DNA of 47,044 nucleotides, from NCBI GenBank assembly GCA_903872565.1, contig CAIQLG010000130.1, positions 1 to 47,044 of the forward strand, written 5' to 3'. Each line of letters starts with the position of its first letter. The stretch's first letter is position 1. Below, piece by piece: positions 1-47,044 of the stretch. Under the pieces are notes generated by a model. The model saw only the letters and a program-made list of their open reading frames with translations, searched no databases and was not told the origin of the DNA. Both the position numbers and the translations under genes were made by a program. The stretch comes from an uncultured Lentisphaerota bacterium. Lineage in GTDB: Bacteria > Verrucomicrobiota > Lentisphaeria > Victivallales > GWF2-50-93.

Positions 1-1
1 G

Positions 2-3000
2 ATACAGACTGCCGCAAAGCTCGAACATACAAACATTGTTACCGCATTCGATGCCGGAGTTGACGGCAAAATTTATTATCTCGCGATGTCATACGTTGAC
101 GGCGTTCTTCTCGACGACCTCCTTACTATTGACAAGAGAATTCCGGAAAAGGAGGCGCTCCGGATTGTCAGATGCATCGCCGATGCGCTCAACTATTCCT
201 GGAATGACTTCCAGATGCTTCACCGTGACATCAAACCTGCGAACATAATGCTCGACAACAAAAAGATCCCCAAGCTGATGGACATGGGAATATCAAAAAG
301 TCTTTCCGAGGAAAAGGGTCTCACAATGACCGGCATGATAGTTGGCACTCCTTATTACATGAGCCCGGAGCAGGCGCAGGCCGATGCCGGCATAGACTGC
401 CGCGCCGACATATATTCCCTGGGCGCAACACTCTATCACCTGGTCACCGGGGAAGTTCCCTACGATGCCACTACGTCCATGGCAATCCTCATGAAGCACA
501 TGGCGGAACCGTTTCCCCCGCCGCAGGACAAGAATCCGGAACTATCCGATGCATGCGCCGTGCTCCTCGAAGTCATGATGGCGAAACGCCCGGAAAACCG
601 GCCGGCAGACTGGGCCGCCACGATAGAGGACATTGATCTCGTTCTTGCGGGAAAGTTCCCGAAGACCAAGCGTCCCGCCGCTGGTGCGTCCCTCGTGATG
701 CAAATGCCTGACAACCAAGCTCTGAGCCGCAGAAAAGTTTTCAAACAACCACCAAAAGCAAAACTTACACATAAAGGGCAGAAGGCGGGAGGCGGGGATC
801 AGAGGGCAGACGGCAGAAGACAGACAACAGATGGCGGAACAAAAAATAAGTCGAAGACTTTGCTTATCGCTGGGGTCGCGGCAGTTCTCGTGATTGCCGT
901 AATTATCGGGGGTGTCGTGATAAATAATTCAAAGAATGCTGCCGCCGAAAAAGTCCGCATCGAGCAGGTGGCAAAACAAAAGGCTGATGACGACAAACGC
1001 AAAATCGCGGAAGCCGCCCAAAAGGCTGAACTGGAAAAACAGAAGGCGATGGAAAGTGCCGCGAAAACCGAGAAGTACCAGCAGGAACTCTGGGATGCCG
1101 CAGCGAAAATCGCAACCCAGGCTCTTGCGGACAAGTCAAACTTTGAGACGGCCATCGCAAGCCTCGAAAAAATCAAAACAAGTTGCAAAGGCACGAAATT
1201 CGAGATCATGGCAGACACCGAAATTGCGAAACTCGCAAAGGCCAAGAAAGATGTTGATGAGGAGAAACGCCTTGCCGCTGAGACTGCAAAGAAGGTGGAG
1301 GATACTGTAGATCCTGAAAAAGAACACGCTAAAGACGTGAACACCAACGAAAAAGACACGACTGAAGACGTGAACAATGGTGAACCCGTAAGAATCGCCG
1401 TTCCATCGGGTGACGCTGTGAAGGCCGCGAGAACTGCGCTTCGTGCAACCTTCAAGGACGAGTTCTCCAAGAAGAAGGATGAGGACAAACTGGTGTTCTC
1501 CAAGAGCATGCGCGAGATGGCGGCCACCGAGAAAGACACTGTCCAGAAATACGCGCTGTTTGTGGAAGCCATAGCGCTGGCCACCGATGCCGGGAATACG
1601 GACGAGGCCTTTGCCACCGTCACGGAAATGTGTGTCGTCTTCGATGCCGTGTCGTCGAAGGAGAAAGGACTTGTTCTTGCAAATTTCGCAAAAAAAGCGA
1701 CAAAGCCGGATGATTTCAAAAATCTGCTTGACAGGTATCTTACCGTTGTCAATGAGGCGATGGGGGACTCCGATCCTGTTGCCGCATCAGACCTGCTGAA
1801 GGACTGCAAACCTCTCGCCGCCAAGGCGAAGGACAAGGGTTTATCAAATAGTCTTACCGAGAAGGCGAAAGAGATTGCCGCCTTGGCCTCGGAGATAAAA
1901 AAACTCAAACCATCTATGGACAAACTCAAGGAATCACCCGATGATGCGGAGGCCAACCTTGTCGTCGGGCGTTATGAGTGTTTCGTTAGAGGCGACTGGG
2001 AAAAGGGCTTGCCTATGCTTGCAAAGTGTTCCGACGAAATAGTGAAGGCAGCCGTAAAACTTGAATCCGGGACATCCGAGCCCGAGCAGATTGTCAAAGC
2101 CGCAGATGCGTGGTGGACCATCGCCGACAAGGAGAAGGCACCTGCTGCGAAAGTCGCAATGAAGGCACATGCCTCCGATCTCTACGGGAAGGCGATGGCC
2201 AATCTCACCGGCATCGCCAAGGCGACTGCGGAAAAGCGCATTGCGCAGTCAGCCTCCGAAGCCGAGGCGTCCGGGATTAAACTGAGATCAAAACAAGGCG
2301 GCGACTATTTGATCGTTGACTTGTCAAGCCGCAAGCTTACATTTTCGGACGGCGTCCCATCAGATCTGCTTACGAATGACAGCTTCAAGACAGACAAGCT
2401 GGTCATGCGGAGAATTCCTGCTGGTGAATTCATGATGGGCGAAACCAATAATTCGCACAAGGTGACCTTGACAAAGGACTTCTATATTGGAGTCTTCGAG
2501 GTTACACAGGGACAGTGGGAGAAGGTCATGAAGAGCAATCCGAGCAAATTCAAAGATGTGGGAAAAGGCGCTCCTGTTGAGGGTATATCGTGGGACGACG
2601 CTCAAGATTTCATAAAAAAACTGAATGGAAAGTCTTCGTCTCTCGCATTTCGTCTTCCGACCGAGGCCGAATGGGAATATGCCTGCCGAGGGGGCGACAA
2701 TACTTTGAAAGGTTTTGAGTATAGCGGGTCGGGTACACTCGATGAGGTGGCCTGGTTCAAGGACAACAGCGGAGGCAAGACACATCCGGTTGGCAAGAAA
2801 AAGCCCAATGAGAGGGGAATCTATGACATGAGTGGCAATGTCTGGGAATGCTGCTCTGACTGGTTTGGAGACTATCACAAGGAGTCTGAAAAGGATCCTA
2901 TGGGGGCAAAATCTGGCTCGGCACGCGTTCAGCGCGGTGGCGGCTGGAACAACGATGCCGGAAACTGCCGTTCGGCAAACCGTGACAAGGGTCCCCCATC

Positions 3001-3523
3001 ATCCCGGGACTGCAGTGTCGGCTTCCGTATCGTCCTTCCCGACCTTGCGGGGCTCGACAAGACCAAGGCGGAGAAGAGAGTAAAGGAAATATCTGTGGAA
3101 AAGCATACAGATAGTATTATAATTACAGCTTATAACACCAATGAAACATTGCCTAAGGAGAAATTCCTTCAGGGTTATTTTGTGCAGGATCTGTTCTGCG
3201 GTATACCTGGAACCTATTCGTATGATTTTAAGATGGAAAAAGGTGGAATGTTCTATCTTCATGCTTATTTTGCTTCTGATGAGACGAGACCTGCCACATT
3301 ATTTATAAACAACAATGATTCTGGATTGATTTTATCAGAGGTTACTGGCGGATGGAATACGGAACAACTTAAATGGTTTGTTTATGGTCCATATAAATTC
3401 AAAAGCGGCAAGAACACGATTGCTTTGAAATTCCCCAGTATCCCATCGGTCAGAGGATTTTACATATCTCCTTCAAAGGAAACACCATCCCACGTTGAGT
3501 TCCCTAAAAACAAATACAAATGA
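2..3523 (+). CDS. Ser/Thr protein kinase fused to an FGE-like (sulfatase-modifying factor) domain, 5' partial
   Basis: The reading frame is open to the left edge, so the true start and the N-lobe (glycine loop, catalytic lysine) lie outside the window. The visible part starts in the alpha-C region (KLEHTNIV). It contains the catalytic loop HRDIKPANIM, a DMG variant of the DFG motif, and GTPYYMSPEQ in the activation segment. One membrane helix lies at bases 856-930, followed by a Lys/Ala/Glu-rich coiled-coil-like region. From about base 2395 there is a formylglycine-generating-enzyme-like domain (RRIPAGEFMMG, LPTEAEWEYACRGG, MSGNVWE, GGGWNN, VGFRIV). The last ~150 residues are a beta-rich module I cannot name. 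The family is typical of PVC bacteria: a cytoplasmic kinase anchored to the membrane with an external FGE-like domain. Function is inferred to be signalling; whether the FGE part is catalytic is not shown. Tandem Lys/Asp-rich linker sequence includes a mobile-type repeat (1317-1349). Confidence 0.9.
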   Translation: MQTAAKLEHTNIVTAFDAGVDGKIYYLAMSYVDGVLLDDLLTIDKRIPEKEALRIVRCIADALNYSWNDFQMLHRDIKPANIMLDNKKIPKLMDMGISKSLSEEKGLTMTGMIVGTPYYMSPEQAQADAGIDCRADIYSLGATLYHLVTGEVPYDATTSMAILMKHMAEPFPPPQDKNPELSDACAVLLEVMMAKRPENRPADWAATIEDIDLVLAGKFPKTKRPAAGASLVMQMPDNQALSRRKVFKQPPKAKLTHKGQKAGGGDQRADGRRQTTDGGTKNKSKTLLIAGVAAVLVIAVIIGGVVINNSKNAAAEKVRIEQVAKQKADDDKRKIAEAAQKAELEKQKAMESAAKTEKYQQELWDAAAKIATQALADKSNFETAIASLEKIKTSCKGTKFEIMADTEIAKLAKAKKDVDEEKRLAAETAKKVEDTVDPEKEHAKDVNTNEKDTTEDVNNGEPVRIAVPSGDAVKAARTALRATFKDEFSKKKDEDKLVFSKSMREMAATEKDTVQKYALFVEAIALATDAGNTDEAFATVTEMCVVFDAVSSKEKGLVLANFAKKATKPDDFKNLLDRYLTVVNEAMGDSDPVAASDLLKDCKPLAAKAKDKGLSNSLTEKAKEIAALASEIKKLKPSMDKLKESPDDAEANLVVGRYECFVRGDWEKGLPMLAKCSDEIVKAAVKLESGTSEPEQIVKAADAWWTIADKEKAPAAKVAMKAHASDLYGKAMANLTGIAKATAEKRIAQSASEAEASGIKLRSKQGGDYLIVDLSSRKLTFSDGVPSDLLTNDSFKTDKLVMRRIPAGEFMMGETNNSHKVTLTKDFYIGVFEVTQGQWEKVMKSNPSKFKDVGKGAPVEGISWDDAQDFIKKLNGKSSSLAFRLPTEAEWEYACRGGDNTLKGFEYSGSGTLDEVAWFKDNSGGKTHPVGKKKPNERGIYDMSGNVWECCSDWFGDYHKESEKDPMGAKSGSARVQRGGGWNNDAGNCRSANRDKGPPSSRDCSVGFRIVLPDLAGLDKTKAEKRVKEISVEKHTDSIIITAYNTNETLPKEKFLQGYFVQDLFCGIPGTYSYDFKMEKGGMFYLHAYFASDETRPATLFINNNDSGLILSEVTGGWNTEQLKWFVYGPYKFKSGKNTIALKFPSIPSVRGFYISPSKETPSHVEFPKNKYK
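1317..1349 (+). repeat. REP-like repeat copy inside the kinase linker
   Basis: A 33-base stretch containing GAACACGCTAAAGACGTGAA differs at only two positions from an intergenic element at 17315-17347. The core can form a short hairpin (cacgct/gacgtg region). Here it is translated in frame as part of the low-complexity linker, so an intergenic palindromic repeat seems to have been domesticated as coding sequence. Confidence 0.6.
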
Positions 3524-3555
3524 ATTTTCACTCCGACAATACAAGATTTCATGGG

Positions 3556-3584
3556 AACACCGAGTTATGGGGGAAATTGGTGTT
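3556..3584 (+). terminator. Weak hairpin terminator candidate after the kinase gene
   Basis: AACACCGA and TTGGTGTT pair over 8 positions (one G-U) around a 13-base loop, followed by an A/T-rich run rather than a clean U-tract. It lies 33 bases past the stop codon. It could end the kinase transcript, but the signal is weak. Confidence 0.35.
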
Positions 3585-3734
3585 TGTAAAAATTTTAATT
3601 TATGATACTTGTACGCAAAAGGTGAGATCACGGTCTGGATAGATATTTTGGGGTTTTGCAAAAAAACAGAGTATCTGCGGAAGTGATATACAGAAATAAT
3701 ATAATAACTTGTTCGGCAAAAAAGGAACACACCC

Positions 3735-4463
3735 ATGAATAATGATGTAAATCCGATTAAAACAATGTTCGATGAACTTCAAATTCAAAATCCTGATGTT
3801 AATATTATGCATGATGGGATTTTGGATGAACAAAAATACAAAAATGCAAAAATTAAGATTTTATGGATATTAAAACAAGAATATTATGATTCTGGGGCTC
3901 TTGAAAATACATATGTAGACCGTATAAAAAAATGTGTCAGTGATGAAAAAGTAGCCAGCAGTAGCACATGGCGGAGAATGTCATATGTTAGCTATGGATT
4001 ACTTTCAGGCAAAAGAGAGTTTAATACACTTCCAGATGCGAATATCTGTGCTGATAATTTTCTTGAAACAGCAGTGATAGAAGTAAATAAAGAATTGGGC
4101 AATAGTAATTCTCCAGATCAAGTGATTCTTGATGGATTTAATCGTTACAAAGATTTAATTATTTTGCAACTCGGCACATATAAACCCGATGTTATAATTG
4201 TCTGTCTACCCAATAGCCTAAGAAGCATTGTGGATTTCCTATACAATAAATGCCATGGTTCTGATTTTATTAATGGCCCGAAAAATATTTATATCGAAGG
4301 GGCTGATGTCGGCATTGGCAAAGATCATAAGCCATTATTCCTTTGGGCATATCACCCTCAAGCAACCAAAGGTTGCAATAGTGAAGGTATTTCTGATGAT
4401 TCATATACGATGTCATTATTACAAGCATATGATAATGCATCACAGAATAATATATTGGCCTAA
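3735..4463 (+). CDS. Hypothetical protein, possible uracil-DNA-glycosylase fold
   Basis: A 242-residue soluble protein with no signal peptide or membrane helix. An AAGGA Shine-Dalgarno at 3721-3725 supports the start, and a TATAAT -10-like hexamer sits at 3700-3705 without a clear -35. The pattern KILWILKQEYYDSG near the N-terminus, then KPDVIIVCLPNSLRS, then LFLWAYHPQ near the C-terminus, is reminiscent of UDG-superfamily proteins, which have a hydrophobic strand followed by a late His-Pro motif. I cannot confirm membership. The gene is clearly more AT-rich than the kinase gene before it and lies next to AAA/DUF4276 genes, which suggests an acquired accessory or defence locus. Function unknown. 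Confidence 0.75.
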   Translation: MNNDVNPIKTMFDELQIQNPDVNIMHDGILDEQKYKNAKIKILWILKQEYYDSGALENTYVDRIKKCVSDEKVASSSTWRRMSYVSYGLLSGKREFNTLPDANICADNFLETAVIEVNKELGNSNSPDQVILDGFNRYKDLIILQLGTYKPDVIIVCLPNSLRSIVDFLYNKCHGSDFINGPKNIYIEGADVGIGKDHKPLFLWAYHPQATKGCNSEGISDDSYTMSLLQAYDNASQNNILA

Positions 4464-4529
4464 CAAAAAAAATCGAAGACGGCACGGCAGATTTGTGACG
4501 TTAGCCTGAAGATAATGGAGACGAAAGTA

Positions 4530-5678
4530 ATGTCCAAGATCAACCATATAAAAATTGGTGGCTTTAGGCGGCTGAAGAACATTGACCTGCCGGTCAGGCC
4601 ATTCATGGTGCTTATCGGCGCAAATGGCGTTGGAAAAACTTCCTTGCTTGACGCTTTTTCACTGCTATCAGCATCGGCTGCCGGAGGATTAAACAGCAAA
4701 CTTTCTGAATTCGGAGGAGTGGCAAATATCTTAACCCGGGAAAAAGCAGAGCCCGTATCACTTTTTGTTGACATGGACGTGCCGGGTTACCGCCCGATAG
4801 AATATGACCTCAGGCTGACACCGAAGGGTGCTGGGTATTCAATTACCAGTGAGGTATTGTCACAAGAGCGTGAAGGGTTTGTTGGTGCCTTCAAGCATAT
4901 AGACTCACACGACGGCGATATTAAATACTTCGAAATCGAACCCCGGCGCCTTGTTCGCCCGAACTGGGAACATAACCCCCTCGAAACATCCCTTTTCCAG
5001 GTGCCTAAAATGTTTCGAGAACCGGAGGAACTGCGTCGTATTCTTGGCTCGGTTACGCAATATCATGCTTTAAATGTTGGGTCACGCGCACCCGTCAAGC
5101 TCCCGCAGCAGATGAAACCAACTGATTTACCGGGTGCAGATGGCGAAGACATAGTCCCTTACCTCTATTACCTGCGTGAAAGCAGCCACGACCGCTACGA
5201 GGCGATAGAGGATACATTGAAAGCGGCATTTCCCAGCTTCGAATCTCTCAGCTTTCCACCCGTTGCTGCAGGTATGCTGGCGATGACATGGAAAGATAGT
5301 AACTATAAAAAACCGTTTTTCATGCAGGAACTTTCCGAAGGTACACTTCGCTTTATTTGGCTGGTTTCTCTGTTGCAGAGCCCGGGACTTTCAACCGTCA
5401 CAATGATTGATGAACCTGAGGTTAGTTTGCATCCGGAATTGCTGAGTCTTCTGGCTGACCTTATGCGCGAAGCAGCAAAGCGAACCAACCTTATTGTAGC
5501 CACCCATTCAGACCGCTTTATCCGGTTCCTTGAACCCAATGAGGTTGTCGTCATGGATAGTGATGACGATGGTGATACTACTGCAACCTGGGGGGATTCC
5601 TTAGATCTGGATGAGTGGCTCAAGGAATACAGCCTTGATGAAGTCTGGCGGATGGGGCGGATGGGAGGGCGTTCATGA
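4530..5678 (+). CDS. AAA family ATPase (AAA_21 / ABC-like), first gene of a two-gene accessory module
   Basis: 382 residues from the ATG at 4530. This start is preferred over the ATG at 4515 because GGAG at 4517-4520 lies 9 bases upstream of it. Walker A is GANGVGKTSLLDAF close to the N-terminus. Walker B with D-loop is TMIDEPEVSLHPELL, and the H-loop is VATHSDRF. The compact layout, with signature-like region LSEGTLRF just before Walker B, matches the AAA_21/AAA_15 ATPases of OLD/RecF type that accompany a TOPRIM or nuclease partner. The stop overlaps the start of the DUF4276 gene by 4 bases (ATGA), so the two are translationally coupled. Known relatives in such pairs act in phage defence; that role is inferred here. 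Confidence 0.9.
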   Translation: MSKINHIKIGGFRRLKNIDLPVRPFMVLIGANGVGKTSLLDAFSLLSASAAGGLNSKLSEFGGVANILTREKAEPVSLFVDMDVPGYRPIEYDLRLTPKGAGYSITSEVLSQEREGFVGAFKHIDSHDGDIKYFEIEPRRLVRPNWEHNPLETSLFQVPKMFREPEELRRILGSVTQYHALNVGSRAPVKLPQQMKPTDLPGADGEDIVPYLYYLRESSHDRYEAIEDTLKAAFPSFESLSFPPVAAGMLAMTWKDSNYKKPFFMQELSEGTLRFIWLVSLLQSPGLSTVTMIDEPEVSLHPELLSLLADLMREAAKRTNLIVATHSDRFIRFLEPNEVVVMDSDDDGDTTATWGDSLDLDEWLKEYSLDEVWRMGRMGGRS

Positions 5679-6280
5679 AAATAACCTTGATCGTTGAAGG
5701 AAAGACCGAAAAGGCATTTTTGCCCCATCTTAGAAAATACCTCGAGATCCGATTGCCAGGTAAAATGCCGAGGTTGGATGCCAATCCTTACGATGGTAGG
5801 ATACCTACTGGAGATAAGCTAAAACGCATTGTCCAAAAAATGTTGAGTGGCAAATTCCCATCTGATCATATAATCGCATTAACGGATGTTTATACAGGTA
5901 GTCAGCCGCCAGAATTCCAAAATGCTGCGGATGCCAAGAATAAAATGCGCTTATGGGTGGGGACTGAACCAAGATTTCATCCGCATGTAGCACTTCACGA
6001 TTTTGAAGCTTGGTTACTGCCTTATTGGCCATCTATTCAAAAATTGGCGGGACATAATAAGTGTGCTCCAACTGGAAACCCTGAAACCGTCAATCATAAT
6101 AATCCACCCGCATATCGCATAAAGGAAATCTTCAAGAGTGGAAAGAGCTATGTAAAACCTCGTGATGCAGGACGTATCTTGAGAAATAATGATTTGGCAG
6201 TGGCGGTAGCTGCGTGTCCCGAATTGAAATCATTAGTGAACACGATTATTTCGGTGTGCGGTGGAGTAATCATCCCATGA
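5675..6280 (+). CDS. DUF4276 family protein (TOPRIM-like), partner of the AAA ATPase
   Basis: 201 residues. The N-terminus MKITLIVEGKTEKAFLPHL carries the VEGxTE motif of TOPRIM-like proteins. ALTDVYTG and HVALHDFEAWLLPYW correspond to the acidic and (H/E)xFEAxL motifs typical of DUF4276. It overlaps the ATPase gene by 4 bases (ATGA), so the pair should be made in a fixed ratio. AAA + DUF4276 pairs resemble the AAA + TOPRIM layout of OLD/Gabija/PARIS-type defence modules. The resemblance is architectural; sequence homology to those effectors is not claimed. Most likely the effector or nuclease-like half of the module. Confidence 0.85.
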   Translation: MKITLIVEGKTEKAFLPHLRKYLEIRLPGKMPRLDANPYDGRIPTGDKLKRIVQKMLSGKFPSDHIIALTDVYTGSQPPEFQNAADAKNKMRLWVGTEPRFHPHVALHDFEAWLLPYWPSIQKLAGHNKCAPTGNPETVNHNNPPAYRIKEIFKSGKSYVKPRDAGRILRNNDLAVAVAACPELKSLVNTIISVCGGVIIP

Positions 6281-6341
6281 CAAATGAATGAAGGCTGGGC
6301 ACCAACTATTAAGAACACAAATGATATAATGGTTTGATACA

Positions 6342-6656
6342 GTGAAGAAAAAGAAGGAGAGCAGCACACCGCGACGGAAAAAAATGAATCGGCATGCGCG
6401 CCTGCAATGTGCTCGTGAGACAAAGTGGACAACGCGATATAGCGGCAAACACATAATTCAAGGGTACTGCAATTGTTTTGGCGTTGACCTTCTTTGCGCT
6501 GTCAATGAACTGCGGATTCTCGGCATCAAGATCAGCGCGGAACGAGAGGCACAATTAAAATTGTCCGTCAAGGCAGTCTCGGCTAAAAGAAGAAAAAAGA
6601 AAGAAGAAGTCATATTGCAAAACTACGGTTTTGACTCCACGGTTGGAGTAAGCTAG
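6342..6656 (+). CDS. Small basic protein of unknown function
   Basis: 104 residues from a GTG start, or 90 from ATG at 6384; neither has a well-placed Shine-Dalgarno, so the start is uncertain. Both ends are very rich in Lys/Arg. The central part, with YSGKHIIQGYCNCFGVD and LCAVNELRILGIKIS, looks like a compact helical domain that I have seen in small uncharacterised proteins with a W..xYxGK..xxxY...FGVD..CAxxEL pattern. It follows the AAA/DUF4276 pair by 61 bases on the same strand and may belong to the same accessory unit, for example as a nucleic-acid-binding accessory. No function can be assigned. Confidence 0.55.
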   Translation: MKKKKESSTPRRKKMNRHARLQCARETKWTTRYSGKHIIQGYCNCFGVDLLCAVNELRILGIKISAEREAQLKLSVKAVSAKRRKKKEEVILQNYGFDSTVGVS

Positions 6657-6708
6657 TGTCGAGTAGACATTTAATATTCTCCTATTTTAGATTTAATTTT
6701 ATCAAATC

Positions 6709-6769
6709 ATGAGAGGGAAATACAATGCCCCTCACAGAACCGGACTTGTAGATTTCCCACATCCGGCTC
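6709..6769 (-). ncRNA. Group II intron domains V and VI
   Basis: The minus strand reads GAGCCGGATGTGGGAAATCT and then pairs back with AAGTCCGGTTC, giving the ~34-base domain V hairpin (6737-6769) that forms the catalytic core. Domain VI follows with a GAGGG/CCCTC stem (6709-6736) containing unpaired A residues for branching. It lies 11 bases after the end of the RT gene, the usual place. Confidence 0.85.
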
Positions 6770-6780
6770 TTCACTTTAAC

Positions 6781-8118
6781 TCACCATACATGTGACGATG
6801 TATAAAAACTGTGTACTATTCTTGGTTGGGGCAATGGATACTTCCTTAAATACCTATTATATTTTTCCCAGCTCATCTTCTTTTTCTGGCTTCGTCTGTT
6901 GAGCCATTTCCTGGCCAGCATTACCGTTATTTTGCAAAACTTCCTCACGTGTTGGAAGTTTTCGCTCACCCCGTAATACTGTATATGACCCCGCAGTTTG
7001 GCCTGAAGCGTCTTCCACCATTCCTTTGTCAGAACTTTGTTTCTGACCGCCTTCAGCCATTCGTTCATCTCTACGCATTTGTTCGTGAACTTCTTACGGC
7101 TGGTCTTCCGACCCACCTTGAACTTTCCACGTATTGATGTTGCACAGAAATGAGTAAAACCCAGAAAATCAAATGTGTTTGGCTTGCGATTTTGCTTATC
7201 CGCATTCTCTTTTTCGTAGCGTCCGAAGCTGATCTTCCGGCTCTTTTCGGGATGTATTTCTAGTCCGTATCTATTAAACCTCTTTTTCAGGACTTCTTCA
7301 ATACGTTTCGCGTCTCCCGCATATTGCACTACGCAGATAAAATCATCTGCGTAGCGTATCAATTCGCAGAATCCATCCGTATGCGTCTTCACCTCTTTCT
7401 CAAACCAAACATCAAGAACGTAGTGGAGGAAAATATTTGACAGCATCGGACTAAGAATTGACCCCTGATGGGTTCCATTTTCAGTCCCTATCAACATGCC
7501 ATCGTCAATGTAACCGGCCTTGAGGAATCTGCCAAGCAGTTCCAGCAACGCCGTGTCCCTTATCCTTATGCGGATAAAGTCCAGGAGTTCATGATGAGGA
7601 ACGTTGTCGAAGAATCCTTTTATGTCGGCTTCCACGATATGGTTCACCGGCTTGAACATTATCATATCATTCAGTGCTTTTAGCGCCTGATGACAGTTCC
7701 GTTCAGGTCGGAAGCCATATGAGCAGTTCAGAAAATCCTGTTCGTAAATACTTTCCAGTATCCACGTGATTCCCCGTTCCACTATTTTGTTCTCCAGCGC
7801 AGGGATACCCAGTGGCCGCTTTTCAGTCTCATTCTTGGGAATGTAAACCCTCTTTGCGGGCATCGGCTTATAGCTCCTGCGTCTGATTCTCGACACCAGT
7901 TCTTCGAGGTTCTTTTCTAGATTTACTCCGTAATCCTCCCAGCTTACTTCGTCAATTCCTACAGCCTTATTCCTGTTCAGGCTATTGTAGCAATCCCGCA
8001 TAAATTCGACATTCAGCAAGTGTATTAGACTTGTGAACTGAAAGCCGTGATCTCTGCGGGCATGATCGGATATGAGAGACAGCTTTGCCCATGTTTTACC
8101 AATTTCAGTGTCTGGCAT
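6781..8118 (-). CDS. ltrA: Group II intron reverse transcriptase/maturase
   Basis: 445 residues from the ATG at 8118, chosen over an upstream TTG because GGAG at 8127-8130 lies 8 bases before it. RT motifs are present in order: NKAVGIDEVSWEDY, YIPKNETEKRPLGIPALENK, YGFRPERNCHQAL, VEADIKGFFDNVPH, THQGSILSPMLSNIFLH and the catalytic RYADDFICV. After the fingers/palm there is a maturase (X) domain with NTFDFLGFTHF and a C-terminal basic tail. No H-N-H endonuclease motif is visible, as in endonuclease-minus introns. It promotes intron splicing and retrotransposition. All catalytic residues are intact, so it may be active. Confidence 0.95.
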   Translation of the reverse strand: MPDTEIGKTWAKLSLISDHARRDHGFQFTSLIHLLNVEFMRDCYNSLNRNKAVGIDEVSWEDYGVNLEKNLEELVSRIRRRSYKPMPAKRVYIPKNETEKRPLGIPALENKIVERGITWILESIYEQDFLNCSYGFRPERNCHQALKALNDMIMFKPVNHIVEADIKGFFDNVPHHELLDFIRIRIRDTALLELLGRFLKAGYIDDGMLIGTENGTHQGSILSPMLSNIFLHYVLDVWFEKEVKTHTDGFCELIRYADDFICVVQYAGDAKRIEEVLKKRFNRYGLEIHPEKSRKISFGRYEKENADKQNRKPNTFDFLGFTHFCATSIRGKFKVGRKTSRKKFTNKCVEMNEWLKAVRNKVLTKEWWKTLQAKLRGHIQYYGVSENFQHVRKFCKITVMLARKWLNRRSQKKKMSWEKYNRYLRKYPLPQPRIVHSFYTSSHVW

Positions 8119-8689
8119 GTTCAATTCTCCCTCTCTACGTTAAAACGCTGACCCCTTCGAGTGGATCTCCGACCCTCGCCAGGTATTACCCTGACTACGC
8201 CTCTAATACGAGTCAGTCCGACTGCCACGGCACCATACCCCCTCCCCGCCTTTTCGGCTTCTAGGGGGCTTCTATACGGAGCACCGCGGCTCTCCCAAGT
8301 TCCAATACAAACCGTTCGCTCACCCGCCACTGACTTAGACCCCGGCACGCCGGTTTCACACTCACCATATTTACGCGCGAACCGATACTGGCTTCCAGAA
8401 AATGAAACCCTTGACCCTATGCAACAAGGATAATTTCGGGGCTCGACACCTTCACGCTTTCGCATTGTGGCTGATGTCGCACCTTTCCCAAGGCTTCGCA
8501 TAATTCGTTGCCTCCTCATACGCTCGGGTTAGTTCCGGACTGGTGGTTAGCCTTTGTCCGTGTTGGATTGTCCAACTGATTTATATTAGCTGTGCTTGGC
8601 GCACTCATCAAACTCCTTATGATATATTTTCATTTAAATTTCACCATCAGTCCTCGTCCACAACGCCTGGCGGACAAATTATAACATGA

Positions 8690-8781
8690 GATTTTTTGTG
8701 CCCTCTGTGCTTTTTTGTGGCAATAGATATTTTTTCCTGTTCATTTTTAAATCTCCGAGTTCTCTGTGGTTTTCTTCGTGA
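8690..8781. repeat. Intergenic repeat of the 'cacagagggcacaaaaa' type
   Basis: Two related blocks, TTTTTTGTGCCCTCTGTGCT at 8691 and CTCCGAGTTCTCTGTGGTTT at 8753, have the degenerate '-cacagag(g/a)(a/g)cac-' character of repeats that in many environmental genomes flank GxxExxY genes. Compare the 'accacggaacacactgaa' arms at 34.5 and 35.2 kb. No gene is evident in 8605-8829. Confidence 0.4.
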
Positions 8782-8829
8782 TTGTTACGCCATCCTGTAG
8801 GAAAAAGGGTTGTGGTAAACGCGGCATAA

Positions 8830-9147
8830 AATGGAAGGAATGAGAGGGAAAATAAACCCAGGACAGACGGAAAAACTCCCGCATGCATTGACGGGACAAG
8901 CAGGAACAGGCTGGCGTTCCAGCTCAGTCTGCTGGCGCCCGATGGTGGTGTGATCGATTCGGCAAAGATGAAGATATCCGATGTGGAAGGTGCGATGTTC
9001 GAGCTGAGCAAAGTGGATGGAAACACGCTGGCCGCCGAAGTGCTGCTGTCGAACGAGCTTGCTGAAAAGATAAAGGAAGGAAGGTCAGTCAGCACAGTGT
9101 TCTCATATCCCGGAGCCGCTGACGCAACTCTGACAATAGGGAAATAG
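8830..9147 (+). pseudogene. Gene remnant, C-terminal fragment of an unknown protein
   Basis: An open frame runs from just after a stop at 8827 to TAG at 9145. Its second half (NRLAFQLSLLAPDGGVID, then KISDVEGAMFELSKV and VLLSNELAEKIKEG) looks like genuine protein with beta-strand periodicity. There is no convincing start codon or Shine-Dalgarno; the first possible starts are GTG 8950 and internal ATG codons. The best reading is the tail of a larger, mostly lost gene, perhaps disrupted when repeats and the intron entered. Function unknown. From 9148 to 9416 I see only AT-rich sequence with possible promoter-like hexamers (TTGACT at 9258). Confidence 0.4.
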
Positions 9148-9416
9148 GCAATCCTATGGTATTAAGACGATTACGACTACCAAGATCAAGTATTTTGCAA
9201 TTGTCCTTGATTTCATCCTCGTCAACCTTTATATTTTCCATAATTGGATTTTAGGGGTTGACTAAAAAATAACTATTACAATTATGTTTTGGAATTTAGT
9301 GTAAGCGCCTTAATATTAAGGCTATAAAATCAAATTGTCTTTTAATGACCCGAAGTTTTTCAGCCTGAAAACGAACTGCAAAACTTGAATGAATACTTTA
9401 ATAAGGAAAAAACAAC

Positions 9417-10622
9417 ATGAATGAACAGACCGACGAAAAACTGTCGCCGATTGGCCCTGAACACCCGATCGTCGTCCTTCTCGTTGACGACCAGGCAATT
9501 GTGGGCGAAGCTGTGAGGAGAATGCTTCTTGGCGAAAAAGATATTGTTTTCCATTTCTGCAGCGACCCGTCCAAGGCGATTGCATTGGCCAACGAGCTCG
9601 CACCAACGGTCATACTGCAGGATCTGGTGATGCCTGAAGTGGATGGCCTGACACTTGTGAAATTTTTCAGAGCCAATCCCAAGACCAAGGATATTCCGCT
9701 GATCGTGCTTTCCAGCAAGGAAGAACCCAAGACCAAGGCGGAGGCTTTCGCGCTGGGCGCCCACGACTATCTCGTAAAACTGCCGGACAAGATCGAACTC
9801 ATCGCCAGGATCCGCCACCATTCCGCAGGCTACATCAACATGATTGAACGTGACGAGGCATTCAGGGCGTTGCGGAAGAGCCAGCAGATATTGGCCGCCG
9901 AACTTGCGGAAGCCGCAGCATATATCGCCTCCATACTTCCTAAAAAACTGGATGGAGAAATCAAGACCGACTGGAAATTCGTCTGTTCGACCTCGTTGGG
10001 AGGCGATGCGTTCGGATATCACTGGCTGGACAATAATAATTTTGCCATGTATCTGCTTGATGTCTGCGGCCATGGAGTGGGAGCCGCACTGCTCTCCATT
10101 TCAATCATGGAAGTGCTGCGATCACGCAACCTGCCCAACACCGACTTCCACAATCCCGGGAATGTACTTGCACGCCTGAATGACGAGTTCAAGATGGAAG
10201 ACCACAACCAGATGAACTTCACAATATGGTACGGGGTCTATAAGAAACAGGAACGGAAAATCCTCTTTTCCACCGGCGGCCATCCCCCGGCACTGTTGCT
10301 CTCAGGGAAGAGCCCGGCCGATGCACAGATACATCAGCTCAGCCCGGTAGGCATGCTCATTGGAGCATTCCCGGACATCATCTACGACACCGGGGAGATT
10401 GCCCTCGGAGAATACAACAAACTCTTCATCCTGAGCGACGGAGTCTATGAGATCACACGCCCCGGCCTCCAGGACTGGAATCTGGATCCGTTCATACACT
10501 ATATTTCCGAAACGGTGAAATCTGCAGATTTCCATGTGGAAAAGATTTATGCGGATGTCATAGAAATGCACGGATCAAAAAATCTGGAAGACGACTTCTC
10601 CATAATAGAAATCAATCTGTAG
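9417..10622 (+). CDS. Response regulator with PP2C-type (RsbU/SpoIIE) phosphatase output domain
   Basis: 401 residues; AAGGA about 10 bases upstream of the ATG. REC domain at ~17-140: LLVDDQ acidic pair, phospho-acceptor Asp in ILQDLVMPEVDG, VLSS threonine/serine position, and Lys in YLVKLP. A short helical linker leads to a SpoIIE/PP2C domain (~180-400) with LGGDAFGYHWLD, LDVCGHGVGAALLS, STGGHPPALLL, LILSDGVYE-like FILSDGVYE and EDDFSIIEI, giving the metal-binding Asp residues. It should dephosphorylate a phosphorylated anti-sigma-factor antagonist or similar partner in response to an unlinked histidine kinase. It precedes the secreted protein gene at 10724 by about 100 bases, which may reflect co-regulation (inference). 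Confidence 0.93.
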   Translation: MNEQTDEKLSPIGPEHPIVVLLVDDQAIVGEAVRRMLLGEKDIVFHFCSDPSKAIALANELAPTVILQDLVMPEVDGLTLVKFFRANPKTKDIPLIVLSSKEEPKTKAEAFALGAHDYLVKLPDKIELIARIRHHSAGYINMIERDEAFRALRKSQQILAAELAEAAAYIASILPKKLDGEIKTDWKFVCSTSLGGDAFGYHWLDNNNFAMYLLDVCGHGVGAALLSISIMEVLRSRNLPNTDFHNPGNVLARLNDEFKMEDHNQMNFTIWYGVYKKQERKILFSTGGHPPALLLSGKSPADAQIHQLSPVGMLIGAFPDIIYDTGEIALGEYNKLFILSDGVYEITRPGLQDWNLDPFIHYISETVKSADFHVEKIYADVIEMHGSKNLEDDFSIIEINL

Positions 10623-10723
10623 TTTTTCAGAGAAACAATCCTAAGACTTGCCCATTGATTTATTTCGTGCTCATATTATCTTAGTAAAGATCCAATTGAA
10701 CAATAAAAAACATAGGAGGCATC

Positions 10724-13444
10724 ATGTACCCAGTGCAAGAGAAATCAGTTCCATCGAGGCCGTCAAATTTCAGTAGTATGAAAATGAAGTGGATGGTCGC
10801 CTTTTTACTTGGCTCCTCATTCCTCTTCGGCTCCATATTGCCCAATGCTGGATACTGCGCCGACCCTGCACTTACCATGACTGTCGTCAACAACAGCGGA
10901 TTCGCGGATACTGAGATATTCCTCACAGCTCCGTGTCACAAACCGCTTCCAGCCGACGATGACAATTTCTGGGGATACATCAATTTTGCAACACCAAGTG
11001 CACCAGTTTTTGTCGATACAGGAACTGCTGCAGATTTTCAGCTGAATGCGGCAACAATGAGTTTTACACTCGCCACCTTCAAAGACACCGCCGGCAACTA
11101 CACGATAAACTTCCCCCAGGTCGGAGGCGGCAGGCTCTATTTCTCGTTCGGCGACAATTTTGACCAGTGTGGCGGCTTTTCAAGTTCAGGTCCCTTGACA
11201 GATAGCAGCAATCCGGTAATTTTCGACATGATGGAGTTTTACCTGAATCCTGCTGGCACCCCGAACCTTGACATTTCGCGCGTGGACTTTTTCGGGATTT
11301 CCTTTTATTTCGCGACGACAAATGCGGCGACAGGAGCCGCTGTATCAAGAGGGCATATAGTTTCAAGGGACTCAATTATAAACAGTTTTGCCGGTTTTCC
11401 CGACAACGGCGGCATACTAGGCAACACGGCATTGTTCAACACGTTAGTTGTCACAAGACCAGTAAAAGACGGCATATCAAATATCAGAGTCGCATCTCCA
11501 AAAGATCTTGGCTATTCTTTTTTCGAAACCGCACTCCCCGGCAAGGGACCGCAGATATGCTCTCATTTCTATGACAGTTATGTCAACAACGAATGCTGGG
11601 CCCCCAACCGGACTTTTACAAGCTACGATAAAAATAACTATGCCGCCAAGAGTCCTGTATATTATTGCAAAGTGAGCGCTGACGGCACCTACCTCAACAT
11701 ATATACTGATGCCGCTTATACAATTCCCTATAGTGGTATGCCTACGATGATTCGCCCAAGCAACAGTACTGCTGCCTTCCCCACTGCGCCACAGTGGCAC
11801 GCCGAGAGCGATCCACTTCCAAACAATATAGACTGGGGATTCATCATAATGGGAAGTGTCAACCCCGCCCCCCCTAGCTGCGCAGCAAACTATGGATTAG
11901 ATCCGGTGTCAATGTTCATAATGGCGGCACTGGCACGTGGAACCCTGCACAGGAACGATCCCAGCCAATGGCTCACAAATGTCCTTTCAGGCGATCCTAC
12001 CACTGGCCAGAGCACAGTTAATTATCCGATCTTCTATTACGGAAAAATACTCCACGAGAATTCCATTGATCAGCTGATGTATGCGCTCTCCTACGATGAT
12101 GTAGGGGGACAGGCCACCGATGTCTCCATCTCAACAAATGCAACGGCGACCGTGTGCTTTAATGCTGTAAAAACAAATCCGGCAACTCTGGCAACCCTGA
12201 CGATGGCGGTCACTCCGTCCGGTTCGGGAACCACTTCCCCTGCAGTCGGCACTTATACCAGCGGATATAGTGTAAATGATGTCATCCAGATTACCGCGAC
12301 GGCAGCTACAGGCTACTATTTCACGGGATGGACTTCAAACAGCAATGCTACAATCACCGACAGGACAAATCCCTCCACGACCGCGACAATAACTGCAACC
12401 ACCCCCACAGTAACTGCGAATTTCGCTCAAAGCACTGCTCCAGTGACACTTACAATGGCCGTTTCACCCGCTGAAGGCGGAACAACAACTCCAACTCCAG
12501 GAGATCTCACTGTAAACATCGGCCAATCCGTCCCCATCACCGCAAGTGCGGCATCAGGCTATTATTTCACCGGATGGACAATCACAGGAAACGGAGAGAT
12601 CAAGGACATCACTTCGCCTTCCACCACTGGCGACATCAGCGCGGCTGCCACTTTTACCGCCACCTTCTCGCAAAAACCGGTCACATTCATGGCAAATGGT
12701 TCCGTCATCGAAATTGATCCCGCAGATCTTAAGGATGCGGCAGTGACAGAATTCACATCTAAACCGTCGGTGACGGTGCTCTATACGGATCCAATAAAGA
12801 ACAAACAAGGTTCGAAGGCAGGGCTCACGACTGTCACACCCGCCAGCAAAAAGGTTTCCGCCACCTTCGTGTATGCTGCACTGATGAAGAATGTTACGCT
12901 CTATAACAAGAAGAACTTCAGCGACAAGACACTTTCACTCGAAGCTCTTATTGCAAAATATCCCGTCTCAGGAATCCTCTCCACTTCGGTGAGCGTGAAA
13001 TACAAACTTGCCACAGGCAGTCCTGTTGACATCACAAAGGCAGTATACATATCCCCTCCCGTGGTTACAACCATTGGCGGATCATACAGCAAGGCCGGCG
13101 ACATATTCGTACTGTCCGGAAAATATTTCGGATCCGCCCTGCCTTCCATCTACCTGGAATACTACACGGAGAAAGACAGTGTGAAAACCTACAAGAGGAT
13201 AAAATGCAAGGTTCTCAAAAAGAACTCGGATGGAACCAGCGCTCTTCTTTTCGAAAATGCAAAGGGCAAGGCAAACAGCAGTTGCATGAAGGTTCTTCCC
13301 GATGACGTACCTGCGGCAGCACTCGGCTTCAGCGAAATACAGGTTCAATATCCGTCTTTCAAACAGGGAACCGAAACTCCCACCGGATTTCTCATGCTGG
13401 TCAACGGTTCAGGACTCGATGTGTTCAACCTTGGATCAGACTGA
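10724..13444 (+). CDS. Secreted GH64-like (beta-1,3-glucanase/thaumatin-like fold) protein with InlB-type repeats
   Basis: 906 residues; strong AGGAGG at 10713 before the ATG. A signal peptide (WMVAFLLGSSFLFGSILP..GYCA) suggests export; an internal Met at 10778 could also start it. Residues ~48-485 resemble the GH64 family: VNNSGFADTEIFL near the start and a late YALSYDDVGGQ motif. Two repeats of about 80 residues follow (TMAVTPSGSGTTSP..YYFTGWTSNSN and TMAVSPAEGGTTTP..YYFTGWTITGN). These match the 'divergent InlB B-repeat' modules seen in surface proteins. The C-terminal ~250 residues include an IPT/TIG-like segment (PPVVTTIGGSYSKAGDIFVLSGKYFG). It is probably an extracellular glucan-binding or glucan-degrading protein; catalytic residues of GH64 were not verified. 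Confidence 0.85.
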   Translation: MYPVQEKSVPSRPSNFSSMKMKWMVAFLLGSSFLFGSILPNAGYCADPALTMTVVNNSGFADTEIFLTAPCHKPLPADDDNFWGYINFATPSAPVFVDTGTAADFQLNAATMSFTLATFKDTAGNYTINFPQVGGGRLYFSFGDNFDQCGGFSSSGPLTDSSNPVIFDMMEFYLNPAGTPNLDISRVDFFGISFYFATTNAATGAAVSRGHIVSRDSIINSFAGFPDNGGILGNTALFNTLVVTRPVKDGISNIRVASPKDLGYSFFETALPGKGPQICSHFYDSYVNNECWAPNRTFTSYDKNNYAAKSPVYYCKVSADGTYLNIYTDAAYTIPYSGMPTMIRPSNSTAAFPTAPQWHAESDPLPNNIDWGFIIMGSVNPAPPSCAANYGLDPVSMFIMAALARGTLHRNDPSQWLTNVLSGDPTTGQSTVNYPIFYYGKILHENSIDQLMYALSYDDVGGQATDVSISTNATATVCFNAVKTNPATLATLTMAVTPSGSGTTSPAVGTYTSGYSVNDVIQITATAATGYYFTGWTSNSNATITDRTNPSTTATITATTPTVTANFAQSTAPVTLTMAVSPAEGGTTTPTPGDLTVNIGQSVPITASAASGYYFTGWTITGNGEIKDITSPSTTGDISAAATFTATFSQKPVTFMANGSVIEIDPADLKDAAVTEFTSKPSVTVLYTDPIKNKQGSKAGLTTVTPASKKVSATFVYAALMKNVTLYNKKNFSDKTLSLEALIAKYPVSGILSTSVSVKYKLATGSPVDITKAVYISPPVVTTIGGSYSKAGDIFVLSGKYFGSALPSIYLEYYTEKDSVKTYKRIKCKVLKKNSDGTSALLFENAKGKANSSCMKVLPDDVPAAALGFSEIQVQYPSFKQGTETPTGFLMLVNGSGLDVFNLGSD

Positions 13445-13446
13445 AA

Positions 13447-13480
13447 TTAAATATTCACCACCGCACCGGTGAATATTTAA
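13447..13480. terminator. Perfect 13-bp palindrome between convergent genes
   Basis: TTAAATATTCACC and GGTGAATATTTAA pair perfectly around an 8-base loop. It starts 2 bases after the stop of the + strand gene and overlaps the TAA of the small minus-strand ORF. A/T-rich outer arms can serve as U-tracts for transcription in both directions, so it is probably a bidirectional terminator. Confidence 0.65.
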
Positions 13481-13613
13481 CTGCAACTGGAGCTACCGGA
13501 GCTTGAACCGACTCCTCTGGAAATTTCCAAGTCAAAAGTAATGCGGCGAATAGGATTTGCCGGATAATTTGCTTTTTTTGAATTTTTACGGGTTTGGGTG
13601 CTGTTGAGTTCAT
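13477..13613 (-). CDS. Candidate small protein gene with -1 frameshift site
   Basis: On the minus strand an ATG at 13613 is preceded by a perfect AAGGAGG (13620-13626) with 6-base spacing. Codons 12-14 read CAA AAA AAG, which contains the dnaX-type slippery heptamer A AAA AAG (13578-13572). In the zero frame the product is 52 residues with a hydrophobic middle (IIRQILFAALLLTW) and stops inside the terminator palindrome. After a -1 shift the product is 45 residues ending RRITFDLEISRGVG, then a tail of Ser/Gly with one Cys (SSSGSSSCS); this frame stops exactly at the palindrome edge. A Ser/Gly/Cys tail after a short leader recalls precursor peptides, but I recognise no family. A sequencing slip in the A7 run is the main alternative. 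Confidence 0.45.
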
Positions 13614-13845
13614 GATGTGCCTCCTTAATATCACTTACACATGCCTCGGCATACCTGTTCAAATCTACAAGAATTATAAAAGGGCCTCAACAGAAGGAGT
13701 GTCGCTATTTATGATAATATTCATGAGCCTAACTCTTTTCTTGTGGTCAACCTACGCTTGGCTAAAAACGCCACAAGATTTCTTTATAATCGGCTCCAAT
13801 ATTCCGGGTTTCCTCTGCACACTGGTTCTGATATGCCAGTTCTGA
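13612..13845 (+). CDS. SemiSWEET / PQ-loop family small membrane protein
   Basis: 77 residues from the ATG at 13612; a TTG at 13594 would add 6. No good ribosome site is visible, so the start is uncertain. Three hydrophobic segments have the SemiSWEET pattern: LGIPVQIYKNYKRAST (the PQ-type motif, here P-V-Q), then FLWSTYAWL, then FIIGSNIPGFLCTLVLI with the conserved Asn. SemiSWEETs form dimers that move sugars across the inner membrane. Its 5' end overlaps the 5' end of the small minus-strand ORF, so only one of the two may be expressed from this spot, or both are leaderless or antisense-regulated. Substrate unknown. Confidence 0.7.
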   Translation: MMCLLNITYTCLGIPVQIYKNYKRASTEGVSLFMIIFMSLTLFLWSTYAWLKTPQDFFIIGSNIPGFLCTLVLICQF

Positions 13846-13981
13846 GTTTACCGGAAAAGAAGACAACGCATCTAGGCACAGACTCGTGCGTATTGTCGCT
13901 AAGCGGGCCAAACGCACAGTCTGAACGTTGTTCATGAGATAAAAAATTTGTTATAATTATCTGGTCATGTGTAGTCAGATA

Positions 13982-14233
13982 CCTCCCACAGCCGGAGGCT
14001 TGAATTCGTGAACCGCTCAAAGCGGTATTTAAGTGGATATTGGCCGCCAGAGGCGGCTAACAATAATGCATCGCGAGTTGTATCTGCACGGATATATTTC
14101 TCTATTGATTCTCTCACTGGGCACACAAGGAATAATATAATATTTGCAGACACGAATTGCACCCTGCTACGCCGAGGCTACGCAGGGCAGGCCAATTTTT
14201 ACGAATGAAATTTGCATGCGGCTCTTTGCCGCA
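13982..14233. repeat. Cluster of short palindromic (REP-like) elements
   Basis: The gene-free stretch 13846-14332 holds at least five hairpins: CCTCC/GGAGG (13982-13998), ACCGCT-CAA-AGCGGT (14012-14026), GCCGCC-AGA-GGCGGC (14043-14057), CCCTGC/GCAGGG (14163-14187) and TGCGGC/GCCGCA (14217-14233). Loops of three bases and similar spacing of the first three suggest one compound element. No convincing gene is present in between. Confidence 0.55.
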
Positions 14234-14332
14234 AACGCCGGTTGAAAGGCAGAAATGCAAAACCACAAGCTTTTCATTTCTATCTTTCACATCGCTTTGT
14301 CTTTTGATTGCAACTTGGTATTAATCTGCGGT

Positions 14333-15250
14333 TCAGACCTTGAAGAGGGCATCCGAATACATCTCCGGATCGAAGGGCTGGAGATCCCCGGGTTGTTCCC
14401 CGAGGCCAATGAAGAAAACTGGGAGTTTAAGTTCCTGCTGGATAGCCGTGAGCATTCCGGCCTTGCCTGTCCCGTCAAGCTTCGTGAGGATGAGACCGGT
14501 CACCGAGGCTATCTGCGTGAACTCCCTTGCCTGTGATAGAGCATTCATTCCAGTGCATGCGTCAAGGGTAAGCCATGTCTCGTGCGGAGCATCAGGCATC
14601 ACTTTAGCAATGACTCTGGTCATTTTTGCAAGTTCATCCATCAGCCCTTTCTTCGTATGCTGGCGGCCGGCGGTGTCTATAAGAAGATAATCATATTTTT
14701 TGGCGACGGCGGACTGGACCGCGTCGAATGCGACGGAAGCTGGGTCCGCTCCTGAAACCGAGGATACGACATGGCACTCCGTGCGTTCTCCCCAATGCTT
14801 GAGCTGTTCGACGGCGGCGGCCCTGTATGTGTCACAGGCTGCGAGCATTACTTTCGCACCATCGTTTTTCCAGAGGGAAGCAAGTTTGCCTGCCGTTGTG
14901 GTCTTTCCGCTTCCATTGACACCGACAAGAAGTATGACGGTGGGGCCATCCTTGTTCCTTTTCGGCTCCTTCATGTTTTTGGAAAGGAAAGTTCTTATGT
15001 CGTTCCTGGTGATCTGGAATATGTCCTCGCTGGTCTTTATCTGTCCAAGATCATATCGTTCTTTTATGTCTGCTACAAGCCTAGACGAGACGGCCGCTCC
15101 GAAATCCGCTTCCAGGAGCGATCTTTCTATTTTTTCATAAGTGCTCTTGTCCCAGGCTGTTTCGCCCGACACGATTCCACTTATGGCACGCGACAGGGTG
15201 GTGGCCGTCTTCTGGAGGCCTTTCTGGAAAACTGAAAATATTGATTTCAT
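14333..15250 (-). CDS. ftsY: Signal recognition particle receptor FtsY
   Basis: 305 residues, the NG core of FtsY with a short N-terminus and no acidic A domain. The N domain has LLEADFG. The SRP-type GTPase motifs are all present: GVNGSGKTTTAGKLA (P-loop), DTYRAAA, DTAGRQHT, TKLDGTGKAG and GLGEQPGDLQPFD. It docks the ribosome-SRP complex at the membrane. The gene overlaps the upstream nusB by 4 bases (ATGA), so ribH-nusB-ftsY is probably one transcript. FtsY is distinguished from Ffh by the DTYRAAA and GEQPGDLQPF motifs and by lack of an M domain. Confidence 0.97.
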   Translation of the reverse strand: MKSIFSVFQKGLQKTATTLSRAISGIVSGETAWDKSTYEKIERSLLEADFGAAVSSRLVADIKERYDLGQIKTSEDIFQITRNDIRTFLSKNMKEPKRNKDGPTVILLVGVNGSGKTTTAGKLASLWKNDGAKVMLAACDTYRAAAVEQLKHWGERTECHVVSSVSGADPASVAFDAVQSAVAKKYDYLLIDTAGRQHTKKGLMDELAKMTRVIAKVMPDAPHETWLTLDACTGMNALSQAREFTQIASVTGLILTKLDGTGKAGMLTAIQQELKLPVFFIGLGEQPGDLQPFDPEMYSDALFKV

Positions 15251-15765
15251 TTCTTCTTGACAGCCTCCCTTGCAGAGCGCGTGATGGAATTTTTCACGCC
15301 GTTCAATATGCCGTTTATAAAGGAGCCGGAATCATCGCCACCATAGTGTTTCACAAGATCCACGGCCTCATTTATGCTGACCACCGGCGGAACCGACTCG
15401 TCAAAAAGCATTTCATAGATGGCGATTCTTATGACATTCCTGTCCACGGCACCCATTCTGTCAATCGCCCAGTTCTTTGAGAATTCAACCATCTTGGCAT
15501 CTATCTCGACTCGATGCTCATAGGCGCCGTATATGATTTTTTCCGCAAAATCCGCAGCCTTCCTGAATTTGCTGTTTTCAATGAAACAGCCGGCGGCGCT
15601 GAGCTGCTTCCAGAAATATTTTAGTATTACATCGGTGGGAGCATCACCCCCTATGTCAGACTGGAAAAGAAATTGCATTGCAAATTCTCTGCCAAGACTC
15701 CTGAAGTCAGCGATTTTTCTTAGTTCGCTGTCCTCGAACAGCATTTTTTTAATATTTTCAGACAT
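15247..15765 (-). CDS. nusB: Transcription antitermination factor NusB
   Basis: 172 residues, slightly longer than usual (~140) owing to an N-terminal extension (MSENIKKMLFEDSELRK). The core is all-helical with typical motifs: REFAMQFLFQSDIGG, NWAIDRMGAVDRNVIRIAIYEML and VPPVVSINEAVDLVKHYGGDDSGSFINGIL. It binds boxA RNA with NusE in rRNA antitermination. It lies 8 bases downstream of ribH and overlaps ftsY by 4 bases; ribH-nusB pairing is common in bacteria. Confidence 0.95.
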   Translation of the reverse strand: MSENIKKMLFEDSELRKIADFRSLGREFAMQFLFQSDIGGDAPTDVILKYFWKQLSAAGCFIENSKFRKAADFAEKIIYGAYEHRVEIDAKMVEFSKNWAIDRMGAVDRNVIRIAIYEMLFDESVPPVVSINEAVDLVKHYGGDDSGSFINGILNGVKNSITRSAREAVKKK

Positions 15766-15773
15766 ATTACCTG

Positions 15774-16265
15774 CTATTTTTTTCTTCCGGGCAGATTTTT
15801 AAGAAGATTCGCCATCTCGATGGCTGTCTTCGCGGCATCCGCGCCCTTGTTTCCGGCTTTTGTACCACTGCGTTCGATGGCCTGTTCTATGTCGTTGGCC
15901 GCGATTACTCCGTTTATGACAGGAAGCCCTGTCTTGAGACTTGTCTGAGCTATACACTTCGCGACTTCCGCATTTATCAGCCCTGCATGTGGTGTCGCTC
16001 CCTGGATGACGACTCCAAGCGCGATGACGGCATCGTATGAGCCAGACTCCGCAAGTCTCTGGACGGCGATGGGCAGTTCCAGCGATCCTGGCACCCATGC
16101 GACATCAACGTCATCCGCCCTGCCCCCATGCCGTACTATTGCATCAAGGGCGCCATCAAGCAGTTTGCTGACGAAGAATTCATTGAATCTCGCGCATGCG
16201 ATCGCAAACTTAATGCCTTTGGCCTCGAGAGTTCCCTCGAAAATTCTCTTGACTTCTTTTTTCAT
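15774..16265 (-). CDS. ribH: 6,7-dimethyl-8-ribityllumazine synthase
   Basis: 163 residues, full length. Motifs: [55 protein letters not shown] (with the catalytic His) and [19 protein letters not shown]. It condenses 5-amino-6-ribitylamino-uracil with 3,4-dihydroxy-2-butanone-4-phosphate in the penultimate step of riboflavin synthesis and usually forms a hollow capsid. It is the first gene of the ribH-nusB-ftsY cluster. No FMN riboswitch was recognised upstream. Confidence 0.96.
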
Positions 16266-16436
16266 GATAGAAATCTCCTATATAAAATAAAATTATCCAG
16301 CCGGAGAATCTAGCTCGTTTCAGGGATTAAACAAGCACTGGGGGAAAAATGGACAAGGTTTTTACCTGAAAACAACAAAACTGACAAGGGGATCTCGTAA
16401 AGCGGATTCAGAAAATCGACATCGGGAAAAAGTTCT

Positions 16437-16474
16437 GCCCCGATCCCGATTCCGATCCCGACAGCGACCCCGGG
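16437..16474. repeat. Degenerate 'cgatcc' microsatellite-like repeat
   Basis: CCCCGATCCCGATTCCGATC and its continuation consist of about six imperfect copies of a CGATCC/CGACCC hexamer. It lies in the gene-free stretch 16266-16610 between ribH and a divergent gene. Otherwise I see only AT-rich sequence in that stretch. Confidence 0.6.
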
Positions 16475-16610
16475 AAAGAAAAGACTGAGGGCTTACTGGG
16501 GGATGTTTGCTTGTAAATTTATCCGGAAAGGTTAATTTGACACATAGTTTAGTGAACATTTACAAAGAATATTTCAGGGATCTTCCTCACATAGGAGATT
16601 TAGTCAACAA

Positions 16611-17267
16611 ATGAACCTTGTTGCTGACACCAGGGCAAATCGCATAATATTTCTGTGCATAAATATTTTTTTTGTATTTGTGCTTGCTCTGATTGACTGG
16701 AAGACAGGATATGAGGTTCAGTTTTTCGTGTTCTATTTCATTCCCATTTTCATAACCGCCTGGTTCTGTGGCAACTCCCCAAGCATTATGATTTCAACTC
16801 TAAGCGCCATAGGTTGGTTCGCCGCAGATATCGAATCAGGCCACGAATATCTAAATTTCGCATTGCTATATTGGAATACTTTGATCCGTCTGATCTCCTT
16901 TCTCATCGTAGGCGTTGCAATATCAAAAATCAAGTCACTGCTTGACAAGGAAAGGAAAATCACAAGCGAACTCCAGAAGACTATTTCAGAGGTCAAGACA
17001 CTGAGAGGGCTCATTCCCATCTGCTGTAGCTGCAAGAAAATCCGCAACGACAAGGGATACTGGCAGCAGATGGAATCATATATCAGCACTCACACCGATG
17101 CCCTTTTCTCGCACGGATACTGTAGTGAATGCGCCAAGAAGGCGTTCAAAGAGTCAGGCATCGAACTTGGCGATGGTGAAATTGCAGAAATAGAAAATGA
17201 AAGCCTGTCAAAATTAAAGATGGCTTCGCCCGCAACCAATAAGAATTCAGAAGACAGGAGACAGTAG
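16611..17267 (+). CDS. Four-helix membrane protein with Cys-rich cytoplasmic tail (sensor-like)
   Basis: 218 residues. Four hydrophobic segments at roughly 12-28, 35-52, 56-70 and 85-105 are followed by a coiled-coil-like linker (KIKSLLDKERKITSELQKTISEVKTLRG). Then comes a motif common in histidine kinases and PAS/GAF proteins: LIPICCSCKKIRNDKGYW, then FSHGYCSECAKK. The Cys-x2-Cys pairs could bind zinc or sense redox state. No kinase, cyclase or phosphatase domain follows, so this looks like a sensor module without output, perhaps acting through an unlinked partner. The C-terminal tail (MASPATNKN) is encoded by a stretch resembling the REP sequence at 19535, so the original end may have been shorter. 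Confidence 0.75.
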   Translation: MNLVADTRANRIIFLCINIFFVFVLALIDWKTGYEVQFFVFYFIPIFITAWFCGNSPSIMISTLSAIGWFAADIESGHEYLNFALLYWNTLIRLISFLIVGVAISKIKSLLDKERKITSELQKTISEVKTLRGLIPICCSCKKIRNDKGYWQQMESYISTHTDALFSHGYCSECAKKAFKESGIELGDGEIAEIENESLSKLKMASPATNKNSEDRRQ

Positions 17268-17305
17268 TTGGCGTTTGACTGCGCTTTGCGCAGTTTTATC
17301 AATAA

Positions 17306-17355
17306 GAAACTGCCAAAAAGAACACGCTAAAGCTGTGAACACCAACGGCAGTTTC
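17306..17355. repeat. Palindrome-bounded REP-like element
   Basis: GAAACTGCC and GGCAGTTTC form a perfect 9-bp inverted repeat around a 32-base centre. The centre (AAAAAGAACACGCTAAAGCT and onward) matches 31 of 33 bases of the repeat inside the kinase gene at 1317-1349. Confidence 0.65.
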
Positions 17356-17418
17356 AAAGGAGAATAGTATCAAAAACAAAATAGGAAATAATGGAGAAAC
17401 ACTCGAGTTGTTTTCATT

Positions 17419-17448
17419 CTGAATTCTGACTCCTGAATCCTGACTTCC
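17419..17448. repeat. Short imperfect tandem repeat (ctgaatcctgact type)
   Basis: CTGAATTCTGACTCCTGAAT followed by CCTGACTTCC contains about four degenerate copies of a CTGA(A/C)T(T/C)C unit. Non-coding; it lies between two same-strand genes. Confidence 0.5.
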
Positions 17449-17524
17449 AAAATCGAGAATTTAGCTTTTGCACACACTCAAGGAGATATAACTTTAAAAC
17501 GAAGACACTAAAGGATGAACTGAT

Positions 17525-18223
17525 ATGATTACAGAAATTCCAATCAAAAGCCTGGAGGCGCTTGTTGCGAGACAGCTCGGAAATCTATTCATGTTCGAGA
17601 AAAGAGGTGAAGGCAAGATCCTCTCCGAAGGAATCAATCTCGCAATTAAAAAATGCGAAAAATGCTTTTCCCACTCCAAGAACAAATATTATTCGAAAAA
17701 CGGCGAAACCTTCTTCAGCCCCTGGCACAGCGCACAGAACTGCATTTTCCTCTATTATCTTTCACGATCCGTCTTCGAAACTGCGCCCGAGGTCAGAACT
17801 CTCGCCGACAGGATATACTACCTCAACCGCACGCTCAACGGAGCCGATCTCTTCTATGAAGTGAATATGCCTGACATCTTCTTCACCGACCATCCTCTCG
17901 GAAGCATAATGGGACGTGGGGAATATTCCGACTTCTTCTCCTTCGCCCAGAACTGTACTGTCGGAGCCAACAACTATCTCTTCCCTAAATTCGGGAAAAA
18001 TGTCAGGATGATGTCCGGGGCCAAGGTGCTGGGCAAATGCAATGTCGGAGAGAACGTCATATTTGCGGCAAATGCCTATGTGAAGGACACCGATATCCCA
18101 TCCTGCTCCATCGTCTTCGGCAACTATCCGGACATTGTAATAAAAACACGCGATGAAACATATTTCACCAAGTTCGGCTGGAAAAATCCTGACAGTGATT
18201 CCCCTGAGGATGGAGTTCGGTGA
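17525..18223 (+). CDS. Left-handed beta-helix (hexapeptide) acetyltransferase, SAT-like
   Basis: 232 residues. The N-terminal half is helical. The middle has IFFTDHPLGSIMGRGEYSDF, which resembles the serine-acetyltransferase active-site region (His-Pro-x-Gly). The C-terminus has hexapeptide-type turns (VGANNYLFPKFGKNVRMMSG, VLGKCNVGENVIFAANAYVK) and ends IVFGNYPDIVIK. Such enzymes transfer acetyl groups from acetyl-CoA to serine, sugars or antibiotics. The stop overlaps the GTG of the next gene (MFS exporter) by 4 bases, so the two act in one operon, possibly modifying and exporting a small molecule (inference). Confidence 0.8.
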   Translation: MITEIPIKSLEALVARQLGNLFMFEKRGEGKILSEGINLAIKKCEKCFSHSKNKYYSKNGETFFSPWHSAQNCIFLYYLSRSVFETAPEVRTLADRIYYLNRTLNGADLFYEVNMPDIFFTDHPLGSIMGRGEYSDFFSFAQNCTVGANNYLFPKFGKNVRMMSGAKVLGKCNVGENVIFAANAYVKDTDIPSCSIVFGNYPDIVIKTRDETYFTKFGWKNPDSDSPEDGVR

Positions 18224-19491
18224 AGATCCATCTTCCGGCAATCGCCAGGGCATTCGGGCACAGAAATTACCGGCTCTTCTATGCGGGACAACTGATATCG
18301 CTATGCGGCACCTGGATGCAGATGGTCGCGCAGTCCTGGCTAATATATAGGCTTACAGGTTCGGCATTACTGCTCGGTCTCGTAAGCTTCTCATCACAGA
18401 TTCCGATGCTGATCATGTCTCCACTGGGTGGTGCGACAGCCGACAGATTCGAGAAAAGGAAGATCCTTCTTGCCACACAGACAACATCAATGGTTCTCTC
18501 TCTGCTTCTCGCAGGGCTCACACTGGCGGGACATATAAAGGTATGGGAGATTGTGGTAATCGCAGCCATCATGGGTGCCATACACGCATTCGACATGCCG
18601 GCCAGGCATGCTTTTGTAGTGGAGATGGTTGGAAAAAAAGATCTTGTCAATGCGATCGCTCTCAATTCCTCGATGTTCAATGCCGCACGCGTACTGGGCC
18701 CCTCGATTGGGGGAGTCATCGTCGCATCTTTCGGAGAGGGATGGTGTTTCCTCCTTAACGGGCTGAGCTTCTGCACCATGATAGCCGCACTGCTAATGAT
18801 GCACTTCGCTCCGCAAAAAAGCCAGAGACATCACGAAACCGCTCTTTCAAGCATCTTGAGTGGTTTCGTATTTTCCTGGAACACATTGCCGATAAGAAGC
18901 CTTCTGATTCTACTCGCTGTTGTAAGCCTGCTAGGAATGCCTTATACCGTACTGATGCCGATTTTCGCGAGAGAGATTCTGGGTGGTGGTCCGCAAACCC
19001 TCGGAATTCTGATGGGTTCTGTCGGGGTCGGCGCGTTCACTGGCGCACTTGTGCTGGCCGCGAGAAAAGAAGTCCACGGTCTGGGACAATGGATAATGCT
19101 TTCCGCAGCAGGATTTGGCATCTCCCTCCTGTTTTTCTCCTTCTCCACGAACATCTGGCTTTCCGCAGCCCTGCTCTTTCCGGCAGGTTTCTTTTTCATC
19201 GGACAGATGGCATCGTCCAATACACTCATCCAGACAATAGTCCCCGACAGGCTAAGGGGAAGGGCCATGTCGGTCTACTCCATGATGTTCGTAGGCATTG
19301 CACCTTTCGGCTCTCTGATGGCTGGCGCATGCGCCGAACACCTCGGAGCGCCAGCGACAGTGGCAATATGCGGCCTTGCATGCATCCTTGCATCCGTCCT
19401 TTTCGGCCTGGGGCTCAGCAAATTCAGCCACACGGCCAGGCAGATGATCGTGGACGCAGAAGCCGCATCTGGAACCCCAGCAGAGGAATAA
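18220..19491 (+). CDS. MFS transporter (EntS/MFS_3-like exporter)
   Basis: 423 residues from a GTG that overlaps the previous stop (GTGA). About 12 hydrophobic segments. The N-terminal signature HRNYRLFYAGQLISLCGTWM and SPLGGATADRFEKRKIL (loop 2-3) is typical of the MFS_3 group, which includes enterobactin exporter EntS. Helices 7-12 have PLRGRAMSVYSMMF-like PDRLRGRAMSVYSMMFVGI. Co-translated with the acetyltransferase, so its substrate may be the acetylated compound. Substrate unknown. Confidence 0.9.
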   Translation: MKIHLPAIARAFGHRNYRLFYAGQLISLCGTWMQMVAQSWLIYRLTGSALLLGLVSFSSQIPMLIMSPLGGATADRFEKRKILLATQTTSMVLSLLLAGLTLAGHIKVWEIVVIAAIMGAIHAFDMPARHAFVVEMVGKKDLVNAIALNSSMFNAARVLGPSIGGVIVASFGEGWCFLLNGLSFCTMIAALLMMHFAPQKSQRHHETALSSILSGFVFSWNTLPIRSLLILLAVVSLLGMPYTVLMPIFAREILGGGPQTLGILMGSVGVGAFTGALVLAARKEVHGLGQWIMLSAAGFGISLLFFSFSTNIWLSAALLFPAGFFFIGQMASSNTLIQTIVPDRLRGRAMSVYSMMFVGIAPFGSLMAGACAEHLGAPATVAICGLACILASVLFGLGLSKFSHTARQMIVDAEAASGTPAEE

Positions 19492-19534
19492 TAAACGTCA
19501 AACTGGGGAGATGGGCGCAATATTTCATCCTAAG

Positions 19535-19602
19535 GCGGGCTTCGCCCGCAACCCAAATCCAAAATTCTAATATCTAAATCCTAAACAAATCCAAATGAGT
19601 CA
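19535..19602. repeat. GCGGGC-TTC-GCCCGC hairpin and trailing 'aaatcctaaac' repeat
   Basis: A perfect 6-bp hairpin with a 3-base loop (19535-19549) is followed by CCAAATCCAAAATTCTAATA and AAATCCTAAACAAATCC, degenerate copies of an AATCC(T/A)AA unit. Part of the hairpin (GGCTTCGCCCGCAACC) recurs at 17223. A similar hairpin, GCGGGC-GTG-GCCCGT, occurs at 22236. Probably a dispersed palindromic repeat. Confidence 0.5.
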
Positions 19603-19698
19603 AACTCGAAATTTAAAACGGAATAAATCAAATGGGAAGCTTGCATTTTTTGTTTTATAGAATACCAGGGAATCTCCACAGAATCCCAAGCTTAGGGA

Positions 19699-20112
19699 CT
19701 ATTCTTCAATGAAGAAAATATTTTCAGGCAGGGCTTGGCGTGTGATTCCGGGTCCCTCCCATTCAATCTTCAATTCGGAGTCGAATTCATCTTGCATGAA
19801 ATAAATATCAACCGGATGGTATCCGGCCTTGAGACCTACAGAAAATTCAGCCACAGTCCTTGACCATGCGGATGGCCTTCTGTGCATTTCGGCACCATGT
19901 AACGTCATCATCACCCTTCCTGTGGCATCAATGTTGAACCAATACAAACCATCTGCGGGAATTTTGATAAACGACGAGAATTTTAAAGCAAAAAACTTTT
20001 CAGATGTGATGAAGATGCCGTCATATCCAATTGTCATCCCGGAAATTTCAGAAGGGGGGAGATATTCGCAGAGTTCCCACGTATCTGGGGTGATCGAGTA
20101 CAGGATTGGCAA
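19699..20112 (-). pseudogene. PA14-like C-terminal domain, separated from its gene by a frameshift
   Basis: 137 residues. The core (GYDGIFITSEKFFALKFSSF, IPADGLYWFNIDATG, VGLKAGYHPVDIYFMQ, LKIEWEGPGI) has the strand pattern of PA14 / beta-sandwich carbohydrate-binding modules. It has no ribosome site of its own and overlaps the 3' end of the 20048-21943 frame by 65 bases. Reading across (…SVAEIANPVL then YSITPDTWELCEYLPP) restores one continuous protein. I therefore treat it as the detached end of the upstream gene; a sequencing indel would give the same picture. Confidence 0.65.
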
Positions 20113-21943
20113 TTTCTGCCACAGAGGTCAAATCAATGAGGTAATGTGTTGGATTTTCCTGCATAAGCTTCTTCTTGAAATCCCACCATGACTGTGAGAT
20201 TTCCCTGTAGTTTTCCGCCGATATATTTCTCACATATTGATAATAGAGGTGTTTAAGGAGGAAGGGCAGATCCACCTTTGTGGGATCTTTAACATGAAAA
20301 GCCTTGCAGAAAGTTTCGATGCTAAGATTTTCACCGAGTAGCACCTCGGTCTGCGGATTGCCGGGAATGGCTGAGATAAGCCTTGGCACACAGGCGATGC
20401 AGTCATAGGAATCTCCGCCAGTCGCGATCCTTACAAAGTTCTTTCCGTATAATTCCAGGAGTTTAGGAATGTCAGACGGAGCCTGTCTTAATATGAAACC
20501 CGAGATATTGTCGGAAAGATTTGTGGAGTCTATCATTCGCTTGCACCATTCATTCCGCTTTTCCTTGGATTTTTTGATTCTTTCAGTGTAATCTTCTGAT
20601 GTTCTGTCTTTTTCAGCTTGTTTGAACCAACCGTCCATAGAGTCAAGATGCACTTCCCTGAGTTCAAGTCTCAGGTTGGGCAGTGCCGGAAAATCCAGGG
20701 AGAGCAGCCACTCGAATTCTTCAAGCATCATGTCGGGATCTTCTGAGAAGCATGGCAGGCCATTGAGGTATGTGGCAAGGAACGTGGTATTGTCGAGGGA
20801 GAAGGAGTTTTTCTCCGCGAATTCCGCAAGATGTGATTTCACATTGACAAACTTAAGGTTCGGATTGTCATTGCCGAGCGCCATTGCCGCATCAGCTGCG
20901 GTGCGCGACTTTTCATACTGGCCGGCCCGGCAGGCCCAGAACGCCTCGTTTGCATAGGCATCAGACTCCATGTCCACCTTCCAGGCCTCGAGGGTTCCAT
21001 CTGTCTGGCGCTGACCCATTTTCATCACAAGTTCGCTTGAGAGTGCATTGACAAGGGCGACTGGATCGCTGAGTTTCCCGCTCCGTCTTATTATCTCAGG
21101 TTTTTCCTGTCCTGGCCGCGAAAGGAAGACTGCGATCTCGACAAGGTCTTTTTCCTCTGAGACGTTTTCCAACAGGCCTTCGATAATGTAGGCACCCGTC
21201 CAGAACTGTTTCGTGGATTCCTGGAGATCTTTTTCCCATTGCAGAGCGCCTAGACGCCATCTTTCCAGGACAAAAATCTCTTTCTGCATCATCAGTCGCA
21301 ATTCCATCAACAGTCGAAGTTTGTTTGCGAAGCGAAGCCCGGCCTCGTTGTTCCAAGACGAGCGGATATTCAGTATCGAAACAGGAATTGCGTGCGCCTT
21401 GGACACTGCGAGTTTTTCGAGCGAAGGGCTGAATACTTGCGCTACGGCAGCCCCCCATGAAATTGAATCACTATGCATACTTGGATCATTCACCCAGACG
21501 TTTATGATTGCACCGGACTCCACTGCCACGAGCCGTGCGCTGAGCATGCTTTTGCCTTCAAATTCGAAGGCCTTGACGATAATTACTCCTTGAGCTCCGA
21601 GCAACTGCCCGGTTTTTATCGGATCAGCGGAGGAGGAGGCACCGAACGCTGCGATTTCCTGTTCCCTCAACACCTTTTCAATATCCGATCGTTCCACCAT
21701 AATCACCCCGGATTCTTTCGAAAGCTTCTCCGTTAGCAGATCAATTTCCGCGAGGTTCTTGTCCAGATCGCCCAGAATGGCAATTCTGGTCTGCGCAGAT
21801 AGCGTCATCGGGATAGAGCAGATAATGACAAGCAAGTAAAGCGGCAAACGCACACCGCCCAACGAAATTAGAAGGAGATCGGGGAACATAATTGCTCTAA
21901 CAAAGGATGGTATATATCGTACACAAATAGTATGACTTATCAT
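20048..21943 (-). CDS. CsgG/FlgO-like plus TPR-like protein, exported, C-terminally frameshifted
   Basis: 631 residues from 21943, or 613 from an ATG at 21889, which places a signal peptide (LPLYLLVIICSIPMTLSAQ) nearer the start; I slightly favour the latter. The first ~110 residues after the signal resemble the CsgG/FlgO family: RIAILGDL, MVERSDIEKVLREQEIAAFG, GQLLGAQGVIIV. The middle is helical with a TPR-like unit (ANEAFWACRAGQYEKSRTAA). The frame ends in a tail (DHPRYVGTLRISPPF) that looks out of frame, while the next frame continues into a PA14-like domain. Probably a periplasmic or outer-membrane protein; function unknown. Confidence 0.7.
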   Translation of the reverse strand: MISHTICVRYIPSFVRAIMFPDLLLISLGGVRLPLYLLVIICSIPMTLSAQTRIAILGDLDKNLAEIDLLTEKLSKESGVIMVERSDIEKVLREQEIAAFGASSSADPIKTGQLLGAQGVIIVKAFEFEGKSMLSARLVAVESGAIINVWVNDPSMHSDSISWGAAVAQVFSPSLEKLAVSKAHAIPVSILNIRSSWNNEAGLRFANKLRLLMELRLMMQKEIFVLERWRLGALQWEKDLQESTKQFWTGAYIIEGLLENVSEEKDLVEIAVFLSRPGQEKPEIIRRSGKLSDPVALVNALSSELVMKMGQRQTDGTLEAWKVDMESDAYANEAFWACRAGQYEKSRTAADAAMALGNDNPNLKFVNVKSHLAEFAEKNSFSLDNTTFLATYLNGLPCFSEDPDMMLEEFEWLLSLDFPALPNLRLELREVHLDSMDGWFKQAEKDRTSEDYTERIKKSKEKRNEWCKRMIDSTNLSDNISGFILRQAPSDIPKLLELYGKNFVRIATGGDSYDCIACVPRLISAIPGNPQTEVLLGENLSIETFCKAFHVKDPTKVDLPFLLKHLYYQYVRNISAENYREISQSWWDFKKKLMQENPTHYLIDLTSVAEIANPVLDHPRYVGTLRISPPF

Positions 21944-22067
21944 TTATGTTTCTCGTGATCAATAAATTTGATATTACAGTTTAAATTCTGCCCCGATTTT
22001 TTCAATCACCGCTGAAGCTTATTGAATATTGCCCGACGGTTTGCACGGCGCAACTCATTACAATTCA

Positions 22068-22214
22068 TTACTTCAAAGGAATATCTGCTCCGTAGGAATT
22101 AAAGATAGCGATTCCGGCATTCTTCTTCACGGCCCCTATCGCCGCCTTGGTATATTTGTCGTCTTCAGTACCCCCGGTATTTATCTGATTTAAGTTTATT
22201 TCACTTGAGGTTGT
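22068..22214 (-). pseudogene. Short coding remnant without a start codon
   Basis: In the otherwise gene-free stretch 21944-22251 a minus-strand frame is open for 48 codons. It encodes a plausible protein end (GGTEDDKYTKAAIGAVKKNA, GIAIFNSYGADIPLK) and stops at TAA. It is closed upstream by a TAG at 22215 and has no ATG/GTG/TTG in a suitable place, so it is most likely the surviving C-terminus of a deleted gene. Family not recognised. Confidence 0.35.
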
Positions 22215-22251
22215 CTAGGATTTAGGATTTGTGTGGCGGGCGTGGCCCGTC

Positions 22252-23232
22252 TTATGTCTTCAGCCTCGGATCAAGGATGTCACGAAGTGCGTCACCCGCG
22301 ATATGCAGTGAAAGGACAAAGAAGAACATGAATCCTGTGGCAGCGCCGACCTCCCACCAGACACCTCTCCAAAGCCTCTGCTGTCCGTCCGAGATCATGA
22401 CACCCCAGCTTGGCTCAAGCTGAACACCCAGCCCGAGGTAACTCACTATCACCTCGGTCATTATGGCGTATGCGAAACGCATCGTGAAATATATTATGAC
22501 AAGATGAAACACATTCGGGAGAATATGCCTGAAGATGATTCTCGCATCGCCGAACCCCAGACACCGGGCGGCCTGCACAAATGCTCCATCCCTAAGTTTC
22601 ATAACCTCCGCCCGCACAACACGGCAGAGACTCACCCAGCCCGTCAGGCCTATGCCAAGATAGAGGGCAAGCATCCCTGGCTCGATAGAAATGGCAGCTA
22701 CCACCCTTGCAAGCGAAGGATGTAAAAAGCACAACAACAAATTGAGGCTATCCGTGAGATGCTTAACCGTTTCGGTAACATATGGATGCATAAAGCCCTT
22801 CGTGACAAGAAGGGAGAACGCAAGTATGAAAAGCAGTGATGGCATTGCGGCGAAAGTGCTGTAGATCCATACGGTCACATCGTCCACCCATCCGCCGAAA
22901 TACCCCGCGAGCGCACCGAGAACGACCCCGATCAGCATGGAAATACCAGATGCTATGACACCTATCTTTATCGCAGTTTTCACCGCGAAAAAAGCCCTCC
23001 AGAAAACATCTCGTCCCTTGTAATCCGTCCCGATCCAGTGTTGGGAGGAAGGCGACTCATAGGCGTGGGACATGTCGGATTCCTCATAGAGGGGATTTTT
23101 TCCGGAAAATGCACAGTACAGGCTGTAGGACTCCGAAAACAGGCCGATGAGGATATATACCGACAGCACAGTGAATGCGCCCGCCGCAAGCTTGTGCTTC
23201 GCAACTGCCCTGGACATGACTGATAATCGCAT
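22252..23232 (-). CDS. ABC transporter permease, OppC/DppC type
   Basis: 326 residues with one N-terminal helix, a large periplasmic loop and about five further helices, as in OppC. HWIGTDYKGRDVFWRAFFA is the typical OppC_N/early-domain motif, and the EAA loop AARCLGFGDARIIFRHILPN is the contact for the ATPase. The end matches the family (GDALRDILDPRLK). OppC pairs with OppB for uptake of peptides, nickel or similar solutes. No oppA, B, D or F gene lies nearby on this strand: the upstream neighbour is the NuoF-like gene and downstream is a gene remnant. The operon is either split or begins upstream of a rearrangement. Confidence 0.92.
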   Translation of the reverse strand: MRLSVMSRAVAKHKLAAGAFTVLSVYILIGLFSESYSLYCAFSGKNPLYEESDMSHAYESPSSQHWIGTDYKGRDVFWRAFFAVKTAIKIGVIASGISMLIGVVLGALAGYFGGWVDDVTVWIYSTFAAMPSLLFILAFSLLVTKGFMHPYVTETVKHLTDSLNLLLCFLHPSLARVVAAISIEPGMLALYLGIGLTGWVSLCRVVRAEVMKLRDGAFVQAARCLGFGDARIIFRHILPNVFHLVIIYFTMRFAYAIMTEVIVSYLGLGVQLEPSWGVMISDGQQRLWRGVWWEVGAATGFMFFFVLSLHIAGDALRDILDPRLKT

Positions 23233-23308
23233 AAATAATCCAAACTTCAGAGTGTCTTCCTACAGTGAACTACAACAGCTTTTTCAAATCAGGTAGCCGA
23301 GAGATCCA

Positions 23309-25156
23309 TTACTTCTTGTCTATCGCGTGGAATTTGCAGGTTTCATAACAGACACCGCACTTTATGCATCTCGTCTGGTCTATGCTGTGTTTCTGCTTCC
23401 TTTCACCGGAAATGCACGATGCCGGGCAGTTCTTGGCACACATTGTGCAGCCCACGCATTTCTCATTGATGACAAATCTGAGAAGCTTCACGCAGACACC
23501 GGCCGGGCAGTGGTGATCCTTGATATGCATGAGATATTCGTCAAGGTAATTGTTCATCGTGGAGAGTACGGGATTCGGCGAAGTCTGGCCGAGCCCGCAG
23601 AGCGCCGTATCCTTGATCGTCTCGCAAAGCGTCTTCATCTTCGAAAGGATCGCGACATCGGCCCTGCCCTCGCTAATTTCCACGAGCATCTCGTGGAGCC
23701 TCTTGTTTCCGATCCTGCACGGAGTGCATCTTCCGCAGGACTCGTCAAGGGTGAACTCCAGGAAGAATTTGGCGATGTTAACCATGCAGTCGTCCTCATC
23801 CATTACGATCATTCCGCCAGAGCCCATCATGGAGCCGAGCGCTATCAGGGATTCATATTCTATCGGAGTCTCCAGTCTTTCGCTTGTAAGACACCCGCCG
23901 GAGGGACCGCCTGTCTGCACGGCCTTGAATTTTCTTCCCCCCTTGCATCCGCCACCAAGCGTGTAGATTATGTCGAAGAGCTTTATTCCCATCGGAACTT
24001 CTATCAGGCCGACCTTTGATATTTTTCCTGCAAGCGCGAAGACTTTCGTGCCCGGGCATTTTTCTGTTCCGATTTTCCTAAACCATTCTGCTCCGTTTCT
24101 TATTATCGCGCAAACGTTTGCGAAAGTCTCGACATTGTTCACCACCGTGGGTTTTTTCCAGAGCCCTGACACAGCCGGGAATGGAGGCTTGAAGTTTGGT
24201 TCGCCACGGAGCCCCTCGATGGAGTGGATTAGAGCTGTCTCTTCTCCGCACACAAATGCCCCGGCGCCATATTTGAGTTCTATGTCGAAATTAAATTGCG
24301 TCCCCAGGATTCCGTTGCCAAGCAGACCCAAATCCTTCGACTGCCCTATCGCAATAAGGAGCCTCTTGACAGCGAGAGGATATTCGGCGCGGACATAGAT
24401 CACGCCGTTGGTCGCACCTGTCGCATATCCGGCAATAGTCATGGCTTCGAGCACAGAATGCGGGTCTCCCTCGAGAACCGCACGATCCATGAAGGCGCCT
24501 GGGTCTCCTTCGTCTGCATTACAGATTATGTATTTGACATCGCTTTTCTGGGCTGCCGCAAAAGACCATTTTTTCCCGGTCGGAAATCCGCCGCCGCCGC
24601 GTCCGCGCAGACCGGAAGCCGTTATGACGTCAATTACATCCTTAGGCTTCATCGAGGACAGCACTTTTGAAAGTGCGGAATATCCGTCGCGCCGGACATA
24701 GTCATCCAGCTTCTCCGGATCGATTTTTCCGCAGTTTCTAAGCACAAGCTTGGCCTGCAATGTGCCTTCGGTGTATTCTTCGTCCTCCGGGAAGCACCAG
24801 GTGCTTTGAATCTTATCTACGCCGGCGACCTTGACTCCCTTGAGGACAATGGCTTCCGCATTTTCTGGCTTTACGTTTCCGAAAAACGAGGAAGCACCAG
24901 TGTCGCATTCCACCACCTCTATCGAGGGTTCGCTGTGGCACAGCCCCATGCATCCCGTCAAAACTATGCCAACCTTGTCCTGCAGATTTTTTGCCTTGAC
25001 TTCCCTTTCGATAGCCTCGAGGACGGGTGTCGTCCCGGCAGCTATCCCGCAAGTCCCCATCGAAACCAGGATTTGCCTCTCGTAAGTTTTGGTGTTGGAA
25101 TTTATCTTGGAACGGTACTCCTCGAGTTCACGCGGATTGTGTATTTTAACTGTCAT
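23309..25156 (-). CDS. NuoF/HndC-like NAD(P)H-binding flavoprotein subunit
   Basis: 615 residues with the extended HydB/HndC layout. An N-terminal thioredoxin-like [2Fe-2S] domain (GTCGIAAG, VLTGCMGLCH) is followed by the NuoF core, with GLRGRGGGGFPTGKKW (FMN/NADH), CNADEGDPGAFMDR, CGEETALI and CGRCTPCRIG ([4Fe-4S]). A C-terminal ferredoxin domain with two [4Fe-4S] motifs (CVGCTMCAKNCP, CIKCGVCYETCK) follows. In known relatives this subunit oxidises NAD(P)H and passes electrons to an [FeFe]-hydrogenase, formate dehydrogenase or similar partner, often with flavin-based bifurcation. The NuoE-like gene precedes it by 6 bases, but no HydA or other catalytic partner follows: the next gene is an ABC permease. 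A partner at another locus, or a link with the Ech operon 4 kb away, is inference. Confidence 0.93.
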   Translation of the reverse strand: MTVKIHNPRELEEYRSKINSNTKTYERQILVSMGTCGIAAGTTPVLEAIEREVKAKNLQDKVGIVLTGCMGLCHSEPSIEVVECDTGASSFFGNVKPENAEAIVLKGVKVAGVDKIQSTWCFPEDEEYTEGTLQAKLVLRNCGKIDPEKLDDYVRRDGYSALSKVLSSMKPKDVIDVITASGLRGRGGGGFPTGKKWSFAAAQKSDVKYIICNADEGDPGAFMDRAVLEGDPHSVLEAMTIAGYATGATNGVIYVRAEYPLAVKRLLIAIGQSKDLGLLGNGILGTQFNFDIELKYGAGAFVCGEETALIHSIEGLRGEPNFKPPFPAVSGLWKKPTVVNNVETFANVCAIIRNGAEWFRKIGTEKCPGTKVFALAGKISKVGLIEVPMGIKLFDIIYTLGGGCKGGRKFKAVQTGGPSGGCLTSERLETPIEYESLIALGSMMGSGGMIVMDEDDCMVNIAKFFLEFTLDESCGRCTPCRIGNKRLHEMLVEISEGRADVAILSKMKTLCETIKDTALCGLGQTSPNPVLSTMNNYLDEYLMHIKDHHCPAGVCVKLLRFVINEKCVGCTMCAKNCPASCISGERKQKHSIDQTRCIKCGVCYETCKFHAIDKK

Positions 25157-25162
25157 ATCTTT

Positions 25163-25705
25163 TTATTCCCCTATTTTTAAATCTTGGCAGTCCGCAAGAA
25201 TGTCAGGCACCATCTTTGTGGTGACATTTCCGTAGACCTTGTCGTTGACCATCACGACCGGGGCCAGACTGCATGCGCCCACGCATCTCAGGCATCCGAT
25301 GGAAAACTTCATGTCGCCGGTCGTCTCTCCCTCAGATATGTTCAAATATCTCTTGAACTCGCCGAGGATCTTGTCCGCTCCTTTGACAAAGCAAGCAGTG
25401 CCAGTACATACATTTATCACATATCTTCCCTTCGGAACGATAGTAAAAAATGTATAGAAACTGACCACGCCGTAAACCTCCGAGAGGTGCAGCTTTAGCT
25501 TGTCCGCCACAAAAAGCTGGAGTTCCTCCGGCAGATACCCGAAAATACCCTGCGCTTTGTGGAGGCATTGTATAAGAAAACCCCTGTTCCTGGACGAATT
25601 GTCCGTCAGTGGAAGTGACTCGATATATTTTTCCAGTTCAATTCTCTTGTCCGGAAACTTCTTCACTATCGATTCCGACTTACAAGATGTCGTTTCACAT
25701 TTCAT
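25163..25705 (-). CDS. NuoE/HndA-like [2Fe-2S] subunit
   Basis: 180 residues from the ATG at 25705, chosen over an upstream TTG because AAGGA lies 8 bases before it. It has a helical N-domain (FLIQCLHKAQGIFGYLP) and a thioredoxin-like ferredoxin fold. The four ligands of the [2Fe-2S] cluster are in CTGTACFVKG and GCLRCVGACSLAPV. It forms a unit with the NuoF-like protein downstream (6-base gap) and relays electrons from the flavin to further clusters. Confidence 0.94.
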   Translation of the reverse strand: MKCETTSCKSESIVKKFPDKRIELEKYIESLPLTDNSSRNRGFLIQCLHKAQGIFGYLPEELQLFVADKLKLHLSEVYGVVSFYTFFTIVPKGRYVINVCTGTACFVKGADKILGEFKRYLNISEGETTGDMKFSIGCLRCVGACSLAPVVMVNDKVYGNVTTKMVPDILADCQDLKIGE

Positions 25706-25839
25706 TGCCAATATCCTTGAAAAAAGAGATTAGAGGATCTTTCCCGAATTCAGAGAAGTTATTTCAGAACTCGCAAATATCAAATGGGAACTTTAAAAAA
25801 GATGCAGACTTAATTAGGATTCAGAGTTTGTGCAATCAC

Positions 25840-27138
25840 TCAAGGATTGCATTTTCCCCTGTCTGCCTGTGGAACATATTCTGGCAGTTTCTTGTCCGCA
25901 AATACCATCTTTAGGCGGGCGAAGCGCTGTCTGCCGTCAATCATCGGAACGCTCGGCCAGTCCTCCCCGACAAGCGGCCTGCAGTATGCGAGAAACTTGT
26001 CGGTCACATCGCATTTGTCGGGAGTGATCCATTTTGCCGGGAAGGTTCTTTCGGAGTTCGCAACGGTTTCAAGTGGAACCTTGTCGTATCTCACAGAATA
26101 AATCACTCCCGCCTCTCTCAGTATCGTTGACATGAATCCCCCCTGCCCTTCGACGGCGAGCATGACGGCCTTCTGTCCGACCCTGTATGCCTCGTCGAGG
26201 TCAACTGTCGAGGCATAAATCGCGGTATCTCTCTGATCCGTGCCATAAGTCTGGCCGCGTGCGCTTCCCTTGGCCTTTATCCCTTTCGCATTGAGAAAAT
26301 TGACAAGTGCCTGCTGGACGGTCGTCTGGCTCGCGCCGAACTGGGCGTGTCCGAAGCTGTCCTTCGTGTATCCGAGATCTCCGACATCACAGCCTTCGCT
26401 GACCACAACGATGGCCCTTCCGCGCTTGACAAGCATCTCATTGATTTTTCCGGTCATTTCCTCCATCGAAAGTTTAGCTTCCGCGAGAAAGATGAGAAGC
26501 GGCATTTCCCTTTTGGGATCTGCGAGTCTCGCAGATGCCGGGATATAGCCGATTTTGCGGCCCATCGCCTGGAGAACCAGGACGGGATCCGCCGGATATG
26601 ATCCCCTGTTTTCCTCTTCGGCATTCTGCACTATGCAGGACCAATAACGCGCCACCGACCCATAGCCGGGAGTGTGGTCAATCACTTTGAATTCGCTGTC
26701 GCCGACATCATTGTCAATCGTTTTCGGGACGCCCACGCCAAGGACATCAAGGCCTTTCTCCTGTGCGAGTTTAGCGACCTTGTTCGCTGTGTCCATCGAG
26801 TCGTTGCCGCCGTTGTAGAGGAAATATCCGATATTGTGCGCCTTCAGCACATCTATTATCCTCTCGAAGTCCTCCTTCTGATTTGACTTGACTTTGTAGC
26901 GGCAGGTTCCTATTGCTCCGGCAGCCGGAGTATTTCTCAGGAGGGAGATTTCATCTTCATTCTGGGCGGAAAGATTCAGGAGCTCCTCCTTGAGAACGCC
27001 TTCTATCCCGTGCCATCCGGCATAGACCGTAGAAATCTTTTCCGGGAAACATCTTGCCGCCTCGACCACTCCCCGGAGAGAGCTGTTTATCACGGGCGAC
27101 GGCCCGCCCGACTGCGCGATCAATAGATTTTTCTTCAT
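25840..27138 (-). CDS. pfp: 6-phosphofructokinase, pyrophosphate-dependent type
   Basis: 432 residues with a strong AAGGAG 7 bases before the ATG. Motifs: MKKNLLIAQSGGPSPVINSS (phosphate donor loop), YNGGNDSMDTA, GVPKTIDNDV (catalytic Asp), GRKIGYIPASARL and VVSEG. The Asp in GGND at the position that is Gly in GGDG of ATP enzymes points to PPi rather than ATP as phosphoryl donor. It makes fructose-1,6-bisphosphate reversibly, saving ATP in fermentative glycolysis. This fits an anaerobic metabolism with the hydrogenase-type genes around it. The donor assignment rests on this motif only. Confidence 0.93.
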   Translation of the reverse strand: MKKNLLIAQSGGPSPVINSSLRGVVEAARCFPEKISTVYAGWHGIEGVLKEELLNLSAQNEDEISLLRNTPAAGAIGTCRYKVKSNQKEDFERIIDVLKAHNIGYFLYNGGNDSMDTANKVAKLAQEKGLDVLGVGVPKTIDNDVGDSEFKVIDHTPGYGSVARYWSCIVQNAEEENRGSYPADPVLVLQAMGRKIGYIPASARLADPKREMPLLIFLAEAKLSMEEMTGKINEMLVKRGRAIVVVSEGCDVGDLGYTKDSFGHAQFGASQTTVQQALVNFLNAKGIKAKGSARGQTYGTDQRDTAIYASTVDLDEAYRVGQKAVMLAVEGQGGFMSTILREAGVIYSVRYDKVPLETVANSERTFPAKWITPDKCDVTDKFLAYCRPLVGEDWPSVPMIDGRQRFARLKMVFADKKLPEYVPQADRGKCNP

Positions 27139-27227
27139 GTCATGCTCCTTAATGTATGCTTTTTTTATTTATTAATTACACGCAAAAAACTATGACTCAT
27201 GAGATCTCAAAATGTGCAACAATATTA

Positions 27228-28394
27228 TCACTTCAAATATGTTTCGATAATTCTTCCTGCAATCTGTTTGCCACGGTCATTGCCGTGGACATTATCTCTG
27301 TGGAACCATTGCCATGGTTTACGTGAGGTGCCAAGATAATTATGCCATGTGGTTGCCATATCAAGAAATTCAACCTGTAGTTCCGCAGCCAAGGACTTTT
27401 GCTTTTCGACAAAAGGATCCGGAGTCCAAAACTGTTCTGGAAGTTCAACAGAGGCTTTTCCGGTGCCATGCTTCCGCCAGTCTTTGCCGAGCGGGCCGGA
27501 CATCAACATAATCTCGCATCCGATCTGCTTCCGCACCATTTCAACCACCTTGCGGATTGCGTCAATATCTTCCCTATGGCAAATTCCGCCAATGATCAGC
27601 AGGTCAGGGCTGAGATCGGACACATAGCTTTTAAAATGTTCCGGCTCCTTATAGTGCCAGCAACCAGTGCCGCCGAGCACCGAGCAGATGAATCTCAAAT
27701 CGGCTTTCGGGTAAAGCCGCAGCAACAAGGACTGGAAGTTGGAATTGAAAGTGTCGTTGACGATACTGTCTCCGAGCATTACAACCCGCAACGGTCTGCC
27801 CAGCTTCATCGCCTCCAAAGTTTTGGGCAGGAACTTCATCCTGGCAGTGGCAGGAACGGGGGGCAACGGCGGAAGAGTCCAGTAAAGGCTGTCACACCAT
27901 TCCGAAGCTTCTTTTGCGGAAATCAGTTTTATCTGCACATTCCATATCTCAACTCCTCTGACCGACTGCACAAAAGGGTAAAGACCGATTGCCGTCTCGC
28001 GTCCGTAAACGACCTGCTCATAGTGCTGGATATCTCTTCCGGCGTATATCGAGGAATAGATGTCCGCGACAATTATTTCCCCTTCCCTATCATGGAAGGA
28101 AACTCCCCAGTGGCAATCTTCTGCGGCCTTAGCGTCAAAACTGAACATGTAAAATTCAAACTCATTTTTGCATGTCGGGACCGACGGACCAAGCAACTGC
28201 CCGCCCTTATCGGGATAATATCCTTCCGCCTCGTTGTACACAGTTCCGCCCGGGTTTTCCGACGGGATGAATTTCCAGCCTTTAGTCTTATCTGTAATCT
28301 TTCCGGAACAGGAATAGAGGATATCAGATGAAATTCCGGCCGTGATTTTTTTATTCTCAACAGCATCAAGCGAATCATTTTTTATAGAATGCAT
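27228..28394 (-). CDS. SGNH/GDSL-type esterase-like protein, two-domain
   Basis: 388 residues, no signal peptide; AGGA just upstream of the ATG. The N-terminal ~180 residues form a beta-rich module. The C-terminal SGNH domain starts with RVVMLGDSIVND (nucleophile Ser in block I) and ends with FHRDNVHGNDRG, giving the catalytic Asp and His of block V. The usual block III Asn is not clear (IIGGICHRED), so the oxyanion hole may differ. In anaerobes of this type such enzymes often deacetylate plant or host polysaccharides; the lack of an export signal makes an intracellular role more likely. Substrate unknown. Confidence 0.85.
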   Translation of the reverse strand: MHSIKNDSLDAVENKKITAGISSDILYSCSGKITDKTKGWKFIPSENPGGTVYNEAEGYYPDKGGQLLGPSVPTCKNEFEFYMFSFDAKAAEDCHWGVSFHDREGEIIVADIYSSIYAGRDIQHYEQVVYGRETAIGLYPFVQSVRGVEIWNVQIKLISAKEASEWCDSLYWTLPPLPPVPATARMKFLPKTLEAMKLGRPLRVVMLGDSIVNDTFNSNFQSLLLRLYPKADLRFICSVLGGTGCWHYKEPEHFKSYVSDLSPDLLIIGGICHREDIDAIRKVVEMVRKQIGCEIMLMSGPLGKDWRKHGTGKASVELPEQFWTPDPFVEKQKSLAAELQVEFLDMATTWHNYLGTSRKPWQWFHRDNVHGNDRGKQIAGRIIETYLK

Positions 28395-28952
28395 TTTTTC
28401 CTCATGGCATTTTATTTACTTAACCGACGGCACCGGAACTTTTTCGGAACGCCAGCAACTTGCTGGCATCTATCCCATATTGTCGGCAGAGTCACAAGAT
28501 CCCGGCCACGAAATGTGTCGGGATTGCAGGCGTTCCTTCGAAAAACACAATTTCCCATACGACCAAGTTCAATATCGCGAAAACAATGAATGGTTCTGCT
28601 TGTCAAAACCGACGATGGCTCCGACGAAGATCGCCCTCCACTGAAACACTTCAAGCAAAAATAAATTTGCAAACTATAGGTTTTCATTTGAATAAATTCA
28701 AATTGTGAATTTATTTTCCATGAAAAACTATAGATCAGCGCAGGATTGTCTATTCCGAGCGGAAACAAAAGTTTTTTCTTAAAAAAAATGGAATTCCATT
28801 TGAAATTTGAAAGGCCACTATTAAATTCGAAGTTTTGTTTCTGCAATGACTACATGTCTAGCACCCTCGGTCTTTTACTAAAGTTAAAGACGATGTTCGG
28901 TTGATGCTTTATTGCATTGTTTTATTGGCAATCTGTTCTTTTTGGAGCTCAA
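28395..28952. other. Gene-poor divergent intergenic region
   Basis: This 558-base gap separates the divergent esterase gene and the ech operon and should hold both promoters. No consensus -35/-10 pair stands out. A perfect 10-bp hairpin (AATAAATTCA / TGAATTTATT, 28691-28715) lies in its middle. A + strand frame up to 28644 has some protein character (DPGHEMCRDCRRSFEKHN) but starts inside the esterase gene's complement and has no ribosome site, so I do not call it. Confidence 0.4.
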
Positions 28953-30848
28953 GTGAATTTTATAGCTTTTCTGATATTATTTCCAATCCTGACAGGATTT
29001 CTGCTCCTCTTCACCGGGAGCGACAGGATAAGGAAGATTGTTGTCACGCTGGCATCTTTTCTGATTGCTGGCGTATCACTCTTGCTTCTGTCGATGCATT
29101 TCGCCAGTCCGATAAACTTCTTCAATCCCAGCCCGAAGAACGCCGACATTATAAACTGGATCATAATGGGGGGCGGAATATTTTTAGACATCTTCATCTT
29201 TTACATCACCATTAAATATCGTCGTTATCCTGCCCTGGCTCTCGCAATCGTGCAAACTGTAATATTTCTATATTTCGAGCACAAATATGCACATTCCATA
29301 GTTATCAGCAATTATTTCTTCCTTGACAAGTTTTCGATACTGATGGCGCTGATAGTCGGAGTGATCGGTTCTTTGATATGCCTTTATTCCCTCGACTACA
29401 TGAAGCAATTCCATCTGGACTTCAGGAAGGAAGTCCCCGACCAGAGGCGTCTCTTCTTCTTTCTCATGTTCTTGTTTCTTGGCGCGATGTTCGGTCTGGT
29501 TTTCTCGAACTGCCTAAACTGGATGTTTTTCTTCTGGGAGATAACGACACTGTGTTCCTTCCTCATGATCGGCTATAAGGGGAACAAGGAGTCCATAGAC
29601 AATTCGTTCAATGCGTTGACGATGAATCTCCTGGGTGGAGTCGCTTTCGCGGCCGGGATACTTATTCTGGCCAGGACTTCCGGACAAATCGAGGTCGACA
29701 AGATAATGCTCGGTGCAAAAGATGTCGCGATAATGCTTCCCGTTGCGCTAATCGCCTTTGCCGGGCTCACCAAGTCGGCACAGCTTCCTTTCTCGAGCTG
29801 GCTTCTCGGCGCCATGGTGGCGCCGACTCCGGTATCCGCCCTGCTCCACTCGAGCACAATGGTCAAGGCTGGCGTATACGTCATAGTGCGATTTTCGCAC
29901 GTTTTCGAGGGAACTGCCTGTGGTCTCACGCTTGCGATAATCGGCGGTCTCACATTTCTTCTCACCTCATTTGCGGCCGTTCCACAGGATGATTCCAAGA
30001 AGGTTCTCGCATACTCCACCATCGCCAATCTCGGGCTTGTCGTGCTATGCGCGGGAATCGGGACATCCCAGGCCATATGGGCGGCGATCATGCTCATCCT
30101 CTTCCATGCCGTCTCGAAATGCCTGCTCTTCCTGTGCGTCGGTACAGTCGAACACAGGATCCACAGCCGCAACATCGAACACATGGCGGGGTTAATTCTG
30201 AAAATGCCGAAACTCTCGATAATGATGCAGATAGGCATGGCTGGCATGTTTCTCGCGCCCTTCGGAATGCTGATAAGCAAATGGGCAGTTCTGAAGGCAA
30301 TGATAGACAATAACGCCGTACTCGCGGTATTCCTGGTCTTCGGGGGAGCCGCAACAATGCTTTTCTGGGTCAAGTGGATGGGAAAGCTGATAACAGTCGT
30401 CCGCGAATCGGAAAACATCGAGGGGAACGTCGGTCTAGACGAGCTTATTCCGCTTTATACGCTATCATTGCTCACTGTCGCGCTCTGCGCGTTCTTTCCG
30501 CTGGTGTCATCCTTTTTTGTCCAACCCTATCTCATCGAAGTATATGGACGCGCCTTCGAGATAAGCCGGGGCAACATAATAATAATGTGCATAATGCTTT
30601 CACTCGTATTTCTCTTCCCGCTTAGCTTTTTCAACTATGGCAGGAATGTCAAAGTCGTGGATGCCTATCTGTGCGGCGCCAACGCGGATCATCCGACAGA
30701 GTTCGTGGACTCGCACGGCCATGCGATCGATTTCAAGATGAGCAACTACTATCTGGTGCCATATTTCAAGGAAAAGATGCTCATGACGTTCGGCTCTGTT
30801 CTTTCTATCATCCTTATTGTCATAATGATAGGGGTCTCACTCCGATGA
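28953..30848 (+). CDS. echA: Ech-type hydrogenase subunit A (NuoL/MrpA-like ion pump)
   Basis: 631 residues from the GTG at 28953, chosen over a TTG at 28917 because GGAG (28944-28947) lies 5 bases upstream. Polytopic (about 16 helices). It has the conserved antiporter-type residues: glutamate in FFWEITTLCS, lysine in AGLTKSAQLPFSSWL, PVSALLHSSTMVKAGVYV, and HAVSKCLLFL. In Ech it moves H+ or Na+ across the membrane, driven by the hydrogenase reaction. It starts a run of six genes with overlaps or tiny gaps and overlaps echB by 4 bases (ATGA). Could be confused with HyfB or MbhH; the gene order identifies Ech. Confidence 0.92.
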   Translation: MNFIAFLILFPILTGFLLLFTGSDRIRKIVVTLASFLIAGVSLLLLSMHFASPINFFNPSPKNADIINWIIMGGGIFLDIFIFYITIKYRRYPALALAIVQTVIFLYFEHKYAHSIVISNYFFLDKFSILMALIVGVIGSLICLYSLDYMKQFHLDFRKEVPDQRRLFFFLMFLFLGAMFGLVFSNCLNWMFFFWEITTLCSFLMIGYKGNKESIDNSFNALTMNLLGGVAFAAGILILARTSGQIEVDKIMLGAKDVAIMLPVALIAFAGLTKSAQLPFSSWLLGAMVAPTPVSALLHSSTMVKAGVYVIVRFSHVFEGTACGLTLAIIGGLTFLLTSFAAVPQDDSKKVLAYSTIANLGLVVLCAGIGTSQAIWAAIMLILFHAVSKCLLFLCVGTVEHRIHSRNIEHMAGLILKMPKLSIMMQIGMAGMFLAPFGMLISKWAVLKAMIDNNAVLAVFLVFGGAATMLFWVKWMGKLITVVRESENIEGNVGLDELIPLYTLSLLTVALCAFFPLVSSFFVQPYLIEVYGRAFEISRGNIIIMCIMLSLVFLFPLSFFNYGRNVKVVDAYLCGANADHPTEFVDSHGHAIDFKMSNYYLVPYFKEKMLMTFGSVLSIILIVIMIGVSLR

Positions 30849-31705
30849 AAATTCTGGCTCTTCTCTCCTTCCTTGTTCTTGCTCCGCTGGTCGGGGGGCT
30901 CCTTTCAGGAGTTGACCGCATATTAAGCGCCAGACTGCAGGGACGGGTCGGACCGCCCCTTCTTCAGCCTTTCTACGATGTTCTGAAACTTTTCGAAAAG
31001 GAGAACATTGTAGTCCGGAGGTCACAGAACTTCTACATCTTCTTCTTTCTCATACTGACCGTATTCACCGGCTCGATATTCTTTATTGGCGGCGATCTGC
31101 TTCTTGTGATATTCGCGTTCACACTTGCAGACATATTTTTCGTGCTTGCCGGCTTCAAGGCGAGTTCGCCCTACAGCTCCATCGGCGCGAAGAGGGAGCT
31201 AATCCAGATGGTTTGCTACGAACCCGCAATCCTTCTTACCGCAATCGGGATGTACATGAGCGCCGGTACCTTCTCGGTCAGCGGTCTTTTCGGTACCACT
31301 GTTCCCATCGCCCTCTATCTTCCGGGAATTCTTTTCAGCTTCATCTACATTCTTGCGATAAAATTCAGGAAGTCCCCCTTCGATCTTTCGACTTCGCACC
31401 ACGGACACCAGGAAATCGTCAAGGGCATAACCACAGAGTTTTCCGGAAAATCCCTGGCCACAATCGAGATCACCCACTGGTACGAGAACATCATCGTCCT
31501 CGGAATGCTCTACCTTTTCTTCTCTTTCAATCCTATCCTGGCGATATGCGTTCTCGCACTACTGTACTTCCTGATGATTGTTCTGGACAATGTCTGCGCC
31601 CGTCTTAAATGGCAGTTCACTCTTGCAAGTTCCTGGGCGGTAGCGCTTGTCTTCGGTGTCGGCAACATCATCATTCTCGACTTCTTCAAGGGGGTAATGA
31701 AGTGA
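30845..31705 (+). CDS. echB: Ech-type hydrogenase subunit B (NuoH-like)
   Basis: 286 residues; the start is fixed by the ATGA overlap with echA, although the frame is open further upstream. About eight membrane helices. NuoH signatures: LQGRVGPPLLQPFYDVLKLF and KFRKSPFDLSTSHHGHQEIV (acidic/charged quinone-site-like loop, here part of the proton path). It anchors the soluble hydrogenase module to the membrane. It overlaps the GTG of echC by 4 bases. Confidence 0.94.
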   Translation: MKILALLSFLVLAPLVGGLLSGVDRILSARLQGRVGPPLLQPFYDVLKLFEKENIVVRRSQNFYIFFFLILTVFTGSIFFIGGDLLLVIFAFTLADIFFVLAGFKASSPYSSIGAKRELIQMVCYEPAILLTAIGMYMSAGTFSVSGLFGTTVPIALYLPGILFSFIYILAIKFRKSPFDLSTSHHGHQEIVKGITTEFSGKSLATIEITHWYENIIVLGMLYLFFSFNPILAICVLALLYFLMIVLDNVCARLKWQFTLASSWAVALVFGVGNIIILDFFKGVMK

Positions 31706-32622
31706 GCTTCCTCAAAAAATCTCCATGGGTGATGCATTATGACGGATCGAGCTGCAACGGATGCGACATCGAGGTGCTGGCCTGCCTGACGCCCGTGTAT
31801 GACATCGAGCGCTTCGGCATCATCAACACCGGCAATCCGAAACACGCCGACATACTTCTCATAACCGGATCGGTAAACGAGCAGAACAAAATCATAATCC
31901 AAAACCTATATTACCAGATGCCCGATCCGAAAGTCGTGGTCGCCATAGGTATTTGCGCATCATCCGGAGGAATATTCCGCGAATGCTATAATGTACTAGG
32001 GGGAATCGGCAAAATCATTCCCGTCGATGTCTATGTGCCCGGCTGTGCGGCACGCCCCGAAGCGATCATTGACGGCGTTGTCAAAGGTCTTGCCGTGCTT
32101 GAAGAGAAAAGGAACTCTCTGTTGAACATAAGACAGGGAGTGGGGGTCGAAGCTCTCGTCGTTGAAAAGGCGGAATCCGAAGATGCCGAGGCAATATTGC
32201 AACTACAGAAAAGCGCCTTCATGAGCGAAGCTGAACTTTGCTGCGACTTCAATATCGCCCCTCTGCGCCAGACTCTCGACGAACTCAAGGAGGATTTCGG
32301 GAAAAAAACCTTTCTCGTCGCGAAACTCGCAGGCACCCCGGTCGGTTCAGTAAGAGCTTTCTCCGAAGGCGACACCTGCTACATCCAAAGGCTTGTGGTC
32401 GATCCCTTGCGACAAAATCTCGGCATAGGGAAAAAACTGATGGCGGAAATGGAAGGGCGCTTCAAACAATGCCACACATTAGAGGTTCACACCACGGACA
32501 AAAGCAGGCGCAACATCTATTTCTACAAGAAACAAGGATATTCACAGGTCAAAACCGAAAAAATCTCCGATTCGGTAACTAGAATATTCCTTCAGAAAAA
32601 AAGGACTGTGAAAAATGACTGA
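31702..32622 (+). CDS. echC: Ech-type hydrogenase small subunit (EchC/NuoB) fused to a GNAT acetyltransferase domain
   Basis: 306 residues from a GTG overlapping the echB stop, with AAGGGGG about 7 bases upstream. Bases 31702-32115 encode a normal NuoB-like small subunit: YDGSSCNGCDIEVLA, AIGICASSGGIF and DVYVPGCAARPEAI supply the four Cys of the proximal [4Fe-4S] cluster. After a short linker, bases ~32150-32610 encode a GNAT domain: FLVAKLAGTPVGSVRAF, then the acetyl-CoA motif RLVVDPLRQNLGIGKKLM, and FYKKQGY near the end. EchC is normally about 150 residues, so the protein is twice the family length. The fusion is in frame with no stop between the parts. The acetyltransferase could modify another hydrogenase subunit or sense acetyl-CoA; both ideas are inference. 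Confidence 0.93.
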   Translation: MSFLKKSPWVMHYDGSSCNGCDIEVLACLTPVYDIERFGIINTGNPKHADILLITGSVNEQNKIIIQNLYYQMPDPKVVVAIGICASSGGIFRECYNVLGGIGKIIPVDVYVPGCAARPEAIIDGVVKGLAVLEEKRNSLLNIRQGVGVEALVVEKAESEDAEAILQLQKSAFMSEAELCCDFNIAPLRQTLDELKEDFGKKTFLVAKLAGTPVGSVRAFSEGDTCYIQRLVVDPLRQNLGIGKKLMAEMEGRFKQCHTLEVHTTDKSRRNIYFYKKQGYSQVKTEKISDSVTRIFLQKKRTVKND

Positions 32623-33013
32623 AATCCAGGAACTTAAGCCCATAGCCGTATCGGAACTGTGCACCGAAGTCAAAGAGATGCTCGGAGACGGCCAGCGTCT
32701 AGTTCAGATTTCCTGCACAAAGACACGAGGCATACTCGAGCTGAGCTACAGCTTCGACAAGAATGGCAAGTTTAAAAGCCTCCGACTCGAGGTGCCTCTT
32801 CAAAACGCCGAGCTCCCGAGCATAAGCGGCATCTATTTCTGCGCGTTCCTGTACGAAAACGAGATACACGATCTCTTCGGGGTAAAATTTGCAAATCTGG
32901 TGCTGGATTTCAAGGGCTCATTCTACAGGACTTCCATCCCGAGCGCATTCAACCTCCAGACAGACAAGCAAAATACCGACTTACTTACAAAAACGGATGA
33001 ATTGGAAAAATGA
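32615..33013 (+). CDS. echD: Ech-type hydrogenase subunit D (NuoC-like)
   Basis: 132 residues; AGGA lies about 10 bases upstream of the ATG and the gene overlaps echC by 8 bases. The signature YENEIHDLFGVKF corresponds to the NuoC motif E-x-x-x-(W/H)DLFG. It is a soluble subunit that bridges small and large subunits; it has no cofactor. The C-terminal ~25 residues are polar and may be disordered. Confidence 0.9.
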   Translation: MTEIQELKPIAVSELCTEVKEMLGDGQRLVQISCTKTRGILELSYSFDKNGKFKSLRLEVPLQNAELPSISGIYFCAFLYENEIHDLFGVKFANLVLDFKGSFYRTSIPSAFNLQTDKQNTDLLTKTDELEK

Positions 33014-33041
33014 ATAATAACTCTGTGAAACAAGGACATTT

Positions 33042-34118
33042 ATGCTGCGTTCAATAGTTCCATTCGGCCCACAGCACCCGGTACTTCCGGAACCCATACA
33101 TCTTGACCTTGTGCTCGAAGACGAGAAGGTCGTTGAAGCCATCCCGTCTGTCGGATTCGTACATCGGGGGCTCGAAAAACTCGTGGAAAAAAAGGATTAC
33201 AACGAGTATGTCTATGTCGCCGAAAGAATTTGTGGGATATGCAGTTTTATCCACGGGATGACATATTGCATGGCGGTCGAAGAAATTATGAAAGTCGAAA
33301 TTCCGCCGAAAGCGAAACACCTGAGAGTCATCTGGTCAGAGTTCTCGAGAATCCACAGTCATCTGCTATGGCTGGGGCTTATGGCGGACGCCTTCGGATT
33401 CGAGTCGCTCTTCATGCAATCCTGGCGGATCCGCGAAAAATTCCTCGACATCATCGAGGAAACCACAGGCGGAAGAGTCATCTTCGGGACAGCCAAGGTC
33501 GGCGGAGTAAGAAAGGACGTCTCTCGAGATAAAATGTCGGAAATCCTCCGCAAGATCGCAGATTATGAAAAAGACATGCATGATCTGGCCAATGTCTTTC
33601 TAAACGACGGCACCGTCAGGAACAGGTTGTGCGGGGTCGGGGTCATCACTAAGGATGAGGCATATAAGCTCGGCGCAGTCGGACCTACACTCCGTGCCAG
33701 TGGTGTTTGCTCCGACACACGAAAAATTGGCTATGCGTCATACAACGAACTGTCCTTCGAGCCGATCACAGAAAAAGACGGGGATTCATATTCCAGATGC
33801 AAGGTGAGAATCCGTGAACTATTTCAGTCTGCAGGACTTATCCGGGAAGCGGCCGGCAAACTCGCGGAAGGACCGATCGAAGTTCCTGTCAAGGGATTTC
33901 CCTCTGGAGAATTCTTCGCGCGCACCGAACAGCCACGCGGCGAGGTCATATACTACGCAAAAGCCAATGGAACAAAATTCCTCGAGCGCATGAGGGTGCG
34001 GACGCCCACATTCGCGAACATTCCAGCGCTTGTAAAGATGTTGCAGGGAGTCCAGCTCGCCGACGTCCCCGTCCTTGTCCTCACAATAGATCCATGCATA
34101 AGCTGTACGGAGAGGTGA
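33042..34118 (+). CDS. echE: Ech-type [NiFe] hydrogenase large subunit
   Basis: 358 residues; AAGG upstream of the ATG. Both nickel-binding motifs are intact: RICGICSFIH (L1) and DPCISCTER (L2) at the very C-terminus. This makes it a true hydrogenase, not a NuoD-like subunit, which lacks these Cys. GFVHRGLEKLVE and SRIHSHLLWLG are family motifs. Only Thr-Glu-Arg follows the last Cys, so there is no C-terminal peptide for a maturation protease; this is also known for some Ech/CooH-type enzymes. It catalyses reversible H2 formation with ferredoxin electrons. No hyp maturation genes lie in the window. Confidence 0.96.
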   Translation: MLRSIVPFGPQHPVLPEPIHLDLVLEDEKVVEAIPSVGFVHRGLEKLVEKKDYNEYVYVAERICGICSFIHGMTYCMAVEEIMKVEIPPKAKHLRVIWSEFSRIHSHLLWLGLMADAFGFESLFMQSWRIREKFLDIIEETTGGRVIFGTAKVGGVRKDVSRDKMSEILRKIADYEKDMHDLANVFLNDGTVRNRLCGVGVITKDEAYKLGAVGPTLRASGVCSDTRKIGYASYNELSFEPITEKDGDSYSRCKVRIRELFQSAGLIREAAGKLAEGPIEVPVKGFPSGEFFARTEQPRGEVIYYAKANGTKFLERMRVRTPTFANIPALVKMLQGVQLADVPVLVLTIDPCISCTER

Positions 34119-34122
34119 CAAA

Positions 34123-34476
34123 ATGGCCTTGTTCAATATGCTCGCAACGATATTCAAAAATCTTTTTTCGGGACCGGCCACGATCCGATACCCTTTCGTG
34201 CAGAAGCCAACATTCGAGGCGACCCGTGGCAGACTCGACATCGGCATTGCAGACTGCATTTTCTGTGGAATCTGCCAGAAAAAATGCCCCACACATGCAA
34301 TTTCCGTGGTGAAAACTGAAAAAAGTTGGACAGTTGATCGTTTTTCTTGCATAAGTTGTGGAGCCTGTGTAGAAGCCTGCCCTAAGAAATGCATCTGGCT
34401 TTCGCAGAAGCATGGTCAAGCACTTCTCTCCAGTGAAAAATCGAAGGCGCTGGAGAAATTCGTCCAGAACGCATGA
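34123..34476 (+). CDS. echF: Ech-type hydrogenase ferredoxin subunit F
   Basis: 117 residues, 4 bases after echE. Two [4Fe-4S] motifs, CIFCGICQKKCP and CISCGACVEACP, form a NuoI-like polyferredoxin that accepts electrons from reduced ferredoxin and passes them to EchC. It is the last gene of the operon; a polar tail follows the second cluster. Gene order A-B-C-D-E-F is the same as in Methanosarcina-type ech. Confidence 0.94.
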   Translation: MALFNMLATIFKNLFSGPATIRYPFVQKPTFEATRGRLDIGIADCIFCGICQKKCPTHAISVVKTEKSWTVDRFSCISCGACVEACPKKCIWLSQKHGQALLSSEKSKALEKFVQNA

Positions 34477-34525
34477 AATCTGCCACCTGAATACTTCAAC
34501 CTAAAAAGAGTCCCATCGGATCTCT

Positions 34526-34655
34526 ACCACGGAACACACTGACCACACGGAAGGGGAAACAAATACTTTAATAATCATATTTATAGTATAAATGTGATTG
34601 ATTTATGTTATATTATTAATTTGTACTATTGTGTTCATTTCCGTGTATTCAGTGT
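34526..34655. repeat. Degenerate inverted-repeat element upstream of the GxxExxY gene
   Basis: ACCACGGAACACACTGACCA(CACGGAA) at 34526-34552 is the near-complement of TTCCGTGTATTCAGTGT at 34639-34655. The arms are close to, but not identical with, those at 35151-35379. The 86 bases between are AT-rich and non-coding. Confidence 0.6.
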
Positions 34656-34727
34656 TTGCCCCGCTTGCCATGGTGAACACCTTGGCCGAATGACTGGGGT
34701 GTTCTGTGATTTAAAAAGGAGATTTCA

Positions 34728-35105
34728 ATGGGAAACTTGATCTATGAACAGGAATCTTACGTGATTAGGAAAGCCATATTCGAGGTTTATCGCGAGATGG
34801 GGTGCGGATTTCTCGAGTCCGTATATCAGGAGTGTCTTGTCAAAGAATTGAATCTTTCAGGAATAGAGTTTGAGTCACAGACTCAACTGCACATCTCATA
34901 CAAGGGCGAACAACTTGAGCAAACTTATAAGCCTGACTTCATATGTTACGGCAAAATTATTATAGAAATCAAAGCTGTAAAAGAACTGACAGATGAACAC
35001 CGCGCACAGGTAATCAATTATCTCAAAGCAACAGGAATTAAACTCTCGTTTTTAGTCAATTTCGGGCATTATCCAAAAGTGGAAATCGAAAGACTCGTTC
35101 TATAA
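34728..35105 (+). CDS. GxxExxY family protein
   Basis: 125 residues, AAAGGAG 8 bases upstream of the ATG. The family motif is GFLESVYQECL (G-x-x-E-x-x-Y). The second half, YKPDFICYG then IIEIKAVKELTDEH, has a D…ExK pattern suggestive of a PD-(D/E)xK nuclease fold. The family (TIGR04256) is found as many paralogues per genome in PVC and Bacteroidetes-type bacteria and has no known role. Here it lies between two inverted-repeat elements of the same 'accacggaacacac' type, which suggests mobility or repeat-associated spread (inference). Confidence 0.9.
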   Translation: MGNLIYEQESYVIRKAIFEVYREMGCGFLESVYQECLVKELNLSGIEFESQTQLHISYKGEQLEQTYKPDFICYGKIIIEIKAVKELTDEHRAQVINYLKATGIKLSFLVNFGHYPKVEIERLVL

Positions 35106-35150
35106 CTCAACCAAGGAACACCAAAGGAAGCTTAGCCGCAATAATTTTCT

Positions 35151-35379
35151 AACCACGGAACACACTGAATACACGGAAGAGATACAATTGTAATATTTAA
35201 GGATGATTTGGAAATAATAGTTGTAATAGAAAAAAATCTTTATTAGATTATTCGTTCTTCAGTGCCGGGACCTGCCATCTTTCTTGAATGCGGTTGCCAT
35301 AAAATGAATGGTTCGTTTTTTATGCAACAAGCAGTTGACAATTATTGATTTTTCCGTGTATTCAGTGTGTTCCGTGGTT
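35151..35379. repeat. MITE-like element with perfect 28-bp inverted repeats
   Basis: AACCACGGAACACACTGAAT(ACACGGAA) at 35151-35178 is the exact reverse complement of 35352-35379. The 173 bases between contain no gene. A further degenerate copy (CCAAGGAACACCAAAGGAAG) lies at 35110-35129. The right arm overlaps the stop codon of the downstream tsaB. Confidence 0.8.
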
Positions 35380-36091
35380 AAAAAGGATCTACGGGGGGCC
35401 GCAGATAAATCAAATCCCTAAGGGATATTCTTTCCTTGAAATCTGGCATCACATGCATTAGTTCCTCGACCGGGAAATAATCATCAAGCAGAATAAGAAC
35501 CCCACGAGCTGACAGATCAACATATCCGGAAGACAAATCGGAGTCCGCCATATTTTTTCCCAGAAAAGATAGAACCCCTGCCCTGTCCTTCTTGAAAGCG
35601 GCAAACAAGGAGGATCGCCGATTCGGGATGGCCTTATCAATATGAATCCCTGAGTCAAGTGGACTAAATCCGTCTTTAGCGTCAATCTGTTGACAGAATA
35701 TTTTCTTCTCCGGGGTTTCGAAGAGGACGTGTATCGTGTCGGCCTGGCACTTCTTGAAGGCGGCGGCGGCAATCGCACACGCAGATGGAACTCCCCTCGC
35801 GGAGACTTCACCCCTTCTGTAGCTTATACCGGAAAGCAAAGAGGAAATCACTCTCAGTATTGTGAAAGAGTTCGGCCCCGTTCCGGCAGTCCAAGCTGAA
35901 ATGTCATCCAGCGAATATCCTTTTTCTTCGAGGGCGGATGAAATCCATGGAAGTATCCCGGACGAATTTCTCGAGTTGAACTTTCTCTTGTCTATCAGCA
36001 GAGCATCCGTGGCCTCCTCTCTCCCGATGGCAATATAAACATCACCCTGGAAGGAATCAATGGCGGCATGAAGTTTCTTGGCCGGATTCAT
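35378..36091 (-). CDS. tsaB: tRNA N6-adenosine threonylcarbamoyltransferase complex subunit TsaB
   Basis: 237 residues, normal family length. AAIDSFQGDVYIAIG is the N-terminal ASKHA-fold strand, and TAGTGPNSFTILRVISSLLSG is the conserved GTGPGSFTGLRVG region with two substitutions. It is the scaffold subunit that, with TsaD and TsaE, installs t6A37 on ANN-decoding tRNAs. It overlaps the upstream WaaP-like kinase gene by 4 bases (ATGA). The last codons and TAA lie against the right arm of the MITE-like repeat, so the repeat may have replaced the original 3' end. Confidence 0.85.
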   Translation of the reverse strand: MNPAKKLHAAIDSFQGDVYIAIGREEATDALLIDKRKFNSRNSSGILPWISSALEEKGYSLDDISAWTAGTGPNSFTILRVISSLLSGISYRRGEVSARGVPSACAIAAAAFKKCQADTIHVLFETPEKKIFCQQIDAKDGFSPLDSGIHIDKAIPNRRSSLFAAFKKDRAGVLSFLGKNMADSDLSSGYVDLSARGVLILLDDYFPVEELMHVMPDFKERISLRDLIYLRPPVDPF

Positions 36092-37131
36092 GACCGCATC
36101 CTTCTCCTATAGAGGAGAACGTACTCCCGCCCGGAAGTGTTCATTGCAACCGGGGTTCTCGACTTTTTTCTTAAAAAATCGTGTATGAAGGAGTCGAGCC
36201 ATATTTCGAGCGCCTTCTCGGGAATCAGTCTTAGTACCTCGAAATTCCCATCGATGCCAGGCGGAGAAATTTCATCTTCGCTTGCAAGTGGCATTCCACT
36301 GATTGATTTCCTGATCAGCCATTCGCCACAACGCAAGACATACTTGGAAGACTCACCAAGTATGTGCTTCTTCCTTTTAGTCCAGCTTTTCTCCATTTCC
36401 AAGTCTTCGGTCTTCACAATTTTCTTCCAAAGTTTTTTCGTGTCCGCAAATTTCGCAATTCCCGCCCGATCAATCACATCGTCAAGGATTTCAACCGCAG
36501 CCCCCTCCGATATCTCGCCTCTCAGCGAACCGAAAATCGCCAGCATTCCAACGACCTGCGACTCACCCAGCTTCCGTTTTTTCTTCACACCGTACGGATC
36601 TATGACGGCAAAGTCCATCGTACCAGGAAGGACGAGCAAATTGCCAAGGTGAAAGTCTGGATGAAATATTCCATTCCTGATCAAAGAAGAGACGAGCATG
36701 GCAAGCTTCACAAGAAAAAGTTTTTTCTTTTTTTCATCCACCGAAACCGTATCAAACCAGAAGTTTTTGGAGTTGATCGCCCCCTTGAGTTCATTGGTCA
36801 CAAGCATGCTTTGGGAATTGCAGAAGCCCCAGCCTTCTATCTCCAGAGTCCTTATGTTGGCGGAACGGAGGATTTCAGTGCCGTCAAGCTCCGTACGGCT
36901 CTTCGGATGCAGATAAGAAATTATCTTCGAAAGCGACTCGTAGGAGGAATTGAATTTTACGAAATATCTTTCGCCGTCGGCATCAACCGTGAAGACGGAA
37001 CGATTGGAGTTTCTCTTGATGGAATTCTTCTCGAGCAGATCCTTGAAGCCTGGAAACCAGCGCTTGAGGATCTCCGGTTTTCTTACAGACCATGTCCATC
37101 CTGAGATCTTTATTTTCTTGAAGTCGTCCAT
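36088..37131 (-). CDS. Lipopolysaccharide kinase-like (WaaP/Kdo kinase family) protein
   Basis: 347 residues. The N-lobe lysine lies in GERYFVKFN. The catalytic loop is HPDFHLGNLLV (H-x-D-x-H-x-x-N) and the metal-binding motif is VIDPYGV in place of DFG. These match small sugar/lipid kinases of the WaaP/KdkA type that phosphorylate lipid A core heptose or Kdo. It lies in front of tsaB with a 4-base overlap and near surface-glycan genes. No signal peptide; acts on the cytoplasmic face of the membrane. Confidence 0.85.
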   Translation of the reverse strand: MDDFKKIKISGWTWSVRKPEILKRWFPGFKDLLEKNSIKRNSNRSVFTVDADGERYFVKFNSSYESLSKIISYLHPKSRTELDGTEILRSANIRTLEIEGWGFCNSQSMLVTNELKGAINSKNFWFDTVSVDEKKKKLFLVKLAMLVSSLIRNGIFHPDFHLGNLLVLPGTMDFAVIDPYGVKKKRKLGESQVVGMLAIFGSLRGEISEGAAVEILDDVIDRAGIAKFADTKKLWKKIVKTEDLEMEKSWTKRKKHILGESSKYVLRCGEWLIRKSISGMPLASEDEISPPGIDGNFEVLRLIPEKALEIWLDSFIHDFLRKKSRTPVAMNTSGREYVLLYRRRMRS

Positions 37132-37381
37132 GTTACATATTGCCTACGAGAATTCCATTTAAAATCAGTAAAAATCCACAACCAGAGGGTAGCGGTAATT
37201 GAGTATCGAGTTCTACTCGGCCGGTCAAATAGAATTCGACGCTCCATCGGAAGCCCCCTTCAGGCACCCCCCGAAGTCCTCTGCACCAGCCCATAGGACG
37301 GGGATTTATCATCAGACAGTTGGTAACCTACATTGAAAAGTCAGTATCGCAATGAATATTTTTGATAATCTGGGTAACCCA

Positions 37382-39007
37382 TCAGTCTTTTTCGGCAAAT
37401 GGCCTTTTTAATGTGGGAGGAGCTGGCAAGCTTTCATTGGAATCTTCCATTTTCTGGATTTCAATCAGTCTTTTTTTCGCATATTCGAAATCGGGACTCA
37501 GGCTCAAGGCTTTTCTGAAAATATCAGCTGCTTTTATTCTCTCCCCCATTTTCAGGTATACTTCGGCGAGATTTGAATAGACCTGTGGCTTCAATGGTGT
37601 CCCCACTTCAATCGCCCTATTGAAAAGCGCAGATGCTTCGGCAAGTTTGCCTTGTTCATAATAAATGATTCCAAGAGTAATCATTGGCTCATCAAATCGT
37701 GGATCCAGCGCCATTGATCGCCTATAATAATAGACGGCTTCTTCTTTTCGTCCCTGTTCTTCCTGATATGCCGCTCCAAGCTGATAGTTAAGCCTTGCAC
37801 TGAAAGGCTTAGTTTCGAGTTCATATCTCCAGAGGGAAACATTGCTGCTCCAGGAAATCATGTCTACGTATCCCCATAGCATGTTTAGCATGATAAACAA
37901 TATCAACCCGAAGTGGAACACACACTTCGCTTTTTTATTAAGTGACATTGAAATGCCTGATATTGCGATCACAATTCCCGCCATAGGCAAATAAAAATAA
38001 CGGTTCCCGGCTATGTAATCATGCAGAGAAAGACATCTTATCATGGCAGGAATCAATGCTGAAACAAAGATGATTATTCCGAGGAAAATAATATTTTTCT
38101 TAAAGCAGATACCCTCTTTTAACAAAAACAATGATGTCGAAAATATAATGCATATTGCAATAAGCATGTCTTTGAAGTGATCTGTTTCACTAGGATACGA
38201 GTAGAGATGCTGCGCTTCTCCAAGCAAGAAAAACTGTTTGAACCAAAGGGCGGCAAAATGCGAGAGTGAGAAAAATGAGAAAACCAGGCTTCCCCTTATG
38301 CCGCCGGCCAAAGGGTTTAATGAATTAAGCACATAAACAGACACTGCAACCACGATAAGAACTGAATTCATGCGGATGGATTGAGATAATGCCCGACCTT
38401 TGAAGATCTCAACTCCGATAAGGATGAGGGGGAGTATTGCCGCGGAAGGCTTGGAAAGCATGGCGGCAGCTCCAAGGAGAAGCACAGGGAAACGGATGAA
38501 TCCAGTTGTTTTAGTGTTTGATAACTGAATATAGACTGCACAAAGGCAGAAGAAGGTTGAAAGGAGATCTTTTCTTCCCATGATCCAAGCCACAGGTTCA
38601 ACCTGAAACCAGTGGAAGGCAAACAGCAGGACCGAGAGAAAGCATACCAGCATATCTACTCCAATCCGCCGCAATATCAATATGAGAAGAAACGTATTGG
38701 CGATATGAAGAAGCAAATTGTTAAGATGCATGAGGGAGGCATTTTTCCCGAACATGGCAGACTCGAGGAAATAACTCGTATATGTCAGCGGAATATAAAG
38801 CTTTTCCCTGTCAATCGTTCCGACTTTCCACAGATTAATCAGATTGTCAAATGAGAATTTCCCCAGGAAATTGTTTTTCAGGACGAAGGAAGTATCGTCA
38901 AAATATAGAAATGGGAAATGAGTAACCGGACAATAAAAGATAAGTACGGCTAAATATGTTCCGACTATTATCAGGGGAAAATGTAGTTTTTGATTGATCT
39001 TGATCAT
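37382..39007 (-). CDS. Polytopic glycosyltransferase (TMTC/PMT-like) with C-terminal TPRs
   Basis: 541 residues. About 10-11 membrane helices follow an early periplasmic loop containing the acidic pair YFDDTSF, the expected catalytic motif of GT-C enzymes. AFHWFQVEPVAWIMGRKDLL is characteristic of the TMTC-like group. The last ~150 residues carry about three TPR units (LNYQLGAAYQEEQGRKEEAV, MITLGIIYYEQGKLAEASAL, YSNLAEVYLKMGERIKAADI). It probably transfers a sugar from a lipid carrier to a protein or glycan on the periplasmic side. The 250-base gap before the upstream gene holds a 10-bp hairpin (37206-37239) but no gene. Confidence 0.85.
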   Translation of the reverse strand: MIKINQKLHFPLIIVGTYLAVLIFYCPVTHFPFLYFDDTSFVLKNNFLGKFSFDNLINLWKVGTIDREKLYIPLTYTSYFLESAMFGKNASLMHLNNLLLHIANTFLLILILRRIGVDMLVCFLSVLLFAFHWFQVEPVAWIMGRKDLLSTFFCLCAVYIQLSNTKTTGFIRFPVLLLGAAAMLSKPSAAILPLILIGVEIFKGRALSQSIRMNSVLIVVAVSVYVLNSLNPLAGGIRGSLVFSFFSLSHFAALWFKQFFLLGEAQHLYSYPSETDHFKDMLIAICIIFSTSLFLLKEGICFKKNIIFLGIIIFVSALIPAMIRCLSLHDYIAGNRYFYLPMAGIVIAISGISMSLNKKAKCVFHFGLILFIMLNMLWGYVDMISWSSNVSLWRYELETKPFSARLNYQLGAAYQEEQGRKEEAVYYYRRSMALDPRFDEPMITLGIIYYEQGKLAEASALFNRAIEVGTPLKPQVYSNLAEVYLKMGERIKAADIFRKALSLSPDFEYAKKRLIEIQKMEDSNESLPAPPTLKRPFAEKD

Positions 39008-39146
39008 TGATTGGAAAAAGAACTCCCTGTTTTTGTCGTTTCAGTAGGTCCGGCCTCGCCAAGGCCTGGCATGCATGGCTTTCTCCTTGGCCAAGGCACC
39101 ACATCGAAAATATCAGAGTACCCAGATCTACTTTTGTAAATATAGT

Positions 39147-40922
39147 TTACTGAACTTTATCTCGGCCTTTCAGCTTGAACTCGTGAAATCTGTCGTCGTA
39201 ATGTGGATTTGCACAGAGTTCCGGGATGTCGCTCATCTCGAAATTCTTGAACTTCAAAGCCATCACCAGTTGCCCCGCAGTCTTTTCCGCGTCACTGACA
39301 AGATTAAGCTCATTTTCAAGGCGCATTTTATTGTACAGAGCCACTACTGAAATTGGAAAATATTTAACCTCTCTATTCAAATATTCGAGAGCTTCAACTT
39401 TCCTGCCCCGTTTTAAAAGACATGCCGCGAGATAGCTATTGCTGTGGCCGACAGAAGAAGTTGGGCAATCCTCCATTTTTCGTAAAAACTTCATGGCAAG
39501 ATAAGAATCGTTTTCAGCAAGAAGGCTCACGAGCCCCCCCCGACAGGCCTCAACTGGATCTTTCTTGTATTTGAGAGCCTTGTCCAAATAACTCACAGTC
39601 AAACCCGCTTCACCCGTCACCTGTGTTCCAAAAGCATCTCTTATATTCATTGAATACTTGACATTGTTGTAAATAAAAAACCCCAGGACCAAACAACAAC
39701 CGGAAATCATGGCATATTTGAAGTGTTTGTACCATGAAAAAAGTGGCATCTTCGCGGATTTTTCTGCCGCATAATATTCCGACCATATAATTCCAAGGAA
39801 AAGATAGAAGAAAAACATTGTTGGCCATACAAACAGCACAAGATCAAACATGGAATGTATTAAAATCAAGAGCAGAGAGACAATGCAAAGGATTACGACC
39901 ACATCTTTTTTCCTGATCTCGGAAACAATCCTCCATAATGGCACAAAAATAAGAAGTAGCCACGCGACGAAGGCCGGAATACCGAGAGAAGCCGCAAAAT
40001 ACAGAAACTGATTGTGCGGATGGTTCGATCTCACAGCATAATAGTCGCTCCGCAAAAAATAGTTTATTTCCCGGAAGCCTGCAAAAACACCTTCAAATCG
40101 TTGAACCCCGACTCCCATCCAGGGGTGTTTTTCTATAAGATTCACACTGGCATTCATTAATGGTACCCTCACATCATTATAAATTATGTCACCAAATATG
40201 TCCGACCTGAGGATAAAAAGGCCTAGCAAGACAACAACGAGACCAGATACACCTATAACAATTTTCCTTCGGTAATTCGGGAAGAACAATATCAGACAAC
40301 ACAAAATGACAGTATATATTGAGAGCCAAGCCCCCCTCGAATGACATCTCGCAAGCATATACAACGACTGACATACAACTAGGAGTGGAATAAGGATCGG
40401 AAAAAACATGGAACCTGTTCTGGAAAATAGATGTTTATAGATAAAATAGACCGCAAATGGTGTGGCCGATAATATCAGACTGGCATGCCAGTTCACATTT
40501 CCGGCAATACCAATATCCGCGCGCCAGTAAAGAAAATTTACGGCATCCACAAGCCAGAACAAGGTCATGAACCCGGCAAGATGCTTCTTGAAGAATTCTG
40601 CATTGAGCATTATCGCAAGAGGAAATGCAATTATAAAAACATTATCCATAAAGTGTTCAAACCTGTATGCGTCAAAAAGGAAAAAATGAATTGCGCACAC
40701 AAGGAAGATCAGGCTCAGGCAGAATAGGAACAGTTTCTGTGAAAAGACTGAAAGTACTTTTTCAGGCAAAAGAATTATTATGGAAATTGATATGAGTGCA
40801 AGGAAGGCAGAATTTGTAAGTTGAATGAATGAGAGATATGAGTTGTGGGATGATGGGAAAAATAAAAAAAAAGGATATGCAAAAAAAACTGATCCCAGTA
40901 AAAAAATATTTAAATATCTCAT
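39147..40922 (-). CDS. O-antigen ligase / pilin-glycosylase-like (Wzy_C) membrane protein
   Basis: 591 residues with about 12 helices and a large periplasmic loop. The family motif is RSNHPHNQFLYFAASLGIPA with the conserved His; the preceding ENHPWMGVG-like EKHPWMGVGVQRFEG also fits. The C-terminal ~150 residues look TPR-like (AACLLKRGRKVEALEYLNRE). The Wzy_C family contains both O-antigen ligases (WaaL) and O-oligosaccharyltransferases of pilin (PglL/PilO). It lies directly downstream of a prepilin gene on the same strand but after a strong terminator, so it likely has its own promoter. Confidence 0.87.
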   Translation of the reverse strand: MRYLNIFLLGSVFFAYPFFLFFPSSHNSYLSFIQLTNSAFLALISISIIILLPEKVLSVFSQKLFLFCLSLIFLVCAIHFFLFDAYRFEHFMDNVFIIAFPLAIMLNAEFFKKHLAGFMTLFWLVDAVNFLYWRADIGIAGNVNWHASLILSATPFAVYFIYKHLFSRTGSMFFPILIPLLVVCQSLYMLARCHSRGAWLSIYTVILCCLILFFPNYRRKIVIGVSGLVVVLLGLFILRSDIFGDIIYNDVRVPLMNASVNLIEKHPWMGVGVQRFEGVFAGFREINYFLRSDYYAVRSNHPHNQFLYFAASLGIPAFVAWLLLIFVPLWRIVSEIRKKDVVVILCIVSLLLILIHSMFDLVLFVWPTMFFFYLFLGIIWSEYYAAEKSAKMPLFSWYKHFKYAMISGCCLVLGFFIYNNVKYSMNIRDAFGTQVTGEAGLTVSYLDKALKYKKDPVEACRGGLVSLLAENDSYLAMKFLRKMEDCPTSSVGHSNSYLAACLLKRGRKVEALEYLNREVKYFPISVVALYNKMRLENELNLVSDAEKTAGQLVMALKFKNFEMSDIPELCANPHYDDRFHEFKLKGRDKVQ

Positions 40923-40934
40923 GTAATTATAAAT

Positions 40935-40963
40935 AAAAAAGGGGGGAATTTCTTCCCCCCTTT
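40935..40963 (-). terminator. Strong rho-independent terminator of the prepilin gene
   Basis: On the minus strand AAAGGGGGGAA-GAAA-TTCCCCCCTTT forms an 11-bp stem with a GAAA (GNRA) tetraloop, followed by TTTTTTATTTAT. It lies 24 bases after the stop codon of the prepilin. Confidence 0.95.
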
Positions 40964-40986
40964 AGTGGATTCATACCGCTAGTAAA

Positions 40987-41556
40987 TTAGTAACCAAACT
41001 TAGAGCTACCAACGTTGGAGTCATCGTTCCAGGTTGCACCAGCAAATCCTGACGCGTGACCATCAACAAAGAGCACATTACCATATTTGGTATGGTTGGA
41101 TGTAGCATTTCCACCCGCACCCTTCGCAGCGTCTGCAGTTGCGCCTGATGTTCCAGCATAGTCTCTGGCAAGGGCGCTATCAACTGATGAAGACTCATTC
41201 ATGCCTCCAGCATACACATACGATACCTGGGAGTTACCTCCAAGGTTTGTTCCATCGGAGATTGTGTCTGTGGTTGACGGACATGTGTACATCTTGCAGT
41301 TTTCAAGATATCCACCAGAACGGAGCATTTCAAGACCTAAGGTTCCAGCCTTGTCCGGAAATCTTTCGGCGTATTCCTGAGAATACATACGAATCGCGAG
41401 ACCGAGCTGTTTGAGGTTGTTTGTGCAGTTGATCCTTCTTGCTTTTTCACGAGCGGCACTCAGAGCGGGGAGCAGCATTCCGGCCAGAATCGCGATAATC
41501 GCGATAACGACCAGGAGCTCGATGAGTGTGAACCCACGACCATTTGTCTTTTTCAT
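40987..41556 (-). CDS. Type IV/II prepilin-like protein (N-methylation signal, H-x-DG C-terminal motif)
   Basis: 189 residues; AAAGGAG 6 bases before the ATG. The N-terminus [18 protein letters not shown] is a class III signal peptide, with cleavage after Gly and N-methylated Phe. The rest is a soluble domain ending in [15 protein letters not shown], the 'H-x9-DG' type motif shared by the very large prepilin paralogue families of Lentisphaerota and Planctomycetota. Four Cys occur, of which CPSTTDT follows the family. A perfect promoter, a strong leader and a strong terminator mean that it is probably a highly expressed single-gene transcript, that is, a major pilin or pseudopilin. Confidence 0.93.
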
Positions 41557-41570
41557 TTTCGACTCCTTTT

Positions 41571-41585
41571 GTTGTTGTTGTTGTT
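41571..41585 (-). promoter_or_regulatory. (AAC)5 tract in the prepilin mRNA leader
   Basis: Five AAC/CAA triplets lie between the promoter and the Shine-Dalgarno on the minus strand. CAA repeats are known to be unstructured in RNA, so the tract may keep the leader open and enhance translation (inference). Confidence 0.5.
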
Positions 41586-41602
41586 TTCTAGACTCTGATT
41601 AG

Positions 41603-41632
41603 ATTATAGCAAAATATCAGAGGCAATGTCAA
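41603..41632 (-). promoter_or_regulatory. Consensus sigma-70 promoter of the prepilin gene
   Basis: TTGACA (41632-41627) and TATAAT (41608-41603) on the minus strand match both hexamers perfectly with an 18-base spacer. Transcription should start near 41596, giving a leader of about 40 bases. Confidence 0.9.
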
Positions 41633-41679
41633 TAGCAAAAAAAACTTTTTTGATTTTTTTAATCACACTAATAAAAATT

Positions 41680-42465
41680 CTATATTTTTATCATATTTCT
41701 TATTTTTACCAACTTTCGGCGCATTATCATCTGTGAGATTATTCCTTTTCCATACTTTTTAACAGATAGAACTTCTCCCCATGGATCTATTATTATTGTG
41801 TGACCGTAAGTTGGCGGGTAATCGGGCTGAGATTCAGTCCACTGATTTACTCCGATGACATATGACTGATTCTCAATAGCCCTCGCCTTAAGTAGAATTT
41901 CCCAGTGCGCCCTTCCAGTTTTTCTTGTGAAAGCGGCAGTACACACGATTAAATCCGGATTATTATATCTTCTGAAAAGCTCTGGATATCTGAGATCGAA
42001 GCATATTGACAAGACAATTCTCCATCCATATGTTTCAAAGGCTGCCCCCCGCTCCCCCCTGCTATAGACATCAGATTCAGTTACAGACTTTTCGCCCGAA
42101 AAAGAGAATAGTCTATTTTTCTCATAAATGGTGACAACTGCACCGGAAGGGTCAGTAACTATGGAAGAGTTGAAAATTTCACCTTCCCTGAGGATCGGAA
42201 GCCCGCCCCAAACAATGAAAGAACTGATTTTGGCATTTGATTTGATAGATGATAGCAAATCCATCCATTCTCGGAGTTCCATTGCATTTTTTTTAATTTT
42301 ACCGAAATCGCCGTGCACAAAAAGATTTTCGGGAAGAATCGCCAAGTCTGGACTTTTTTCGGAAGTTTTTTCAAGCATCTCGGTTACAGATCGGACATTT
42401 TCACGAAAGCATGGTACCGAAGATAGTTGGATTCCAGCGACTTTAAGCCTGTCCTTGATTTTCAT
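41680..42465 (-). CDS. Carbon-nitrogen hydrolase (nitrilase superfamily, omega-amidase-like)
   Basis: 261 residues from the ATG at 42465, chosen because KVAGIQLSS is the usual family start and GGGGA lies 8 bases upstream; the open frame extends 33 codons further. The catalytic triad is visible: Glu in AILPENLFV, Lys in IYEKNRLF and Cys in LSICFDLRYPELFR. LLKARAIENQSYVIGVNQ and GHTIIIDPWGEVL are family motifs. The closest known group is Nit2/omega-amidase or YafV-like, which hydrolyses alpha-ketoglutaramate-type amides. Substrate not determined by sequence. Confidence 0.92.
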   Translation of the reverse strand: MKIKDRLKVAGIQLSSVPCFRENVRSVTEMLEKTSEKSPDLAILPENLFVHGDFGKIKKNAMELREWMDLLSSIKSNAKISSFIVWGGLPILREGEIFNSSIVTDPSGAVVTIYEKNRLFSFSGEKSVTESDVYSRGERGAAFETYGWRIVLSICFDLRYPELFRRYNNPDLIVCTAAFTRKTGRAHWEILLKARAIENQSYVIGVNQWTESQPDYPPTYGHTIIIDPWGEVLSVKKYGKGIISQMIMRRKLVKIRNMIKI

Positions 42466-42486
42466 CAGGTTTCCCCTTTTTACATA

Positions 42487-42685
42487 TGAGGTAATTGCAA
42501 AATTACCTTGAGCCGATGAAAAACTAACGGAGGGTGGACTTTCCAGTCCGCCATTTGAGTTCAATTTTCGCGGGTAAGAAAACCCGCGCTCCTTTAAAAT
42601 TCGACTTTTGCAATCGGCTCATATATCCTGGATAATCTCTACATAAGTCTTTCCGCACGGGATTATCTTTTGCTTGTGCGGAAGG
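42487..42685 (+). ncRNA. Candidate structured RNA (hairpin, three-way junction, pseudoknot)
   Basis: In the gene-free 42466-42875 the + strand has a GNRA-capped hairpin (AGGTAATT-GCAA-AATTACCT, 42489-42508). Next is a 9-bp closing stem TGAGCCGAT/ATCGGCTCA (42509-42517 with 42613-42621). It encloses GGTGGACT-TTCC-AGTCCGCC (42533-42552) and CGCGGGT/ACCCGCG (42569-42588). Then CTTTCCGCAC/GTGCGGAAGG (42649-42685) has GATTATC in its loop, complementary to GATAATC at 42631. G-U pairs and the GCAA loop favour the + strand. No known RNA family recognised. The rest of the gap to 42875 shows no further gene. Confidence 0.4.
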
Positions 42686-42875
42686 ATTTACGTCCAGTAA
42701 ATTTAACTCCTTAACATCGAAACTTCTATTGATTTATTCGACTTTCATTTGTTTTTTCAGATTGAGGGGGCAGATTTAAAACCGTGGGCGACCACCAACA
42801 TTTATGCTGTATCTCATAGGAAAATCGCTCGTGGCCAATCCTTTAAAGTAAATTAGTAAGAGTTTATAAGCTGCT

Positions 42876-43880
42876 ATGATAAATAGAATGGAAAGACTGT
42901 TTTTGGGGCAAAAGCCGATCGGGATAATCTACGCCACGATAATCATTCTCATGTTTTCTTCCACATCATGGGCTGGTTCTCCATATATCCGATCCGCTCA
43001 GGCATACGGAAGACAGTATCTCTACATACAGGACATTGCCTCCTACTACGGACTGACATTGGTGTCCAACAGCGAAAACTGCGAAATGCGCAATAAATGG
43101 AATAAAATAGGATTTACGTTCGATAAAAGGGAGGGGATGATAAACGGCTACAAGATCAATTATTTGTTCCCTCCTGTTAGAGAGAACTCCATTCCTCTTG
43201 TCAGCTCTTCCGACTTCCAGTTCATACTGGAACCAATAATGAGAACATACTCCATCCCAAAGCAGACGCTCAGAACCATAGTGATCGACCCCGGCCATGG
43301 GGGAAAAGACCAGGGAGCAGCCGGCAAGAAGTACAAAGAAAAGGACATAACACTACAGATCGCCAAGAAGCTAAAGAATATCCTCGTGTCAAAAGGCTTC
43401 AAGGTATATCTCACAAGGGAATCGGATTCGGATCTCGATCTCGACATGAGGCCGGAGAAATGCAGATCGGTCGGTGCTGACATATTCATTTCAATACACT
43501 GCAATGCGGTCGGGAAAAGGGATATCTCGGGGATTGAAACATTCGCCATGACACCTGAGGGTGCACCCTCCACCTCTGATACCAAGCCTAAAATTGTCAA
43601 GGAAAAAGGCAACGCTTTCAACAAGAACAACTATCTGCTGGCATACAATGTCCACAGCAAACTCATCAATTCCACTGGCACCGTTGACAGGGGGGTCAAA
43701 CATGCAAGATTCGTCGTCCTGAGGAATGCCCCCTGCACTGCTCTCCTCGTTGAAACAGGGTTCATATCGAACAGCTATGAGGAATCAAAGCTCGGAAGTC
43801 CCGACTATCAGGAAAAGGTCGCGAACGCAATCGCCAACGGATTGACAAGATACGGCAGTCTCTTGCTCGGGGGACGTTAA
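42876..43880 (+). CDS. N-acetylmuramoyl-L-alanine amidase (Amidase_3)
   Basis: 334 residues from the ATG at 42876; another ATG at 42888 is possible and no clear Shine-Dalgarno decides. A signal peptide (IGIIYATIIILMFSSTSWAG) is followed by a ~100-residue N-terminal module. The catalytic domain has the zinc ligands: His in VIDPGHGGKDQGAAG, the Glu of KYKEKDITL, His in ISIHCNAV, and the catalytic Glu in LLVETGFISN. It cleaves the amide between MurNAc and L-Ala in peptidoglycan during cell separation. Similar to AmiA/AmiC, but with no SH3 or SPOR domain. Confidence 0.94.
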   Translation: MINRMERLFLGQKPIGIIYATIIILMFSSTSWAGSPYIRSAQAYGRQYLYIQDIASYYGLTLVSNSENCEMRNKWNKIGFTFDKREGMINGYKINYLFPPVRENSIPLVSSSDFQFILEPIMRTYSIPKQTLRTIVIDPGHGGKDQGAAGKKYKEKDITLQIAKKLKNILVSKGFKVYLTRESDSDLDLDMRPEKCRSVGADIFISIHCNAVGKRDISGIETFAMTPEGAPSTSDTKPKIVKEKGNAFNKNNYLLAYNVHSKLINSTGTVDRGVKHARFVVLRNAPCTALLVETGFISNSYEESKLGSPDYQEKVANAIANGLTRYGSLLLGGR

Positions 43881-44023
43881 GGCATATCCATTAAATTAGC
43901 TTCGCTTCACTTCCAGTGAAAAAACATCCCTTTTTCGAATTTCCACCTTGTTTTTCTTCGATTCCATCCTATCCTCCTCAATGATAAAAATCAAAATTTC
44001 TATCAGCAGAAGGAAGAGACAGA

Positions 44024-45469
44024 GTGAGCATGCCACCAGAAGATCCCACCCCTCCCGAAGGTGATGAGCGTTCCCTCGTATTACAGGCAGCGCTTTGCAT
44101 GGTCGCGGCCACTGCATTGTCTCTGGCAACCTGGCAGTCTAGAGGAACCGGCTCACCACTCGCATTCAAATGGCTGATGCTCGCCGTGTTTGCCGGATTC
44201 AGCGCACTCCTTGCCAGCCAGGCGACCCTGTCCGAACAAGTCCGACGGCTGCCGATGCATGGCGTATTGCTGGCTTGTATAGGTGCCCAGTTTGCAGCCC
44301 TGGTATGGTCTCCCCTGGACGCACCCCTCGGAGAAATGGGGAGCCACGGCATCCGCGCCATGATGATGATGGTGGGCGTTGCAGCAGTCATTTCAGGACT
44401 GCTCATCACTGCCAAATCTACGATGAGCCGCTGGGCGTTCCCGTTGTTGCTCGTGCTCCACTTCGCCATCGGCCTGCTGATTCTTCAAAAGTTGCCAGTG
44501 CCAGGAATTGACGTGATAATGTTCCAGAGAGGCGCATGCAAGGCACTGCTTGAAGGGCTGAACCCTTATGCGATCCGCTTTCTCGACCCCTATCCGCCTG
44601 CATCCTCTGCATTGTTCTACGGACCGGGGATCAGCGTTAATGGTATCCTCCAGATTGGCTTTCCCTATATGCCATTGTCGTTCCTGCTAGATCTGCCGGC
44701 TTACCTGCTGGGGGATATCCGATACGCAAGCTTGATCTGCACAACCGCGGCCGGGGCATTGATCGGCTACGCCACCCCCTCGCGGAACGCAAAACCCGCT
44801 GCAGCCATGCTTCTCTTCTCCCCCATCTGGCCGTTGGTATTATTTCTGGGATGGACTGAACCTCATGTGATTCTGATGCTGGCACTCACATGGTTTTGCC
44901 ATCACCGCTACCCCCGGCTGATGCCCGTGGCTTTCGGATTGCTGATGGCATCCAAGCAGTACATGCCACTGGCAGCCCCACTGGGACTGCTACTTCTGCC
45001 CCGGCCATGGTCGATCCGTCAGACGGTTGCATTTGGCAGTAAAGCATTGTTTGCAGCTTCCGCCATAACGCTTCCGTTTGTGTTCTGGAATCTGCCCGAG
45101 TTCATCAACAGCGCTGTGCTCTGTCAGATACGCCAGCCCTATCGCACGGACGCACTCAGCTTCCTGAGCTGGGCCGCCCCGACCAACCCGGCCAAGTGGC
45201 TCTGGCTGCCCTTCGCAGAATTCGCACTGACCATTCTGATCTGCCTGGCCTGCGCCCTGCGCCGACGGATTTCTTTCCCCCTGGCCCTTTCGCTCTGCCT
45301 GCTTGCCTTCTTCTCAACCAACAAACAGGCCTTCGCTAACTATTACTATCTGGTGATCGGGGCACTGCTCTGCGGGGTTTGTGGATTAGCGGCGGGGAAT
45401 GAGGTTGGGGGCGTCGCCGCCCCAGTCCAGCACAACCTCGATCCGCCCGTCGGCCGGGCTGGGCGATGA
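44024..45469 (+). CDS. Polytopic membrane protein, GT-C/GT87-like glycosyltransferase candidate
   Basis: 481 residues from a GTG (AGGA 9 bases upstream; ATG at 44030 is the alternative). About 12 helices. PGIDVIMFQRGACKALLEG, then GLNPYA and DPYPPASSALFYGPG, resembles the first periplasmic loop of GT87/DUF2029 mannosyltransferases (D-V-x-x-(F/Y) plus NPY). The gene is clearly GC-richer than the genes to its left. Its last 84 bases overlap the convergent gene at 45386, and the tail after …LLCGVCGLAAG looks unlike a membrane protein end, so read-through past the ancestral stop is likely. Specific function unknown. Confidence 0.8.
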   Translation: MSMPPEDPTPPEGDERSLVLQAALCMVAATALSLATWQSRGTGSPLAFKWLMLAVFAGFSALLASQATLSEQVRRLPMHGVLLACIGAQFAALVWSPLDAPLGEMGSHGIRAMMMMVGVAAVISGLLITAKSTMSRWAFPLLLVLHFAIGLLILQKLPVPGIDVIMFQRGACKALLEGLNPYAIRFLDPYPPASSALFYGPGISVNGILQIGFPYMPLSFLLDLPAYLLGDIRYASLICTTAAGALIGYATPSRNAKPAAAMLLFSPIWPLVLFLGWTEPHVILMLALTWFCHHRYPRLMPVAFGLLMASKQYMPLAAPLGLLLLPRPWSIRQTVAFGSKALFAASAITLPFVFWNLPEFINSAVLCQIRQPYRTDALSFLSWAAPTNPAKWLWLPFAEFALTILICLACALRRRISFPLALSLCLLAFFSTNKQAFANYYYLVIGALLCGVCGLAAGNEVGGVAAPVQHNLDPPVGRAGR

Positions 45470-46813
45470 GTAGACAATGTATGCTGCCCTGGGCTGGGGC
45501 ATCCGGCCCTGTGGCACCCCCTCAGATCGCAGGAGCTTCTGCAAAACAATAATCCGCTGCGGCAACCGCGCAATATCAGGTACCAGTGGAATGAGGGATG
45601 TCCCGGCAGGCAATTGGTTCAGCGCCATTGCCACTTCGATCTGGTTTTCTAATGTCGGGCCATAGGTGAGCGACCGTGTGCCGCCCGTGCGATGAATTTG
45701 CAGCACGAGTCCCGCTAAAGTGCAGACGGCCATTCCGATCACCGCAATCGCCGCCCATCTTCCCACCCGCCAGCTCCACATCCACGTGATCGCCATGCAA
45801 ATTAGGACGGCATATACGATCCACGATGCGTTGTAATAATGCACATGCCCAATGGCATTCCGTGATCCGTAGTAGAGAAACTGAATCAGCAGCGTCAGCA
45901 GACAGATACCGGCCAGATGGTCCGCAACCGTGGCGGCGACCTGTCGCTTCAAGACCTTCGTTACTCGATAGGCGGCCAGGGCAAACCCAAGCAATACCAG
46001 CCCATGAACCACTCCGCCAGCCATGAGAGTCGCGTGCAAAATCGATGATCCGGCGGCCAACCATTCCTGCCCGACGATCCGTGCGAACGCCACTCCGCCA
46101 AACCAGTCACCTCCCTTGAGTGTGAAAATAAGCGCATCAGCACCCGGCATCTGGAGTGGCGGACCACTCTGCAACCCCCTGAGCAATACTGGCCAGTAGC
46201 CTGAGCCAATGGCGACAATCACCGCAATCCCGCCAATCGCCCACCATCGGGCTTGCAGCAGTTTCGCCCGCTGGGTCAGAATGGCATGCAACGCAATGGC
46301 TACGATGATTGGAACTGCCATCAAATGAGTCAGTAGCAACGCCCCGCATGAAAGCACGCAAACACCCAACCCTGTTCGTGGCTTACGTGTCAAGAACAGG
46401 CTGTAACCCCCAACCGCCCACGCGGCCAGCGGGATACAGAACGAGTTGTCCCATATCTGCCTCGAATAAAGCCAGAAGAAGGGGGAAAAGAGCGCTACTG
46501 CAAACCCGACAGTGCGAACCTGCATACTCCGGGCGATGATCCAGAGGGCACCGGCAGTCAGTGTGAGCATCGCAAGCGACCGGAGGAGAACCAGCAGGAC
46601 GAGATTGAGGCTGATCGCCAGGTAGACTTGGTAAACCCAAGTCACCAGCGGTCCATAGTAGGTCCCTTGTGTCCCCATCAGCCCATGCGTGACAAGCACC
46701 CCGTTGCCATTGGCCATCAGAGCATTCTGGATGAGCCTCGGCTCATCGCAAATCCAGGCAGTGTCGCCGGCAAATAGCAAGGCCAGACCTGCAATGCAGA
46801 CGATCACCAGCAT
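45386..46813 (-). CDS. Polytopic membrane protein, GT39-like glycosyltransferase candidate
   Basis: 475 residues with about 11-12 helices. GDTAWICDEPRLIQNAL soon after the first helix carries the Asp-Glu pair typical of GT39/ArnT-like GT-C enzymes, which use lipid-linked sugars. The C-terminal ~90 residues are a soluble periplasmic domain (NQLPAGTSLIPLVPDIARLP). GC-rich, like the convergent neighbour with which it shares 84 bases at the 3' end. Both may have arrived together. Substrate unknown. Confidence 0.82.
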   Translation of the reverse strand: MLVIVCIAGLALLFAGDTAWICDEPRLIQNALMANGNGVLVTHGLMGTQGTYYGPLVTWVYQVYLAISLNLVLLVLLRSLAMLTLTAGALWIIARSMQVRTVGFAVALFSPFFWLYSRQIWDNSFCIPLAAWAVGGYSLFLTRKPRTGLGVCVLSCGALLLTHLMAVPIIVAIALHAILTQRAKLLQARWWAIGGIAVIVAIGSGYWPVLLRGLQSGPPLQMPGADALIFTLKGGDWFGGVAFARIVGQEWLAAGSSILHATLMAGGVVHGLVLLGFALAAYRVTKVLKRQVAATVADHLAGICLLTLLIQFLYYGSRNAIGHVHYYNASWIVYAVLICMAITWMWSWRVGRWAAIAVIGMAVCTLAGLVLQIHRTGGTRSLTYGPTLENQIEVAMALNQLPAGTSLIPLVPDIARLPQRIIVLQKLLRSEGVPQGRMPQPRAAYIVYSSPSPADGRIEVVLDWGGDAPNLIPRR

Positions 46814-46945
46814 TTGGGGATGTCCTTTTGATTGTCAAAATTTAGATGGCTTCTTTCGTTGAACTGCACCGTCTTTTATCCTAATTCAAATCCCTTCTCT
46901 TAAATTCAGACTTCTTGATTCGTGGAAAAAGAGGTTGTATGGTTT

Positions 46946-47044
46946 TCAGTCACCGGACGATGCCGGTGCGAGCATCTTGTAGACCATTCGCAACTCCGTG
47001 CCAGGGTAGATGAACTCCGCGTCATTCAAGTGGACAAGCATCGC
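46946..47044 (-). CDS. C-terminal fragment of an unknown gene, cut by the window edge
   Basis: The minus strand is open from the right edge to a TGA at 46946 and encodes 32 residues (VHLNDAEFIYPGTELRMVYK and on to a short tail). The (Y/F)PGT(D/E)LR(M/L)VYK pattern is similar to the last strand of some IS-type transposases. The sample is too short to be sure. No gene is seen in 46814-46945. Confidence 0.4.
   Translation of the reverse strand, partial: AMLVHLNDAEFIYPGTELRMVYKMLAPASSGD

Follow-up and report, generated by a model that had tools for sequence, protein, structure and literature searches.

We describe a fusion of EchC, the small subunit of an Ech-type group 4 [NiFe] hydrogenase, to a GNAT acetyltransferase domain, encoded within an ech operon of the window (the whole stretch of 47,044 nucleotides analysed here) and present in eight genomes of one phylum, spread over five families, with the seven other proteins 49-65% identical to that of the window. 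Group 4 hydrogenases help decide electron disposal in fermenting microbes and acetyl-CoA is the branch point of acetate fermentation. A fusion conserved for so long strongly hints that two activities are functionally linked, and this one suggests that H2 evolution may be directly connected with the supply of acetyl-CoA. To our knowledge, no group 4 hydrogenase carries its own built-in regulator or modifying enzyme or is under acetyl-CoA-dependent control, and no title or abstract found in our literature searches on Ech and other group 4 hydrogenases, acetyltransferases and the phylum describes such a fusion.

The operon (28917-34476) consists of six intact genes in the order echABCDEF, coding for two membrane and four soluble subunits (Table 1), with both CxxC NiFe ligand pairs present in EchE. 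By its predicted products it is an Ech-type group 4 [NiFe] hydrogenase with one varied subunit and no functional part lost. The start of echB was set by frame inspection to the ATG overlapping the echA stop, within a longer open frame (30671-31705). The GTG start of the fused gene overlaps the end of echB (31705), and echD begins (32615) inside its 3' end, both points falling within 31702-32622, which bears out the tight mid-operon overlaps of the preliminary description. In three fused operons, that of the window not among them, echA and echB are themselves joined in one frame (Proton_antipo_M plus NADHdh).

Table 1 Features of the ech operon in the window, domains of the fused protein, and joined echA-echB genes of other fused operons.
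Feature	Position	Strand	Basis or remark
echA-like, antiporter/NuoL-type membrane subunit, 643 aa	28917..30848	+	Proton_antipo_M, E 2e-57
echB-like, NuoH-type membrane subunit	30845..31705	+	NADHdh, E 1.5e-40
echC-GNAT fusion gene	31702..32622	+	306 aa, GTG start, TGA stop
EchC domain, residues 1-140	31702..32121	+	Oxidored_q6; MbhJ match, E 8e-44; invariant cysteine columns
Linker, residues about 141-149, not conserved	32122..32148	+	Alignment of eight fused proteins
GNAT domain, residues about 150-302	32149..32607	+	Acetyltransf_1, E 3e-14; acetyl-CoA loop R-Q-N-L-G-I-G; Tyr275
echD, NuoC-like	32615..33013	+	Complex1_30kDa, E 1e-9
echE, [NiFe] large subunit	33042..34118	+	Complex1_49kDa, NiFeSe_Hases; motifs RICGIC and DPCISC
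echF, two-[4Fe-4S] ferredoxin-like subunit	34123..34476	+	Fer4 models, NuoI/FHL-type models
Joined echA-echB (G020)	L133:4606-7557		
Joined echA-echB (G216)	L135:4192-7017		
Joined echA-echB (G199)	L134:1-1419		Cut

About 3 kb from the operon lies a pair of NuoE-like and NuoF-like genes (23309-25711, minus strand) for a 2Fe-2S thioredoxin-like protein and an FMN-binding subunit with a ferredoxin domain, an arrangement known from bifurcating hydrogenases; next to this pair we found no gene for a catalytic partner. Another contig of the source genome encodes a second [NiFe] hydrogenase. Immediately downstream of the ech operon is a gene for a small protein of the PD-(D/E)XK nuclease superfamily (PDDEXK_3; 34728-35105, plus strand), and the window further contains a gene for a reverse transcriptase (RVT_1, E 2e-30; 6781-8124, minus strand) and one for a large protein with protein kinase and FGE-sulfatase-like domains, cut by the window start (2-3523, plus strand).

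Translation of the fused gene gives 306 codons plus a stop without a single internal stop, and both domains are recognised in it by Pfam above the curated cut-offs, Oxidored_q6 at residues 18-128 (E 7e-30) and Acetyltransf_1 at residues 188-280 (E 3e-14), the latter being one of three GNAT models (PF00583, PF13508 and PF13673) that all exceed their cut-offs within residues 188-291. The EchC half is complete and of NuoB type, with all four predicted cluster cysteines (C18, C21, C85 and C115) in place and invariant in a 29-row EchC alignment. The preliminary description, which had proposed one uninterrupted frame holding four NuoB-type cysteines and an R-Q-N-L-G-I-G acetyl-CoA loop, was therefore right on each of these points, down to the exact sequence of an intact loop. 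In a structure prediction the EchC half was well modelled, and the GNAT half, modelled without relatives, stayed below usable confidence. We also considered production of two separate proteins through an internal start: there is an AGGA with an in-frame TTG at 32122, but across the other fused genes we saw no conserved start of this kind with a ribosome-binding sequence, and the idea was discarded.

The closest further fusion was found within the window's own family (eight genomes) in G002, at 65% identity over 302 residues, and in four of the eight family members the EchC-like protein is of ordinary length. Within the class (198 genomes), G022 and G020 carry the fusion at about 55% identity, and 388 sampled genomes of the phylum added three full-length matches (G199, G216 and G402) as well as G263, at 49% identity, whose GNAT half contains an insert. 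That insert (L137 / L127) comprises 24 residues after the second helix and is accompanied by a C-terminal tail. Altogether, 8 of the 40 genomes with a strong EchC match in the phylum sample have the fusion, so that the same two-domain order, for which the preliminary description had suggested looking in other ech operons, does recur in seven further genomes; its statement that EchC is normally a single-domain protein held in all other lineages examined. For the phyla of a clostridial (399 genomes) and a methanogen relative (197 genomes), matches covered the EchC half and little beyond, with no GNAT fusion, and that of a Pseudodesulfovibrio relative (247 genomes) gave no match above the strict threshold used; these searches covered samples and best matches, by which absence elsewhere is not proven. 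No plasmid record covered 80% of the fusion, and no relatives of the GNAT domain were met on viral contigs.

The source assembly is a draft of 606 contigs, which might have allowed an assembly or frameshift artefact to join two genes. We give this reading a negligible chance, because seven other assemblies carry the fusion with a continuous frame across the junction, among them G263, a single contig of 5,957,605 bases, and all eight fused operons fall into one clade when judged by the other operon genes. Thus, on comparison of the assemblies, the fusion is not an assembly error. The clade is seen (support 98/94) in a tree of EchB and EchE, from which EchC was left out altogether along with one long-branch row, and which includes 36 operons with an ordinary EchC. 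It was obtained again (97/94, and in 97% of bootstrap trees) with EchB, EchC and EchE without the GNAT columns, and in these operon trees no ordinary, split EchC falls within the fused clade. Because the eight fused operons form one clade at 98/94, the fusion probably arose once and was then kept, and repeated independent fusions need not be invoked. EchC by itself is too short for its tree to distinguish between a single and a repeated fusion. The branching of the GNAT halves broadly matches that of the operons, and the grouping of the fused GNATs apart from standalone relatives has a support of just 31/69. Since other genomes of the window's own family have a different, unfused Ech lineage, the distribution in the phylum, as seen in these genomes, is patchy through loss or transfer.

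Sequence conservation differs between the two halves. For G199 and G216, the closest pair, we obtained a dN/dS of about 0.10 in the GNAT half versus 0.035 in EchC, and we estimate from this pair that the GNAT half is under purifying selection that is clear but weaker than that on EchC; values for more distant pairs were saturated and not used. Leaving the closest pair aside, the fused proteins share 35-55% pairwise identity in their GNAT halves versus 70-84% in EchC. The acetyl-CoA loop of the window protein, RQNLGIG, matches the GNAT pattern R/Q-x-x-G-x-G/A; its first glycine, G241, is invariant in all eight, and the last loop position is G or A. Invariant polar residues of the GNAT half are E176, E178, Q190, R218, E261, S268, R270 and N271, of which R270 occurs in all fused forms and never in standalone relatives, and Glu178 in some standalone relatives only. 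Aligned with RimI, the N-acetyltransferase of ribosomal protein S18, Tyr275 falls on Tyr115, and an equivalent of Glu103 is not in register. The window protein looks catalytically competent by its residues. One conventional catalytic mechanism across all eight fused proteins is doubtful, because Tyr275, kept in six of them including that of the window, is replaced by Phe in G020 and by Leu in G263.

Against family models, the GNAT domain scores best with YpeA, RimI and other generic GNATs, and none of these matches reaches its family cut-off (for RimI, 28.7 bits with the fusion protein and 30.7 with the GNAT part versus a cut-off of 86.4), and by these scores its kinship to known GNATs is at superfamily level only. 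Family models, solved structures and the gene surroundings of standalone relatives gave no specific answer as to the acceptor. A related GNAT domain forms the C-terminal part of a nucleoside-phosphorylase-like protein of the phosphorylase superfamily (PNP_UDP_1) in a Lachnospiraceae genome (G457, L158:685-1875), its GNAT part looking cut short; by this example, the subfamily can join unrelated proteins.

For the function of the fusion we tentatively favour a hydrogenase-tethered acetyltransferase that would modify a protein partner near the complex, a reading that we hold at somewhat below even and rank above a passenger enzyme, which in turn we place above a non-catalytic sensor or structural module; we infer this whole order from the data above. 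The GNAT domain, attached to the C-terminal helix of the electron-transferring subunit EchC, would hang from the cytosolic arm of the complex, bind acetyl-CoA there, and acetylate a nearby protein, which may be an Ech subunit, the donor ferredoxin or a docking enzyme, and H2 evolution or partner docking would thereby respond to the acetyl-CoA level. This is supported by the recurrence of the fusion in eight genomes as a single clade, the dN/dS of the GNAT half, the invariant G241 and polar residues, and the alignment of Tyr275; moreover, a role tied to the hydrogenase would be expected because the domain has stayed in a single position of a single complex through deep divergence. Counted against it are that no acceptor is predicted, that two of eight members lost Tyr275, that a related GNAT sits on a nucleoside-phosphorylase-like protein, that many relatives of the same family run Ech without a GNAT, and that divergence is much faster in the GNAT half than in EchC.

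The domain could instead be a passenger enzyme that acts on a free small molecule, such as an amine or amino acid, its fusion to EchC providing no more than co-expression or an anchor. In favour of this, standalone relatives lie in unrelated gene surroundings, the nearest named relatives are generic GNATs that include small-molecule enzymes, and the domain on the nucleoside-phosphorylase-like protein points the same way. Yet one fusion to the same subunit, held in five families with no split found inside the clade, and the invariant, fused-specific R270 argue otherwise, and we consider a passenger unlikely, if a serious contender. Slightly less probable still is that the domain alters or only stabilises the complex without acetyl transfer, as a non-catalytic acetyl-CoA sensor or a structural module. 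Such a module would fit a loop glycine retained in all eight proteins together with a putative catalytic Tyr missing from two of them, and also the existence of acetyl-CoA-dependent GNAT regulators such as PanZ/PanM, to which some fused proteins show weak profile matches; against it stand the Tyr kept in the other six, the window protein included, and the conserved polar residues, which suggest an acceptor site. The broader proposal is a built-in acetyl-CoA-dependent regulator, in which the EchC-attached GNAT would tie H2 evolution to the acetyl-CoA/acetate status, either through acetylation of the complex or of its ferredoxin or through sensing of acetyl-CoA. It takes up the candidate roles put forward in the preliminary description and comes nearest to an even chance in our estimation.

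Compared with known systems, the window operon resembles Ech-type group 4 [NiFe] hydrogenases (EchABCDEF) in gene order, in its six subunits and in the cluster and NiFe cysteine motifs, but its EchC has a C-terminal GNAT domain, whereas the non-fused relatives examined have a single-domain EchC. Among solved structures, MbhJ of the Pyrococcus membrane-bound hydrogenase (6cfw_J) is closest to the EchC half (match over residues 2-133), and it likewise has no GNAT domain. Formate hydrogenlyase subunit 7 (HycG, 7z0s_G) is a homologous small subunit (E 2e-36) with a chain of 255 residues, which indicates that group 4 complexes can accommodate a C-terminal extension, although that of HycG is not a GNAT, and extended-type relatives carry an unrelated C-terminal stretch. 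With generic GNATs such as YpeA and RimI, the fused protein shares the common GNAT domain, the acetyl-CoA loop and the RimI Tyr position, but it falls below the curated family cut-offs. PanZ/PanM, a GNAT that senses acetyl-CoA and controls aspartate decarboxylase, provides a precedent for an acetyl-CoA-sensing GNAT regulator, although it is not fused, acts on another target and resembles some of the fused proteins at the level of weak profile matches.
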